Shown: positions 1 to 64,000 of the stretch, piece by piece
Layout of the letters: every line of letters starts with the position of its first letter
How positions within the stretch are numbered: position 1 is the first letter of the stretch
NCBI RefSeq assembly: GCF_036924745.1
Contig: NZ_JAZHSD010000001.1
Coordinates: forward strand, 5,084,001 to 5,148,000
DNA length: 64,000 nt
Source of the DNA: Bradyrhizobium sp. AZCC 1693
Lineage (GTDB): Bacteria > Pseudomonadota > Alphaproteobacteria > Rhizobiales > Xanthobacteraceae
Direction of reading: 5' to 3'
Translations under genes and position numbers: made by a program
Notes under the pieces: generated by a model
Database searches by the model: none
Told to the model about the DNA's origin: nothing
What the model saw: the letters and a program-made list of their open reading frames with translations, nothing else

Positions 1-256
1 TCTTGGCGACATTGTTGAGGTTGGCGACATAGGCGGCGTGGTGCTTGTCGTGATGGATTTCCATCGTCTTGGCGTCGATATGCGGTTCGAACGCATTGGT
101 CGGATAGGTGAGCGGCGGCAGCGTGAAGGGGCCGGTTGCGGCGGCGGGCGCCGGGGCAGGAGCGGCCGCCTGCGCAAAGACAAGGCGGGGGGCTGCAGCA
201 ACGGCCGCAATACCGGTTGCCGCAAACATCAGATGGCGCCGGGACATGGATGACAT
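1..256 (-). CDS. Superoxide dismutase (Fe/Mn family), Tat-exported; 3' end beyond the window
   Basis: Reading the minus strand from the ATG at 256 gives [15 protein letters not shown], an Ala-rich hydrophobic stretch, and then a mature protein beginning [20 protein letters not shown] followed by [18 protein letters not shown]. That is the N-terminal alpha-hairpin of iron/manganese superoxide dismutases, with the HHxxHH cluster that supplies the first metal-ligand histidine. The enzyme dismutates superoxide to hydrogen peroxide and oxygen. The leader has a twin-arginine motif (SRRHLMF), a hydrophobic core and an AQA-type cleavage site, so Tat export to the periplasm is inferred; most bacterial Fe/Mn SODs are cytoplasmic. 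The start at 256 is chosen because AAGGAGA lies about 6 bases upstream; an in-frame ATG at 247 is the alternative. Only about 85 codons are in the window, so the remaining metal ligands cannot be checked. It lies downstream of the pnp terminator, so it probably has its own promoter in 257-430. Confidence 0.85.
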
Positions 257-433
257 CGACTTCTCCTTACCTGTAGATGAACTGGGTGAATATGCGTGGA
301 CGAACGCCGTAAACCGCTGCGCGCGACAAGCTACCGGCGGCGGGTGGGATCGGGTTTCGTTTTCTGCCCTCGTGAGCCTGCGACGTAATCGCACAGGTGC
401 TGCGACCCCGGCAATGTAACTCAGGCCGGCAAC

Positions 434-459
434 AAAAAAGGGCGGCCGTTCGGCCGCCC
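434..459 (-). terminator. Intrinsic terminator after pnp
   Basis: On the minus strand a 9-bp GC-only stem (440-448 paired with 451-459, 2-base loop) is followed directly by six Ts (434-439). It lies 24 bases after the pnp stop codon and would end the rimP-to-pnp operon before sod. Confidence 0.85.
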
Positions 460-482
460 CCTTGTTCACATTTTTGCGATCG

Positions 483-2636
<2,154 letters not shown>

Positions 2637-2703
2637 AGTGGTTTCTTTCATGGTTCACGAGAGAGCGGCGCCCAAAAACACAAAGACCATGCGCAAGATT
2701 GCG

Positions 2704-2734
2704 GGACGCTGATCGCAATACGAGATCAGCGTCC
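2704..2734 (-). promoter_or_regulatory. Perfect hairpin in the pnp leader
   Basis: An 11-bp perfect inverted repeat (2704-2714 with 2724-2734, 9-base loop) lies about 70 bases upstream of the pnp start in a 317-base rpsO-pnp gap. In E. coli the pnp leader contains an RNase III-cleaved stem used in PNPase autoregulation; the position fits, but the analogy is inference. Confidence 0.45.
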
Positions 2735-2837
2735 GGCGATCCTGCCATGGTCTTTATCTTTCGGATGGCATCCATCCTCTCGGCAGTCACGGGCATCTTG
2801 CCCTGTCCAGCGGCCGGATTGCTGCTGGACGTTGTCG

Positions 2838-2916
2838 AGCATGATCCTTATCGGACGATGCTCTTGCGCATGATCGTCTCCGAAAAATTCGGAGTCCGCT
2901 TGTTCGGAAGATCATG
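2838..2916. repeat. Dispersed GAGCATGATC-type palindromic repeat
   Basis: The stretch carries repeated ATGATC/GATCAT words, GAGCATGATCC at the left, a small hairpin CTCCGAA/TTCGGAG (2878-2894) and GATCATGCG at the right. I recall this composition as a common intergenic repeat of Bradyrhizobium. It sits in the rpsO-pnp spacer. The exact edges are uncertain. Confidence 0.5.
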
Positions 2917-2917
2917 C

Positions 2918-2942
2918 GAAAACGCGCGCAAACAGCGCGCGT
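2918..2942 (-). terminator. GC-rich hairpin after rpsO (weak terminator or processing site)
   Basis: An 8-bp stem (2922-2929 with 2935-2942) follows the rpsO stop by about 12 bases. On the minus strand it is followed only by TTTC, so it is more likely a partial terminator or an RNA-stability/RNase site than a full stop. Confidence 0.45.
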
Positions 2943-2953
2943 ACTCTCTCAAA

Positions 2954-3223
2954 TCAACGACGAATGTTATGCTTTTCGAGCAACGCCTTGTAACGCGCCT
3001 CGTCCTTCTTCTTGATATAGTCGAGAAGCGAGCGGCGCGTCTGCACGAGCTTCAGGAGGCCGCGGCGTGAATGATGGTCCTTCACATGGGTCTTGAAGTG
3101 GCCCGTGAGATTGTTGATGCGTTCCGACAGGATCGCAACCTGAACCTCAGGCGAACCGGTATCGCCGGCTTTGTTGGCATTCGTCTTGATGACTTCCGCT
3201 TTGCGTTCGGCGGTAATCGACAT
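2954..3223 (-). CDS. rpsO: 30S ribosomal protein S15
   Basis: An 89-residue protein beginning [20 protein letters not shown] and containing [17 protein letters not shown], the family signature, then HHSRRGLL and [10 protein letters not shown], which contact 16S rRNA helix h22. It binds early in assembly of the small-subunit platform. The ATG at 3223 is preferred over an in-frame TTG at 3229 because it gives the family N-terminus and has GAGAAAG 7 bases upstream. It follows truB (stop at 3226) with 2 bases between stop and start, so translation is probably coupled. The order truB-rpsO-pnp is standard in proteobacteria. Confidence 0.97.
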
Positions 3224-3225
3224 CG

Positions 3226-4365
3226 TCAAACTTTCTCATTGCTGCGACCGGGACTGGCAGTCAGTCCGGTCAGGTTGAACACGCGCTTGGGGATGAGTTC
3301 GCCGTTGCCAATTTCAGCAAGCGCCAAAAGACGGCCTGCCACCGTGACATAGACTGTGCCGCTACTATTGGGCGCATCCCGTCCGCGCAACAAAACGGCC
3401 TGCCCCCTGTGGAGCCTTGCCGCATCAGCCCGTGTGACGGCCAGTGCCGGGATGTCGTCCAGCGCGGTCTCAACGGGCAAAAGCGCGTCGGCGAGGCTTC
3501 CCTCGCCAGACGCGGCTCTATTGCATAAAGCCTCCAACTCTTCCAGCGGAATCATGTCTGTCTCGCGGAATGGGCCGACCAGGGTCCGCCGCAACGCGCA
3601 GATATGGCCGAAACAGCCCAGAATCCGGCCGATATCGCGGGCCAAGGCCCGGACATAGGTGCCCTTGCCGCACTCGGCCTCGAACACGGACTGGCCGGTA
3701 TCTCCATGTTCTACTAGGGTTAATTCGTGAATCTCGACCGGTCGAGGCTTCAATTCCACGGTTTCGCCGTCCCGCGCCAGGTCATAGGCGCGTTCGCCCT
3801 GGACCTTGATCGCGGAATATTGCGGCGGGATCTGCTCGATCAGGCCGGTGAACCGCGGCAGCAGGGCCCGGACCGCGTCGGCCGACGGCCGCAGCTCGCT
3901 GGTCTTGACCACCCGACCCTCGGTATCGTCGGTGTCGCGCTCCTCGCCCCAGGCGACCGTGAAGCGGTAGCGCTTGCGGCCATCCATCACGAAGGGAACC
4001 GTCTTGGTGGCCTCGCCGAGTGCGATCGGCAGGCCGCCGGATGCCAAAGGATCGAGCGTTCCGGCGTGGCCGGCGCGCTTGGCCTGGAACAGGCGCTTGA
4101 GCACCGCAACCGCGTGCGTCGAGGTCATGCCGATCGGCTTGTCGAGGATTACCCAGCCATGGACGTCGCGCTTGTCGCGACGCGGCTGGTTGTTCTGGCG
4201 CGGCTGCTTGTTGTGGCGTGGATCGTTGTTGCCGCGGCGTTGGTCTTCGTTGCCGGCGCGGCGTTCGCCGTCGCCGTGCGACTCACCAGAAAAAATACTT
4301 ATTTCGGCGTCCTGCGAATCGGCAGTTTGCTGCGCAATCCCGCCGTTGGCGGTGGGCATAGTCAT
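3226..4365 (-). CDS. truB: tRNA pseudouridine(55) synthase TruB
   Basis: TruB converts U55 of tRNA to pseudouridine in the T-loop. The catalytic aspartate motif is plain: [14 protein letters not shown]. Also visible are [17 protein letters not shown] at the start of the catalytic domain, KTYRFTV-like [34 protein letters not shown] and the C-terminal PUA-like region. Before the conserved core the protein carries about 65 extra residues, hydrophilic and rich in Asn, Arg and Gln (for example [20 protein letters not shown]); this is longer than the usual family N-terminus and looks disordered and basic. The ATG at 4365 overlaps the rbfA stop (TGATG); a GTG one codon upstream is the alternative. 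It is cotranscribed with rbfA and rpsO. Confidence 0.95.
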
Positions 4366-4778
4366 CACTTGTCGTCCGAATCGGGTGCGAGGTCTCTTTG
4401 CACCGCAGGTGTTCTCAGTAATTTCTCGATCCGTTCCGCTTCGTCGAATCGTTCGTCGACGCGAAAGCGCAGGTCAGGGGCAAATTTCAGGTTAACGCGG
4501 TGGGCGATCTCGCCGCGCAGGAACTTTTTATTGCGCGCGAGCGCCGCGAGCACGACATCGGTATCGCGGCCGCCGAGCGGCATCACGTAAATCGTCGCAA
4601 GCTTCAGGTCAGGCGACATCCTCACCTCGGGAACGGTGATGATTTGGCCTTCCAGGTCGGGATCGTGCACATTACCCTGCGACAGAATATCGGCGACGGC
4701 ATGGCGCACGGTCTCGCCGACGCGCAATTGCCGTTGCGAGCCGCCGGGGGCGGAACCCTTGGTATGATGGCGAGGCAT
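4365..4778 (-). CDS. rbfA: Ribosome-binding factor A
   Basis: A 137-residue protein with the RbfA KH-type fold pattern: [17 protein letters not shown], then [19 protein letters not shown], and a C-terminal [19 protein letters not shown]. RbfA binds the 30S subunit near helix 1 of 16S rRNA and is needed for late maturation and cold adaptation. The C-terminus is slightly extended beyond the core, as is common in alphaproteobacteria. The gene lies between infB and truB, its usual place, and overlaps the truB start. A 90-base palindromic repeat separates it from infB. Confidence 0.95.
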
Positions 4779-4795
4779 TTTCGTCTTTCCAAGCC

Positions 4796-4885
4796 GTCAT
4801 GCCCGCGCTGGTTGCGGGCTTTGACGTTTTTGCTTGTTGAATCAGGTTAAGACGCGGATGGCCGGAACAAGTCCGGCCATGACGC
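4796..4885. repeat. Family B palindromic repeat, divergent copy
   Basis: Between infB and rbfA. The left arm reads GTCATGCCCGCG, the right arm GGATGGCCGG...CCGGCCATGACG, matching the outer arms of the better copies at 25649-25737 and 43266-43354. The left arm is more degenerate. Confidence 0.7.
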
Positions 4886-4931
4886 CGTATTCTCAGTCAG
4901 TAAAATCCGAGGCTCTTCGCAAGATTTGGAC

Positions 4932-7586
4932 TTACAGAGAGCGCTGGATGGTCTCCACGCGATAACACTCGATCACGTCGCCGACACGCATGTCGCCGTA
5001 ATTTTCGAACGCCATGCCGCATTCCTGGCCGGATTGCACTTCCTTCACTTCATCCTTGAAGCGCTTCAGCGTCGAAAGCTTGCCTTCGTGCACGACGACG
5101 TTGTCGCGGATCAGGCGCACATTGGCGCCGCGTTCCACGGTGCCGTCGGTGACGCGGCAGCCGGCGACCTTGCCGACCTTGGAAATGTTGAACACTTCCA
5201 GGATCTGGGCGTTGCCCAGCATGGTTTCGCGCAGCGTCGGCGCGAGCAGGCCGGACATCGCCTTTTTGATGTCGTCGACGAGATCGTAGATGATGTTGTA
5301 GTAGCGGATTTCGATGCCGTTGCGCTTGGCGGTGGCCGCGGCCTCCTTGTTGGCGCGCACCGAGAAGCCGATGATCGCGGCGTTGAAACCTTCCGCCAGC
5401 GTGACGTCGGATTCGGAGATGCCGCCGACGCCCGCATGCAGGATGCGGGCTGCGACTTCGTCGGTGCCGAGTTTCTCCAGCGATCCCAAAATCGCTTCGA
5501 GCGAGCCCTGCACGTCGGCTTTCACGATCAGCGGGAATTCCTTGCGGCCCGCGGTCTTGAGCTGCGACATCATCTGCTCGAGCGAGCCGCGCATGCCGGA
5601 AATCGAGGCGGCGGCGTTTTCGCGCTTCTGGTGGGCGCGATAGCTCGTGACCTGGCGGGCGCGGGCTTCGTTCTCGACCACGGCGAGGCGGTCGCCGGCT
5701 TCCGGCGGGCCGTTGAAGCCCAGCACTTCGACCGGCACCGAGGGTCCGGCCTCGTCGAGGTTCTCGCCCTGGTCCGAAATCAGCGCGCGGACACGGCCCA
5801 TTTCGGCGCCGGCCACGATGATGTCGCCGACCTTGAGCGTGCCGCGCTGCACCAGCACGGTGGCGACCGGACCGCGGCCGCGATCGAGCTTGGCTTCGAT
5901 CACGGTGCCTTCGGCCGGCCGTTCCGAGTTGGTCTTGAGGTCGAGCAGTTCGGCCTGCAGTGCGATCATCTCGAGCAGCTTGTCGAGATTGGTCTTGTTC
6001 TTGGCGGAAACCTCGACGTCGACGACTTCACCGCCGAACGATTCGACCTGAACCTCGTGCTGCAGCAGTTCGGTGCGCACGCGTTCCGGCTTCGCGTCGG
6101 GCTTGTCGATCTTGTTGATCGCGACGATCATCGGAACCTTCGCCGCCTTGGCGTGGTTGATCGCTTCCACCGTCTGCGGCATGACGCCGTCATCGGCCGC
6201 CACCACCAGGATCACGATATCGGTGACCTTGGCGCCGCGCGCGCGCATCGCGGTGAACGCGGCGTGGCCGGGCGTATCGATGAAGGTGATCTTCTTGCCG
6301 CTTTCCGGCGAGGTCACCTGATAGGCGCCGATGTGCTGGGTGATGCCGCCGGCTTCGCCCGACACCACGTTGGCGTGGCGAAGCGCGTCGAGCAGTGAGG
6401 TCTTGCCGTGGTCGACATGGCCCATCACGGTGACGACCGGCGAGCGCGGCTCGGTATCGGTGGAATCGTCGACGACGTCGAACAGGCCCTCTTCAACGTC
6501 GGACGCGGCGACGCGCTTGACGGAATGGCCCATTTCCTCGGTGATCAACTGCGCAGTGTCGGCGTCGATCACGTCGGTGATCTTGTGCATCGCGCCCTGT
6601 TTCATCAGCAGGCGGATGACGTCGACCGCGCGCTCCGACATGCGGTTGGCGAGTTCCTGGATCGTGATCGCTTCCGGGATCGTCACCTCGCGGATGAGCT
6701 TTTCCTTCGGTTCGTTGGAGGCGTGTCCCTTCAGGCGCTGGGTGCGGCGGCGGAACGAGGCGATCGAACGCTCGCGCACATCGTCGGCGTTGAGCGCGGT
6801 GACGAGTGTCAGGCGGCCGCGTTCCTTTTGCGGGCCAGGCTTGTGGGTGGTCTTGGGGGGCACCGCGGGGCGCATGGCGCCGCCGGGGCCGCGGCGAACC
6901 TGGCGCGGCGGACCTTCGTCTTCATCGGAACCGTCGGCAGCAACACCGGGCGCGCGTGCAGGGGGAACCGCTGCAGCCGGACGGGCGGCGCCGGGACGGG
7001 CAGCCGCGGGACGGGCCGTAGCAGCCGGCGTTGCCGTCGCGGTCTTGGCTTCGGCCTCGCCAAATCGCTTCTTGGCCTCGACTTCGGCCTTGCGCTTGGC
7101 TTCCTCTTCCAGTCGATGCCGTTCTTCCTCGGCCTTGCGGCGGGCTTCGGCGGCCTCGCGTTCGGCCTGTTCGATGCCTTCACGGCTGGCGCGGCGCTTG
7201 GCTTCTTCCTCGGCCAGCCGCCGTTCCTCGACTTCGCGCACCTTTGCGTCGGCCAGCGCGCTGGCGCGGGCGGAACGCTCGTCTTCCGTCAGCGTGCGCA
7301 GCACCACGCCCGAACCGCTGCGCGGCGCGGCCGGGGCGGCTGCGGGGCGGGAAAGGGGGGCCTTGGCAGGCGCCGGCTTGGCAGCGACCGGCTCGGGCGC
7401 ATGCGTTTCGGTGGCGGGCGCGTCGCCGCCGACGCGGCGCTTGCCACGCTTTTCGACCACGACCTGCTTGGTCCGGCCATGGCTGAAGCTCTGGCGCACG
7501 GTGCCCGTCTCGACCCGCGGCTTCAGCGTCAAGGTCTTGGTCGGGACACTCAGAGTCTTGTCGCCAGGCGTTTTGGTATCAACCAT
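4932..7586 (-). CDS. infB: Translation initiation factor IF-2
   Basis: IF-2 is the GTPase that places initiator fMet-tRNA on the 30S subunit and promotes subunit joining. The protein has 884 residues. Residues about 95-180 form a charged Glu/Arg/Ala-rich helix ([20 protein letters not shown]) and 185-250 are Ala/Pro-rich and disordered; an IF2 N-terminal region follows ([20 protein letters not shown]). The G domain has G1 GHVDHGKT at 389-396, then DTPGHAAF and NKIDKPDA. The C-terminal beta-barrels end with [12 protein letters not shown]. Length and order are typical for alphaproteobacteria. It follows the YlxR-like gene by about 77 bases within the nusA operon. Confidence 0.97.
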
Positions 7587-7663
7587 TCAGCAGTCCTAAT
7601 CTCGTTACGTTGTGCGTATCCGCACAGTCATTGAAGCAAGGCTTCGGAACCAATCGTCGTCAG

Positions 7664-8344
7664 TCAGAATTTCTGGCCGCTATCCCCGGTCTTGTCGTCG
7701 TCGTCCATCCGGTATCGAACCAGGATCTGGCAGCGCGACAGGAACGTTTTGCTCGCCGGGCCCGCGAGCAGCGCAGCATGTATCACATTTGACCGGCCCA
7801 GTGCCAAATCCAATTGTGCCGAGGTTAAAGCGGTAACGATCGGTAAACCCCGCGATTCACCGATATTTCCGGTCCTTTGCCCGGCGATAGCGTCCAATTT
7901 GCGGATTCCGTCGGCCGCGCCGTCCGAAGCGTGAACCAGGGCTTCGGCCCTGCCCTGTTCGAGCAGGCCCTCGACCTTGGCAAAGCCGGAAACGACCTGA
8001 CCGGCCTTGGCCGCCATGGCCAGCACCTCGGTGCAGCTTCGTTCCAGCAGGGCCTCGGTGTCGGCGGCAAGGGTCGCCGCGGCGCGAACGTTGCGCTTGA
8101 ACCCTCTGCTAAATTGGTGACTCCGTACCGCTTCCGCAACGGTCCGGCGCGAGGCCCGGACCCACATGCCGCGGCCGGGCAGCTTGCGCTTCAAATCGGG
8201 GATGACTTCGCCCGACGGGGCGACCACAAACCGGATCAGCTCGTCGATCGGGCGCACCTCGCGACTGACCGCGCACATCCGCATGGTCGCGGACTTGTCG
8301 GTCCGCGGCCCATGGTCGAGATCGGGGTCAGCCAAAGCGAGCAT
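7664..8344 (-). CDS. YlxR (DUF448)/L7Ae-like RNA-binding protein
   Basis: A 226-residue two-domain protein. The N-terminal half carries the YlxR hallmarks: RMCAVSREVRPIDELIRF, then GRGMWVRASRRTVAEAV. The second half (AGQVVSGFAKVEGLLEQGRA, EALVHASDGAADGIRKLD) matches the L30e/L7Ae-like domain that alphaproteobacterial members carry fused to YlxR. YlxR of Gram-positive bacteria (RnpM) binds RNase P RNA; whether that applies here is unknown. It sits between nusA and infB, the conserved location. The start at 8344 gives a 20-residue lead before the conserved RMCAVS; an internal start at the ATG before RMC (8284) cannot be excluded. Confidence 0.9.
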   Translation of the reverse strand: MLALADPDLDHGPRTDKSATMRMCAVSREVRPIDELIRFVVAPSGEVIPDLKRKLPGRGMWVRASRRTVAEAVRSHQFSRGFKRNVRAAATLAADTEALLERSCTEVLAMAAKAGQVVSGFAKVEGLLEQGRAEALVHASDGAADGIRKLDAIAGQRTGNIGESRGLPIVTALTSAQLDLALGRSNVIHAALLAGPASKTFLSRCQILVRYRMDDDDKTGDSGQKF

Positions 8345-8419
8345 GCCTGTTTAGTGGCTCCGGTCATCTGCGCACGGACTGTGCGCAGAAAAGATTTTCG
8401 GTTTTGCGGAACACCCGCA

Positions 8420-10030
8420 TTACGCCGTCTGGTCTTCGGTGGCTTCGGCCGCCTCGGATTGCTTGGCGAGTTCGGCCTCGGTGATCCAGCCGGCAATGAC
8501 GCGGGCCTGCATGATCATGCGTTCGGCATCGTCGCGCGAGATCTCGTTGGCGTCGAGAATGCCGGGGAACTTGGTCGGCTCGCCGCCTTCCTTGCGCTCG
8601 GTCCAGCCGACCAGATCGTCGGTCGCACAGCCCGCCAGATCCTCGACGGACTTAATGTCGTTCTCGCCGAACTTGACCAGCATCTTCGAGGTCACGCCGG
8701 GCACCGTCTTCAAAGCATCATCCACGCCGAGCTCCTTACGCTTGTTTTCCAGCTCCGTTTCGAGCTGTTCCAGGTATTCTCTCGCCCGGCTCTGCAGCTC
8801 GTTGGCGGTTTCCTCGTCAAAGCCTTCGATGCCGGCCAGTTCCTTGGCGTCGACCAGCGCGAGTTCCTCGACCGAAGTAAAGCCTTCCGACGCCAGCAAT
8901 TGGCCGACGACCTCGTCGACGTTCAGCGCTTCCATGAAGACGCGGGTCGAGTTCTCGAAATCGGCCTGGCGGCGCTCGGATTCTTCCTGCTCGGTGAGGA
9001 TGTCGATGTCCCAGCCGGTCAGCTGCGAGGCAAGCCGCACGTTCTGGCCCCGGCGGCCGATCGCCAGCGAGAGCTGGTTGTTGGTGTCGGGAACCACGAC
9101 CTCGATCCGCTCGCGGTCCTCGTCGATCACGACCTTGGCGACTTCGGCGGGCGCCAGCGCGTTGACGACGAAGGTCGCGATGTCGGGCGACCACGGAATG
9201 ATGTCGATCTTCTCGCCCTGCAGTTCGTTCACCACGGCCTGCACGCGCGAGCCGCGCATGCCGACGCAGGCGCCGACCGGATCCACCGAGGAATCCCGGG
9301 AAATCACGCCGATTTTTGCGCGCGAGCCGGGATCGCGGGCCACCGCCTTGATCTCGACGATGCCGTCGTAGATTTCCGGGACTTCCTGCGCGAACAGTTT
9401 TGCCATGAATTGCGGGTGGGTGCGCGAGAGGAAAATCTGCGGTCCGCGGGTTTCGCGGCGGACATCGAAGATGTAGGCGCGGACGCGGTCGCCGTTGCGG
9501 AACACCTCGCGCGGCAGCATTTCGTCGCGGCGGATGATGGCTTCACCGCGGCCGAGATCGACGATCACGCTGCCATATTCGACGCGCTTGACGACGCCGT
9601 TGACGATATCGCCGATGCGGTCCTTGAATTCCTGGTATTGCCGGTCGCGCTCGGCCTCGCGGACCTTCTGCACGATCACCTGCTTGGCGGATTGCGCGGC
9701 GATGCGGCCATATTCCAGCGGCGGCAGGGTGTCGGCGATGGTGTCGCCGACCTGGGCGCCCGGATTGGCGCGCTGCGCGTCCGCCAGCGAAATCTGGTTC
9801 GAGGAGTTCTCGACCTGCTCGACGACCAGCATGTGGCGCGACAGCCGCAGCTCGCCCTTCTTGGCGTCGATCTCGGCGTGAACGTCGGTCTCGCTGCCGT
9901 AACGGGCGCGGGCGGCCTTGGCGATGGCGTCTTCCATCGCAGCGATCACGATCCCGCGGTCGATCGACTTTTCGCGGGCGACCGCGTCTGCGATCTGCAG
10001 CAGTTCGAGTTTGTTGGCACTGACGGCCAT
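8420..10030 (-). CDS. nusA: Transcription termination/antitermination factor NusA
   Basis: NusA binds RNA polymerase and RNA, modulating pausing, intrinsic termination and antitermination. The 536-residue product has the N-terminal polymerase-binding domain (LLQIADAVAREKSIDRGIV), an S1 domain (GVVKRVEYGSVIVDLGRGEA), two KH domains (GVISRDSSVDPVGACVGMRG and QLSLAIGRRGQNVRLASQLT), and two C-terminal helix-hairpin-helix acidic repeats (LLASEGFTSVEELALVD; FGENDIKSVEDLAGC). The C-terminus is acidic. It starts 3 bases after the rimP stop, so the two are cotranslated. In E. coli NusA represses its own operon through leader terminators; a candidate equivalent lies upstream of rimP. Confidence 0.97.
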   Translation of the reverse strand: MAVSANKLELLQIADAVAREKSIDRGIVIAAMEDAIAKAARARYGSETDVHAEIDAKKGELRLSRHMLVVEQVENSSNQISLADAQRANPGAQVGDTIADTLPPLEYGRIAAQSAKQVIVQKVREAERDRQYQEFKDRIGDIVNGVVKRVEYGSVIVDLGRGEAIIRRDEMLPREVFRNGDRVRAYIFDVRRETRGPQIFLSRTHPQFMAKLFAQEVPEIYDGIVEIKAVARDPGSRAKIGVISRDSSVDPVGACVGMRGSRVQAVVNELQGEKIDIIPWSPDIATFVVNALAPAEVAKVVIDEDRERIEVVVPDTNNQLSLAIGRRGQNVRLASQLTGWDIDILTEQEESERRQADFENSTRVFMEALNVDEVVGQLLASEGFTSVEELALVDAKELAGIEGFDEETANELQSRAREYLEQLETELENKRKELGVDDALKTVPGVTSKMLVKFGENDIKSVEDLAGCATDDLVGWTERKEGGEPTKFPGILDANEISRDDAERMIMQARVIAGWITEAELAKQSEAAEATEDQTA

Positions 10031-10033
10031 GGC

Positions 10034-10813
10034 CTAGTCTCCTTCGGTAGGATCGAGGTCGCCTCTGCGCAGTCTTTCTGCGGCGAGGCGGTGCTTCTTG
10101 GTATTGGTCGGCTCGGGCTTTTTGGGCTCCAGCTTCTTGCCGGGCTTCGGCTTCGGTTTGTTGCTCCTGGCCGGATCGCTCTTCCTTGCGTGCGGCGGAG
10201 GCGGCGGCGCCAGCCCGAGATTCTGCTTCAATTCGCGCTCGGCCTGCTTGCCGCGCCGCATCGATTCCGCAATCAACTCGTCGGTCAGAACCAGCCGTGC
10301 GTCGGAGATGTCTTCCATCACCAGCAGCACGTCGGCATCTTCGTCCGCGCGTGTGTCATCCCGATGTAGCCGCACGGCATCGCCTTCGACGCCGGCCAGG
10401 AGCCCGCGAAAACGCTTGCGGCCCTGGTGGGCGACCGCCATCTCGACCTTCACGAGATGACCGGCGTAGCGCTCGAAATCGGAGCGGCGCACCAGCGGGC
10501 GATCGATGCCCGGCGAGGATATCTCAAGCCGGTAGGCGCGGTCGATCGGGTCGGCGACATCGAGCACCGGCGACAGCGCCCGCGAGATCGCCTCGCAGTC
10601 CTCGATCTGCATCGTACCATCAGGCCGTTCGGCCATGATCTGGACAGTGCAGCCGGCCTCGCCTGAAATCTTGATACGGACCAGCCGGTAGCCCATTCCC
10701 TGCAAAACCGGTCCGGCCACCGCCGACACCCGCGCGGCAGCGCCCGGCTCGACGACGAGACGGGGCTCGGCCAGCAACTCGGCATCCACGGAACCAGCAG
10801 TTGGATCGGTCAT
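10034..10813 (-). CDS. rimP: Ribosome maturation factor RimP
   Basis: RimP helps assemble the 30S subunit. The core family features are present: [20 protein letters not shown], then [20 protein letters not shown] and the strongly conserved [20 protein letters not shown]. The 259-residue product has a roughly 60-residue basic, Lys/Pro-rich tail ([17 protein letters not shown]), longer than in E. coli but seen in rhizobial homologues as I recall. The start is set at ATG 10813; an in-frame TTG lies four codons upstream at 10825. It is the first gene of the operon, followed by nusA after 3 bases, and is preceded by a long structured leader. Confidence 0.93.
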
Positions 10814-10853
10814 GTCCAGGGTCAAAAGCGTCTTACTTGCATGGGTTTAGGCC

Positions 10854-10904
10854 GGGCCTTAACCGGCGGTCCGGCCGGTTCCCCGAACCGCGCCTTTAAG
10901 GCCC
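10854..10904 (-). promoter_or_regulatory. Structured leader segment upstream of rimP
   Basis: A 9-bp perfect long-range stem (10854-10862 with 10896-10904) encloses two mutually exclusive small stems: AACCGG/CCGGTT (10861-10866 with 10875-10880) and CGGTTC/GAACCG (10876-10881 with 10885-10890). Alternative pairings of this kind are compatible with an RNA switch. The fold was found by eye only. Confidence 0.4.
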
Positions 10905-10930
10905 TTCTGGGCCGGGCTCGTTCAGGTAAT

Positions 10931-10960
10931 AAAAAAGAGCGGGTCCCGGGGGGCCCACTC
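10931..10960 (-). terminator. Terminator-like hairpin in the rimP-nusA leader
   Basis: On the minus strand a 7-bp stem (10954-10960 with 10937-10943, one G-U pair, 10-base loop) is followed by TTTTTT (10931-10936). It lies between the candidate promoter and rimP, so it would attenuate the operon rather than end an upstream gene, since no upstream minus-strand gene is present. Confidence 0.6.
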
Positions 10961-10997
10961 TCAATACGCGATCGTATGAGAACCATAAGTTGCCGCG

Positions 10998-11026
10998 GAT
11001 ATAGCGGTTTTTGCGCAATCCGACAA
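10998..11026 (-). promoter_or_regulatory. Candidate sigma-70 promoter of the rimP-nusA operon
   Basis: Minus-strand TTGTCG (11021-11026), a 17-base spacer, then TATATC (10998-11003). Spacing and boxes fit the housekeeping consensus. Transcription would start near 10990, giving a leader of about 175 bases. Confidence 0.5.
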
Positions 11027-11153
11027 GGCCCGCGATCCCGTTAAGTCTGATTTTGCCAAGCTTTGAGAGCGGGGACGAAATCTAACCCTTCATTCACGAA
11101 CGCTGCCTAGATTTCCCGAAAACCAGCCAATTCAGGCCGGTTTGGGCGGGTTT

Positions 11154-12224
11154 ATGATAATTTCACCATCGCTGATCCCGGAACTCGACGACATCATCAG
11201 TCGTGGCGACCCCAAGCGCCGCGCCGATGCCGCACGCCGCATCAGCAAGCTTTTCCTGCAGGGTGCGGCGAGCTTCCGCTCCGATCACGTCGATCTGTTC
11301 GACGGTGTCCTGACCAGTCTCGTCCCGCATGCCGAGCTTGCCGAGCGCGCCGAATTGGCCGAGCGCCTGTCGGTGCTGGCGAACGCGCCGCGTGGTCTGG
11401 TCGGCCAACTCGCCCACGACGATGAAATCGCCATCGCAGGCCCGCTGCTGCGCCGTTCGCCGCTCATCGACGAAAAGATGCTGATCGAAATCGCGTCCGA
11501 GAAGGGCCAAGGGCATCTGCTGGCGATGGCGGAGCGGCCCACGCTTTCAACCGATCTCACCGACGTCATCGTCGCCCGCGGCGAACGCGACGTTATCAGG
11601 CGCACCGCCGGCAATGCGGGCGCCGCCTTCTCCGAGAACAGCTATTCGACGCTGATCAAGCGCGCCGGCCAGGACGGCGTGCTGACCATCAAGCTCGGCC
11701 AGCGCGACGATCTGTCGCCTACGCGTCTGAAGGAGCTGCTCTCCGGCTCCATCGACGTCATCCGCCGCCGCCTGTTCCAGGTCGTCAAGCCCGAGCGGCA
11801 GGCCGACATCAAGCAGGCGATGACCGCCATCACCGGCCCGTCCGAACGCGAGGAGCGGCGCGACTTCATGCCGGCGCAGCGCACGGTGCTGAAGCTCCAT
11901 CGCGAAGGCATGCTCGGCGAAGGCGCATTGCTCAACTTTGCCAGGGCCTTCAAATACGAGGAGTCGATCGCCGCGCTGTCGGCGATGACCGGCGTCAAGA
12001 TCGAAACCCTCGACCGCCTGATCAGTGGCGATCGCTACGATCCGATCCTGATCGCCGGAAAAGCCATCGATATCGAATGGGCGACCGTGCGCGCGCTGAT
12101 CCTGCTCCGGCTCGGTTCGAACCGGACGGCATCTCCCGCCGACATCGAAAGCGCGCGGGTGAACTACGTGCGCCTGATGCCCGCGACCGCCCAGCGCGTC
12201 GTCGCATTCTGGAAGACGCGGTAA
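11154..12224 (+). CDS. DUF2336 domain protein
   Basis: A 356-residue protein, MIISPSLIPELDDIISRGDP at the start, helical throughout and lacking a signal peptide or membrane segments. The layout of short helical repeats (RRADAARRISKLFLQG, ELAERAELAERLSVLANAPR, LARGERDVIRRTAGNAG-like VIVARGERDVIRRTAGNAGA) matches the alphaproteobacterial DUF2336 family, whose HEAT-like helices suggest protein binding; the biochemical role is not known to me. The ATG at 11154 is used rather than the TTG at 11142. It is transcribed alone, divergently from rimP and convergently with trmB, so it interrupts an otherwise uniform minus-strand block. A family A repeat follows it. Confidence 0.75.
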   Translation: MIISPSLIPELDDIISRGDPKRRADAARRISKLFLQGAASFRSDHVDLFDGVLTSLVPHAELAERAELAERLSVLANAPRGLVGQLAHDDEIAIAGPLLRRSPLIDEKMLIEIASEKGQGHLLAMAERPTLSTDLTDVIVARGERDVIRRTAGNAGAAFSENSYSTLIKRAGQDGVLTIKLGQRDDLSPTRLKELLSGSIDVIRRRLFQVVKPERQADIKQAMTAITGPSEREERRDFMPAQRTVLKLHREGMLGEGALLNFARAFKYEESIAALSAMTGVKIETLDRLISGDRYDPILIAGKAIDIEWATVRALILLRLGSNRTASPADIESARVNYVRLMPATAQRVVAFWKTR

Positions 12225-12244
12225 TCTGGTCCAAGCTGTCTCCC

Positions 12245-12367
12245 CGTCATTCCGGGGCGCGCGAAGCGCGAACCTCAGATGTGCAATTGCACATCGGGGA
12301 ATCTCGATGTTCTCAGGTGCGCAATTGCGCACCATAGTTCGATGCTTCGCATCGCCCCGGAACGACG
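12245..12367. repeat. Family A palindromic repeat
   Basis: Bounded by CGTCATTCCGGGGC and GCCCCGGAACGACG, with an internal GTGCGCAATTGCGCAC and a shorter TGTGCAATTGCACA. It lies between the convergent DUF2336 and trmB genes. A related copy is at 38588-38693. Confidence 0.8.
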
Positions 12368-12370
12368 TGC

Positions 12371-13114
12371 CTAGCCCACCCGCCGAAACCGCAGATACGC
12401 CGCCACGCGCCCCTCGCGCTCGGCTTTGCGGCCGTAGCGCGTCATGGTGTAGCCGTCCCACGGCTTTTGCCAGTCGGCGGCGCGCTCGGCGGTCCAGAGA
12501 AAATCGGGGCTGCGCATCAGATGCGCCAGCGTCCAGGCGCAGTAATCATCGATGTCGCTGACGAAACGAAACTCGCCGCCAGCTTTCAGGATGCGCGCCA
12601 TCGCGTTGACGGTAGCGTCCTGCACGAAGCGCCGTTTCCAGTGCCGCCGCTTCGGCCAGGGATCGGGATGGATCAGGTCGATCCGCGTCAGCGAACGCGG
12701 CGGCGCCCAGGCCAGCAATTCCGCGGCATCGCCGGCATAGAGGCGGATGTTGCCGATGTTGTGCGCCTCGATCTGCGTCAGGATCTTGGCCATGCCGTTG
12801 ACATAGGGCTCGCAGCCGATGAACCCGATATTCGGAAAGGCTTGCGCCTCCGCGATCAGATGCTCGCCGCCGCCGAATCCGATTTCGAGCCTGACATCCC
12901 CGATCTCGCCTTCGAAGAGATCGGCGAGACGCTCCGGCGCTCCCGTTCCGATATCGAGCTCCAGATGCGGCAGCAGATTGTCGATCAGGTCGGCCTGGTG
13001 GATGCGGAGCTTGTGGCCCTTGCGGCGGCCGAAGAACGAACCGCGTGCATGCGCCGACGCGCCGTCATCCGGCGGCGCGTCGCGGTCGCCAATGTCGCGC
13101 GGTGAAGCCATCAT
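12371..13114 (-). CDS. trmB: tRNA (guanine-N7-)-methyltransferase
   Basis: TrmB methylates G46 in the variable loop of tRNA with S-adenosylmethionine. The SAM site is LEIGFGGGEHLIAEA, followed by NIGFIGCEPYVNGMAKIL and RIDLIHPDPWPKRRHWKRR, the family's most characteristic segment, then FVQDATVNAMARILKAGG. The C-terminal TRYGRKAEREGR is also conserved. At 247 residues it is normal in length; the first 30 are variable. The start ATG overlaps the stop of the M20 peptidase gene by four bases (ATGA), so the two are translationally coupled although functionally unrelated. Confidence 0.94.
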   Translation of the reverse strand: MMASPRDIGDRDAPPDDGASAHARGSFFGRRKGHKLRIHQADLIDNLLPHLELDIGTGAPERLADLFEGEIGDVRLEIGFGGGEHLIAEAQAFPNIGFIGCEPYVNGMAKILTQIEAHNIGNIRLYAGDAAELLAWAPPRSLTRIDLIHPDPWPKRRHWKRRFVQDATVNAMARILKAGGEFRFVSDIDDYCAWTLAHLMRSPDFLWTAERAADWQKPWDGYTMTRYGRKAEREGRVAAYLRFRRVG

Positions 13115-14238
13115 CGCAGCGTCTGGTACAGCCGGTACAGCAGCCGCGCCCTTGGCTCGATCGAGGAGATGTACATCTGCTCGTAATGGGTATGCGCACC
13201 CTGGCCGTCGACACCGAGCCCGTCCAGCGTTGCGGTATGCGGCGCGGTGAAATTACCGTCGGAACCGCCGCCGGTCGCCGTGTCGACCAGATCGAAACCG
13301 ATCTCCGCCGCAATCGTCCTGGCATGCTCGTAGAGCGCGGCGCCGGCATTGCTCTTTTCGTAAGGCGGGCGGTTCAGTTCGCCGATCACCTTGACGGTGA
13401 CGCCCTCGGTGCGCGATTTCAGATTGAGGATTTTCGCCGTGAGCTCGTCGGAATCTGAAATGGTCGGCACGCGCAAATCGACTTCGGCATAGGCCTCCTC
13501 CGCGACCACGTTCGGCTTTGTGCCGCCGCGGACCACGCCGACATTGACGGTGATGCCGCGCGCCAGATCGTTCATCGCCTCCAGCGTTTGAATGACATTG
13601 CCGAGTTCGCGGATGGCGCTGCGGCCGTCCTCGGGCCTGGTGCCGGCATGCGAGGGTACGCCCTTGATGAAAACCTCGAAGCGTCCGACGCCCTTGCGCC
13701 CCGTCACGATCTTGCCGCCGTCGCGCGCCGGTTCGGTGACCAGCACGTATTTTGCCTTGCGTCCCTCGGCTTCGATCAGCCCGCGCGAGGTTGGGCTGCC
13801 GATCTCCTCATCGGATACATAGAGCTGAGTGATGCCGAGCGGCAGCCGCGCGCCGTTGGCGCAAGCCTGCCGAAACGCATGATAGGCGAGATAGGCGCCG
13901 CCCTTCATGTCGTAGATGCCGGGGCCGAAAGCGCTGTCACCATCGATCCGGAACGGCAGGCGCTCGATGAAGCCAAGCGGATGCACCGTATCGAGATGGC
14001 TCAGCACCAGGATTCCCGGCGCGTCCTGCCCCCATGCGGAGCGCGCCACCAGATGGTCGCCGCAGCCGGAGTGCCCGGCGATCCGCTCCACGGTGGCGGG
14101 CAGGCCGCGATAGCCTTCAGCGACAAGGTCGGCGAGCTTGTTGACCTGCCCGGGCGCCTCTGTCGGGGTCTCGATCTCGACCCAGCGGCGGATGCCCTCG
14201 AGGATCGGTGTGGAGTCGAAAGGATTAGTTGTCGTCAT
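13111..14238 (-). CDS. M20-family metallopeptidase (carboxypeptidase G2/ArgE-like)
   Basis: A cytoplasmic zinc-dependent hydrolase of 375 residues. Metal-site motifs are present: VLSHLDTVHP (His and the following Asp), FGPGIYDMKGGAYLAY (bridging Asp), and YVSDEEIGSPTSRGLIE (general base and ligand Glu). A lid/dimerisation domain follows (KGVGRFEVFIKGVPSHAGTR), and the last ligand lies near DTATGGGSDGNFTAPHTAT. The arrangement resembles glutamate carboxypeptidases; the substrate cannot be read from sequence. There is no signal peptide. It lies between the XRE regulator and trmB and overlaps trmB by 4 bases. In several rhizobia I recall metK occupying this slot, so the gene may be a local replacement. 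Confidence 0.85.
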   Translation of the reverse strand: MTTTNPFDSTPILEGIRRWVEIETPTEAPGQVNKLADLVAEGYRGLPATVERIAGHSGCGDHLVARSAWGQDAPGILVLSHLDTVHPLGFIERLPFRIDGDSAFGPGIYDMKGGAYLAYHAFRQACANGARLPLGITQLYVSDEEIGSPTSRGLIEAEGRKAKYVLVTEPARDGGKIVTGRKGVGRFEVFIKGVPSHAGTRPEDGRSAIRELGNVIQTLEAMNDLARGITVNVGVVRGGTKPNVVAEEAYAEVDLRVPTISDSDELTAKILNLKSRTEGVTVKVIGELNRPPYEKSNAGAALYEHARTIAAEIGFDLVDTATGGGSDGNFTAPHTATLDGLGVDGQGAHTHYEQMYISSIEPRARLLYRLYQTLR

Positions 14239-14251
14239 GTCGTATCCGATA

Positions 14252-14312
14252 CGGCGTCATTCCCCGATGCGCAATTGCACATCGCGGACTCGCGCCAACG
14301 CGCGTCCGAAAT
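14252..14312. repeat. Partial family A repeat
   Basis: GTCATTCCCCGATGCGCAATTGCACATCGCGGACTCGCG-type sequence with the GCAATTGC core but lacking the right arm. It sits just upstream of the M20 peptidase gene. Confidence 0.55.
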
Positions 14313-14360
14313 GATGGCATATTCCAGAATACGAAATTATCAAACCGGCGCGGATGAAAA

Positions 14361-14777
14361 TCAGCGCGGGTCGGGACCGTCGCGCGACGCGATCTGCTCG
14401 ACCAGCTCGACGATTGAGCGCCGCATTTTGGAATCGCCGATGCGCGTGAACGCGCGCGTCAGCGCCAGACCCTCTGATGTAGCGAGAAAATCGGACACGT
14501 AGGCCGGGGAGGCGCCTTCGGCGAAGCCGTTGCCATTTATCGCGCCGCTCGGCCCGCCATCGAACAGGAACGACACCGGGACCTGCAATATCTCGGAGAT
14601 CTGCTGCAGGCGACTGGCGCCGACCCGGTTGGTGCCTTTTTCGTACTTCTGGACCTGCTGGAAAGTAAGGCCGAGCGCTTCGCCCAGTTTTTCCTGGCTC
14701 ATGCCCAGCATGATGCGGCGCATCCGGACGCGGCTGCCGACATACTTGTCAACCGGATTGGGCGCTTTGGTGGACAT
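14361..14777 (-). CDS. XRE-family (Cro/CI) transcriptional regulator, PraR-like
   Basis: A 138-residue protein starting MSTKAPNPVDKYVGSRVRMR. The helix-turn-helix is clear: RMRRIMLGMSQEKLGEALGL, TFQQVQKYEKGTNRVGASR, LQQISEILQVPVSFLF. Similar proteins in rhizobia include PraR, a repressor of biofilm and symbiosis-related genes; the short C-terminal region (LTRAFTRIGDSKMRRSIVEL) fits. The identification with PraR is from memory, so no symbol is given. Start 14777 has AGGAG eight bases upstream; the open frame continues upstream to 14924 without family similarity. The 240-base gap to lnt shows nothing I can name. Confidence 0.85.
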   Translation of the reverse strand: MSTKAPNPVDKYVGSRVRMRRIMLGMSQEKLGEALGLTFQQVQKYEKGTNRVGASRLQQISEILQVPVSFLFDGGPSGAINGNGFAEGASPAYVSDFLATSEGLALTRAFTRIGDSKMRRSIVELVEQIASRDGPDPR

Positions 14778-15017
14778 CTGCATCGCTCCTGGATGGGCGC
14801 CGGGAATGAGGCAGTGGAAGTCCTGTGCCTCAGGCGCCAGTACCGTCAAACCTGCTCGGAGGATCGGGTTGAATTGCGGACGATCTGAGCAATGAAGTGA
14901 CTGGTTGTTGTTTTTCTCTTGCAACCGCAGAAAGCGAATCGCAGGCTGTCTGTCAACTGGTGGAACCGCGAGTTGGCGTATTTTAGTAAACCAGTGACAA
15001 CCTGTGGCGCGTAAATC

Positions 15018-16628
15018 TCAGGCGGCGTGCTTTGTGGCACGGCGTCTGACGACGAACAGCAGCGCGGCGGCCACGATGATGGCAGCCGGGATATCTCCAA
15101 GGCGAGCATAAATCGTCGGCGGCAGCGCCGATGGCAGGCTGGCGTCCAGCACGCCTTCGATGCCGAGGCCGAGCCGTGCCACAATTCGCCCCGAGGGATC
15201 GATCACCGCCGAGATGCCGGTATTGGCGGCGCGCACCATCGGCAGCCCTTCTTCGATGGCGCGCAGCCGCGCCTGCTGCAGGTGCTGGTAGGGGCCCGTC
15301 GAATTTCCGAACCAGCCGTCATTGGTCAGGTTGACGATCCAGCCGGGGCGGTCATCACGCGCTGCAACATTTCCGGGAAAAATCGCTTCGTAACAAATCA
15401 ACGGCAGCGCGCGCGGCGCATTCGGGATCTCCATCGTGCGGCGCCGCGTGCCCGGAATGAAGCCGCCATGCACCTTTGTCAGCTGCACGAAGCCGAGCTT
15501 TTCCATCCACTCCTGAAACGGCAGGTATTCGCCGAACGGCACCAGATGCAGCTTGTCGTAGACCGACAGCACGCCACCGTCATGGTCGATCACATATATC
15601 GAATTGTAGGCGCGACTGACGCGGGCGCCGGGCGGTCCGTCCGGGGCGCGCACCGAGCCGGTCATCAGCACTGTGCCCTTGGGCAGCAGCTCGGCGATCT
15701 GCGCCATCGCGTCCGCCTCGCGCGTCAGGAAGAACGGGAAAGCCGATTCCGGCCAGATCAGGATCTGCGCGTCGCGCACGCCGGTGGATTGCGGTCCTGA
15801 AGCGCGGTCGGAAAGCGTCAGGTATTTCTGCATCACTTCCGCCTTGGCGGCGTAGTTGAATTTGACGTCCTGCTGCAGGTTCGGCTGCATGATACGCAGC
15901 TTGACCTTGGTCAACTCGGTCGGTTGCAGCGACAGCCGCACGGCGCCGTAGACACCCATCGCGACCAGTAGCGACAGCGCCGCCACCGGTGCGATCCAGG
16001 GCTTTCGGCCGCGCGAAGATCCGTCGATCAGCGCCGCCGGGCTGGCAAAGATCGCAACGCTGAGGAAGGTCATGCCCCACAGCCCGATCAGCGATGCGGC
16101 TTGCGCCAGCGCCAGCGGCTCCGACAGCGCGTAGCCGAAGGCGTTCCAGGGAAAGCCCGACAGCACATAGCCGCGCAGCCATTCGCTGACCGTGAGCCCG
16201 ATCGCGAGCGCCAGCACCCGCGAGGCATCCCGCGTCCAGATCAGGCGCGCCAGCGCGAAGCCGAGCGCCGGGAATAAGGCAAGATAGGCCGGCAGGCCGA
16301 GCACCGCGAACGGCATCAGCCATGCAAAGGTCGGCGCATCGACCAGGAAGGCGTTGCCGGTCCAGTAGAGCCCGGGCACGAAATAGCCGAGCCCGAACCA
16401 GAAGCCCGACATCGCAGCCGCCGGCACGCCGCGCCGTTTCCCGGCCGCCGCGCCGTCGATCAGCCAGACCACGACCGGAAAGGTCACGAACAGCACCGGC
16501 CAGGCATTGAACGGCGCCATCGCAAGCGCCGACAGCATGCCGGCGCTAAGCGCGATCACCGCGCGCTTCCAGCCCCAGGCCAGGATGATCGAAAGTCCCG
16601 CCATGCGGAATTTACTGGTGGGGATCAC
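15018..16628 (-). CDS. lnt: Apolipoprotein N-acyltransferase
   Basis: Lnt adds the third acyl chain to the N-terminal cysteine of lipoproteins in the inner membrane. The 536-residue product has an N-terminal multi-span membrane region (residues about 20-230: ALSAGMLSALAMAPFNAW, LMPFAVLGLPAYLALF and others) and a periplasmic nitrilase domain with the triad E294 (IWPESAF), K359 (YDKLHLVPFGEYLP) and C412 (LICYEAIFP). A final membrane helix (AAIIVAAALLFVV) ends the chain. Start is a GTG at 16628 overlapping the stop of the upstream CBS-protein gene (GTGA); an internal ATG at 16604 is possible. Confidence 0.96.
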   Translation of the reverse strand: MIPTSKFRMAGLSIILAWGWKRAVIALSAGMLSALAMAPFNAWPVLFVTFPVVVWLIDGAAAGKRRGVPAAAMSGFWFGLGYFVPGLYWTGNAFLVDAPTFAWLMPFAVLGLPAYLALFPALGFALARLIWTRDASRVLALAIGLTVSEWLRGYVLSGFPWNAFGYALSEPLALAQAASLIGLWGMTFLSVAIFASPAALIDGSSRGRKPWIAPVAALSLLVAMGVYGAVRLSLQPTELTKVKLRIMQPNLQQDVKFNYAAKAEVMQKYLTLSDRASGPQSTGVRDAQILIWPESAFPFFLTREADAMAQIAELLPKGTVLMTGSVRAPDGPPGARVSRAYNSIYVIDHDGGVLSVYDKLHLVPFGEYLPFQEWMEKLGFVQLTKVHGGFIPGTRRRTMEIPNAPRALPLICYEAIFPGNVAARDDRPGWIVNLTNDGWFGNSTGPYQHLQQARLRAIEEGLPMVRAANTGISAVIDPSGRIVARLGLGIEGVLDASLPSALPPTIYARLGDIPAAIIVAAALLFVVRRRATKHAA

Positions 16629-17743
16629 TGCGAGCCGGCTCCATCGCCGGAGGTCGGCGGCGTATTGTCATTGGTCGGCGGCGTGGTGGTGTCGGGCGGG
16701 GCCTCGCGGCGGCTTCGCTCGCGCGTCGCGCGCGGCGCCGGGCGCTCCTTTCGAATCCCGATCCGCAGCCGCTTGACCCGCCGCGGATCGGCATCGAGCA
16801 CCTCGATCTCGAAATTGCCCGGGCCCGCAATCACTTCGCCGCGCAATGGCAGGCGGCCGACCTGCGCCACCAGGTAGCCGCCCAGCGTCTCGACTTCCTC
16901 GCCGGCCTCGCCGGTGACGAATTCCTCGCCGATCATCTTGCGGGCATCCTCGAGGCTGGCGCGGGCGTCGGCGATGAATGCATTGTCTCCCTGCCGGATG
17001 ATCGACGGCGGCTCGTCGCTGTCGTGCTCGTCGTCGATCTCGCCGACGATCTGCTCGACGATGTCCTCGATCGACACCAGCCCGTCGGTGCCGCCATATT
17101 CGTCGACCACCAGCGCCAAATGGATGCGCGAGGCCTGCATCTGCGCCAGCAAGTCGATCGCCCGCATCGACGGCGGCACAAACAGCAGCTTGCGGATGAT
17201 GTTGGCCTCCGCCAGCGGCAATGCGAGGTCGACCGCGCGCAGGTCGAGGCCCGCCGGGAACGGCTTCTTGCGCTTCGGCTTGGTCGTATCGCCGATCCGC
17301 GCCTTCGCGGTCATGAACGCCAGGAGGTCGCGGATGTGAACGATGCCTTCGGGGTCGTCGAGCGTTTCGTTGTAGACCACGAGCCGCGAATGCGCCGCGC
17401 TCTCGAACAAGCTCATTAGTTCGCCGAGCGGAATATCCCGTTTGACCGCGACGATATCGGCGCGGTGCACCATCACGTCGGCGATGCGCCGCTCGTTGAG
17501 GCCAAGGATGTTGCGCAACATGGTGCGCTCGATGGCGGAGAAGCCGACATCGTCAGGAGTGGAGGCGTCGAGCACGACCTGGAGATCGGCGCGAACAGAT
17601 CCCGCCCTCCAGCCGAACAGCGTGCGGATCGCGCGCATCAGCCAGCTGTCGGCGGCCGGGCGCAGCACCTCGCCTTCCTGCACCACCGCCGGCAGATTGG
17701 GCGTGTCGCGCGGGTTGTCCTGTATCGGGTCGGAGTCCGGCAT
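16625..17743 (-). CDS. CBS-domain transporter-associated protein (CorC/TlyC hemolysin family)
   Basis: A 372-residue cytoplasmic protein with two CBS motifs (RIADVMVHRADIVAVKRDIP...; FVPPSMRAIDLLAQMQASRI) around LVVDEYGGTDGLVSIEDIVE, the diagnostic segment of the CorC/TlyC group, and a C-terminal transporter-associated (CorC_HlyC) domain (FIADARASLEDARKMIGEEF). Family members are tied to Mg/Co efflux, and older annotation calls them hemolysins; neither is proved here. It has no DUF21 membrane domain, matching the short CorC type. The start at 17743 follows the ybeY stop by one base. The tail is Pro/Thr/Arg-rich and disordered. The ybeY-corC-lnt order is conserved across proteobacteria. Confidence 0.9.
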   Translation of the reverse strand: MPDSDPIQDNPRDTPNLPAVVQEGEVLRPAADSWLMRAIRTLFGWRAGSVRADLQVVLDASTPDDVGFSAIERTMLRNILGLNERRIADVMVHRADIVAVKRDIPLGELMSLFESAAHSRLVVYNETLDDPEGIVHIRDLLAFMTAKARIGDTTKPKRKKPFPAGLDLRAVDLALPLAEANIIRKLLFVPPSMRAIDLLAQMQASRIHLALVVDEYGGTDGLVSIEDIVEQIVGEIDDEHDSDEPPSIIRQGDNAFIADARASLEDARKMIGEEFVTGEAGEEVETLGGYLVAQVGRLPLRGEVIAGPGNFEIEVLDADPRRVKRLRIGIRKERPAPRATRERSRREAPPDTTTPPTNDNTPPTSGDGAGSQ

Positions 17744-17744
17744 T

Positions 17745-18353
17745 TCAGTCCACCCGCTCCCGGTCCGCATACGGATCTCGATCCGCATACGGATCCGGAA
17801 TGCCGAGCTGGGAGAGAATCTCCCGTTCGAGACCTTCCATGGCTTCGGCGTCGTCGTCCTTCTCGTGATCGTATCCGATCAAATGCAGGAATCCGTGGAC
17901 CGCAAGATGGCTGAGGTGATGATCGAACGGCTTTTCTTCGTCATCGGCCTCTTTCCGCGTGGTCTCAAAGGCGATGGCGATATCTCCGAGCATCCGCGGC
18001 GCGTCGGCAGGCGCGCCCGCGGTCGGCTGCAACGCCGGAAACGACAGCACGTTGGTCGGCTTGTCGATGCCGCGCCAGTTGTTGTTGAGCGTGCGGACGC
18101 CGGCATCGTCGGTCAGCATGACCGCGAGCTCGGCCTCGCCGACATCGGCATCGGCAATTTCCGCCGCCGCGTTGATGGCGCGATGGATCACCGCCTCGGC
18201 ATCCGGCTCGGTCTGCCAGCAATCGGCGACGACCAGAACTTCGGTGAAGGGAAGGACGGACGACACGAGCGTTCCAGCGCTTTGCATTGCAATGTTCGGG
18301 TTACGGCCCGGGCCCGCCTGCAGCAGGCCCGGCGCCGACGATTTCTGGGTCAA
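17745..18353 (-). CDS. ybeY: Endoribonuclease YbeY (16S rRNA 3' maturation)
   Basis: YbeY is a zinc metalloprotein acting in 16S rRNA maturation and ribosome quality control. The H-x3-H-x5-H zinc site is intact (HLAVHGFLHLIGYDH), preceded by LNNNWRGIDKPTNVLSFPA and MLGDIAIAFETTRKEA. The 202-residue reading begins at a TTG that overlaps the phoH stop; an ATG at 18287 giving 180 residues fits the family start better, and neither has a strong ribosome site, so the start is uncertain. The C-terminus holds an 18-bp tandem duplication (17764-17795) encoding DPYADRDPYADR, a recent-looking expansion. It sits between phoH and the corC-like gene, the usual cluster. Confidence 0.93.
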   Translation of the reverse strand: MTQKSSAPGLLQAGPGRNPNIAMQSAGTLVSSVLPFTEVLVVADCWQTEPDAEAVIHRAINAAAEIADADVGEAELAVMLTDDAGVRTLNNNWRGIDKPTNVLSFPALQPTAGAPADAPRMLGDIAIAFETTRKEADDEEKPFDHHLSHLAVHGFLHLIGYDHEKDDDAEAMEGLEREILSQLGIPDPYADRDPYADRERVD

Positions 18354-19405
18354 GATTTGTTGGTTGCCGGTTTTTGCGGCAATCCCTCATAGGCGGCGAC
18401 GATCCGCGCCACCAGTTCATGGCGGATGACATCCTCTGCGGTGAATTTCACCTGCGCAATGCCCTCGACGCCGTCGAGCAGCTTGACCGCTTCGGCAAGC
18501 CCGGAGGCCTGTCCGTTCGGCAGGTCGACCTGCGACGGATCGCCGGTGATGATCATGCGGCTGTTCTCGCCGAGCCGGGTCAGGAACATCTTCATCTGCA
18601 TCGACGTGGTGTTCTGCGCCTCGTCCAGGATGATGACGGCGTTGGTCAGCGTGCGGCCGCGCATGAACGCCAGCGGCGCGATCTCGATTTCGCCGGCCTG
18701 CAGCGCGCGCTCGACAATCCGCGAATCCATCAAATCGTACAGCGCGTCGTAGATCGGCCTCAAGTAAGGATCGACCTTTTCCCGCAAGTCGCCGGGCAGG
18801 AAGCCGAGCCGCTCGCCGGCCTCGACCGCGGGCCGCGACAGGATGATGCGATCGACTTCCTTGCGCTCGAACAATTGCGCGGCATGCGCTACCGCAAGCC
18901 AGGTCTTGCCGGTGCCGGCGGGGCCGACGCCGAACACCATCTCGTGGCGCTTCAGCGCGCGGATGTAGGAATCCTGCGCGGCGGTGCGTGCCCGCACCGG
19001 ACGCTTGCGCAGATTGATGGTCTCGAACGACGATTTGGCGGTCTTGGCGTCGTATTCGAACAGCGAGCCCTGCGCGAGTACGGCGCGGATCGCGCCTTCG
19101 ACTTCGCCCTGCGAGAGGTCATGTCCCTGCAAGGCCTGCGCATAGAGCGTCTCCAGCACACGCCGCGCGGCGTCGCAGCCGTCGCGGGAGCCGGCGATGG
19201 TGATGTGGTTGCCGCGGGAATCGACGACGATGCCGAGCCGCCGTTCGACCAGCGCCAGGTTCTGCCCATAGGGGCCGACCAGCGCGGAAGCGGCGCGGTT
19301 GTCGTCGAAGTCGATGACGACCTGGGTCTCGGGCGGAATTTGCATGTCGCGGTCAAATTTGCGGCTGGGAGCGAGCGAAGGCGAATCCGATGCGCTTTTT
19401 GGCAA
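18350..19405 (-). CDS. phoH: PhoH-like ATPase
   Basis: A 351-residue cytoplasmic P-loop protein. Walker A is GPAGTGKT at 161-168; Walker B-like IILDEAQNTTSMQMKMFLTR and SRMIITGDPSQVDLPNG follow, with LSRPAVEAGERLGFLPGDL between. An N-terminal KH-like segment (ALVGPYGQNLALVERRLGIV) is typical of the PhoH2/YbeZ type. YbeZ proteins partner YbeY in rRNA processing, which agrees with the overlapping ybeY gene downstream. Start is TTG 19405, four bases after the miaB stop, with GGGGAG upstream. Confidence 0.93.
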   Translation of the reverse strand: MPKSASDSPSLAPSRKFDRDMQIPPETQVVIDFDDNRAASALVGPYGQNLALVERRLGIVVDSRGNHITIAGSRDGCDAARRVLETLYAQALQGHDLSQGEVEGAIRAVLAQGSLFEYDAKTAKSSFETINLRKRPVRARTAAQDSYIRALKRHEMVFGVGPAGTGKTWLAVAHAAQLFERKEVDRIILSRPAVEAGERLGFLPGDLREKVDPYLRPIYDALYDLMDSRIVERALQAGEIEIAPLAFMRGRTLTNAVIILDEAQNTTSMQMKMFLTRLGENSRMIITGDPSQVDLPNGQASGLAEAVKLLDGVEGIAQVKFTAEDVIRHELVARIVAAYEGLPQKPATNKS

Positions 19406-19409
19406 GGGT

Positions 19410-20828
19410 TCAGGCTCCCCGATTTTCTAGAGAAGAATTGGTCATTTGAGATAGATCTGATGGCATCGGCCGGGCGGCAGCGCCGGCGAGTTCGCCGAGC
19501 AGGCTGTAACGCTCGAGGCTCTCGATTTTGACCGGCAGCACCTGTCCGATGATGCCAGGTGAGGCAAAGACATGCGCTGGCTGGAGATACGCGGTGCGGC
19601 CGACGATCTGGCCGGGATTGCGGGCCGCGCGTTCGAACAGCACATCGACGGTGTTGCCAATCATGGCCTTGTTGAAGGCCGATTGCTGGCTGTCGATCAA
19701 TTCCTGGAGCCGCACCAATCGCTCGTCCATTTCAGCCGCTGACACCGTCTCCTGCATGTCCGCCGCCGGCGTGCCGGGCCGCGGCGAATATTTGAACGAA
19801 TAAGCTCCAGCGTATCCGATTTGTGCGACAAGCGCGAGGGTCGCGGCGAATTCTCCCTCGGTTTCGCCAGGGAAGCCGACGATAAAATCCGATGAAAAAG
19901 CAATATCTTGGCGCGCGGTACGGAAACGGTCGATGACGCGGCGATAATCATCGGCGGTATGCTTGCGGTTCATGGCGGCCAGGATCCGGTCGGAGCCGGA
20001 CTGCACGGGCAGGTGGACGAAGGGCATCAGCGCAGCGAGATCGCGATGCGCCGCAATCAGCGAATCGTCGACGTCGCGGGGATGGCTGGTGGAGTAGCGC
20101 AGCCGCACGATACCTTCGATTTCGGCAAGCCGATGCAGCAGCCTGCCGAGCGGCCAGGTCCGTCCGTCGGGGCCTTCGCCGTGATAGGCGTTGACGTTCT
20201 GGCCGATCAGCGTGATCTCGCGCACGCCGTTGTCGGCGAGCCGCTTCACGTCGTCGATGATCTTCGCGACCGGGCGCGATACTTCTGAGCCGCGCGTATA
20301 AGGCACGACGCAGAAGGTGCAGAACTTGTCGCAGCCCTCCTGCACCGTGACGAACGCGGAGATTCCGCGGGCCCGGATCGCGTCCGGCTTTGGCTGCGGC
20401 AGGAAACCGAACTTGTCCTCGACCGGGAATTCGGTCTCCAGCGCGCGGCCTTCGCTCTGCGCGCGCGCCAATAGCTGCGGCAGATGATGATAGCTCTGCG
20501 GCCCGACCACGACGTCGACAACAGGCGCGCGGCGGATGATCTCTGCGCCCTCGGCCTGCGCGACGCAGCCTGCGACCGCGATGCGCATATCGCGCCCCTG
20601 GCGCGCAGCTTCATCCTTGGCAACCCTCAGCCGTCCGAGCTCGGAGTAGACCTTTTCGGAGGCCTTCTCGCGGATGTGGCAGGTGTTGAGGATCACCAGA
20701 TCGGCATCCTCGGCACTGGCTGTCTCCACAAAGCCCTCGCCCGCCAGCGTGTCCACCATGCGTTGCGCATCGTAGACGTTCATCTGGCAGCCATAGGACT
20801 TGATGTGCAGCTTGCGCGGCGGCTTCAT
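19410..20828 (-). CDS. miaB: tRNA-2-methylthio-N6-isopentenyladenosine37 synthase MiaB
   Basis: A radical-SAM methylthiotransferase acting on i6A37 of tRNAs that read U-starting codons. Both iron-sulfur sites are complete: C14, C50 and C88 in the N-terminal domain ([22 protein letters not shown]) and C166, C170, C173 in the radical-SAM core ([17 protein letters not shown]). The C-terminal TRAM domain begins near [19 protein letters not shown]. At 472 residues it is of normal length. The miaB-phoH-ybeY-corC-lnt run is one of the most conserved operons in proteobacteria. Confidence 0.96.
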
Positions 20829-20917
20829 GGAACCTGGAGTGCTGGTGGAAATGGCGCCCTGACGGCGGCTGGGCTCAGATATAGCCTAAATGGCCAAAAA
20901 GCCAGCGTTTGAGCCGG

Positions 20918-21115
20918 TCATTCCGGGGGCCCAAAGCGCACCTCGGATGCGCAAGTGCGCATCCGGACCGCCGGCGCGCCACCGGCCGTCATGGCCGGGC
21001 TTGACCCGGCCATCCACGTCTACGCTTGAGCGGTAAGAAAGACGTGGATGCCCGGGACAAGCTCGGGCATGACGACTGGAGGATGCTGGCGCATCGCCCC
21101 CGGAATGACGGGTAG
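20918..21115. repeat. Family A repeat with a family B repeat nested inside
   Basis: Outer arms GTCATTCCGGGGGC (20918) and GCCCCCGGAATGACGG (ends 21115) belong to family A with its GATGCGCAAGTGCGCATC core. A complete family B unit (CGTCATGGCCGGGCTTGACC... to ...CTCGGGCATGACG, about 20991-21073) sits in the middle. It fills nearly all of the 289-base gap between miaB and the GT39 gene. Confidence 0.75.
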
Positions 21116-21117
21116 AC

Positions 21118-23079
21118 TCAGTTCGCCTTGTCCCAGAGGTCGAACAGTTCGGGCGGCGGAACTTCCACCCATTCATTGCCGAGGTTGATGCGGTAGGGCG
21201 CGCGGCCCGAAGCCCCCGACAGCCGCCACAATCTGGGATCGACAGGGTGGCCGTTGGCGCGCACCCATCGCGCGATCGGATCGAGCGCCGCCGCCTGCTT
21301 GGCCGGCGCCAGGGTAAATCCGCCAAGCATCACGAAACGCAGTTGCCTGTCGGCGGTCAGTTTTTCGATGTCCGAAGGCGTCAGAATCGGATCGTCGCCG
21401 AGATAGCCGCCGATCGCCATGACGGGCAGGCCGGTCGAGATAATGAGCGGAGCGGCGACGTTGGCGTTGGGGACCGCGACGAGAAACTTTGCGGCCTCGC
21501 GATTGGCGATCAGGTAACTGGTGAGCTTCTGGCGGGCGGCTTCCAGCCGCGATGTCCGCAAGGCCACCCGCTCGGTATCCGACGGCGCGAGCAGGGCGGT
21601 CATGTTGGCGACCGGCGCGGCGATGTTCGGGCGCCTCAGGACGACGCTTGCAGCGGTCAGGATCGGTGGAACGAGCAGCGCGCCGATGGAAGCGACCGCG
21701 AACAGTTTCGCCAATCCGCTGCCCAGCAGCGGCAATACGTAAAGGACGGCCGCGCAAATTGTGGCGATCCCGATCGACGTCAGCCATGTCAGGCTGAGCC
21801 AGTCGGATCCGATTCCCCTGGACGGCGCCATGCAGAGATAGAATTGCCAACCGGCCGTGGCCGCGATGATCAGCGGCAGAAATATCCGTTCCGGCTTGCC
21901 GGCTTTCCACCTCGACCAGAGCCCCGCGACAGCGATGCCGGAAAGCACGGCGAGCGGCGGACCCAGCACGGCGACGTAATAAGTGTGGATCAATCCGCCC
22001 GCAAAGCTGAGCACGACCCAGTACATCGCGAGCCAGCCGGTCCAGACCGCGGCGCCGATGCGGCGTGACGCCGGCGCGCCCGGACTTCCTGCATCCGCCC
22101 AGGCGAGAACAAGGCCGAGAAGCGCGAGCGGCAGCAGCCAGGCAAACTGTGCCGCGGCCCGCGGCCGGAACAGGCGGAGCGGGCCGGTCGGCGAGTCGTC
22201 GGTCATAACGGGCTGCCGGACTTCCGTGGTTGCCGGGACCTTCTCGCCAGAGGGCGAGGAGATTGCCGGATTGGCTGCGGGCGCAGCCATCGCCACGAAG
22301 CGGGCCGCGCCATTATGCACCAGTGCAAGCTCCAGCATGGAATTGTGCCTGGTGCTGCCCGCATAGGGCCGGTCTCGAACCGGCGTGAGATCGAAGAAGA
22401 TCGCCCATGACAGCGCGACGGCGACGAGGACGATGCCCGCGATGGTCTGTCGCCCGAGGTGCCAGGTGACGGGAGCACCCGGCCGGGCAAGGCTGAACGT
22501 CAAGGCGAGCACCGGAGCCAACACCAGCGCCGCTCCCATCTTGACGTTGAAGCCTATGCCGATCGCGGCCATCGCGGCGCAGAGCATCGCGAGCCGGCCG
22601 GTTTCGGCTGCCCGCATTCCCAACCACGCACCGGCCAGCAGCACCAGGATGAGGCAGCTCTCGGTATTGTTGGAGCGGTCGACGGCGACATTGACCGGGC
22701 TGAGCGCGAGCGAGAGCGCGGCCACAGCGGCCGCCGTCCTGCCCCAATATTTCTGCACCAGAACGTAAACGATGGTGATTGCGGCCAATCCCGCGATCAC
22801 CTGGGCGAGCAGGATCGAAAGCGCGGAAAAGCCCAACAGTTTGGCGCTGCCAACCTGCAGCCAGATCGCCACCGGCGGCTTGTCGATGGACACAAAGCCT
22901 GCGGGGTCGAACGCGTTGAAGAGGAAATTGTGCCAGCTATCGAGCATGCTGCGCACGCCTGCGGCGTAGTACTGCCTTCCAAAATCGTTCTGCGAAAGCT
23001 GCCAGGTTCGCGCCAGCACAGCCACCGCCGCAACGAGCGTGAGCGGTAAACCCGCCTTCAACATCGAGCTTGCCTTCAA
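21118..23079 (-). CDS. Glycosyltransferase family 39 (PMT/ArnT-like), integral membrane
   Basis: A 653-residue polytopic inner-membrane protein with about 11-13 hydrophobic segments (LPLTLVAAVAVLARTW, AQVIAGLAAITIVYVLV, LLPLALLGLVLAWADAG, IATICAAVLYVLPLLG and others). The first periplasmic loop carries FVSIDKPPVAIWLQ, matching the D-x-P region of PMT/ArnT-type enzymes that transfer sugars from polyprenyl-phosphate carriers; SPVNVAVDRSNNTESCLILV also fits the family. The C-terminal periplasmic part (about residues 490-653) is soluble. The acceptor is unknown: lipid A, a glycan or protein are all possible. It is isolated between miaB and a broken HAD gene, and no lipid A or glycan genes are nearby. 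Confidence 0.85.
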   Translation of the reverse strand: MKASSMLKAGLPLTLVAAVAVLARTWQLSQNDFGRQYYAAGVRSMLDSWHNFLFNAFDPAGFVSIDKPPVAIWLQVGSAKLLGFSALSILLAQVIAGLAAITIVYVLVQKYWGRTAAAVAALSLALSPVNVAVDRSNNTESCLILVLLAGAWLGMRAAETGRLAMLCAAMAAIGIGFNVKMGAALVLAPVLALTFSLARPGAPVTWHLGRQTIAGIVLVAVALSWAIFFDLTPVRDRPYAGSTRHNSMLELALVHNGAARFVAMAAPAANPAISSPSGEKVPATTEVRQPVMTDDSPTGPLRLFRPRAAAQFAWLLPLALLGLVLAWADAGSPGAPASRRIGAAVWTGWLAMYWVVLSFAGGLIHTYYVAVLGPPLAVLSGIAVAGLWSRWKAGKPERIFLPLIIAATAGWQFYLCMAPSRGIGSDWLSLTWLTSIGIATICAAVLYVLPLLGSGLAKLFAVASIGALLVPPILTAASVVLRRPNIAAPVANMTALLAPSDTERVALRTSRLEAARQKLTSYLIANREAAKFLVAVPNANVAAPLIISTGLPVMAIGGYLGDDPILTPSDIEKLTADRQLRFVMLGGFTLAPAKQAAALDPIARWVRANGHPVDPRLWRLSGASGRAPYRINLGNEWVEVPPPELFDLWDKAN

Positions 23080-23223
23080 TATCCGGCTGTCGGGTGATTT
23101 CAGGATGCGCCGCTCCCTCGCGCAGGTTGATCTGAAATTATCACCTGCGGGTTCCGCGGCCAGTTAACTCGCGGCAAGGTTGCCCGACGTTGCAAGGCAT
23201 GCCGGACTTTGGCTGTATTGAAA

Positions 23224-23944
23224 CTAGCCGGTGTTTCGACCGGTATGCGCGATCAGGTCGGGCAGTCTGCGCATGTCGTCGAATGTCGCGGCGGCGCCGG
23301 CGGCGCGCAGCAATTCGGCATGGCCCGGCTGACAATGGCTGCCGCCGTGAAAGCCAAGCACGGTCATCCCGGCGGCGCGGCCGCCGATGACACCGGGAAC
23401 GCTGTCCTCGATCACAAGGCACTGCGACGGCTGCACCTTCATCTGTTCGGCCGCGAAGAGAAACAGATCGGGCGCGGGCTTGCCGCGGTCGACCTGCGTA
23501 GCGGAGAAAATATGCGGCGCGAGCAGGTCGTAGAGGCCGGCGCATGTGAGGCCGTGGCGAATCTTTTCGGGCGTTCCGCTGGAAGCTACGCATTTGGGCA
23601 GGCGTATCGCGCCCAATCGCCTCGCCGACATGGGCGATCGCCTGCAAATCGCCCTCGTAAAATTTCAGCGTGGCCGCCTTCACCTGTTGTTCGAAGTCAT
23701 CCGGCAGTTTCCGATCGATCTCCCGCTCGATCGTCTGGCGTGCCTCGCGGTCAGATATGCCGAGAAAGCGAACGAGCACCTGTTGCGGCGTGATCGGATA
23801 GCCGTGACGCGTCAGGGTCTCGGCATGGGCGCGGCATGAAATGACTTCGCTGTCGACCAGCACGCCGTCGCAATCGAAGATGACGAGATCGACGTTCGAA
23901 CTCAGGCCGTTCGAATTCAAGCCGTTCGAATTCAAGCCTTGCAC
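23224..23944 (-). pseudogene. HAD-family hydrolase with a +1 frameshift
   Basis: The first frame (start GTG 23944) reads VDLVIFDCDGVLVDSEVIS, the HAD nucleophile motif I, and stays family-like to AIAHVGEAIG. It then becomes nonsense. The second frame resumes with AIRLPKCVASSGTPEKIRHG, RGKPAPDLFLFAAEQM and LVIEDSVPGVIGGRAAGM, the motifs expected next, and ends at 23224. Deleting one G from the GGG (CCC at 23612-23614 on the plus strand) restores one reading frame of about 240 residues similar to phosphoglycolate phosphatase/beta-phosphoglucomutase-type HADs. It is either a recent pseudogene or a sequence error. The N-terminus carries three 15-bp tandem repeats (23894-23938) that encode GLNSN-like units. 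It starts 4 bases after the fur stop. Confidence 0.85.
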
Positions 23945-23948
23945 GCGA

Positions 23949-24398
23949 TCAGGTTTTCTCTTCGTCGAGCGGGACGCAATACAGTTCCAGCCGGTGATCG
24001 ACCAGCTTGTAGCCGAGCTTGCGGGCGATCTCGGCCTGCAGCTTCTCGATCTCCTCGGAGGTGAACTCGATCACCTTGCCGTCGCGCAGATTGATCAGAT
24101 GGTCGTGGTGGCTGTCGGGCATCTGCTCGTAGCGCGCCCGGCCCTCGCGGAAATCGTGACGCTCAATGATACCGGCGTCCTCGAACAGTTTGACGGTGCG
24201 GTACACGGTCGAGATCGAAATCTTGTCGTCGACCGCGACACAGCGCCGGTAAAGTTCCTCGACGTCTGGATGGTCGACCGAATCGGCGAGCACGCGCGCG
24301 ATCACGCGGCGCTGTTCGGTCATGCGCATGCCGGTGGCGGCGCAGCGCGCCTCGATGCCGGTATTCTTGTGCGCAGACGGGGATTTCAGTACGGGCAT
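23949..24398 (-). CDS. fur: Fur-family metalloregulator
   Basis: A 149-residue regulator of the Fur family. The winged-helix domain contains GMRMTEQRRVIARVLAD and the recognition region ISISTVYRTVKLFEDAGII; the metal/dimerisation half has DSHHDHLINLRDGKVIEF with the conserved histidine cluster. Fur normally represses iron-uptake genes with Fe(II); in several rhizobia the orthologue in this gene neighbourhood (Mur) responds to manganese, so the metal is open. The start at 24398 (MPVLKSPSAH) matches the family; an ATG at 24452 overlapping the rimI stop would add 18 residues. Conserved position between rimI and miaB. Confidence 0.92.
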   Translation of the reverse strand: MPVLKSPSAHKNTGIEARCAATGMRMTEQRRVIARVLADSVDHPDVEELYRRCVAVDDKISISTVYRTVKLFEDAGIIERHDFREGRARYEQMPDSHHDHLINLRDGKVIEFTSEEIEKLQAEIARKLGYKLVDHRLELYCVPLDEEKT

Positions 24399-24451
24399 GG
24401 GTCTCAAGGCCTTCGGACGCAGGTCGGGGGTCTTTTGCCACCGAGCGCACA

Positions 24452-24934
24452 TTACGACAAGTCACGCCGCATCAGAAGTGCATTCAATTGTTCGCCGCCG
24501 GGCTGCTGATAATAGCGTTCCCGGCGGCCAACGACCTCAAATCCGGCCCATTCATACAGGCGCCGCGCCGGCGGATTATTTTCTTCGACCTCGAGGAACA
24601 CCTTGCGGACGCCGCGGCCCGCGAGATGACCGAGATGCGTCAGCAACAGATTGCGCGACAGGCCGCGGCCACGTTGGGTCGCATCGATCGCGATCGACAA
24701 TAACTCCGCCTCGTCGGCAGCCCAGCGCGACACCGCAAAGCCGATGATCTTGCGCCCGGCTCTGAGCCGGTGAATGAGCGTGTTGCGCTCGGTCAGCATG
24801 ACCTCGAATTCGCCTTCGCCCCAGCCGCGGTGAAACGATGCGCCATGCAGTTGCGCCAGACGCGCCGCGTCGCGCGGACCGGCCGGTTCGATCACGGCCG
24901 TGCCGCCGCTCCACCATTCGGAGAACCATGTCAT
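24452..24934 (-). CDS. rimI: Ribosomal-protein-alanine N-acetyltransferase RimI
   Basis: A 160-residue GNAT acetyltransferase that acetylates the N-terminal alanine of ribosomal protein S18. The acetyl-CoA site is visible as AELLSIAIDATQRGRGLSRN (Q/R-x-x-G-x-G/A loop), followed by VFLEVEENNPPARRLYEWAG and FEVVGRRERYYQ, all characteristic of RimI. The start ATG at 24934 overlaps the tsaB stop (ATGA), giving MTWFSEWWSG; the frame remains open upstream but without similarity. tsaB-rimI pairing is widespread. Confidence 0.93.
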   Translation of the reverse strand: MTWFSEWWSGGTAVIEPAGPRDAARLAQLHGASFHRGWGEGEFEVMLTERNTLIHRLRAGRKIIGFAVSRWAADEAELLSIAIDATQRGRGLSRNLLLTHLGHLAGRGVRKVFLEVEENNPPARRLYEWAGFEVVGRRERYYQQPGGEQLNALLMRRDLS

Positions 24935-25635
24935 CCTGATGCCGGCGGCTGGGCTGCGGCGGACAGCGGATCCTTTGGCGGCTTGGCATCGGGCGCGCGC
25001 AGATAATAGGGGCGCGCCGGTGCGGTCTCGGGATCGATGGCGGCGCCCAGCCACGCCACCCAGGCGATGTCGGGCGCTGCCTGCTGGTCGATCTTGAAGG
25101 GTGGCGCTGCATCGGCCGGCCAGCGGTCGGCCAGAATCTGCGCCGCATTGCCGACCAGATACGGTGCACCGAAGCGCGCCGCGTCGAGCGCTTCCGCAAT
25201 CGGCGCGACCTTCGGCTTGATCAATGAACTGCCATCGCCGCCGAGCACCTGGAAATAGACATGATCATGCCGCGCATCGATCGCGGCGAGGACAGGATGA
25301 GGTTCGCGATTCTCGCTGACGATGGGGGCGGCAAACGCGGTCAGCGTCGTTACGCCGACGACCGGCTTGCCGGCGGCGAGCGCGATGCCGCGGGCGGCGG
25401 AAAGGCCGACGCGCAATCCGGTAAAGCTGCCGGGACCGGTGGTCGCGGCGATGCGGTCGAGCGCGGCAAAGGCAGCGCCTGACGCCTTCATCACGCGCGC
25501 GATCAGCGGCATCAGGGCTTCGGCATGACCGCGCTTCATCGCCTGCGATTCCTGCGCGACGACGCCGCCTGCGCTGGTGTCGAGCACGGCCGCGGCGCAG
25601 GCATCAAGCGCGGTATCGATGGCGAGGATCAGCAT
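24931..25635 (-). CDS. tsaB: tRNA threonylcarbamoyladenosine biosynthesis protein TsaB
   Basis: A 234-residue ASKHA-fold protein, the non-catalytic partner of TsaD in t6A37 synthesis. Family segments: MLILAIDTALDACAAAVLD at the N-terminus, HAEALMPLIARVMKASG, and GPGSFTGLRVGLSAARGIAL, the most conserved motif. The C-terminus is Pro/Ala-rich. It is followed directly by rimI with a 4-base overlap and preceded by a family B repeat in the gap to nfu. Confidence 0.94.
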   Translation of the reverse strand: MLILAIDTALDACAAAVLDTSAGGVVAQESQAMKRGHAEALMPLIARVMKASGAAFAALDRIAATTGPGSFTGLRVGLSAARGIALAAGKPVVGVTTLTAFAAPIVSENREPHPVLAAIDARHDHVYFQVLGGDGSSLIKPKVAPIAEALDAARFGAPYLVGNAAQILADRWPADAAPPFKIDQQAAPDIAWVAWLGAAIDPETAPARPYYLRAPDAKPPKDPLSAAAQPPASG

Positions 25636-25648
25636 GATCTATCATTCT

Positions 25649-25737
25649 CGTCATGCCCGGGCTTGTCCCGGGCATCCACGTCTTTTGCTTTATCACAAGA
25701 CAAGACGTGGATGGCCGGGACAAGCCCGGCCATGACG
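25649..25737. repeat. Family B palindromic repeat
   Basis: Two arms, CGTCATGCCCGGGCTTGTCC...GGGCATCCACGTCTT and AAGACGTGGATGGCCGGG...CCCGGCCATGACG, each itself palindromic and inverted relative to the other, joined by about 15 bases. It lies between nfu and tsaB. Confidence 0.85.
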
Positions 25738-25778
25738 AAATCCTTGATTTGATACGTCGGATGCGGCCGATCGGTCTC

Positions 25779-26348
25779 TTACACCGGCCGGACTTCGACC
25801 ACGTCGGGCACGAAATGCTTCAGCAGGTTCTGGATGCCGTGCTGCAGCGTCGCCGTCGATGACGGGCAGCCCGAGCAGGCGCCCTTCATGTTGAGGTAGA
25901 CGACGCCGTCCTTGAAGCCGCGGAAGGTGATGTCGCCGCCGTCATTGGCGACGGCGGGGCGCACCCGCGTCTCGATCAAATCCTTGATGGTCGCGACCGT
26001 ATCGGCGTCGGCCTCGTTGAAGAACTCGCCTTCCTCGTCCGCCGCCTCGTCGTTGCCGGCAGTGCCGTCCGTCAGCAGCGGCGCGCCAGACATGTAGTGC
26101 TCCATGATGGCGCCGAGGATCGCGGGCTTGAGGTGCTGCCAGTCGCCATCCGCCTTGGTCACGGTAACGAAATCGTAGCCGTAGAACACGCCGGATACGC
26201 CGGGAACGCCGAACAGCCGTTCGGCGAGTGGCGAGCGGGCGGCGGCTTCAGGAGTGGAAAATTCCATCGTGCCGGTATCGAGCACGGTGCGGCCCGGAAT
26301 GAATTTCAGGGTGGCAGGATTGGGCGTGGCTTCGGTCTGAATGAACAT
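25779..26348 (-). CDS. NifU-like Fe-S scaffold/carrier protein (Nfu type)
   Basis: A 189-residue protein with an N-terminal Nfu domain (MFIQTEATPNPATLKFIPGR, FGVPGVSGVFYGYDFVTVTK) and a C-terminal NifU domain (ETRVRPAVANDGGDITFRGF, GACSGCPSSTATLQHGIQNL). The CxxC in CSGC binds a 4Fe-4S cluster at the dimer interface and delivers it to apoproteins. An acidic linker (NDEAADEEGEFFNEADADT) joins the domains. It is cytoplasmic and of normal length for the alphaproteobacterial/mitochondrial Nfu1 type. Its place between usp and tsaB is conserved. Confidence 0.94.
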   Translation of the reverse strand: MFIQTEATPNPATLKFIPGRTVLDTGTMEFSTPEAAARSPLAERLFGVPGVSGVFYGYDFVTVTKADGDWQHLKPAILGAIMEHYMSGAPLLTDGTAGNDEAADEEGEFFNEADADTVATIKDLIETRVRPAVANDGGDITFRGFKDGVVYLNMKGACSGCPSSTATLQHGIQNLLKHFVPDVVEVRPV

Positions 26349-26466
26349 CTGGTTTTCTCCGGCGTCGCCGGTTCAAGGCCGGCGCGTGGGGCTTCCCATA
26401 GCAGATGGCGACGGGGCATGCACGATCAAGGGGCGCAAACCAGCAATTCTGTAAGCGTATCAAGCC

Positions 26467-26961
26467 CTAAGACAGGCCGTCGATGTCCGAATCGCTCAAG
26501 TCGCCGGGGACGATGACGACGGGAATCGGGAAGGAACCAGTGACCTGCGCGATCATGCTGATCAGCGGGCCGGGGCCCTCGGGGCCTGGATTGGCCGCCA
26601 GCACCAGCATCGAAATATCGACGTCCTTGTCGATCACGTCGAGGATCTGGGTGGTCGGGTCGCCCTCGCGAATCACCCGTTCCGGCGTAATCGCGGCAAT
26701 GCCGTTGGCGCGGCCCGAGGCGCGGTCGAGCGCCTCGTTGGCGGCGTCCTCGGCCTCGGCGCGCATCAGGTCGGCAACGCCCAGCCATTGCTGGTTCTGG
26801 TCCTCGATTTCGATAATGCGCAGCATCACCACGCCGCCGCCGACGCGAATGGCCCAGCGGCTGGCATAATAGACCGCGCGGTCCCATTCCGCGGTGTCGT
26901 CAACGATGACAAGGCATTTTGGCTTGTGACCCGTCTCGTAGCTTCGTCGCTGGGTGGTCAT
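26467..26961 (-). CDS. Universal stress protein (UspA family)
   Basis: A 164-residue UspA-fold protein: PKCLVIVDDTAEWDRAVYYA at the N-terminus, ERVIREGDPTTQILDVIDKD in the middle and DISMLVLAANPGPEGPGPLI near the end. The ATP-binding G-2x-G-9x-G motif of the classical type is not evident, so it may be a non-nucleotide-binding member. The start at 26961 (MTTQRRSYETG) is chosen over an upstream open frame because family similarity begins here and GGGAC precedes it. It lies between trpS and nfu, as in other alphaproteobacteria. Confidence 0.88.
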   Translation of the reverse strand: MTTQRRSYETGHKPKCLVIVDDTAEWDRAVYYASRWAIRVGGGVVMLRIIEIEDQNQQWLGVADLMRAEAEDAANEALDRASGRANGIAAITPERVIREGDPTTQILDVIDKDVDISMLVLAANPGPEGPGPLISMIAQVTGSFPIPVVIVPGDLSDSDIDGLS

Positions 26962-27053
26962 GCATGTCCCGGTGCTGCGCCAAACCGACGCATGCTGCCA
27001 CGGCGCGGCCATGCCAGACAAGCGGCGTCGCTGCTGCAACGCCGCAGTGAAAG

Positions 27054-28106
<1,053 letters not shown>

Positions 28107-28173
28107 AGCCAGCTTCCCGAGGATGCCTGTTTCGCGCCGTCGTTTGCCACGCAGGGGCTGTCAGCGCAAGCGG

Positions 28174-29718
28174 CTAGCCTTTTGTTTGCCTGATCGCGTT
28201 AACCGCGTCGCGCCAGCCGGTGACGCCGAAAAGCCTTAAGAGCAGGCCGTAAACCGCAATTCCGCCCGATATCACGACCAGCAGCAGGACGGCCTGCACG
28301 AGACCGTGCACGCCCGAGGCAAGCGCCGGCAGCGAGCGCGTCGCCAGCCACAGCACCGCGCCCATCGCGAGCGCCGCGAGCGCGATGCGCGGCAGCCGCC
28401 GTTTTGCGCTGGCATCGATCGAGAATCCAAACGTCTCCGCGCCGCGGCGGATCAGGCTGAACGCCATGCTCCACGCACCAAACGCAACCGCGGCTGCGAT
28501 GCCCTCAGTGCCGTACCAATGGCTGAGCAGGAAGGCCGCCGCAATCGCCAGCACGACGCCCTTCAGTGCTGAGACCAGCGGCGTCATCGTATCCTCGCGC
28601 GCAAAGAACGCCGGCGACAGGGCTTTGACCAGCACATGGGCAGGCAGCGCCAGCGTCAGCCACATCAGCGCACGCGCCGTCGCTTTGGTGTCATCGGCGG
28701 TGAAGGCGCCGTGCTCGAACAGCAGCCGCACGATCGGTTCGCTGAGCACCATCAGCCCGAGCGTGGCCGGCAATGCGAGGCCCACGGCGAGTTCGAGCCC
28801 GCGCGATTCCGCATTCGCCACGGCTGTGCGATCCTCGGCCCGTAATGCGCGCGTCAGTTCCGGAATCAGCACCGTGCCCATGGCGACGCCGACGATGCCG
28901 AGCGGCAATTCGACCAGCCGGTTGGCGAAGTAGAGCCAGGATACGGCGGACGGCGAGGACGAGGCGATGATCGCGCCGGCCACCATCAAAAGCTGCGGTG
29001 CGCTCGATGCCATCATGCCGGGTGCGGCCTTGCCGAGAAAGCCGCGGATTCCGCTATCGAATGAAATCCGCAAAGGTCCGGCGATGCTGCCGCCACGGCG
29101 CAACACCAGCACCGATAGCTGTAACAGTCCGGCAATGCCTGTGGTCGCGGCGACGATTTGCGCGGCTTGCACGGCATCGGGACGCGCGGCGAGCAGCACG
29201 ACCATCACCGCGATCAGCGCGATGTTGAACAATAGCGGCGAAAACGCCGTCAGCGCGAAGCGGCCTTGCGCGTTCAGCAGCGCCATCATCACCGTCACCG
29301 GACCGGCAAAGGCGAGGTAGGGCAGCATCAGGCGGGCGTTGTCTGTCGCGAGCTGCAGCGTCTCGCGGCCGGAGAACCCCGGCGCCAGCGCCGCAATGAC
29401 GAGCGGCATCACCAGCGCGAGCACCGCTGTGGCTGCGATCAACGCTGTTGTCACGGTGCCGAGCACGCGCCCGGCAAACGCTGCCGCGGCCACAGCCCCA
29501 TCGGTCTCGCGCACCCGCAGCCACGCCGGCACCAGCGCGGCGTTCAGCCCGCCCTCGGTCAGCAGCCGCCGCACCACATTGACCAGTTGAAACGCCGCCA
29601 GGAACGCGTCCGCAACCGGACCCGCGCCGAGCAGCGCCGCGAGCGCGGAATCGCGCACGAATCCAAGCAGCCGCGAGGCCAGCGTTCCCGTCGAAACCGT
29701 GAGAAAAGAGCGGATCAT
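28174..29718 (-). CDS. murJ: Lipid II flippase MurJ
   Basis: A 514-residue MOP-superfamily transporter that flips the peptidoglycan precursor lipid II across the inner membrane. About 14 hydrophobic segments are seen. The signature start SFLTVSTGTLASRLLGFVRD and ALVPAWLRVRETDGA, ALSPAFFAREDTMTPL and YFANRLVELPLGIVGVAMGT are strongly conserved. The start at 29718 (MIRSFLTV) is the family start. The frame stays open for 31 more codons upstream, but that stretch crosses a family B-type arm and is not expected to be translated. Confidence 0.96.
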   Translation of the reverse strand: MIRSFLTVSTGTLASRLLGFVRDSALAALLGAGPVADAFLAAFQLVNVVRRLLTEGGLNAALVPAWLRVRETDGAVAAAAFAGRVLGTVTTALIAATAVLALVMPLVIAALAPGFSGRETLQLATDNARLMLPYLAFAGPVTVMMALLNAQGRFALTAFSPLLFNIALIAVMVVLLAARPDAVQAAQIVAATTGIAGLLQLSVLVLRRGGSIAGPLRISFDSGIRGFLGKAAPGMMASSAPQLLMVAGAIIASSSPSAVSWLYFANRLVELPLGIVGVAMGTVLIPELTRALRAEDRTAVANAESRGLELAVGLALPATLGLMVLSEPIVRLLFEHGAFTADDTKATARALMWLTLALPAHVLVKALSPAFFAREDTMTPLVSALKGVVLAIAAAFLLSHWYGTEGIAAAVAFGAWSMAFSLIRRGAETFGFSIDASAKRRLPRIALAALAMGAVLWLATRSLPALASGVHGLVQAVLLLVVISGGIAVYGLLLRLFGVTGWRDAVNAIRQTKG

Positions 29719-29780
29719 TGGCGCTCTATAGCAGCCGCTTGCCTTGCTGGCAGCAATGTCCGCCCCGCGTCCTTGATCTT

Positions 29781-29870
29781 CGTCATGGCCGGGCTTGTCC
29801 CGGCCATCCACGTCTTTCCTGTTTCAGTGAAGCAAGGACGTGGATGCCCGGCACAGGGCCGGGCATGACG
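29781..29870. repeat. Family B palindromic repeat
   Basis: CGTCATGGCCGGGCTTGTCC...GACGTGGATGCCCGG...GGGCATGACG, in the divergent gap between murJ and the PfkB kinase, where promoters of both must lie. Confidence 0.85.
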
Positions 29871-29984
29871 AGTTCGCGGTATTGCTCCCCGCTTCCCTTG
29901 CTGGCGCGGGGCCGATCTGGTAGGCCGCAACCTTCTTGGCCGCGCTCGGCTTCTTCACACACCGCCGCAAAACAGGACGGATGA

Positions 29985-30986
29985 ATGACTGACGCAAAAT
30001 ACGACGTTCTCGGGATCGGCAATGCGATTTTCGACGTGCTGGTGCAGACCGACGAGGGTTTTCTCGCCCGCCACGGCATGACCAAGGGCGGCATGGCGCT
30101 GATCGACGAGGCCAGAGCCGCCGCGATCTACAAGGAGATGGGCCCGGCGACCGAGATGAGCGGCGGCTCGGGGGCCAACACCATCGTCGGTCTTGCCAAC
30201 TTTGGAGCCCGCACAGCCTTTATCGGCAAGGTCAAGAACGACCAGATCGGCTCTCTCTACACCCACGACATCCGCGCCGCCGGCGCCGCCTTCGAGACGC
30301 GGGCGGCGGAAGGCGGCCCCGCCACCGGCTGCTGCTACATCTTGGTGACGCCGGACGGCGAGCGCACCATGAACACCTATCTCGGCGCCGCGCAGGACCT
30401 CAACCCCGCAGACATCGACGACGCGCAGATCGCGGCGTCACGCATCGTCTATCTCGAAGGCTATCTCTGGGATCCGAAGAACGCCAAGGAAGCCTTCGTC
30501 AAGGCCGCTCACATCGCGCACTCTGCCGGCCGCCAGGTGGCGCTGACGCTGTCGGATTCCTTCTGCGTCGATCGTTATCGCGACGAGTTCCTCGACCTGA
30601 TGCGTAAACGCACCGTCGACCTCGTGTTCGCCAACGAGACTGAGCTGCATTCGCTGTACCAGACCTCGGATTTCGAGGGCGCGCTGAAGCAGTTCCGCAC
30701 CGATGCAAAACTCGGAGTAGTCACCCGCAGCGAGAAGGGCTGCGTGGTCGCAGGGAACGACGGCATCACCGCGGTGCCCGCCTTCCCGATTGAAAGGCTC
30801 GTCGACACCACCGGCGCCGGCGACCTGTTTGCCGCCGGCTTCCTGTTCGGGCTGGTGCGCAACGCGGGCTATGAGGCCGCGGGCCGGCTGGGCGCGCTGG
30901 CTGCGGCCGAGGTGATCCAGCACATCGGCGCAAGGCCGCAGGTGTCGCTGAAGGAGCTGGCGGGGCAGAACGGGCTGCCGGTGTGA
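29985..30986 (+). CDS. PfkB-family carbohydrate/nucleoside kinase (adenosine kinase-like)
   Basis: A 333-residue kinase of the ribokinase/PfkB family. The N-terminal signature is GGSGANTIVGLANFGART and the C-terminal one DTTGAGDLFAAGFLFG, whose Asp is the catalytic base and whose GAGD forms the anion hole. YDVLGIGNAIFDVLVQTD and GERTMNTYLGAAQDLNPADI resemble adenosine/sugar kinases of rhizobia commonly annotated as adenosine kinase; the true substrate cannot be fixed from the sequence. It is a single gene, divergent from murJ, complete, and soluble. Confidence 0.88.
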   Translation: MTDAKYDVLGIGNAIFDVLVQTDEGFLARHGMTKGGMALIDEARAAAIYKEMGPATEMSGGSGANTIVGLANFGARTAFIGKVKNDQIGSLYTHDIRAAGAAFETRAAEGGPATGCCYILVTPDGERTMNTYLGAAQDLNPADIDDAQIAASRIVYLEGYLWDPKNAKEAFVKAAHIAHSAGRQVALTLSDSFCVDRYRDEFLDLMRKRTVDLVFANETELHSLYQTSDFEGALKQFRTDAKLGVVTRSEKGCVVAGNDGITAVPAFPIERLVDTTGAGDLFAAGFLFGLVRNAGYEAAGRLGALAAAEVIQHIGARPQVSLKELAGQNGLPV

Positions 30987-31003
30987 GGTAAGGTCTCGCC
31001 ACC

Positions 31004-31040
31004 CGTCATGGCCGGGCTTGACCCGGCCATCCACGTCTTT
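31004..31040. repeat. Half copy of family B repeat
   Basis: Only the left arm, CGTCATGGCCGGGCTTGACC to CCACGTCTT, is present, 18 bases after the kinase stop codon and at the left approach to the accessory island. Confidence 0.7.
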
Positions 31041-31193
31041 GCCCAATGCGTCGCTCGGAGCAGCCAGAGCGCTTCGTTTTCCTCGCGACATTTGCTATGC
31101 AACTAGCGGGACGTTTCTGTCGGAGCGGGCAGCCATACGCATCATTTCAGCTCGCTGGCGCGCTGCGAAGTCAGTACGAGTGAGGGTGATCCG

Positions 31194-31430
31194 ATGAAGG
31201 ACGAATATGATTTCTCGATCGCCCAGCGCGGCAAGTTCTTTCGAGAAGGTGTCCGTCCGGCGCCGCCGGTCCACCTGGACCCCGAGCCGATAGAACGACC
31301 GCCCGTCGACATCGACGAGTTCTGGGCCAAACCCGACGCGCTTGGAGGAAGGGACTTCCTGCCGGACGGTATCCCCGACGATTCGCCGGCTGAACCGGAT
31401 CCGCGCGTCTTCTTCGACTTCGACGAATGA
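31194..31430 (+). CDS. Small acidic protein with an antitoxin-like N-terminus
   Basis: A 78-residue product, strongly acidic (about 20 Asp/Glu against about 9 Lys/Arg). The N-terminus MKDEYDFSIAQRGKFFREG resembles the leader of small BrnA/CopG-type antitoxins as I remember them, and PPVHLDPEP resembles the strand before their ribbon-helix-helix. The expected DNA-binding helices are missing; instead there is a Pro/Asp-rich tail ending VFFDFDE. GAGGG lies about 8 bases upstream of the ATG. No toxin partner is adjacent. It could be a degenerate antitoxin or an unrelated acidic protein; no function is claimed. It is the first gene of the accessory island. Confidence 0.5.
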   Translation: MKDEYDFSIAQRGKFFREGVRPAPPVHLDPEPIERPPVDIDEFWAKPDALGGRDFLPDGIPDDSPAEPDPRVFFDFDE

Positions 31431-31565
31431 TCTGCCTATACGCTAATGACGCGAACCATGTGATTTCCTTGGGAGGCCCAAAGCTGTCTTAGGACGATTG
31501 GCAAGAAGCTGGCCTTTCTTTATGAGGGGTTGTTAGCTTTTCCCTTGCTGGAAGTTTCTTCGTCC

Positions 31566-33119
31566 ATGCCAACATTACAATGGCTCACGCGCGATCACGA
31601 TCTTCTAGCGGCCGATAAAGTTCCCTATCGTCTCCTGGAGGAAGTGCCTGAATTCGGTGCTGGTGATCGTGACGCCGGCAACATGCTAATTCAAGGCGAC
31701 AACCTTGATGCGTTGAAAGCCCTGCTGCCATTTTACGCAGGCCAGGTGAAATGCATTTACATCGATCCCCCGTACAACACGAAAACTGCTTTCGAGCAGT
31801 ACGATGATAATCTCGAACATTCCAAATGGCTTGGGCTAATTTGGCCGCGCCTCATGTTGTTGAGAGAATTGCTGGCGGAAGATGGATCCATCTGGATATC
31901 GATAGACGACAATGAAGCCCAGTACCTGAAGGTTGTTCTTGATGAAGTAATGGGTCGTCATTGTTTCATCGCGTCGAACGTTTGGCAAAAGCGCTATTCG
32001 CGAGAAAACCGCGAGAGCATCGGTGACGTTCATGAGTACATATTTGTGTACTCGAAATCTCCGGAGAAATTCAAGCTGTCGCGCAATCTTGTTCCGCTGG
32101 ATGAAGCTCAAGCGAAAATCTATCGAAATCCTGACAATCCTAATGAAACGGACCCTACCAAGCGGTGGCGCGGCCTCCCAATGACCGCGCAAGGCTACCG
32201 ACCAAATCAGATGTACACCATCATTGGTCCAAATGGCCGGGAACACGTCCCTCCCCCGGGACGTTGTTGGTCGATGATTGAGTCGGAATTTCTGAAACTC
32301 AAGAATGCCGACCGCATCTATTGGGGTAGAAATGGCGATGCGCAACCGAGTGTCATTCGATACCTCTCGGAGGTGAAGGGCCTCGTTCCATGGACGTGGT
32401 GGCCTCATGACGAGGTAGGGCACACGGACGAATCCAAGAAAGAATGCAATGTTCTTTTCGGCGGTGACATCAGCTTTGCGACTCCGAAACCAGAAAGATT
32501 GATTCAACGGATTTTTCAGGTCGCTACAAATCCGGGCGATTTGGTTCTCGATTCATTCTTGGGCTCGGGCACTACCGCTGCCGTCGCGCACAAGATGCGA
32601 CGCAGATATATTGGCGTCGAGATGGGCGAACATGCCGTCACACATTGCGTTCCGCGTCTGAAAAAGGTCATCGGTGGCGAGCAGGGCGGTATATCGGAAA
32701 GCGTGAATTGGAAGGGAGGCGGTGGCTTTCGCTTCTATCGGCTTGGAGAGCCCGCGTTCAACGCTGAGGGTCGCATTCGCGATGGCATTCGCTTCCCAGT
32801 GCTCGCCGCGCATGTCTGGTTTTCAGAAACGGGAAAGCCATGGAGCGGTAAGGGCAAAAGCCCACTGTTGGGGTTCCACGGCGGAAACGCGTTTGCCCTC
32901 CTTTATAATGGTATTCTCGGAGACGATACGCCCAAGGGCGGCAACGTGCTGACACGCGAAACTCTCGCCATCATCAACGCAAAGATCGCAAAGAAGAAAA
33001 GCGACTTCACGGGGGGGGTGACGGTCTATGGCGAGGCCTCGCGACTGTCGGCTGACACATTGGCGCGGAAGGGAATCGTTTTCAAGCAAACGCCTTATGA
33101 AGTGAAAGCTCGGAAATGA
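31566..33119 (+). CDS. Type III restriction-modification DNA methyltransferase (Mod)
   Basis: A 517-residue amino-methyltransferase of the beta class: catalytic motif IV IDPPYNTK (D67-Y70) precedes the SAM-binding motif I DSFLGSGTT (329-337), the order found in Type III Mod proteins. Such enzymes methylate adenine N6 in an asymmetric site. The segment between them (about 110-300) is the target-recognition region. A C-terminal domain (GGGGFRFYRLGEPAFN; LLGFHGGNAFALLYNGILGD) is typical of this Mod subgroup. ATG 31566 is used; a TTG at 31530 is in frame but has no spacing from its Shine-Dalgarno. It is cotranscribed with res, whose start is 10 bases downstream. G+C is low: a 60-base sample at 31861 is about 47%, against about 68% for one at 30781, which points to horizontal transfer. 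An unusual G8 tract lies near its 3' end. Confidence 0.92.
   Translation: MPTLQWLTRDHDLLAADKVPYRLLEEVPEFGAGDRDAGNMLIQGDNLDALKALLPFYAGQVKCIYIDPPYNTKTAFEQYDDNLEHSKWLGLIWPRLMLLRELLAEDGSIWISIDDNEAQYLKVVLDEVMGRHCFIASNVWQKRYSRENRESIGDVHEYIFVYSKSPEKFKLSRNLVPLDEAQAKIYRNPDNPNETDPTKRWRGLPMTAQGYRPNQMYTIIGPNGREHVPPPGRCWSMIESEFLKLKNADRIYWGRNGDAQPSVIRYLSEVKGLVPWTWWPHDEVGHTDESKKECNVLFGGDISFATPKPERLIQRIFQVATNPGDLVLDSFLGSGTTAAVAHKMRRRYIGVEMGEHAVTHCVPRLKKVIGGEQGGISESVNWKGGGGFRFYRLGEPAFNAEGRIRDGIRFPVLAAHVWFSETGKPWSGKGKSPLLGFHGGNAFALLYNGILGDDTPKGGNVLTRETLAIINAKIAKKKSDFTGGVTVYGEASRLSADTLARKGIVFKQTPYEVKARK
33011..33018 (+). repeat. Homopolymeric G8 tract inside mod
   Basis: Eight consecutive G in codons ACG GGG GGG GTG. 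Loss of one G would place TGA immediately after the tract, removing the last 33 or so residues; gain of one leads to a stop after about 14 codons. Poly-G slippage in mod genes is a known phase-variation mechanism in other bacteria. Confidence 0.6.
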
Positions 33120-33129
33120 GGAAGGCGCG

Positions 33130-35802
33130 ATGGAGCTGAAGGATTATCAAAAACAAACGCTTTCAACGCTCGCGCGATTTTTTCGGGACGCCCGTGTCAG
33201 CGGTCCAAGGTTGGCCTACGAAAACATCGTTAACGAGCCGCCACAGAAAGCGCGGTTGGGCCGTTATGCCGGCGCGTACCGGGCGCTCGAAGCTGTGCCG
33301 TTGGCGCCGTATGTTTGCCTGCGACTGCCGACCGGTGGCGGCAAGACCTTGCTCGCAGCCCGTGCAGTCGCCGTTGCTCGTGATAGCTGGATTGAGAGAG
33401 ACCATCCGCTTGTATTGTGGTTGGTGCCGACCAACACTATTCGCCTGCAGTCCGTGGAGGCGCTGAAGAACACTCGACACGCATATAGGCAGGCGCTGGA
33501 CGAAGCTTTCGAGGGTCGGGTCCGAATCTTTGACATTGCCGATTTCCCGATGATTCGACCGCAAGACTTACGTGACCAGACTTGCATCGTGGTTGGCACC
33601 ATCCAAACTCTTCGGGTCTCTAATACTGAGGGCCGCAAGGTATATGCCCACCATGAGGATTTGGAGGCGCATTTCAGCGCCGTGGCTCCCAACGCTCCAG
33701 GCCTGGAGCGAATCGACGAAGGTCCCAATAATGGTCGGATAAAGTTCTCATTCGCCAACCTGATGCACCTGCACCGTCCACTGATGATCGTCGACGAGGC
33801 GCACAATGCGATGACCGGCCTTTCGCGTGAGATGCAAGCGCGAGTTAACCCCTGCGCTATCGTCGAGTTTACAGCGACTCCTCACTTTAACTCGAACATC
33901 TTGCACAACGTTACGGCGCAGGAGCTCAAGCAGGAGGAAATGATCAAGTTGCCCATCGTGCTCACCGAGCACGCCGACTGGCAAAGCGCCGTTGGTGGTG
34001 CGGTAGCTACACGGGCAGCATTGGCGGAAAAGGCGCTGCTGGATACCGCTGGCTATATCCGCCCTATCGTTCTGTTTCAGGCTCAACAACGGGACGAAGA
34101 CGTTACCGTCGAGGTATTGAAGAAGCATCTGATCGAGACCGAAAATATCCCCGAAGAGAAGATCGCAGTCGCCACCGGTGATCAACGGGAGCTTGATGCC
34201 ATCAACTTGTTCGATCCAGGTACGAAAGTCGAATACATCATAACCGTCGACGCGTTGAAGGAAGGTTGGGACTGTTCTTTTGCCTATGTTTTCTGCTCAG
34301 TCTCGAAGATCAGGAGCTCAACCGCCGTGGAGCAATTGCTGGGCCGCGTGTTGCGGATGCCTTATGCAAAGCGCCGCATCTCTCCTGAACTAAACAAAGC
34401 CTACGCGCATATAGCCGAGCCAGTCTTTACTGAAGCTGCCAAAGCTTTGGTCGACAGGTTGGTGGATATGGGCTTTGACAGTTCCGAGGCCCGTGAAAAT
34501 ATCGAGAATCCCCAGTTCGAACTGCATGGCGATGGCCTGTTCTCGTTACGCGAGCGACCGGCCCCAGAATTCCGGCACTCGTTTGCTGCGACGCCAGAGG
34601 CAATCGAAGCCCTCCATCAACAAGTTGGCGATGCCGTCACGGTGCGCCCGACCAATGATGGCAATGTAGAGGTCGCCGTATCAGGTTATCTTGCGCCCGA
34701 GGTTGAGGCTGCGATTATCAGGGCTGCCCCTGAAGTTTTGCGCCGGAAACTTTCCGAGGCGGCGACAAGATACCGAGCCGAGACGCATTCTCTTCTGTCG
34801 GCGGCCGAGCGAGGCGAAAGTTTTGTAGTCCCGGCCCTGACGGCTTGGGTACAGGACGAATTCGTGTTTGCCGAGACCGACCGCTTTATGGAGGATTTTG
34901 AGTGGTCGCTTCTCAATACTCCAGCGGTCCTCACCGAAAGCGAGTTCTCCATTCGCCAAAGCCAGATGGAATTCGAAATCGACCTTGACGGCAAGAAGCT
35001 CGCTTACTCGTTTGTGAACGAACAGGATCGGCTGTCCCTTGATACACCGGTGGAAGGTTGGGACGAGATCAATCTAAGCGTCTGGCTCGATCGTCAGGTG
35101 CGCCAGATATACGTGCCACCTTCGGAACTCTTGCGATGGCTCCGTGAGGCGATTACCCACCTTACCAAAACACGCGGCATTCCTATGTCCGCACTCTGGC
35201 GAGCCAAGTATCCGCTGGCGCAGAAGCTGGAAGCAAAGATCAAGGCCATCCGGCAAGAGGGGTGCGATACCGCGTATCAACTTTGCTTGTTCTCTCCCGA
35301 GGCCAAGACGAGCGTTTCGTTCGAGCAGGGATTCAACTTCTCGAAACAGATGTACTTTGACGTCCGGAGGCATCGCGGTGGTGCTTTCCGATTTCGCAAC
35401 CATTTCTTGGGTCCCGATAATGTTCCTGCTTTCAGCGGGATCGAGGGCGACGGAGGTGAGGAATTCAAATGTGCCCAGATGCTCGACAGTCTAAACGACA
35501 AGGTCGAGTTCTGGATCATGAACGTCGCTAAGCACGTTAACTCATTCCGGTTGCCGCTGGCGTCAGGATTCTTCTATCCCGATTTCGTTGCGAAGCTGAA
35601 GGACGGTCGCATCTTCGTTGTCGAATACAAGGGCGAGCATTTGGCGGGCTCTGGTAACGACGACACTAACGAGAAGCGGCTTGTTGGAGCGTTGTGGGAG
35701 AAGGCGAGCGGGGGCAAGGGCCTGTTTGCGATGATCGAGAGAGAAATTGACGGTCGCGATATGCGCGGCCAACTGTTGGATGCGATCAATCGGAATCGGT
35801 AG
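33130..35802 (+). CDS. Type III restriction endonuclease subunit Res
   Basis: An 890-residue SF2 helicase-nuclease partner of Mod. Walker A is LPTGGGKT at 66-73, Walker B is D222-E-A-H225 (MIVDEAHNAMTG), motif III-like VEFTATPHF follows, and motif VI is AVEQLLGRVLRMPYAKRR near residue 405. The C-terminal PD-(D/E)xK nuclease is intact: FYPDF (D818) and VVEYK (E832, K834). Type III enzymes translocate or diffuse along DNA using ATP and cut when two inversely oriented unmethylated sites meet. The start has GAGGAAG directly upstream and follows the mod stop by 10 bases. All catalytic motifs are present, so the system looks functional. Confidence 0.93.
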   Translation: MELKDYQKQTLSTLARFFRDARVSGPRLAYENIVNEPPQKARLGRYAGAYRALEAVPLAPYVCLRLPTGGGKTLLAARAVAVARDSWIERDHPLVLWLVPTNTIRLQSVEALKNTRHAYRQALDEAFEGRVRIFDIADFPMIRPQDLRDQTCIVVGTIQTLRVSNTEGRKVYAHHEDLEAHFSAVAPNAPGLERIDEGPNNGRIKFSFANLMHLHRPLMIVDEAHNAMTGLSREMQARVNPCAIVEFTATPHFNSNILHNVTAQELKQEEMIKLPIVLTEHADWQSAVGGAVATRAALAEKALLDTAGYIRPIVLFQAQQRDEDVTVEVLKKHLIETENIPEEKIAVATGDQRELDAINLFDPGTKVEYIITVDALKEGWDCSFAYVFCSVSKIRSSTAVEQLLGRVLRMPYAKRRISPELNKAYAHIAEPVFTEAAKALVDRLVDMGFDSSEARENIENPQFELHGDGLFSLRERPAPEFRHSFAATPEAIEALHQQVGDAVTVRPTNDGNVEVAVSGYLAPEVEAAIIRAAPEVLRRKLSEAATRYRAETHSLLSAAERGESFVVPALTAWVQDEFVFAETDRFMEDFEWSLLNTPAVLTESEFSIRQSQMEFEIDLDGKKLAYSFVNEQDRLSLDTPVEGWDEINLSVWLDRQVRQIYVPPSELLRWLREAITHLTKTRGIPMSALWRAKYPLAQKLEAKIKAIRQEGCDTAYQLCLFSPEAKTSVSFEQGFNFSKQMYFDVRRHRGGAFRFRNHFLGPDNVPAFSGIEGDGGEEFKCAQMLDSLNDKVEFWIMNVAKHVNSFRLPLASGFFYPDFVAKLKDGRIFVVEYKGEHLAGSGNDDTNEKRLVGALWEKASGGKGLFAMIEREIDGRDMRGQLLDAINRNR

Positions 35803-36703
35803 TTCGCCGCTACTCTTCACGTCGGGCCCAGCACTGATTTGCCCGACATCGCAAATCAAAAAACGATCTTCGGCAAAAATAATCCGCTTCGCGTTTCCCC
35901 CAAATCACCCTTACAACCTCCGGTATCCCGTCCCCCAAGAGGGGCGTTTCGCGATCGTCACTAAGCGCGGGGCCGGGTGCGGTGGACGCGGCAGCGTCGG
36001 GCGCGCAAACGTCGTCGCAGGGCGGGCTCCTTTGGGGCTTCGTGAGCGAAGGGACGGCACGCCGACGACCGATGCTAAGCCGCTCTTCGTCAAACTTCGG
36101 TGGGTGGGTACCAAGCCCGTCGAGGTTTTGGCGTTGGGCGTGCCGCGTACGGCCAAGTCGTGTGGTTCTGGCACCCGTGGCTGGTGTCAAGTCCGCGGAG
36201 GATGTGCCGGCCCGACCGGGCTGGCCCCATCCATCAATCCGCGGATGACGGTGGCTAAAGGAATTCGCACACCGGGAAGAGCACGAAGTACGCCGTAAAA
36301 CCATTGCGCAGGGAAGGCCGGATGCTCTCCGCTGGACCTGTATGCTCGTGTGCGCGTCTTTGTGCGCAATTGCACACGAGACCGCGGGTGCAGCGCGCAC
36401 CCGGTCTTCCCTGCGCCCTCTGTATTCAAGGAGGGGCGAACGAAGATGGAAAACCTCGGGCGGAACGCGCCGCGAGATCGCGAAGGTGTGTTTGATGAAC
36501 AATGACCGCGCCACACACTCCGTTGTCGTCACCCGCCTTGTGCGCAATTGCGCACTGGGGCGGGTGACCCAGTATTCCAGAGACAGCAGACAGAATCGGT
36601 AGGCCGCGGCGTACTGGGTCCCCCGCCTTCGCGGGGGACGACGAGTGTGGGTGGAGCGAGGGCGTGCCACGCGAGGAAGCGTGGTCGTCCTCATTCTTCT
36701 TTT
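35803..36703. repeat. Non-coding, repeat-like stretch downstream of res
   Basis: About 900 bases without a credible gene. It contains many partly open frames in several registers, none with family features, and several palindromes: GTGCGCAATTGCACAC (36361-36376), GTGCGCAATTGCGCAC (36541-36556) and GTCCCCCGCCTTCGCGGGGGACGAC (about 36627-36651). Its translated shadows (for example SGEHPAFPAQWFYG on the minus strand) are ones I remember from many Bradyrhizobium annotations, so I infer a multicopy genomic repeat. It marks the right edge of the R-M island, where G+C returns to normal. Confidence 0.5.
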
Positions 36704-37891
36704 TCACGCCGCCTTCTGCCCGGCATCCAGCCCGGCATAAACCCCGCTCTCAAACCCCGCAAAGGCTTCCAGCGCCTTGCCATCGGCGAACGGCAACAGC
36801 TGCATCAGGATCACGCCGGCGACGTCGCGCGCCGGATCGATCCAGAAATAGGTGTTGGCGAGGCCGGCCCAGGCGAGGCTGCCGGCGCTGCGGCCTTCCG
36901 CCGTCTTGGCGGTGTTGATCAGGAAGCTCAGGCCCCACTTCTTGACGATGTCGGGGAACAGATCGACATCGTTGGTGTAGATCGGCATCACCGTCACCAT
37001 CTTGCCCATGGTGAGATCGCCGATGTGGTTCTGGCCCATCAGCGCGACGGTCTCGGGCTTCAGCACCTGGTTGCCGTTGCCGCGGCCCTGGTTGAGGATC
37101 ATCTGGGTGAACTTGACGTAGTCGCCCGCCGTGCCGTAGAGGCCGCCGCCGCCCATATGAAATTCCGGATTCTGCTCCAGCTCGAACGGGATCGGCGCCA
37201 GCGATCCGTCCTCGGTCCGCGCGTGCATGCCGACCAGGCGCTGGCGCATCGCGTCGGTGATCTTGAACGCGGTATCGTTCATGCCGAGCGGCGCCAGGAT
37301 ATTGTCGCGCAGATACGCATCGAGCCGCGTGCCGGTCACCGCTTCGATAGCCTTACCAACGAAGTCGATATTGATGCCGTATTCCCAGCGCGTGCCGGGA
37401 TCACTCATCATAGGTATCGTCAGCGCGGCGTTCTGGCAGGTGGTGATGGCCGGGGTACCGGTCTTCTCCAGATATTGCGCGCAGTCGCCGTTCCACATGT
37501 GGTAGGCGAAGCCCGCGGTGTGGGTCATGAGATGCCGCAGCGTGATCGGCTTCGTGGCGGGGCGCAGTTTTGGTTCGCCGCTTTCGTCAAAGCCCTCCAG
37601 CACCTGCGGGGAGGCGAGATCGGGAAGGATCTTGCCGATCGGTTCGTCCAGCGAGAGCTTGCCCTGTTCCACGAGCTGCATGCCGGCGGCGCTCGTGATC
37701 GCCTTGGTCATCGAGGCGATCCAGAACACGCTGTCCGCGGTCATCGGATCGTCCTTGCCGAGGTCGCGCTTGCCGAACGCGCCTTGATAAATCACCTCAT
37801 TGCCGGTCGCCGCCATCGCGACCACGCCGGGAACCTCCTTGGCTTCGCATTTCTGACGCAGTATCTGATCGATCTGGGCTTTGCTTTGCAT
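36704..37891 (-). CDS. Serine hydrolase (class C beta-lactamase/esterase fold)
   Basis: A 395-residue protein of the beta-lactamase/penicillin-binding-protein-like (COG1680) family. The nucleophile motif S60-M-T-K63 (FWIASMTKAITSA) is present, followed by LPDLASPQVLEGF, LRHLMTHTAGFAYHMWNGD and the region around RWEYGINIDFVGKAIEAVTG that supplies the second-motif tyrosine. GGGGLYGTAGDYVKFTQMIL is also typical. Members act as esterases or peptidases and less often on beta-lactams; the substrate is unknown. The start at 37891 (MQSKAQIDQI) has a near-perfect GGAGGTGA ribosome site; there is no signal peptide, so it is cytoplasmic. It is monocistronic and convergent with the R-M island. Confidence 0.9.
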   Translation of the reverse strand: MQSKAQIDQILRQKCEAKEVPGVVAMAATGNEVIYQGAFGKRDLGKDDPMTADSVFWIASMTKAITSAAGMQLVEQGKLSLDEPIGKILPDLASPQVLEGFDESGEPKLRPATKPITLRHLMTHTAGFAYHMWNGDCAQYLEKTGTPAITTCQNAALTIPMMSDPGTRWEYGINIDFVGKAIEAVTGTRLDAYLRDNILAPLGMNDTAFKITDAMRQRLVGMHARTEDGSLAPIPFELEQNPEFHMGGGGLYGTAGDYVKFTQMILNQGRGNGNQVLKPETVALMGQNHIGDLTMGKMVTVMPIYTNDVDLFPDIVKKWGLSFLINTAKTAEGRSAGSLAWAGLANTYFWIDPARDVAGVILMQLLPFADGKALEAFAGFESGVYAGLDAGQKAA

Positions 37892-38259
37892 TGGGTCACC
37901 TCCAGCTTTGATTTTTATGGAGTGGTGCGATCTTCCTCCCGGCCGTGTGATCCGGCAAGCGGCCGCGGACCGCCGCCGCCGATGTCGCGATCTCGTGATG
38001 GGCAAGGGAGGCATGGAGCGGGGTGGCAGCGGTGGCGCGGTATGGGCGACGCCAAACTGCAACACCTCGCCACAATCCGCGCTGGACGATCTGCTGCGTC
38101 GGTGACCGGCTTAACCATCCACGATATCGTGATTTCGCCACGATTCCCGCCGCCGATTTTTTGCAGTAAAGCGTTCAGATTCCAGCACAAACGTCGCTTG
38201 TCGGCTGGACCAATTGACCAAAATGGTTGTCATTTTTTTAGAAGTTGCGAGGCTGCGCA
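37892..38259. other. Intergenic region between two divergent genes
   Basis: 368 bases with no credible gene. It must hold the promoters of the serine hydrolase (minus) and the small plus-strand gene. A weak candidate for the latter is TTGACC (38214-38219), 17 bases, TTTAGA (38237-38242), next to an imperfect palindrome around ACCAAAATGGT. The remainder shows nothing I can name. Confidence 0.35.
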
Positions 38260-38580
38260 ATGATTTCGACCTGGAGTGAATGGAAGCGCTATCCCCGTCC
38301 TGGGCGTGGCGAGAATATCGAGGCGCCGATCACGCCCGGACTTTACGAAGTCCGCTATGCCGGCACCGGCGCGCTGCACTCGTTCGAGGCGGTCGATAAC
38401 GTCGCCCAGGCGCTGGCGCAGCTTTCGGTCGGGTCCAAATCCTGGTTCGGTCGCCGTGACAGTGCCAAGCTGCCCGATCTTGAATACCGCACCTGCGCGA
38501 CCTCCTCGAAGGCCGACGCCAAGGCCGCCGCGCAACGCATGATCGGCCGCCGCGAAACCTATATGAGCGGCGCGGCCTGA
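38260..38580 (+). CDS. Hypothetical protein, small, cytoplasmic
   Basis: A 106-residue product beginning MISTWSEWKRYPRPGRGENI. GAGG lies 7 bases upstream of ATG 38260. The sequence has a compact alpha/beta pattern (GLYEVRYAGTGALHSFEAVD; AQALAQLSVGSKSWFGRRD; SKADAKAAAQRMIGRRETYM). It has no signal peptide, membrane helix or metal site. The codon choice is like that of its core neighbours, so it is probably real and resident. I do not recognise the family. GLYEVRY with a central beta-hairpin is seen in small binding domains, but no function is assigned. Confidence 0.65.
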   Translation: MISTWSEWKRYPRPGRGENIEAPITPGLYEVRYAGTGALHSFEAVDNVAQALAQLSVGSKSWFGRRDSAKLPDLEYRTCATSSKADAKAAAQRMIGRRETYMSGAA

Positions 38581-38587
38581 TTGACGC

Positions 38588-38693
38588 CGTCATTCCGGGG
38601 CGATGCGAAAGCATCGAACCCGGAATCTCGAGATTCCCCGGTGCGCAATTGCGCACCTGAGGTCTGGTGCTAGCGCACCATCCCGGAATGACG
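38588..38693. repeat. Family A palindromic repeat
   Basis: CGTCATTCCGGGGCGATGCG to CATCCCGGAATGACG with a GGTGCGCAATTGCGCACC core. It lies between the hypothetical gene and the aldehyde dehydrogenase gene. Confidence 0.85.
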
Positions 38694-38818
38694 GTGGTCC
38701 CCCACCGGCATCGCCCCTCAAAATTCCTTGAAGCAGGCCTGCCGTAGAGGGCGGTGCATTGCCGCCGATACAGGCCTATACTCGGACCAATATTCCAAGA
38801 AAATCCGAGGAGTACGCC

Positions 38819-40315
38819 ATGAACCCGCCCGTCGCCGCTCGCGCTTCGAAAGCCTCCCAACCCTCGCTGCACGACCGCCTGAAAGACCCCTCGCTGCTGC
38901 GCGACCGCTGCTACATCGACGGCGCCTGGGTCGGCACGCCATCGCGCCCGGTCACTAACCCGGTCAACGGTGTCGAACTGGCGAAGGTGCCGGCCATGAG
39001 CACCGCGGAAGCCACCCAGGCGGTCGAGGCCGCCGAGCGCGCATTCCCGGCCTGGGCCAAGCTCACCGCCAAACAGCGCTCCAACATTCTGCGAAAATGG
39101 TTCGAGCTGATCATCGCCAACCGCGAGGACCTGGCCCTGATCCTCACCTCCGAGCAGGGCAAGCCACTGGCCGAAGCGCTCGGCGAGGTCGATATCGGCG
39201 GCGCCTATGTCGAATTTTTCGCCGAGGAAGCCCGCCGCGTCTATGGCGAAACCATCCCGACCCAGCGGCCGGATGCGCGGCTGCTCGCAATCAAGCAGCC
39301 GATCGGCGTCTGCGGCGCCATCACGCCGTGGAATTTTCCGTGCTCGATGATCACCCGAAAGGTGTCGCCCGCGCTCGCTGCGGGCTGCACCGTCGTGCTC
39401 AAGCCCGCCAATGAAACGCCGTTGACCGCGCTGGCGCTGGTGGCGCTCGCCGAAAAGGCCGGCGTGCCCAAGGGCGTGTTCAATATCCTGACCGGCAATT
39501 CGTCGGCGATCGGCAAGGTGCTGTGCGAGCACCCGGCCGTGCGCTTCATCGGCTTCACCGGCTCGACCGAGGTCGGCAAGATCCTCTATCAGCAGGCTTC
39601 AGTGGGCGTGAAGAAGCTCGGCCTCGAACTCGGCGGCAATGCGCCCTTCATCGTGTTCGACGACGCCGATATCGATGCGGCGGTGGAGGGCGCCATGATC
39701 TCCAAGTATCGCAACATGGGCCAGACCTGCGTCTGCGCCAACCGCATCTACGCCCAGGACGGGATCTACGACCAGTTTGTCGAAAAGCTGTCGAAGAAGG
39801 CCGCGGCGATGAAGATCGGCGACGGCACCGAAGCCGGCGTGACGCAGGGCCCGCTGATCAACATGGCAGCGATCGACAAGGTCGAGAAGCACATTGCCGA
39901 CGCGGTCAAGGGCGGCGCAAAAATCGTCACCGGCGGAAAACGCCATGCGCTCGGCGGCAGCTTCTTCGAGCCGACGGTGCTTTCAAATGTGAAGCCTGAC
40001 GCCCTCGTCGCGCACGAGGAGACCTTTGGCCCACTGGCGCCGGTGTTCCGCTTCAAGGACGAGGCCGACGTCATCGCAATGTGCAACAACTCGCCGTTCG
40101 GCCTCGCGTCGTACTTCTATTCCCGCGATCTCGGCCGCGTCTGGCGCGTCGCCGAAGCGCTGGAGTCAGGCATGGTCGGCGTCAATACCGGGCTGATCAC
40201 CACGGAAGTCGCGCCGTTCGGCGGCGTCAAGGAGAGCGGCCTGGGGCGTGAAGGCTCGCATCACGGCATGGAAGAATATGTCGAGATCAAATACGTGATG
40301 ATGGCGGGCGTGTAG
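38819..40315 (+). CDS. NAD(P)-dependent aldehyde dehydrogenase (succinate-semialdehyde dehydrogenase-like)
   Basis: A 498-residue soluble ALDH. Coenzyme-binding PWNFPCSMITRKVSPALAAG and GFTGSTEVGKILYQQA, general base in LELGGNAPFIVFDDADID, and nucleophile Cys in NMGQTCVCANRIYAQDG are all present, as is EETFGPLAPVFRFKDEADVI. NMGQTCVCANR is the form seen in GabD-type succinate-semialdehyde dehydrogenases, which convert succinate semialdehyde to succinate in GABA breakdown; glutarate semialdehyde or related substrates are also possible. ATG 38819 has GAGGAG 6 bases upstream. No gabT or transport gene is adjacent. Confidence 0.92.
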   Translation: MNPPVAARASKASQPSLHDRLKDPSLLRDRCYIDGAWVGTPSRPVTNPVNGVELAKVPAMSTAEATQAVEAAERAFPAWAKLTAKQRSNILRKWFELIIANREDLALILTSEQGKPLAEALGEVDIGGAYVEFFAEEARRVYGETIPTQRPDARLLAIKQPIGVCGAITPWNFPCSMITRKVSPALAAGCTVVLKPANETPLTALALVALAEKAGVPKGVFNILTGNSSAIGKVLCEHPAVRFIGFTGSTEVGKILYQQASVGVKKLGLELGGNAPFIVFDDADIDAAVEGAMISKYRNMGQTCVCANRIYAQDGIYDQFVEKLSKKAAAMKIGDGTEAGVTQGPLINMAAIDKVEKHIADAVKGGAKIVTGGKRHALGGSFFEPTVLSNVKPDALVAHEETFGPLAPVFRFKDEADVIAMCNNSPFGLASYFYSRDLGRVWRVAEALESGMVGVNTGLITTEVAPFGGVKESGLGREGSHHGMEEYVEIKYVMMAGV

Positions 40316-40327
40316 CCTCTATCTATC

Positions 40328-40355
40328 GTCGTCCCCCGCGAATGCGGGGGACGAC
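40328..40355. terminator. Perfect 12-bp hairpin between convergent genes
   Basis: GTCGTCCCCCGC pairs with GCGGGGGACGAC around a GAAT loop, 13 bases after the aldehyde dehydrogenase stop and 7 before the crotonase stop. There is no T-run, so it may block 3' exonucleases rather than act as a true terminator. The same motif recurs near 36627-36651, so it is also a dispersed repeat. Confidence 0.5.
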
Positions 40356-40361
40356 AGTTCA

Positions 40362-41165
40362 TCAATCGCTCGCGTCACTCGCAAACGCGCCATGGCGGCC
40401 CACGCCGGAGGCAAACCGCGTCGCGCCCGACAGCGTTTCGCCCGAGGCGATCACTTCCAGCCCGCCGCGCATCTCGTTGGCGATCGCATCTTCCTCGGAA
40501 ATATCCCATTGCCGCAGCGCCGATAGCCGGTCGGCGCGCAGGCATTTTTGCGGGAAGCGCGCGATCTCCCGCGCCAGCGCAATCGCGTGCGCGCAAGCCT
40601 CGCCGCGGCCGACGACGCGATTGGCGAGGCCCATGCGCAGCGCCTCCTGCGCGCCGACCGGGCGGCCGGTGAGGATCAAATCGATTGCCTGCGAATGCCC
40701 GATCAGGCGCGGCAGCCGGATGGTACCGAGATCGATCAAGGGCACGCCAAAACGGCGGCAGAAGATGCCGAAGGTGGCGTCGTCTGCGACCACGCGCATG
40801 TCCGCCCACAGCGCCAGCTCCATCCCGCCGGCCACCGCAAAACCCTCGACCGCCGCGATGACAGGTTTTGACAGCCGCAGCCGGCTCGGCCCCATCGGTG
40901 CAATCGAATCGTGGCCGCCGAGCTCCCGCTTCTTGTTGGGATCGCCCGCCGCCACCGCCTTGAGGTCGGCACCTGCGCAAAAATAGCCGCCAGTGCCGGT
41001 GAACACGGCGACCGATGCGCTCTCATCGGCATCGAAGGCAAGAAACGCATCATACAGCTTCCGCGCGGTCGCGCCATCGACGGCGTTACGGCAATGCGGG
41101 CGGTTGATGGAAACGACGGTGATGGGGCCGTCGCGTTCGACGAGCACGGTATCGGCTTCTGACAT
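40362..41165 (-). CDS. Enoyl-CoA hydratase/isomerase family protein (crotonase)
   Basis: A 267-residue crotonase-fold protein. The oxyanion-hole residues lie in AVFTGTGGYFCAGADLKAVA and AAVEGFAVAGGMELALWADM; ATFGIFCRRFGVPLIDLGTI follows, with LPRLIGHSQAIDLILTGRP. The second catalytic glutamate of true hydratases is not obvious (here the loop reads RFGVPLIDLGT), so another crotonase reaction such as isomerisation or hydrolysis is possible. Start 41165 (MSEADTVLVERDG) has GGGAG upstream. It is a single gene, convergent with the aldehyde dehydrogenase. Confidence 0.88.
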   Translation of the reverse strand: MSEADTVLVERDGPITVVSINRPHCRNAVDGATARKLYDAFLAFDADESASVAVFTGTGGYFCAGADLKAVAAGDPNKKRELGGHDSIAPMGPSRLRLSKPVIAAVEGFAVAGGMELALWADMRVVADDATFGIFCRRFGVPLIDLGTIRLPRLIGHSQAIDLILTGRPVGAQEALRMGLANRVVGRGEACAHAIALAREIARFPQKCLRADRLSALRQWDISEEDAIANEMRGGLEVIASGETLSGATRFASGVGRHGAFASDASD

Positions 41166-41236
41166 GGGGCGCTCCCTCGCATTCTTATTGAGGGAGCCTC
41201 GCACCGGATGGGCGTGCAGGGCAAGCTCTGTCCGCT

Positions 41237-41309
41237 CGTCATTGCGACGAGCGATCCATTGTTGCCGCGGTTGGCGGCGATGGACTACTTCGCTTCGCTC
41301 GCAATGACG
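41237..41309. repeat. Dispersed repeat, CGTCATTGCGACGAGC type
   Basis: Starts CGTCATTGCGACGAGCGA and ends GCTTCGCTCGCAATGACG, an imperfect inverted pair of about 73 bases between purC and the crotonase gene. It matches a widespread rhizobial/Bradyrhizobium repeat by memory. Confidence 0.7.
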
Positions 41310-41312
41310 GCG

Positions 41313-42227
<915 letters not shown>

Positions 42228-42296
42228 CGGGTCTTGCTTTCGAGCAGGCGTGCCGGCGCAGGCGCCGGCGCGCAAATGGGAAAGCGGAGCAATAGC

Positions 42297-43214
42297 CTAC
42301 TCCGGCAGCGGAATGAACTCATGTTCCTGCGGCACAGCCGCAAACCGGCCGGTTTTCCAGTCCTGTTTGGCCTGCTCAATCCGCTCCTTGCTGGAGGAGA
42401 CGAAATTCCACCAGATATGCCGCGGCCCCTCCAGCGCGTCGCCGCCCAGAAACATCATCCGCACAGGCCTCACGGCCTTCACGGTGATGCGGTCGCCCGG
42501 CCGGAAGATCAGCAGCCGCGGCCCCTCATAGCGCTCGTTGGCGATCTCGACCTCGCCGTCGACCAGATAGATCGCGCGCTCCTCATGGTCGGGATCGAGC
42601 GGAACGCTGGTCCCGGCCTGCGCGGTCACTTCGGTATAGAACCATGGCGACACCACGCTCACAGGCGATTTCACGCCAAAGCCGTCGCCTGCGATGATGC
42701 GCGCGGTAAAGCCGCTCTCCTTCACGGTCGGCAGCGCTTCGGCGGCGTAGTGCTGAAACGACGGCGCGATCTCTTCCGATCCCGCCGGCAGCGCGATCCA
42801 GCTTTGCAGGCCCAGCATCTTCTGTCCGTCGCGCCGCTGCACATCCGGCGTGCGTTCGGAATGCGCGATGCCGCGCCCGGCCGTCATCAGGTTCATGGCG
42901 CCGGGCTGGATCTCCTGGATGTTGCCCTCGCTGTCGCGGTGCATGATCGAGCCGTCGAACAGATAGGTGACGGTCGCAAGGCCGATATGCGGATGCGGGC
43001 GCACGTCCATGCCCTTGCCGGCCATGAACTGAACCGGGCCGAAATGATCGAAGAAGATGAACGGCCCGACCATCTGCCGCTTGCCATGCGGCAGCGCGCG
43101 GCGCACCGCAAATCCGTCGCCGAGATCGCGGGTGCGCGGCACGATGATCAGATCGAGCGCGTCGCAAGTCTTGGGATCGCCGAGCACGGGATCGTTGGAG
43201 GGTTGCCAGCTCAT
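42297..43214 (-). CDS. Pirin-family protein
   Basis: A 305-residue bicupin of the pirin family. The N-terminal cupin contains DHFGPVQFMAGKGMDVRPHP and HIGLATVTYLFDGSIMHRDS, where the His-x-His and downstream Glu/His bind a metal ion. MTAGRGIAHSERTPD is the family hallmark. The C-terminal cupin and RPVRMMFLGGDALEGPRHIW are also typical. Some bacterial pirins have quercetinase activity or bind metabolic enzymes; the role here is unknown. It is soluble, complete and divergent from the GNAT gene. Confidence 0.92.
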   Translation of the reverse strand: MSWQPSNDPVLGDPKTCDALDLIIVPRTRDLGDGFAVRRALPHGKRQMVGPFIFFDHFGPVQFMAGKGMDVRPHPHIGLATVTYLFDGSIMHRDSEGNIQEIQPGAMNLMTAGRGIAHSERTPDVQRRDGQKMLGLQSWIALPAGSEEIAPSFQHYAAEALPTVKESGFTARIIAGDGFGVKSPVSVVSPWFYTEVTAQAGTSVPLDPDHEERAIYLVDGEVEIANERYEGPRLLIFRPGDRITVKAVRPVRMMFLGGDALEGPRHIWWNFVSSSKERIEQAKQDWKTGRFAAVPQEHEFIPLPE

Positions 43215-43265
43215 GGGGACTCCTTGATGTTTTGTGCGATTATAGCAGATTGCCCAGGGCTAGGT

Positions 43266-43354
43266 CGTCATGCCCGGCCTTGGGCCTGGCATCCACGTCC
43301 TTCATGCCGCAATCAGGCAAGACGTGGATGGCCGGGTCAAGCCCGGCCATGACG
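43266..43354. repeat. Family B palindromic repeat
   Basis: CGTCATGCCCGGCCTTGGGC...GACGTGGATGGCCGGG...GGCCATGACG. It fills half of the divergent pirin-GNAT gap. Confidence 0.85.
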
Positions 43355-43383
43355 CCAATAACAAACCGTGATCGAGGAAACCG

Positions 43384-43950
43384 ATGATCCCTCCGCTCAA
43401 GCCCGGCGCGAAACTTCTGAAGGTCGATGGTCCCATCATCGAGACCGAACGCCTGATCCTGCGGCCATGGCGCAGCGAAGACATTGCCGCGAACACGGCG
43501 ATGCTGTCCGACCCCGGCACCGCGCGCTACATCACGCCTGACGGTGTCGCCATCACCACCGAGATCGGCGGCTGGCGTAACGCCGCCGTGATATCGGGGC
43601 ATTGGGCGCTGCATGGCTTTGGCATGTTCGCCGTCGAGGAAAAATCGAGCCGCCGCTATATCGGCCGCGTCGGGCCATGGTGCCCGCCGGGGTGGCCGGG
43701 CTTCGAGGTCGGCTGGGGCATTGATCGCGAATGGCGCGGCAAGGGTTACGCGGTGGAAGCGGCGCGGGCGTCGATCGACTGGGTGTTTGCGAGTTTCGAG
43801 ATCGATGAAATCATCCATTGCATCGAAGCGAGCAACGAACCGTCCAGGAGCGTCGCGCGGCGGCTGGGTGCACGGAGGGATGGCGAAGTCGATCTATCCG
43901 GCAAGGCCAATGAGCGCTGGGTGACCGCGCGGGCGACATGGAAGAGTTGA
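43384..43950 (+). CDS. GNAT-family N-acetyltransferase (RimJ/RimL type)
   Basis: A 188-residue acetyltransferase. GPIIETERLILRPWRSEDIA is the RimJ/RimL-type N-terminus, and GWGIDREWRGKGYAVEAARA carries the acetyl-CoA pyrophosphate loop (R-G-K-G-Y-A). IHCIEASNEPSRSVARRLGA is the last conserved helix. Such proteins acetylate ribosomal proteins or small molecules; the substrate is not evident. It is a single soluble gene. Confidence 0.9.
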   Translation: MIPPLKPGAKLLKVDGPIIETERLILRPWRSEDIAANTAMLSDPGTARYITPDGVAITTEIGGWRNAAVISGHWALHGFGMFAVEEKSSRRYIGRVGPWCPPGWPGFEVGWGIDREWRGKGYAVEAARASIDWVFASFEIDEIIHCIEASNEPSRSVARRLGARRDGEVDLSGKANERWVTARATWKS

Positions 43951-44023
43951 GGAAAATTGAACCACGCGACAATTCGCACTAGATTGACGACGCGCGGATG
44001 ACCGTGCGAACGGACCCGATCGG

Positions 44024-45082
44024 ATGATGCTTTCCACCATCGACATCGCCTTGCGCGGCGCCACCGTGGCGCTGCTGCTGGTGCTGGCGACGTCGCTGTT
44101 TCGCGGTTTTGGCACGGTGCTCGCCGGGCGATTGGCTGCGGCTTTTGCGCTTGGGTCGGCGGCGCATGCCGTGACTGCGTCGATCGGGGCGTCGCAGGTC
44201 GCGGCCGCGCATGCACCCGTGATCGCGCTGTCGACCGGCAATGTGGTGGTGTTCTGGCTGTTCACGCGGGCGCTGTTCGACGAGGCTTTCAAGCTGCGCT
44301 GGTGGCACGCGCTGGTCTGGGCGGCGGTCGCCGCTTTTAGTTTCGTCAATTGCATGTGGCTGGCGCCAGCGTCCGGTGTGCGGATGTCCATCATCGCGGT
44401 CAATCTGCTGGCGCTCGGTTTTATCGTCCTGGCCGTCGCGCAGACCATCGCATCCTGGTCGTCGGATCTGGTCGAGGGTCGCCGCCGCGTTCGCGTCTTC
44501 ATCGTCAGCGCAGCCGCGCTGTATGGCGGGCTCAATGCGGTGCTGCAGATGTCGCTGTCCGGCAGCGGCGCCGCCGAGATCGCCAGCACCGTCAATTCCG
44601 CGGCGTTGGCCGCCGTGGTGGCGGCAATCTCGATAGCGATGATGCGCGTCGATGGCGCCGACCTGTTTCCGGCGGCGCCTGAGGTTCAGGTCGATGCAAG
44701 CGACGCGGCCGTGGTCGAATCCAGAACGGCCGATCAAAAGCTGGTCGATGCGCTGATGCGGCTGATGGGCGACGAGCGCATCTACCGCCACGACAACGTC
44801 ACCATCGGCGCCTTGGCGACCAAGCTCGGCATTCCCGAATACCGGCTGCGGCGGCTGATCAATCGGCGGCTCGGCTACCGCAATTTCAATGTCTTTCTCA
44901 ACGAGCACCGGATCGCCGAGGCCAAGGCCGCGCTGGCCGATCCGAGCCAGGCCGAGGTGCCCGTGATTACGATCGCGATGGATGCCGGCTTCCAGTCGCT
45001 AGGGCCTTTCAATCGCGCCTTCAAGGCCACCACGGGTGTCACGCCGACCGAATATCGCCGGCTGAAGGCCAGTATCGCCTGA
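44024..45082 (+). CDS. Membrane-anchored AraC-family transcriptional regulator
   Basis: A 352-residue protein with two halves. Residues 1 to about 215 form about 6-7 hydrophobic helices (GATVALLLVLATSLFRGFG, ALVWAAVAAFSFVNCMWLAP, IIAVNLLALGFIVLAVAQTI, SAALAAVVAAISIAMMRV). The last 100 residues are an AraC DNA-binding domain with two helix-turn-helices: IGALATKLGIPEYRLRRLIN and ITIAMDAGFQSLGPFNRAFK, ending TGVTPTEYRRLK. It is therefore a one-component regulator held in the inner membrane. The 135-base gap downstream leads to a same-strand secreted serine hydrolase, a plausible but unproved target. Confidence 0.9.
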   Translation: MMLSTIDIALRGATVALLLVLATSLFRGFGTVLAGRLAAAFALGSAAHAVTASIGASQVAAAHAPVIALSTGNVVVFWLFTRALFDEAFKLRWWHALVWAAVAAFSFVNCMWLAPASGVRMSIIAVNLLALGFIVLAVAQTIASWSSDLVEGRRRVRVFIVSAAALYGGLNAVLQMSLSGSGAAEIASTVNSAALAAVVAAISIAMMRVDGADLFPAAPEVQVDASDAAVVESRTADQKLVDALMRLMGDERIYRHDNVTIGALATKLGIPEYRLRRLINRRLGYRNFNVFLNEHRIAEAKAALADPSQAEVPVITIAMDAGFQSLGPFNRAFKATTGVTPTEYRRLKASIA

Positions 45083-45122
45083 TTCATATCATATTGTTAT
45101 TATTGATATATTTCGGAATCAG
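45083..45122 (+). promoter_or_regulatory. AT-rich palindromic patch after the AraC gene
   Basis: Directly after the AraC-family stop, a run of almost pure A/T forms a stem (ATATCA 45086-45091 with TGATAT 45104-45109) flanked by GATTC/GAATC. It stands out in GC-rich DNA. It may be a terminator of the regulator gene, or part of a promoter/operator for the hydrolase starting at 45217. Confidence 0.35.
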
Positions 45123-45216
45123 CGAAGTGCGTTGAGCTTTCAGCCAGCGCGAATTCCAAATCCGGCGAGCCGCCACCGGCAACCCCGCCATCATGCCCCG
45201 CACGCGCTGATGCGTC

Positions 45217-46659
45217 ATGCCGGAGGCCCCCGTGAAACGACGAAATCTTATCCTCATCCTAGCCAGCACCACTGCGCTGAGCGCGCTCGCGCTCTCGGCC
45301 GCCCGCGCCCGCGACGTGCCAAAAGTCGCGACCGGCTTCGTCGCCAACGTGGTCTGCACCGAGACCTTCGTCTCCGGCCTCGACCCCGCGCGTGTGTTCG
45401 CCGAGACCATGTTGGCCATGCCCGGCGCCGGACTGATCTCCTGGGCGCTCGACTATCGCGTCGACCGCGCGCGCAAGGATGTCACGGTGACGCTGTTCGG
45501 GATAGGCAAGAGCCACGCCGTCTATCGCGGCGAGGGCCTCGGCTGCTATCTCGATCACGGCGGGGCGGTCGCCGACATTTCGGTGCCGGCGCCCGATGCA
45601 AAGGCGGCGCTGCTGCCTGACATCGCCGGCCCATCCATCGTCACGCCGCAAACGCCGCAACTGGCTGCCGCGCTCGACCGCGCCTTCGCCGAGCCGGAAA
45701 AGTCGACGCCGCGCAACACACGGGCGATCGTGGTCATGAAGGATGGCCGCGTCGTCGCCGAGCGCTATGCCGACGGCATCGGCATCGATACGCCGCTGCT
45801 CGGGTTCTCCGCCACCAAATCGGTGATCTCGGCGCTCGCCGGCATCCTGGTGCGCAAGGGCGCGCTGAAGCTGCACGAGCCGGTGCCGATCGCAGCATGG
45901 CAAGGCGCCGATGATCCAAGGCGGGCCATCACGCTCGATCATCTGATCCGTCACACCGCGGGCCTTGCGCTCGGCAGTTCGTTGCAGGCGTCGCTGGCGT
46001 CCGCGCTGGAGCCGGTCAACCGCATGAAGTTCATGGAATCGGACATGGCGGCCTATGCGGAGAGCATGCCGCTGGAGTCGGCGCCGGGCGCCGCATGGAA
46101 TTATCACGACGGCAACACCGTCATCCTCAGTCACGTGATCCGTCAGGCTTCAGGCGGTAGCGCGTCCAAAATGATGCGCTTTGCGCGGCACGAATTGTTC
46201 GACCCGCTCGGTATGCGCAACGTAGCGCTCGAATTCGACGCGTCGGGGAATGCGGAAGCGTCGAGCCAGTTGCTGGCGAGCGCGCGCGACTGGGCGCGTT
46301 TCGGCCAGCTCTATCTCAACGATGGCACTGCCGGCGGCAAACGCATTCTCCCCGAAGGCTGGGTAAAATATTCGGCGACGCCGACGCCGAACGCCTGGGT
46401 CGGGCAGGGCGCCGGATTCTGGACCAATGTCGGCGACAGTTTTGGCGCGTCCTACCGCACCGAACGCGGCTGGCCGCGCGACGCCTATTTCGCCAAAGGC
46501 ACGATCGGGCAATATGTGATCATCGTGCCGTCCGAGCGGCTGGTCATCGTCCGGCTCGGCCGCTCGCCAAACCGGCCGCCGGAAGCCGACGGCGTGTTCG
46601 ACCTCGTGCGCGACGTCGTTGCGACGGGCAGCAAGGCCAAGCTGGCGGGCGCGAACTGA
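45217..46659 (+). CDS. Secreted serine hydrolase (beta-lactamase-like fold)
   Basis: A 480-residue protein. The N-terminus (VKRRNLILILASTTALSALA, cleavage likely after SAARARA-type Ala residues) is a signal peptide. Residues about 40-135 form an extra N-terminal domain with FVANVVCTETFVSGLDPARV. The hydrolase domain carries S198-A-T-K201 (LLGFSATKSVISALAGILV), the HTAGLALGS segment and WNYHDGNTVILSHVI with the second-motif Tyr. Such proteins are periplasmic esterases or peptidases; beta-lactam hydrolysis is not implied. It lies next to the membrane AraC regulator, same strand. Confidence 0.88.
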   Translation: MPEAPVKRRNLILILASTTALSALALSAARARDVPKVATGFVANVVCTETFVSGLDPARVFAETMLAMPGAGLISWALDYRVDRARKDVTVTLFGIGKSHAVYRGEGLGCYLDHGGAVADISVPAPDAKAALLPDIAGPSIVTPQTPQLAAALDRAFAEPEKSTPRNTRAIVVMKDGRVVAERYADGIGIDTPLLGFSATKSVISALAGILVRKGALKLHEPVPIAAWQGADDPRRAITLDHLIRHTAGLALGSSLQASLASALEPVNRMKFMESDMAAYAESMPLESAPGAAWNYHDGNTVILSHVIRQASGGSASKMMRFARHELFDPLGMRNVALEFDASGNAEASSQLLASARDWARFGQLYLNDGTAGGKRILPEGWVKYSATPTPNAWVGQGAGFWTNVGDSFGASYRTERGWPRDAYFAKGTIGQYVIIVPSERLVIVRLGRSPNRPPEADGVFDLVRDVVATGSKAKLAGAN

Positions 46660-46677
46660 ACGTTATGCGGCGATCTT

Positions 46678-46859
46678 CCTTCTCCCCTTGTGGGAGAAGG
46701 TGGCGGACGTAGTCCGCCGGATGAGGGGTTCTATCCGCGAATACCAATGCAAGAGGTTCGCCCGTGGAGAGAACCCCTCACCCGTCTCAATCGTGCTTCG
46801 CACGATTGATCCACCCCAAGAGCGAGCTTCGCTCGTCTCGCTCCCACAAGGGGAGAGGG
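46678..46859. repeat. Family C repeat, inverted pair without a gene
   Basis: Arm 1 (46678-46732) begins CCTTCTCCCCTTGTGGGAG and ends GATGAGGGGTTCT; arm 2 (46770-46859) begins AGAACCCCTCACCCG and ends CTCCCACAAGGGGAGAGGG. They are inverted with only about 37 bases between. The same repeat flanks the DUF559 gene at 60227-60714. The arms contain internal hairpins (AATCGTGCTTCGCACGATT). Confidence 0.8.
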
Positions 46860-46887
46860 TACACCGCCGCTGTAGTGCTAGCCCAGT

Positions 46888-48258
46888 CTACTGCCGCCCC
46901 AACTGCGTAGCCTTCTCGACGCGATCGAATCGCTCCAGCGACAGGATCGCGTCGGCGAGCTGGTCGGCGCGGCCGTTCAGCACGGGGCGGGCAAGCGTGA
47001 GGAATTTTTGCTGCATCGCCTGTGCGTCCGGGAACGAATTCGGCTCGCCGGAGGGATCGGCATAGAGCCGCTCATGTACGCCATCGTCGGTCGTGATGGA
47101 AACGCGCGCGCCGAAGGGGTGGGTGCGGCCGATCTCGAGGCGGTCGTCCTGCACCACGTCGAACTTGTCGGCGAGCGCATTCACCGCGGCGTCGCCGAGC
47201 CGGTCGTAATCGTCCCAGCCGAAACTGCCCTGGTCGAGCGCCAGCGCGCCGGTGAAGAACATCGAGAACTGTCCGCCGACGATCGAGGTCGGATGGCGCT
47301 TGGTGACGGCGTCGCCGGTCAGCGTAATGCCGTTACGATGCAGGCCGATCTCGACGCGCTTGATCTGGTCCGGCGTCAGATTGTGCTCCCGGCGCATCGC
47401 GATCAGCGCATCCAGCGCCGCATGGGTGTAGCGGCAGCTCGGATACGGCTTCACGCCGATCTTCAGCGTCTCATAGGTCTTGCCGAGGCCAGCGACAGCC
47501 TTGTCGGGATGGGCGTTGTCGCTGTAGCCGACCAACAGGCCGTGCTTGCCCTCGACCGATTCACTCGAACCGACAAAGTCGTTGCGCGCCAGCGTGGCGG
47601 CGATCACGCCGTTCATCGCGGCCGCCCCGACCTGGTAGCGCTTGTTCCAGGCGCCGTTGACCAGAAACTGCAGCGAGCCCGCGGCCTGGCTGCCGGAAAC
47701 GCCGAAGGCGGATATGATCTGGTCCTTCGACAGGCCGAACAATTTGCCCGCCGCCGCCGCCGCGCCATAGGTTCCCGCCGTCGCGGTCGGGTGGAAGCCG
47801 CGCGCATAATGCGAGGTCGGATCGAGCGCGTTGCCTAGCCGGCAGCACACTTCATAGCCGGCCACGATCGCGGTCAGGACGTCGCGTCCCGATGCGCCGA
47901 CCATTTCGCCGACCGCAAACGCCGCCGGCACCACGGGCGCGCTTGGGTGCAGCGAGGAGTCCGCATGCGTGTCGTCGAAATCAAGGGAATGGCCGAGCGC
48001 GCCGTTGAGCAGCGCTGCGACCGCGGGCGTCCAGGTCTTGCTGTCGCCGAATACGGTGGATTCGCCCTTGCCGTCCAGCGCCAGAGCTTCCAGCATCTTC
48101 AGCAGCGAGGGGGTGGATTCCGCATCGCGCCGGGCCCGGATCGTGCTGCCGAGGAAATCCAGCGTCAGCACCTTGGCGCGCTCCAGCACCTCCGGCGGGA
48201 TGTCCGCAAATTTCAGGTCGGCGACATAGGCTGCGAGCGTTGCGGTTTCGTTGGCCAT
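46888..48258 (-). CDS. MmgE/PrpD-family protein (2-methylcitrate dehydratase-like)
   Basis: A 456-residue soluble protein of the MmgE/PrpD fold. MANETATLAAYVADLKFADI and TLDFLGSTIRARRDAESTPS begin the all-helical domain; GALGHSLDFDDTHADSSLHP, PTATAGTYGAAAAAGKLFGL and GSLQFLVNGAWNKRYQVG (near-invariant in the family) follow. VKPYPSCRYTHAALDALIAM is also diagnostic. The family includes 2-methylcitrate dehydratase and other hydro-lyases; no prpB/prpC lies nearby, so propionate catabolism is not supported. ATG 48258 has GAGGAAAC directly upstream. Confidence 0.9.
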   Translation of the reverse strand: MANETATLAAYVADLKFADIPPEVLERAKVLTLDFLGSTIRARRDAESTPSLLKMLEALALDGKGESTVFGDSKTWTPAVAALLNGALGHSLDFDDTHADSSLHPSAPVVPAAFAVGEMVGASGRDVLTAIVAGYEVCCRLGNALDPTSHYARGFHPTATAGTYGAAAAAGKLFGLSKDQIISAFGVSGSQAAGSLQFLVNGAWNKRYQVGAAAMNGVIAATLARNDFVGSSESVEGKHGLLVGYSDNAHPDKAVAGLGKTYETLKIGVKPYPSCRYTHAALDALIAMRREHNLTPDQIKRVEIGLHRNGITLTGDAVTKRHPTSIVGGQFSMFFTGALALDQGSFGWDDYDRLGDAAVNALADKFDVVQDDRLEIGRTHPFGARVSITTDDGVHERLYADPSGEPNSFPDAQAMQQKFLTLARPVLNGRADQLADAILSLERFDRVEKATQLGRQ

Positions 48259-48382
48259 CGTGTTTCCTCGTATTTGCCGCACAGGGTAGGCGGGCGGACT
48301 TGACCTTTCAAGCCGCCTCCCCGTCGCGGGCATCAGCCATGCCTGACGTCGTCTAGCACAGGCACGGCGGGCAGATTCCGGA

Positions 48383-48718
48383 ATGCGGCGCATGATGGCC
48401 TTCACAAAACGCATGCTTGGATCGCTCCGCGGGCCGCTGTCCGATGTCAGCAAGGCGATCGTCGACTATATGCGCGCGGCGGCCGCAGCCTTGCGAAACG
48501 GCAGCGGCGCCGTGGACATTCAGCCCGTCGATGCGGCGCTACAGGCTTATGCCGCCGAAGTCGCGGCGTTGCGGAGTGAAGGCCTGATCCGCGGCGTGCC
48601 CGTCGATGTCGCGGAGCGGTTTTTCGCGCTGGGATTTTCGCTGGAGCAGATGCGGCAGAATCTGAACGATCTGAATCGCTGCCACCAGGATTGGCGTGAG
48701 GCGCCGCGACCATCTTGA
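48383..48718 (+). pseudogene. Fragment resembling the C-terminal part of a FUSC-type transporter
   Basis: A 111-residue open frame: YMRAAAAALRNGSGAVDIQP, then ALQAYAAEVAALRSEGLIRG and VAERFFALGFSLEQMRQNLN with LNRCHQDWRE. That pattern matches, from memory, the soluble tail of aromatic acid exporter (FUSC/YccS-like) proteins. The N-terminal membrane domains that would be needed are absent; the upstream 120 bases have no such coding. It is more likely a remnant than a functional gene, but a small stand-alone coiled-coil protein is possible. Confidence 0.5.
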
Positions 48719-48738
48719 TTCACGCTGGTCAGTCAGCC

Positions 48739-49212
48739 TCAGGCCGCAACCTGTCGCAGCAGCGCTGGCACGATCAGCCGGTGAAACGGCATGATGATTG
48801 CCAGATACGTCCGGCCGAGCCAGTTGTGCGTCTTGACCAGCGTCGTCGCGGTCACCTGCCTGACGCCGCCGGGCGGCGTCACATCAATCACGACACGAAA
48901 ATTCAGGTGGTGGTCGTTGAACCCAGCGATGAGGCGACCTGGCGTTTCACTTACAACCGGAAATATTCCGATCATGTCTCTGGGCGGGACCAGGCCCGCA
49001 CCCGACGTTCTCAGTCCCAGCGGCGCCACCAGGAAATTGCGCAACGACAGCAGCGCCTCGGCCCATCGCGGCTGACGCGCCATCATGCGTTCAGCGGCTC
49101 GCCTCGCGTCGAGATCACGATCCTCGATTTCAATCTGGAAGGCGTCGGCGAAGTGGGCGCCGGCCAGCAGCGTATCGGTATCGGCGGCGGGGGTGATCTC
49201 GCGAACTTTCAT
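48739..49212 (-). CDS. DUF2867 domain protein
   Basis: A 157-residue protein, MKVREITPAADTDTLLAGAH at the start. The pattern FADAFQIEIEDRDLDARRAA, VVSETPGRLIAGFNDHHLNF and VTATTLVKTHNWLGRTYLAI, IMPFHRLIVPALLRQV matches the DUF2867 family, which also occurs fused to short-chain dehydrogenases. The final hydrophobic segment may touch the membrane. Function is unknown. The start of this gene lies just after the MATE gene stop on the same strand with a 4-base overlap (49209-49212), so it is probably cotranslated with that transporter. Confidence 0.72.
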   Translation of the reverse strand: MKVREITPAADTDTLLAGAHFADAFQIEIEDRDLDARRAAERMMARQPRWAEALLSLRNFLVAPLGLRTSGAGLVPPRDMIGIFPVVSETPGRLIAGFNDHHLNFRVVIDVTPPGGVRQVTATTLVKTHNWLGRTYLAIIMPFHRLIVPALLRQVAA

Positions 49213-50615
49213 CGGAAGCTAAGCTTGCTCGCCAGCACGCGGAAGCGCAAGAGCAGAAGCACGGCATAGACAGCGGTTCCGATCGACAGCCCGATCCAGA
49301 CGCCGACCGCGCCTGATGGCGTCCGGAAGCCGAGCCAGCAGGCGCAGGCGAAGCCGATCAGCCAGTAGCTGAGGATCGCGAACAACAGCGGCACGCGCGT
49401 GTCGTTCATGCCACGCAGCGATCCGGCGGCGACGGTCTGGATGGCGTCGGCGATAAAGAAGGTCGATCCGACCAAGAGCAGCGTCGCGGAGAGTTCGGCG
49501 GTCGCATCGGTGCTTTCGCCCAGAAAAACTTCCGCGATGCCGAAGCGGCTGACGATCACGGCGAGCGTCAGGATGGCGGCGAGCACGATGCCGAGCCAGG
49601 TTGCGACGTAGCCCGCGCGCCGGACCGCACCAGCGTCGCCGCGGCCAATGGCGTGTCCCACCCGCACGGTGGCGGCCATGCCGATGCCGAATGGCACCAT
49701 GAACAGGATGGCTGCGACCTGCAGCGCGATCTGGTGCGCCGCGAGCGCAGTGGTGCTGATCAGGCCCATCAAAAGACCGGCAGCGCCGAACAGGCCGTAT
49801 TCAAGCAGGAAGGAGAGCGAGATCGGCGCGCCGATGATGATGAGTTGCCACATCAGCTTCCAGTCGATGCGCCAGAAATAGCCGAACACGTGATACTTCC
49901 GGAACGGCCGGCGGTAAGCGGCAAACCACACGGCCGCCAGGAACGTGCCGAGATTGACGATGGAGGTCGCCAGCCCCGCGCCGAACAGGCCGAGCTGCGG
50001 CAGGCCGAATGCGCCATACAGCAACAGATAAACCAGCAGCGCATTGGCCGGGATCGCGGCCAGCGTGATCCACAGGACTGGTTCGGGGCGGTTGATCGCG
50101 CTCATGAAGCCGCGGATCGCCAGGAACCACAGCGCAGGCAGGATGGTCCAGACCAGACCGGCCAGATATTCCTGCGCCAGATGCGCGGTAATGGGCGCCT
50201 GGCCCAGCATCAGCAGGACCTGCTCGGCCCAGAATCGAAGCGCCATCAGCGGCAGCGAGATCAACAGCGCGGCCCACAGGCCGACGCGAAGCGAACGCCG
50301 GATCAAATGCGGCTTGCGCGCGCCGAATGCCTGCGCCGCCAGCGGTGCGACGGCGGATACCAGGCCCATGCCGAAGGTGAAGCTGACGAAAAGAACAGTA
50401 TGGGCCAGCGCCGCCGCCGCCACGGCCTCGTTGCCGAGACGCCCGATCATGGCGATATCGGTCGTCATCATCGCGATCTGCCCGAGCTGCGTCAGTGCGA
50501 TCGGCACGGCAAGCTTCAGCGTCTCGGCGAGTTCAATTGCGAGATGACGGCCAGACACGGCCGTAGAAGGATGCTGCGCAACGGATGCGCGGTCAATTTT
50601 GTCGAGCGAGGTCAT
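49209..50615 (-). CDS. MATE-family multidrug efflux transporter (NorM-like)
   Basis: A 468-residue inner-membrane protein with 12 predicted helices. LKLAVPIALTQLGQIAMMTT at helix 1, GLVWTILPALWFLAIRGFMS, ISLSFLLEYGLFGAAGLLMG and IALQVAAILFMVPFGIGMAA are typical of the NorM-type subfamily, which exports cationic compounds in exchange for Na+ or H+. The acidic residue TTDIAMIGRLG in helix 1 is conserved. Length is normal. It overlaps the DUF2867 gene downstream. Confidence 0.92.
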   Translation of the reverse strand: MTSLDKIDRASVAQHPSTAVSGRHLAIELAETLKLAVPIALTQLGQIAMMTTDIAMIGRLGNEAVAAAALAHTVLFVSFTFGMGLVSAVAPLAAQAFGARKPHLIRRSLRVGLWAALLISLPLMALRFWAEQVLLMLGQAPITAHLAQEYLAGLVWTILPALWFLAIRGFMSAINRPEPVLWITLAAIPANALLVYLLLYGAFGLPQLGLFGAGLATSIVNLGTFLAAVWFAAYRRPFRKYHVFGYFWRIDWKLMWQLIIIGAPISLSFLLEYGLFGAAGLLMGLISTTALAAHQIALQVAAILFMVPFGIGMAATVRVGHAIGRGDAGAVRRAGYVATWLGIVLAAILTLAVIVSRFGIAEVFLGESTDATAELSATLLLVGSTFFIADAIQTVAAGSLRGMNDTRVPLLFAILSYWLIGFACACWLGFRTPSGAVGVWIGLSIGTAVYAVLLLLRFRVLASKLSFR

Positions 50616-50668
50616 TGCAACAGACTAACACGGCCGGAGGCCGAAAAAGTGACGAGCGTCGCCGCAGC

Positions 50669-54752
<4,084 letters not shown>

Positions 54753-56639
54753 TTGTCCCAGCCTTCACTAAAATATCGGCCCGATGTCGACGGCCTCCGG
54801 GCCGTCGCCGTGATGCTGGTCCTGAATTTCCATGCGTTCCCGGACGCCATGCCGGGCGGCTTCATCGGCGTCGATGTGTTCTTCGTGATTTCGGGCTTCC
54901 TGATCACGGGCATCATCACGCGCGAACTGGAACTCGGCCGTTTCAGCCTGGTCGAGTTCTACAACCGGCGGATCCGGCGCATCTTCCCGGCGCTGATCGT
55001 GGTGCTCTGCGCGACATTGGCGCTGGGCTGGTTCTGGATGCTGCCACAGGCCTTTGCGCAGCTCGGCAGCGACAGTTTTGCCAGCGCGGCGTTTTTGGCC
55101 AATATCGCGCTGTTGCTGCAGTCCGGCTAATTCGACGTCGAATCCGCCAAAAAGCCGCTGCTGCATCTGTGGTCGCTCGGCATCGAGGAGCAGTTCTATC
55201 TGTTCTGGCCGCTGCTGCTGATGTTCGCAGCGCGCTTTCGAATGAGCATCATGGCGATGGCTGCGATGCTCGGCATCGCCTCTTTCCTGCTCAACGTGGC
55301 ATGGATCGGCGCAAATCCGATCGCGACCTTCTATCTGCCGTTCACGCGCGCGTTTGAATTGCTGATCGGTGCGGTGCTGGCCTGCGGCTGGATCAATGTC
55401 AATCATTCCAGCATGGCGAGCAACCGGCGCGCCTGGACCGGCGTGGCGCTGATCAGTGTGTCGGCCTTCATTCTCGACAGCCACCGCGCCTTTCCGGGCT
55501 GGTGGGCGGTGCTGCCGGTCGCCGGTAGCGCGCTTCTGTTGTCCGCGCCCGCGGCGTGGGTGAACCGGGTGGTGCTGGCAAGCCCGCCCGCTGTGTGGAT
55601 CGGGCTGATCAGTTACCCGCTCTATCTCTGGCACTGGCCGCTATTGGTATTCGCAGGGATTATCAAATTCGGGCCGCTGACGCTGCCGGAGCGCGAATTG
55701 ATATTGCTCGCGAGTGCGCTGCTTTCCTGGGCGACCTACCGGTTTGTCGAGATCCCGTTCCGTTTCGGCCTCCCGAGCCGGCGCAAGATGTTCAGCCTCG
55801 GGGCCGGCATGGCGATGGTGGCGGTCGCAGGCTTTGCCGTCATTTCGGGGCGCGGCTTCGACTTCCGGCTGCCGCCGGAAATCCGTGCCATGGCCAGCGT
55901 GCCGACGGAGAGCTTCAAGTGGCGATTTCATGAATGCCTGCTCGATCTCAGCAAGGAAACAACGTTTGCCGAAACGTGCGTCGAGCGCGATCGGCGCCCA
56001 CTGGTTCTGATCTGGGGCGATTCGACCGCCGGCGCCCTGCTGCCCGGCCTGCGCAAGGCTCAGGAGACGCGAAACTTCGGCATTGCGCAGCTGACCTCCA
56101 GCTCCTGCATTCCGGCATTGAACGCCGACATCGTGAGCACGCCCAATTGCCGCGCGATGAATGACAAGGTTTTTTCGCTGGTCCGGCAGATCAGGCCCGA
56201 CATCGTTCTGCTGCACGGAACCTGGGAAAAACATCTCGACAATGTAGCTGAGACGGTGCTCGCGCTGAGGAAAGAGACCAATGCCCGTGTCGTTGTTCTC
56301 GGTGGGGTGCCGGTATGGCAGCGCGGGCTTCCATCCGAGGTGCTCAGGTATTTCATCCTTCATCGCGCGCTGATCCCGGAGCGTTCGCCCAATGGCCGGC
56401 CACCTGCCGCCTACGATGCGGTGATGCGCGCCAGGCTCGAGCCGCTCGGCGCGGAATTCATCTCTGCTTCGGACGTCTTTTGCGATGCGCAGGGTTGCCT
56501 GACCCGCACAGGCGAGGCGGCGGCCGATATCACCGTCAGTGATCAGGTGCATATCACCGAAAAGGGGTCGGTCTTTCTGATCGCATCAATCATCGACCGC
56601 CTGCTCGCCGGCGCGGCGTCTGCGAGCAAGCCGAAATAG
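54753..56639 (+). pseudogene. OafA/YrhL-type acyltransferase with SGNH domain, interrupted by an in-frame stop
   Basis: Two open frames in the same register are split by one TAA at 55128-55130. Upstream: [20 protein letters not shown] and [20 protein letters not shown] (the acyltransferase-3 catalytic His region). Downstream, continuing without shift: FDVESAKKPLLHLWSLGIEE and QFYLFWPLLLM, then about eight membrane helices and a C-terminal SGNH hydrolase-like domain (VLIWGDSTAGALLPGLRKAQ; VSDQVHITEKGS with the catalytic Asp/His). The family sequence at the break reads G-Y-F-D, so TAA replaces a Tyr codon (TAC/TAT), a single-base nonsense change. Such enzymes O-acylate surface polysaccharides. 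The rest of the gene is intact, so inactivation is recent, or the stop is a sequence error. The start is TTG 54753. Confidence 0.85.
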
Positions 56640-56741
56640 AGCGTTTTCGAGCGAAGTGGCGACCGGTTCGCGTCAAGAAAACGCGTCAAATCAAAAATCT
56701 AGAGCCCCGTTCCGATTCCATCGGAACGGAAAAGGCTCTAG
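56639..56741. repeat. Dispersed repeat, GAGCGTTTTCGAGCGAAGTGG type
   Basis: Starts at the last base of the acyltransferase stop and ends with a nested hairpin: CCGTTCCGATTCCATCGGAACGG inside CTAGAGC...GGCTCTAG. I recall it as one of the most abundant intergenic repeats in alphaproteobacteria. It lies between convergent genes and the hairpin could also act as a terminator. Confidence 0.8.
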
Positions 56742-56750
56742 GCCACGCGC

Positions 56751-58937
56751 TCAATACATCTGCAATGGCAGCACATCGCCGCCGGGCCCGATCATCACGC
56801 CCCAGGTATCGCCGGCGCCGATCTCGATCTGGTTGTTGCGCGCCGGCCCGCCCGCGATTTTCAGCGCGTACTGGTACTTGCCTGGCGGCAGATCGATCAT
56901 CGGAGGCCTTGGCGATTGCGGCCCGCCGGCGCCGGCCGCGATCTTGATCGTCTGCTTATTAATCGAGACCGTGGCGTCGCTCTTGCCGATATTGCCGAAC
57001 ATCAGTTTGGACTGGCCGGGCTTCGGCACCACGTCCGCTTTCGCGGCCGCGGCCGGATATTTCTGGGCGAGATTGATTGAGGTCTCGCCCTTGCTGCGGC
57101 TGAGTTTCAGTGTTGCCGGTCCGTCGGGCGAGGTAAACGCCAGCTGCACCTGGTCAGGTTTCACGATGGCGCCTTCCGCCGTCTCCTGCCAGCCGCGTTT
57201 GCCGAGTTCGCTGCGGTAGAAGACCAGCACTGAATTGAGCGTGGCGGGAACGCTGGCCTCGAGCTCCCGGCGGAACGGTGTGTCGCTGCCGGGCATCTTT
57301 CCGGTTCCGATCGAGCGCATGGTGCGTTTGCTCGGCACCGGCAACGGCGAATCGGCCTCGGCTTCGAGAACCTCGTCGGCGGCCTTGGCGCCTGGTTCAT
57401 CGGCGGCTTGAGCGCCCGATCCGTCAGCCTTGGCGGCCATTTTTTGGTTGGCCATGACCAGGCCGGTACCGTCGGCGCTGACCTTGACCTTGGGTCCCAT
57501 CTGCATGGCGGTGAGTGAGAACGCCTTGCCGGCTTTGGAAAAGTCCATCACGACCATGTTGGCCTGATTGATGACCGAAGGCCGCTCCTTCCAGCCCAGC
57601 GACTTCAGCGAGGCACGATAGAATGCGGCGATCGCCTTCACGCTGGAGGTCGAATCGAATCCAAGCCTGCCGTCGGCGCCGTCGAATTTTACGTTTTCCG
57701 CATTCTCCGGCAATGGCACCGGGGTTGCGCTATCGGCCAACGCGCGCAGCGGCGCATCCGAGAGATTGGCGGCCTGCGCGACCCGCCGCGCCTCGTCGTC
57801 GGCGATCACCTGCTTCGCCATCGCTGCCGCATCGCTCATGAACTTCTGGTCTGCCTCCTTCTTCGCCCTGGCGCGTGCGGCGAGCGCCGCCTCTGTCATC
57901 TGCGTGACGAGATTGACGACGGTCAGATCGTAATTGCGGCCGAGCGTCAGCGTCGCGGATTGCTCGGCGGAGGAGAATTTCAGCGTGACGTTATCAGGCG
58001 CGGCGACCGCGCCGTTCGTCTGCTCGGTCCAGTTGCGGCTTGCGAGTTCGTGGCGATAGAAAGCAAGCGTCGCGGGAAGCTCGGCGATGACGGCGACCTC
58101 GAGCTGGCGGCGGACAGAGTCGGAGCCGCCGGAACTCTTCGCGGTCTTGGTCGGCTTGGGCCGCGGCAGGCCGGCCATTTCGGAATCGGCCTCCAAGGTT
58201 TGCGGCAGCGCGAACGGCGCCACCCGGATTTCCACGCCGGTCCGGCCGTCGTCGCGGCGTTGCAGGGTCAGCATGATCGGGCGCTGCCGATAGAAGCCGT
58301 CGCCGTCGTCATGGCTGTAATAGGCGCGGACGCCGTTCTGGACCGTCTCGCTGAACTCCGCATTGGGCCACCGGGACATCGCATCGGCGGCGGAAAGCTG
58401 CTTCCAGCCGATCGCGGCCATTTCCTTGCGAAAGAAATCGATCGACGCGTCGAAGGCGAGAGGTGCGATGCAGCCGAGATAGGGCCGGTGCTGGTCGAAC
58501 ACGATATCGGTCGCATCGGGCGGGAACGGGACGTTGGAGGTGATCCGTTCGGCGGTGTAGTACACCACCGATTGATCCGGCCGACCGAGGCCCTGCGTGA
58601 AATGAACGTTCAGCCCCTGCTGGGCCTTCTTGAAGGTGAGCAGGCTGCTCTTCTCATCGAGCGGTCGCAGGAATTGCACCCAACCGTCGGCGGCGAGCAG
58701 TTTTTTGGTGGCGGCTGACGTCACCGCGACCACGGTCGGAACGCCGTAGCTCATGCTGTGGGATTGCGTGCGGGAAGTATCTTCGACCGCGCCTTCCGGC
58801 CGCGGCAGCGTGCGGACGTCGACGATGCCGCTGTCGGCCCTTGCCGCAAGGGGCGCACCAGCGATGATCAGAAAGATCAGCGGCAGCAGGCGTTTTCCGG
58901 CCGGGAGGGTCCCGCGCGCGATCTCAGGCATATTCAT
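56751..58937 (-). CDS. Exported modular protein of unknown function (728 residues)
   Basis: Residues 1-34 form a signal peptide (RLLPLIFLIIAGAPLAARAD), so the protein is periplasmic or secreted. Two ~68-residue modules are clearly homologous: residues 276-343 (RRQLEVAVIAELPATLAFYR...) and 555-623 (FRRELEASVPATLNSVLVFY...), sharing FYRxELxxRxWxE, GAxxxPDxVxLxF and ATLxL. More divergent FYR/FFR...GW units occur near 165-240 (IDFFRKEMAAIGWKQL) and 431-478 (IAAFYRASLKSLGWKE). A charged Ala/Lys/Glu helix (345-390) and a Pro/Ala linker (500-540) separate them. The C-terminal 60 residues (LPPGKYQYALKIAGGPAR) form a beta-rich domain. I do not recognise a named family or catalytic residues. It lies between the pseudogenised acyltransferase and recF, inside the replication block. 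Confidence 0.8.
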   Translation of the reverse strand: MNMPEIARGTLPAGKRLLPLIFLIIAGAPLAARADSGIVDVRTLPRPEGAVEDTSRTQSHSMSYGVPTVVAVTSAATKKLLAADGWVQFLRPLDEKSSLLTFKKAQQGLNVHFTQGLGRPDQSVVYYTAERITSNVPFPPDATDIVFDQHRPYLGCIAPLAFDASIDFFRKEMAAIGWKQLSAADAMSRWPNAEFSETVQNGVRAYYSHDDGDGFYRQRPIMLTLQRRDDGRTGVEIRVAPFALPQTLEADSEMAGLPRPKPTKTAKSSGGSDSVRRQLEVAVIAELPATLAFYRHELASRNWTEQTNGAVAAPDNVTLKFSSAEQSATLTLGRNYDLTVVNLVTQMTEAALAARARAKKEADQKFMSDAAAMAKQVIADDEARRVAQAANLSDAPLRALADSATPVPLPENAENVKFDGADGRLGFDSTSSVKAIAAFYRASLKSLGWKERPSVINQANMVVMDFSKAGKAFSLTAMQMGPKVKVSADGTGLVMANQKMAAKADGSGAQAADEPGAKAADEVLEAEADSPLPVPSKRTMRSIGTGKMPGSDTPFRRELEASVPATLNSVLVFYRSELGKRGWQETAEGAIVKPDQVQLAFTSPDGPATLKLSRSKGETSINLAQKYPAAAAKADVVPKPGQSKLMFGNIGKSDATVSINKQTIKIAAGAGGPQSPRPPMIDLPPGKYQYALKIAGGPARNNQIEIGAGDTWGVMIGPGGDVLPLQMY

Positions 58938-59063
58938 CTCCGGTATTTGTTGCGTATGAACGATGGCCGCGTGACCGCAAGGCCGCGACGTCGCTGACGC
59001 CGTTTCCGTAAGCTAGTCGCGCCGGCGCGGGATTAGGTTCAAAACCGGCCCTATCCGCCGGGC

Positions 59064-60203
59064 TCAGGCGCGACGGGTCACCTGGCCCGATTCGACGTCG
59101 AAAATCTCGCCGCTGGCACCGATATCGACGAATGCGGCCGGATCGGCGCCGGTCATCCAGACCTGCGCGCCGAGATTGGTCAACTCATCGAACAATGCCT
59201 TGCGCCTGACGGGATCGAGATGCGCGACGACTTCATCGAGCAGCAACAGCGGCACGATGCCGGTCATTTCGGCGACCAGCGTGGCATGGGCGAGCACCAG
59301 CCCGATCAGAAGCGCCTTTTGCTCGCCGGTGGAGGCGTCGCGCGCCGGTATGCTCTTCGGCGCGTAGACCACCTGCAGATCGGTGAGGTGGGGGCCATCG
59401 AGTGTCCGGCCGGCCGCGGCGTCGCGGGCGCGGCTTGCGCGCAGGATCTCGCGGTAGCGATCCTCCACTGATGTCGCGGACTCGTTGACCAGCGCATTTT
59501 CCATCCAGCCGTCGAGCATGATCTGTGCCGACGGAAACGCCGAAGCTTGCCCACGTTCGCGCAGCATCGCCGCCAGTCGCGTCACCGTCTGGCCGCGGGT
59601 GGCCGCGACCGCTACCGCAAGCTCGGCGGTTTCGCGTTCGATCGCGTCGCACCAATGGTCGTCATAGTTGCGGACTTCGAGCAAGCGGTTGCGCGAGCGC
59701 AACGAGCGGTCAAGCGCCGAAACGCGGCTGGAATGCTCGCTGTCGATCGCCAGCACCAGCCGGTCGAAGAAGCGCCGGCGCTCGGAAGCGGCGCCGAGAA
59801 ACAGCCCGTCCATGGCGGGTGTCAGCCACACCATGCGCAGATGATCGCCAAAGGCGGTTGCCGAACTCGCGGGCTCGCGGTCGATCCGGCAGCGCCGGCT
59901 GGTGGACGCCGCCTCCGCGGCGGGCGCATCGATACCGGTGCCGAGCGTGGCAAGCCCGAGCGCGCCCTCGACCTCGGCCGAGACCGCCCAGGAGCCGTCG
60001 CCCTGGTTGTCCGCAACATCCTCCAGCGTCGCGCGCCGCAGGCCGCGTCCCGGCGACAGAAACGAGATCGCCTCCAGGCAATTGGTCTTGCCGGCGCCGT
60101 TCGGCCCCACCAGCACCACGACATCGCCGCGCGTCTGCACGGTTCCCGCGCGGTAGTTGCGGAAGTGCGTGAGGTTGAGGCGTCGGATGCGGGAGGGGGT
60201 CAT
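59064..60203 (-). CDS. recF: DNA replication/repair protein RecF
   Basis: RecF is an SMC-like ATPase loading RecA at gaps in duplex DNA. The 379-residue product has Walker A GPNGAGKT (33-40), preceded by RIRRLNLTHFRNYRAG, the signature-motif region STGEQKALLIGLVLAHATLV and Walker B PLLLLDEVVAHLD. Length is typical. It lies 3' of dnaN as in most bacteria, but a repeat-flanked DUF559 gene sits between them. Confidence 0.96.
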   Translation of the reverse strand: MTPSRIRRLNLTHFRNYRAGTVQTRGDVVVLVGPNGAGKTNCLEAISFLSPGRGLRRATLEDVADNQGDGSWAVSAEVEGALGLATLGTGIDAPAAEAASTSRRCRIDREPASSATAFGDHLRMVWLTPAMDGLFLGAASERRRFFDRLVLAIDSEHSSRVSALDRSLRSRNRLLEVRNYDDHWCDAIERETAELAVAVAATRGQTVTRLAAMLRERGQASAFPSAQIMLDGWMENALVNESATSVEDRYREILRASRARDAAAGRTLDGPHLTDLQVVYAPKSIPARDASTGEQKALLIGLVLAHATLVAEMTGIVPLLLLDEVVAHLDPVRRKALFDELTNLGAQVWMTGADPAAFVDIGASGEIFDVESGQVTRRA

Positions 60204-60226
60204 TAGGGCAGCGTCGGTCTTTTCTT

Positions 60227-60286
60227 CCCCTCTCCCCTTGTGGGAGAGGGTGGCGCCGAACGAAGTTCGGCGACGGGTGAGGGGTT
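60227..60286. repeat. Family C palindromic repeat, left arm of the DUF559 cassette
   Basis: CCCCTCTCCCCTTGTGGGAG through GCGCCGAACGAAGTTCGGCG to GACGGGTGAGGGGTT. It contains two internal hairpins. It is the exact 60-base reverse complement of 60655-60714. Confidence 0.9.
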
Positions 60287-60287
60287 G

Positions 60288-60746
60288 TCACAGCTCGGCG
60301 AGCTTTACGAAAATGTCCTCCAAAACGGCAGAGGGCTGTTGCAGTACGTCATTGTTCCAGTAGCGCGCGATTCGAAATCCTTCGGCGATCAGTACCGCCT
60401 CCCTCGCATCGTCACGCGTCGATGATGCGTGCTGACTTCCGTCGATTTCAATGATCAACCGCTTCTCGAAACACACAAAGTCGAGAATGAAGTTTTGGAA
60501 CGGAACCTGGCGACGAAATTTGAACCGCCCCAGTCGTCGATCTCGAAGCAATCGCCACATCGCCAGTTCCGCATCGGTGGGCTCGTGGCGCATCTTCTTT
60601 GCGAAGTTGCGGATACGCTTGGCGGTCGGGCGATGGCTTGGTGCTTGCGGCCCGAACCCCTCACCCGTCGCCGAACTTCGTTCGGCGCCACCCTCTCCCA
60701 CAAGGGGAGAGGGGGAATCAGAGTCCTTGTCGCCGGAAGTGCTCAC
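60288..60746 (-). CDS. DUF559 (PD-(D/E)xK-like endonuclease domain) protein bracketed by repeats
   Basis: A 152-residue product with the DUF559 layout: FAKKMRHEPTDAELAMWRLL, RRLGRFKFRRQVPFQNFILD, FVCFEKRLIIEIDGSQHASS, then GFRIARYWNNDVLQ. The Glu of TDAE and the D...E-x-D of ILDFVCFEKRLIIEIDG match the active-site pattern of the Vsr/restriction-endonuclease-like fold. The family is widespread and uncharacterised as far as I know. The GTG start at 60746 overlaps the dnaN stop (GTGA); the first ~35 residues are read through the right-hand repeat (SPLVGEGGAERSSATGEGF), so the functional start may be ATG 60593 (MRHEPTD). The stop codon is one base from the left-hand repeat. Gene and repeats form one compact unit between dnaN and recF. 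Confidence 0.85.
   Translation of the reverse strand: MSTSGDKDSDSPSPLVGEGGAERSSATGEGFGPQAPSHRPTAKRIRNFAKKMRHEPTDAELAMWRLLRDRRLGRFKFRRQVPFQNFILDFVCFEKRLIIEIDGSQHASSTRDDAREAVLIAEGFRIARYWNNDVLQQPSAVLEDIFVKLAEL
60655..60714. repeat. Family C palindromic repeat, right arm of the DUF559 cassette
   Basis: AACCCCTCACCCGTCGCCGA to GGGGAGAGGGG, the perfect 60-base inverse of 60227-60286. It lies inside the 5' part of the DUF559 reading frame. Confidence 0.9.
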
Positions 60747-61861
60747 ACCCGCATCGGCATCAGCACATACAGCGCGCCCTTGTTGTCCTTGTCCTGCACC
60801 AGCGTCGGGGAGCCGGGATCGGCGAGGCGCAGCACGGCGACTTCGCCTTCGATCTGGGCGGCGATGTCGAGCAGATAGCGCGAGTTGAAGCCGATATCGA
60901 GGGCGTCGGAGGCGTATTCGACCTCCAGTTCTTCGGTGGCGCTGCCGGAATCCGGATTGGTCACCGACAGCACCAGCTTGCCCGGAGACAATGCGAGTTT
61001 CACGGCACGGCCGCGCTCGCTGGAAATGGTCGAGACGCGGTCTACCGCTGCCTCAAAGTCCTTCTTGTCGACGATCAGTTCCTTGTCATTGTTCTGCGGA
61101 ATGACGCGGCCGTAGTCCGGGAAGGTTCCGTCGATCAGCTTCGAGGTGAGCACGACGTTGTCGAGCGTGAAGCGGATCTTGCCCTGCGAGAGCTCGATTT
61201 TGACTTCGGCCTCATTGTCCTCGATCAGCCGCTGCACCTCGCCGACCGTCTTGCGCGGCACGATCACGCCGGGCATGCCGGTGGCGCCGGAGGGCAGCGC
61301 CAGATCGATCTGCGCCAGCCGGTGGCCATCGGTCGCGACCCCGCGCAGCGTCGCGGCCTTGGCGCTGCCGGCCGTGTGCAGATAGATGCCGTTGAGATAA
61401 TACCGCGTCTCCTCAGTCGAGATCGCAAACTGCGTGCGATCGATCAGGCGCTTGACGTCGGCAGCCGCGAGCGAAAACGAATGCGTCATGTCGCCGGCGG
61501 CGAGGTCCGGGAAGTCGCTTTCGGGCAGGGTCTGCAGCGTGAAGCGCGAGCGGCCGGCGCGGATCGCCAGCACCGAACGGTCGCCGTCGGCTTCCAGCAC
61601 GATCTGCGCGCCGTCGGGCAGTTTGCGGACGATGTCGTAGAACATATGCGCCGGCACGGTGGTGGAGCCGCCGGTCGCGGTTTCCGCCGCCAGCGTTTCG
61701 GTCACCTCCAGGTCGAGGTCGGTCGCCTTCAGCGACAGCCTGGCGTTTTCGGCGCGGACCAGCACGTTGCCGAGGATCGGGATGGTGTTGCGGCGCTCGA
61801 CCACGCGATGGACGTGACCCAGCGACTTCAGCAGTTGCGCGCGTTCGACGGTGACCTTCAT
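60743..61861 (-). CDS. dnaN: DNA polymerase III sliding clamp (beta subunit)
   Basis: The 372-residue clamp encircles DNA and tethers DNA polymerase III. MKVTVERAQLLKSLGHVHRV begins domain I; TIPILGNVLVRAENARLSLK, PESDFPDLAAGDMTHSFSLA and DRTQFAISTEETRYYLNGIY follow, and the conserved C-terminus ends ALYVLMPMRV. The hydrophobic cleft residues recognised by clamp-binding peptides are in the last domain. It is complete. The stop overlaps the DUF559 start by 4 bases; dnaA lies about 295 bases upstream. Confidence 0.97.
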   Translation of the reverse strand: MKVTVERAQLLKSLGHVHRVVERRNTIPILGNVLVRAENARLSLKATDLDLEVTETLAAETATGGSTTVPAHMFYDIVRKLPDGAQIVLEADGDRSVLAIRAGRSRFTLQTLPESDFPDLAAGDMTHSFSLAAADVKRLIDRTQFAISTEETRYYLNGIYLHTAGSAKAATLRGVATDGHRLAQIDLALPSGATGMPGVIVPRKTVGEVQRLIEDNEAEVKIELSQGKIRFTLDNVVLTSKLIDGTFPDYGRVIPQNNDKELIVDKKDFEAAVDRVSTISSERGRAVKLALSPGKLVLSVTNPDSGSATEELEVEYASDALDIGFNSRYLLDIAAQIEGEVAVLRLADPGSPTLVQDKDNKGALYVLMPMRV

Positions 61862-62155
61862 TGCATTACCCGCCAGAGATGGAAAAGCCGGGCGGCCCGT
61901 AAAGGCAGCGCCGCGGCATTGGAAACCCGAAAAGCCGGATCAGGATCGGAGTTGATCAAACCCCCGGGGGGACCGCAAGGTGGCGCGGATAGGGCGCCGG
62001 TGCAAGGGAGACGGCACCCCGTTCCCCACCTTTGCGGCAGAAAATGGCGGCAGAAAAAAATTCTCCCGCCCCAATTCTCCCACGTCTGGGGATCAGGGAG
62101 GGAGAGGCTGGGGAGGAGCCGGACCCTTAAGGGGCAGGTCCTGTTCCTGCTGCCA
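61862..62155. other. dnaA-dnaN intergenic region
   Basis: 294 bases with no gene seen. It has runs of purines and pyrimidines (GGAGAATTTTTTTCTGCCGCC on the minus strand) and a duplicated CTGCCGCC/TTCTGCCGC motif. I found no TTATCCACA-type DnaA box. It presumably carries the dnaN promoter. Confidence 0.4.
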
Positions 62156-63586
62156 CTATTCCTGCAATTGCCGCTTCAGCGACTCGACCTCTTCGGACAG
62201 CGCGATATCCCGCGCCACCAGTGCCTCGATCTTGCGCACGGCATGCAGCACCGTGGTGTGGTCGCGCCCGCCGAACCGGCGGCCGATCTCGGGCAGCGAA
62301 CGCAGCGTCAGCGTCTTCGCTAGATACATCGCGACCTGGCGCGGACGAACGACGTTGGCGGTCCGCCGCGACGACAGCAGGTCCGAACGGCTGACATTGT
62401 ACTGCCGGGCGACCACCCGCTGGATGTCCTCGATCTTGATCCGCTTCGGTTCCTGCGGACGGATCAGGTCGCGCACCTCGCGCTCGGCCATTTCCAGCGT
62501 CACCGGCTGGTTGTTGAGCTTGGAATGGGCGAGCAGGCGGTTGATGGCGCCTTCGAGGTCGCGGCCGTTATGGGTGATGGTGCGCGCCAGATAATCCAGC
62601 ACCGCTTCCGGCACGTCGAAGCTTGCATGATGCGCACGCGCAGCCGCCACGCGCGACTTCAGGATTCCGAGCCGCAGCTCTTCGCCGAGCGAACCCATCT
62701 CCACGACGAGACCGCCGGCCAGCCGCGAGCGCACGCGATCGTCGAGGCTTTCGAGATCGGACGGCGGCCGGTCGGCGGCGATCACCACCTGGCGGCCGGC
62801 ATCGATCAGCGCGTTCAGCGTGTGGCAAAACTCGGCCTGGGTCGATTTGCCCTGCAGGAACTGCAGATCGTCGATCACGAGCACGTCGATGCCGCGTAGC
62901 GCCTCCTTGAACGCCAGCGCCGTCTGCGTCTTCAGCGCGGCGACGAAGCCGTACATGAATTTCTCGGCGGTGAGATAGAGCACCTTGCGTTCGCTGCCGG
63001 AATTGCCGGCCCACGTCACCGCCTGCAGCAGATGGGTTTTGCCGAGGCCGACGCCGGCGTGAATGTAGAGCGGGTTGAACATCACGGGATCGCCGCGGCG
63101 TCCTTCGGCGACCTGGCGCGCGGCGGCATGGGCCAGCGTATTAGAGCGGCCGATCACGAAGCTTGCAAAGGTCAGGCGCGGGTCGAGCGGCGAGCCGCCG
63201 AGCGCATCATGGCTGGCGGATACCGGCGCCGTCGCAGTCGCGCGCAGTTCCGGCGCGGGGCGGGCATTGGCCTGCTCGATGCGGCGTTGATCGGCTGGAG
63301 CTGCGGCTTCCTTGGCGGGCGCGGCGCAGCGCATCGCCGTGCGCACGGTGAGGTCGATCCGGTGCACTTCGGGCATCTCGGCCTGCCAGCAGGTCAGGAC
63401 GCGGTCGGCGTAATGCGCCTGGATCCAGCTCTTGAGGAACCGGGTCGGAACCGACAGATGCACGCTCTCGTCCTGCACGCCTTCCAAATCCATGCGCGCA
63501 AACCAGCTCGTATAGACGTCCTCGCCCACGGTCGTCCGCAACCGTCCCTTCACGCGCGACCAGCGATCCTGTTCCGTATTTGTCAT
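62156..63586 (-). CDS. dnaA: Chromosomal replication initiator DnaA
   Basis: DnaA opens the origin. The 476-residue product has domain I ([31 protein letters not shown]), an Ala-rich linker domain II ([20 protein letters not shown]), the AAA+ domain III with Walker [13 protein letters not shown] and Walker [20 protein letters not shown], and the DNA-binding domain IV with [20 protein letters not shown] and [19 protein letters not shown], the family signature. Start ATG 63586 (MTNTEQDRW) is the family start; the frame remains open upstream to 63700 without similarity. Confidence 0.97.
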
Positions 63587-64000
63587 TGCCTGAGAACTTT
63601 TCTGAATGAGTAATGGTGTTTGCGAAATCGGCTGGCGCGTTGCCTTGCAGGTTTCCCGCCAGACGTGACCTCCGACGCGGAGCTTCAGCCACCAGGACAA
63701 AGATCAGGCGTTCGGCGGAATCGCCGTTGCTCAGATCGAAGGCTGGATGGAGTGAGAGGCTACCGCGAGGTCAGCGCGTACCCGACGGTCTGGCCGGAGT
63801 TCGCGTGGGTGGACGACTGGAAACGTCGTTCAGGGATTCAGAAGCGGTCTCGATGGAAATAAGCGTGCCGAATGTCGCGTTGATTCCGTAAAGCATAGTA
63901 CCTCCCCCTCTCGCCGCGAGAACGCGCGGCGAGCAATCACATCACCAGTGTTTTCAAAGCCAGTCTGCTGCTACCGAACATCCGCTTGTCCGACCGCTGC
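63587..64000. other. Upstream region of dnaA (window edge)
   Basis: 414 bases without a recognised gene. A perfect 9-bp inverted repeat CTCGCCGCG/CGCGGCGAG (63910-63918 with 63925-63933) has no T-run. No DnaA box of the TTATCCACA type is visible, so there is no evidence that oriC is here. The dnaA promoter must lie in this region but is not obvious by eye. Confidence 0.4.

Follow-up and report, generated by a model that had tools for sequence, protein, structure and literature searches.

The genome of Bradyrhizobium sp. AZCC 1693 carries a small DUF559 gene between dnaN and recF, enclosed by two perfect inverted copies of a palindromic repeat. This arrangement raises the question whether enzyme and palindromes belong together and whether the one may be responsible for the spread or the maintenance of the other. 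The window analysed here is a stretch of 64,000 nucleotides of this genome, which consists of one contig of 7.6 Mb. The features of the locus are:

59064..60203, minus strand: recF, downstream flank, named from its own protein sequence and from a 146-genome search
60227..60286, plus strand: left arm, 3' side of the gene, type B, from the inverted-repeat list
60288..60746, minus strand: DUF559 nuclease gene (predicted Vsr-like, restriction-fold), 152 amino acids, GTG start
60300..60617, minus strand: DUF559 domain, residues 44-149, from Pfam and alignment
60655..60714, minus strand: right arm, 5' side of the gene, type B, from the inverted-repeat list
60743..61861, minus strand: dnaN, upstream flank, named from its own protein sequence; relatives align at the junction

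The initial annotation had described two perfect 60-bp inverted repeats packed tightly around a DUF559 gene between dnaN and recF, and this description was borne out. Both copies were recovered in the inverted-repeat list with their coordinates, as exact reverse complements over 60 nt and first among the window's inverted repeats, and both flanking genes could be named from their proteins. The coordinates also place the stop codon one base beyond the left arm and the right arm within the first codons of the reading frame, where it is translated as SPSPLVGEGGAERSSATGEGF. Start codon of DUF559 and stop codon of dnaN share bases in the GTGA at 60743-60746, which suggests translational coupling. 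The initial annotation had also pointed to other DUF559 proteins with N-termini that look like translated repeat, and the translated arm was present in all 120 relatives listed out of 4199, a biased sample because the query included the arm. Rfam gave nothing at gathering score over 58000-63000.

The protein matched Pfam DUF559 (PF04480) with E=2.5e-35 and 121.1 bits, the cut-off being 20.6; otherwise one REase model only was returned, below threshold. A weak match to Vsr (E=0.0077) lay under the Vsr cut-off. Residues E60, D89, D102 and H106 were invariant and E100 nearly so in a 41-sequence alignment, in agreement with the conserved acidic nuclease residues noticed earlier, and the five positions may form the catalytic set of a restriction fold. 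Against the DUF559 profile, 3hrl, an endonuclease-like protein, reached 4.7e-38, and 3r3p, which is described as a 'Mobile intron protein', reached E=0.0013. We take 3r3p to be the EDxHD homing endonuclease I-Bth0305I. As judged from these profiles, DUF559 is a predicted small restriction-fold nuclease, kin of Vsr and of a mobile-intron endonuclease.

The left arm consists, in this order, of a pyrimidine-purine hairpin, CCCTCTCCC-CTTGT-GGGAGAGGG at 60228-60250 (inverse copy at 60691-60713), a second hairpin and a third-strand-like tail, GGGTGAGGGG, toward the gene. As DNA, 60225-60290 folded at -20.7 kcal/mol (z -4.75). A comparable repeat, BoxC, was discovered in E. coli in the 1990s. The triplex motif (TM) of Holder et al. 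is this older BoxC/PIT element, in which a purine third strand comes after a pyrimidine-purine hairpin, in the design CCCTCNCCC-loop-GGGNGAGGG-linker-GGGNGAGGG (PMC4666352). According to the same source, the E. coli motif forms a triplex in solution, and TM is found in more than 260 bacteria, is linked to genome instability and has an origin called unclear; in its main text no enzyme is linked to TM and the terms endonuclease, vsr and DUF do not appear (PMC4666352). The window arms contain the pyrimidine-purine hairpin of TM (CCCTCNCCC/GGGNGAGGG). In TM proper, 3 nt separate the hairpin from the purine third strand GGGNGAGGG; in the window, the tail GGGTGAGGGG follows its hairpin after 24 nt, a linker that folds as the second hairpin, and short linkers between hairpin and tail were present at other DUF559 loci. 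By this likeness the arms match the intrastrand-triplex kind (TM, BoxC/PIT), to which they would belong.

Inverted arms around DUF559 genes

The test set beforehand was whether DUF559 genes are enriched beside inverted palindromes, and the enrichment was strong in the genus, in the class and across phyla. For each DUF559 match the flanks on its two sides were compared, and the best inverted repeat between them gave the score, 36 or more being called strong; the arm pair of the window scored 120. Within the genus, 73 of 88 DUF559 loci had strong inverted arms compared with 0/1495 random positions taken within 60 fetched loci, counts that are not independent because many loci are orthologous. 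The sample comprised 90 loci, the 30 best and 60 hand-chosen among the matches listed with some near contig ends skipped, from which two with short flanks were dropped. In Alphaproteobacteria, where 30 loci from 30 genomes were taken and 29 scored, strong arms occurred at 20 loci and at 0/192 random positions. When flanks were swapped between class loci, upstream of one against downstream of another, 100 of 812 pairs also reached at least 36; the arms are of one common design, so that an inverted match alone is no proof of a locus-specific pair. Across several phyla (Pseudomonadota, Chloroflexota, Desulfobacterota, Planctomycetota and others) strong arms were found at 63/76 loci against 5/3732 controls, the sample being the best 80 loci of a species-genome pattern search less three short loci and one N-run artefact.

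These arms carried the triplex design well beyond the genus. TM-like hairpins were detected on both sides at 56 of the 76 multi-phylum loci and in 3/3166 controls. At 103 DUF559 loci, the third strand faced the gene in 132 of 206 flanks and outward in 45, and the triplex motif occurred in 18/2601 control flanks. DUF559 loci in records of the plasmid collection reached 98 (Deinococcus), 33 (Neisseria), 29 (Picosynechococcus) and 28 (Azospirillum), and the locus of Neisseria gonorrhoeae (L380) had a TM-like copy on each side, seemingly partly direct. Arms around DUF559 are not universal. The second of the two DUF559 matches of the host genome forms the C-terminus of a fusion with a TrmJ-like RNA methyltransferase (L002:601-1830) and had no TM motif within 1.5 kb.

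The idea that arm and enzyme co-evolve over long distances was not supported: among 58 distant representatives, arm similarity and protein similarity did not correlate (Mantel r=0.03, p=0.34). Under the domain bounds used there, just 122 of 197 loci reached 36, probably because a domain call may extend into the 3' arm; the main bracketing counts rest on Pfam or tblastn bounds.

In E. coli K-12, the gene ycjD, annotated as DUF559, lies at 1,351,407-1,351,760. The sole TM tabulated between 0.62 and 3.05 Mb is no. 9 at 1,351,204-1,351,239 (PMC4666352), 167 bp from ycjD, and the chance of a TM within 200 bp of this gene is about 0.003. Another TM hairpin, a degenerate one, overlaps the gene's end. 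That the pairing recurs in distant bacteria suggests DUF559 as the missing partner of the E. coli BoxC repeat. The 901-bp ycjD region was covered to at least 80% in 3333 of 5426 E. coli genomes; eight strains with a best match limited to the fabI side had a TetR gene and an efflux gene after fabI, not ycjD. The E. coli of our 14-genome control set gave no PF04480 match. In MG1655 the TM pair between lldD and trmL was full, three other strains had it in altered form and one lacked it; by eye no target-site duplication was seen in the five sequences. Strain C43(DE3) has a foreign palindrome inside this pair (L314 vs L384-L387).

Dispersed copies and the history of the cassette

The presence of DUF559 predicts the abundance of TM. 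Among 337 alphaproteobacterial genomes, 82 matched DUF559 strongly (E<=1e-20), 29 weakly and 226 not at all. At least five TM hairpins were counted in 56/82 genomes with strong DUF559 compared with 19/255 of the others (odds ratio 26.8, p=1.9e-27). The difference was seen within families, too: in the 31 that hold both kinds of genome, the genomes with DUF559 had the higher TM count in 25, the lower one in 4 and an equal one in 2 (p=2.6e-5). For genomes of 3-6.6 Mb the median was 20.5 TM hairpins with DUF559 (64 genomes) and 0 without (100). Twelve of the 82 strong-DUF559 genomes had no TM hairpin at all, and at least ten were counted in 11 of the 255 others, G179 and G444 among them; these 11 may have lost the enzyme or may owe their hairpins to another agent.

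A corresponding observation was made within the genus, where we called a relative type-1 at 67% identity or more, fragments included, among the matches listed. The type-1 repeat core was about twofold more abundant where a type-1 gene was present, with medians of 30.5 copies with the gene (64 genomes) and 15.5 without (82), gene fragments being counted as genes and the values being uncorrected for relatedness. Six genomes had no core copy, one of them (G030) with a type-1 gene.

The 60-mer of the arm had 75 matches in the host genome. The 30 loci around the best of them resolved into 23 distinct elements after the cassette and duplicate views had been dropped, and 22 of these gene-less elements were inverted pairs, their hairpins 106-133 nt apart from start to start. 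Typed by tail or hairpin, 20 of the 23 were A/B, three A/A and none B/B (binomial p=1.8e-4). A gene-less element is also present in the window:

46678..46857, no strand assigned: gene-less element, two imperfect hairpins about 157 nt apart, tails CGGATGAGGGG (A) and CCCCTCACCCG (B), with 60-mer matches

The window cassette, on the other hand, is B/B with its tails 383 nt apart, and 10 of 13 type-1 loci were B/B at a tail-to-tail distance of 383-384 nt; the remaining three comprised one A/B at 442 nt, one single tail and one different arrangement. Since gene-bearing cassettes are mostly B/B and gene-less elements mostly A/B, the latter did not arise simply by deletion from the cassette.

At its present place the cassette looks mainly inherited. 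Of the 143 genomes in which recF was matched (146 searched), at least 59 had a type-1 gene beside it. The gene is not universal at dnaN-recF; its presence there in all relatives, without repeats, would have spoken against the initial annotation. The 67 type-1 places listed in the genus comprised 60 beside recF (59 genomes), six elsewhere and one in a genome without a recF match. Some of the six perhaps represent contig breaks; four of them were fetched and three scored. Second copies elsewhere kept type-B arms in G097 (score 86) and G145 (34, under threshold), and the copy in G064 had no arms. Because two of these off-recF copies retain type-B arms, the cassette would have moved together with its arms, at least rarely. 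On one contig of a relative (G011:C16, near 434186 and 1025678) recF with its DUF559 neighbour occurred twice in opposite orientation, either a duplication or an assembly error.

We also inspected 13 dnaN-recF junctions without a listed type-1 gene. Seven had a GIY-YIG gene, intact or degraded, flanked by CGTC-REPs. Four others had CGTC repeats without a gene, or what is left of such repeats; of the last two, one had the remnant of a type-1 arm and the other a DUF559-like cassette of 621 nt outside the matches listed. The junction is therefore a repeat hot spot which holds other cassettes in relatives. By eye, neither a clean empty site nor a target duplication was seen in these 13 junctions. 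Two parts of the earlier reading were not borne out: no clean empty site was seen, and the cassette at dnaN-recF appears mainly vertically inherited.

Proposed mechanism and its alternatives

We consider it fairly probable that DUF559 and TM form a nuclease-palindrome partnership like that of RAYT and REPIN, in which the enzyme is unrelated and of the homing type. Gene and arms would together make up one cassette. The protein would most likely recognise extruded or single-stranded TM arms and nick or cut there, and repair or replication would then copy inverted TM pairs into intergenic sites. The dispersed gene-less pairs would be the non-autonomous elements of this system, and the gene-bearing cassette, inherited mostly vertically, would be the source of the enzyme. 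In such a scheme the palindromes would be spread or maintained by DUF559. Homing endonucleases mobilise their own reading frames and comprise six families, EDxHD and GIY-YIG among them (PMC3943268). A homing-like copying of palindromes is proposed because the DUF559 profile matches a mobile intron protein and because EDxHD and GIY-YIG are homing families.

The main rival, which we hold to be rather unlikely, is that DUF559 acts in the host as a maintenance nuclease trimming or resolving TM triplexes or cruciforms, the arms being spread by another agent. Arms at the gene itself would then be autoregulatory or merely tolerated. The Caulobacter DUF559 protein VsrA was reported to be induced by damage, with a proposed role in mismatch repair (PMC12907096), and such a role would also agree with arms that overlap or touch both gene ends, with the seemingly vertical inheritance of the cassette and with the rarity of relatives of the window protein on plasmids and phages (33/72,556 and 1/50,697 records, respectively; tblastn, E<=1e-5). 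A resolver, however, needs no inverted brackets at a spacing as constant as that of the 10 B/B type-1 loci, and the 11 genomes rich in TM hairpins but without strong DUF559 argue against it as well.

A further explanation would have another transposase (RAYT, TIRYT or other) move the TM pairs, with DUF559 as a captured passenger. The TM-rich genomes without DUF559 would fit this, and some RAYT-like genes elsewhere have terminal inverted repeats with a GGGGWSAS motif (PMC3733652), which resembles the TM tail. We nevertheless find it improbable. Thirty Y1 transposase loci (RAYT-type) were taken from 60 genomes of the genus and 28 were scored: 18 were bracketed, on our own reading 14 by GTAG-type and 4 by another palindrome, and none of the 30 had a TM hairpin, upon which RAYT was rejected as the TM agent for this genus. 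GIY-YIG loci had a TM hairpin in 0/50 cases in the genus and 1/30 in the class (L364). Nor would one expect of a passenger that the same family recurs across phyla. The analogy to REP elements and RAYTs, with an unrelated enzyme, had been drawn in the initial annotation and stands: Y1 loci have palindromes of their own, mostly GTAG, and DUF559 has TM. At the Y1 loci L239, L240, L242 and L246, one of them in the host genome, the palindrome contains about TTACGGTGACAGTGCAC and is not GTAG-type.

The GIY-YIG genes, too, were often bracketed:

L267:348-635: GIY-YIG gene with inverted CGTC-REPs
L269:348-635: GIY-YIG gene with inverted CGTC-REPs
L272:1167-1454: GIY-YIG gene with inverted CGTC-REPs
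L279:348-635: GIY-YIG gene with inverted CGTC-REPs
L300-L313 and L330-L379: further GIY-YIG genes with inverted CGTC-REPs

Among the best 30 loci of the genus, 10 were bracketed, and many of the unbracketed ones seem to be one conserved gene; among 20 hand-picked further down the list, 18 were. In the class, 18/30 loci were bracketed against 0/94 controls. Such cassettes lie at dnaN-recF of relatives and also elsewhere. The window itself holds inverted pairs of CGTC-type REPs at 20987-21075, 25648-25738, 29780-29871 and 43264-43354, and a further palindrome family with a core of about GTGCGCAATTGCGCAC at 12298-12340, 36362-36391 and 38622-38664.

The class of arm thus tracks the family of nuclease: TM with DUF559, GTAG with Y1 and CGTC with GIY-YIG. 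An incidental association, in which repeats and small dispensable genes merely share tolerant intergenic sites, might be imagined from the dnaN-recF hot spot with its seven GIY-YIG cassettes and four gene-less CGTC repeats in 13 junctions, but it is already disfavoured and in our eyes very improbable, given this correspondence, the lack of arms at random positions in the same loci and the strong co-occurrence over whole genomes.

The partnership of DUF559 with TM may be part of a wider pattern. As a tentative generalisation, possible but not one we would lean on, at least three unrelated nuclease families could own and copy palindromes in a homing-like manner, namely RAYT with GTAG-REPs, DUF559 with BoxC and GIY-YIG with CGTC-REPs, their cassettes competing for intergenic sites such as dnaN-recF. 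If this were true, DUF559 would be the enzyme behind BoxC/TM and GIY-YIG the one behind the orphan CGTC-REPs. A candidate enzyme that lies between repeat copies, and beside one of them in K-12 (ycjD), makes the origin and spread of TM testable in a strain that is at home in the laboratory. GIY-YIG is likewise a candidate for the CGTC-REPs, which were reported to show no association with transposase genes (PMC3733652). Taken together, the DUF559 and GIY-YIG cases suggest several origins of palindrome copying by small nucleases. In the titles, beginnings of abstracts and passages that our literature search covered, with subscription papers and most preprints outside its scope, no link of DUF559 to TM or of GIY-YIG to CGTC-REPs was found.

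Relation to known systems

To TM/BoxC/PIT, the window arms are alike in design, with the pyrimidine-purine hairpin and a third-strand-like tail; their linker is a second hairpin of 24 nt and that of TM measures 3 nt. In E. coli, every inverted TM pair (5/5) combines a type-A with a type-B copy, the types being defined by the loop (PMC4666352); here, A+B pairs made up 20/23 elements with A/B types of our own definition.

The EDxHD homing endonucleases (I-Bth0305I) and Vsr resemble DUF559 through the profile match to 3r3p and, weakly, to Vsr. The DUF559 gene of the window instead has palindromes on both sides, and no intron, intein or second DNA-binding region was seen in it.

RAYT/REPIN systems share with DUF559/TM a small nuclease gene within an inverted pair of palindromes and gene-less inverted pairs dispersed over the genome. 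Their inheritance is mostly vertical, and the DUF559 cassette seems, similarly, mostly chromosomal and vertically inherited. Differences concern the enzyme, which is DUF559 (Vsr-like) and gave no match to a Y1/HUH tyrosine transposase in Pfam, and the arms, which in the window are of the triplex motif without a GTAG tag. The GIY-YIG/CGTC-REP cassettes, finally, also consist of a nuclease gene in an inverted pair of palindromes, and they occupy the same dnaN-recF junction, but their nuclease is unrelated to DUF559 and their palindrome differs from TM.
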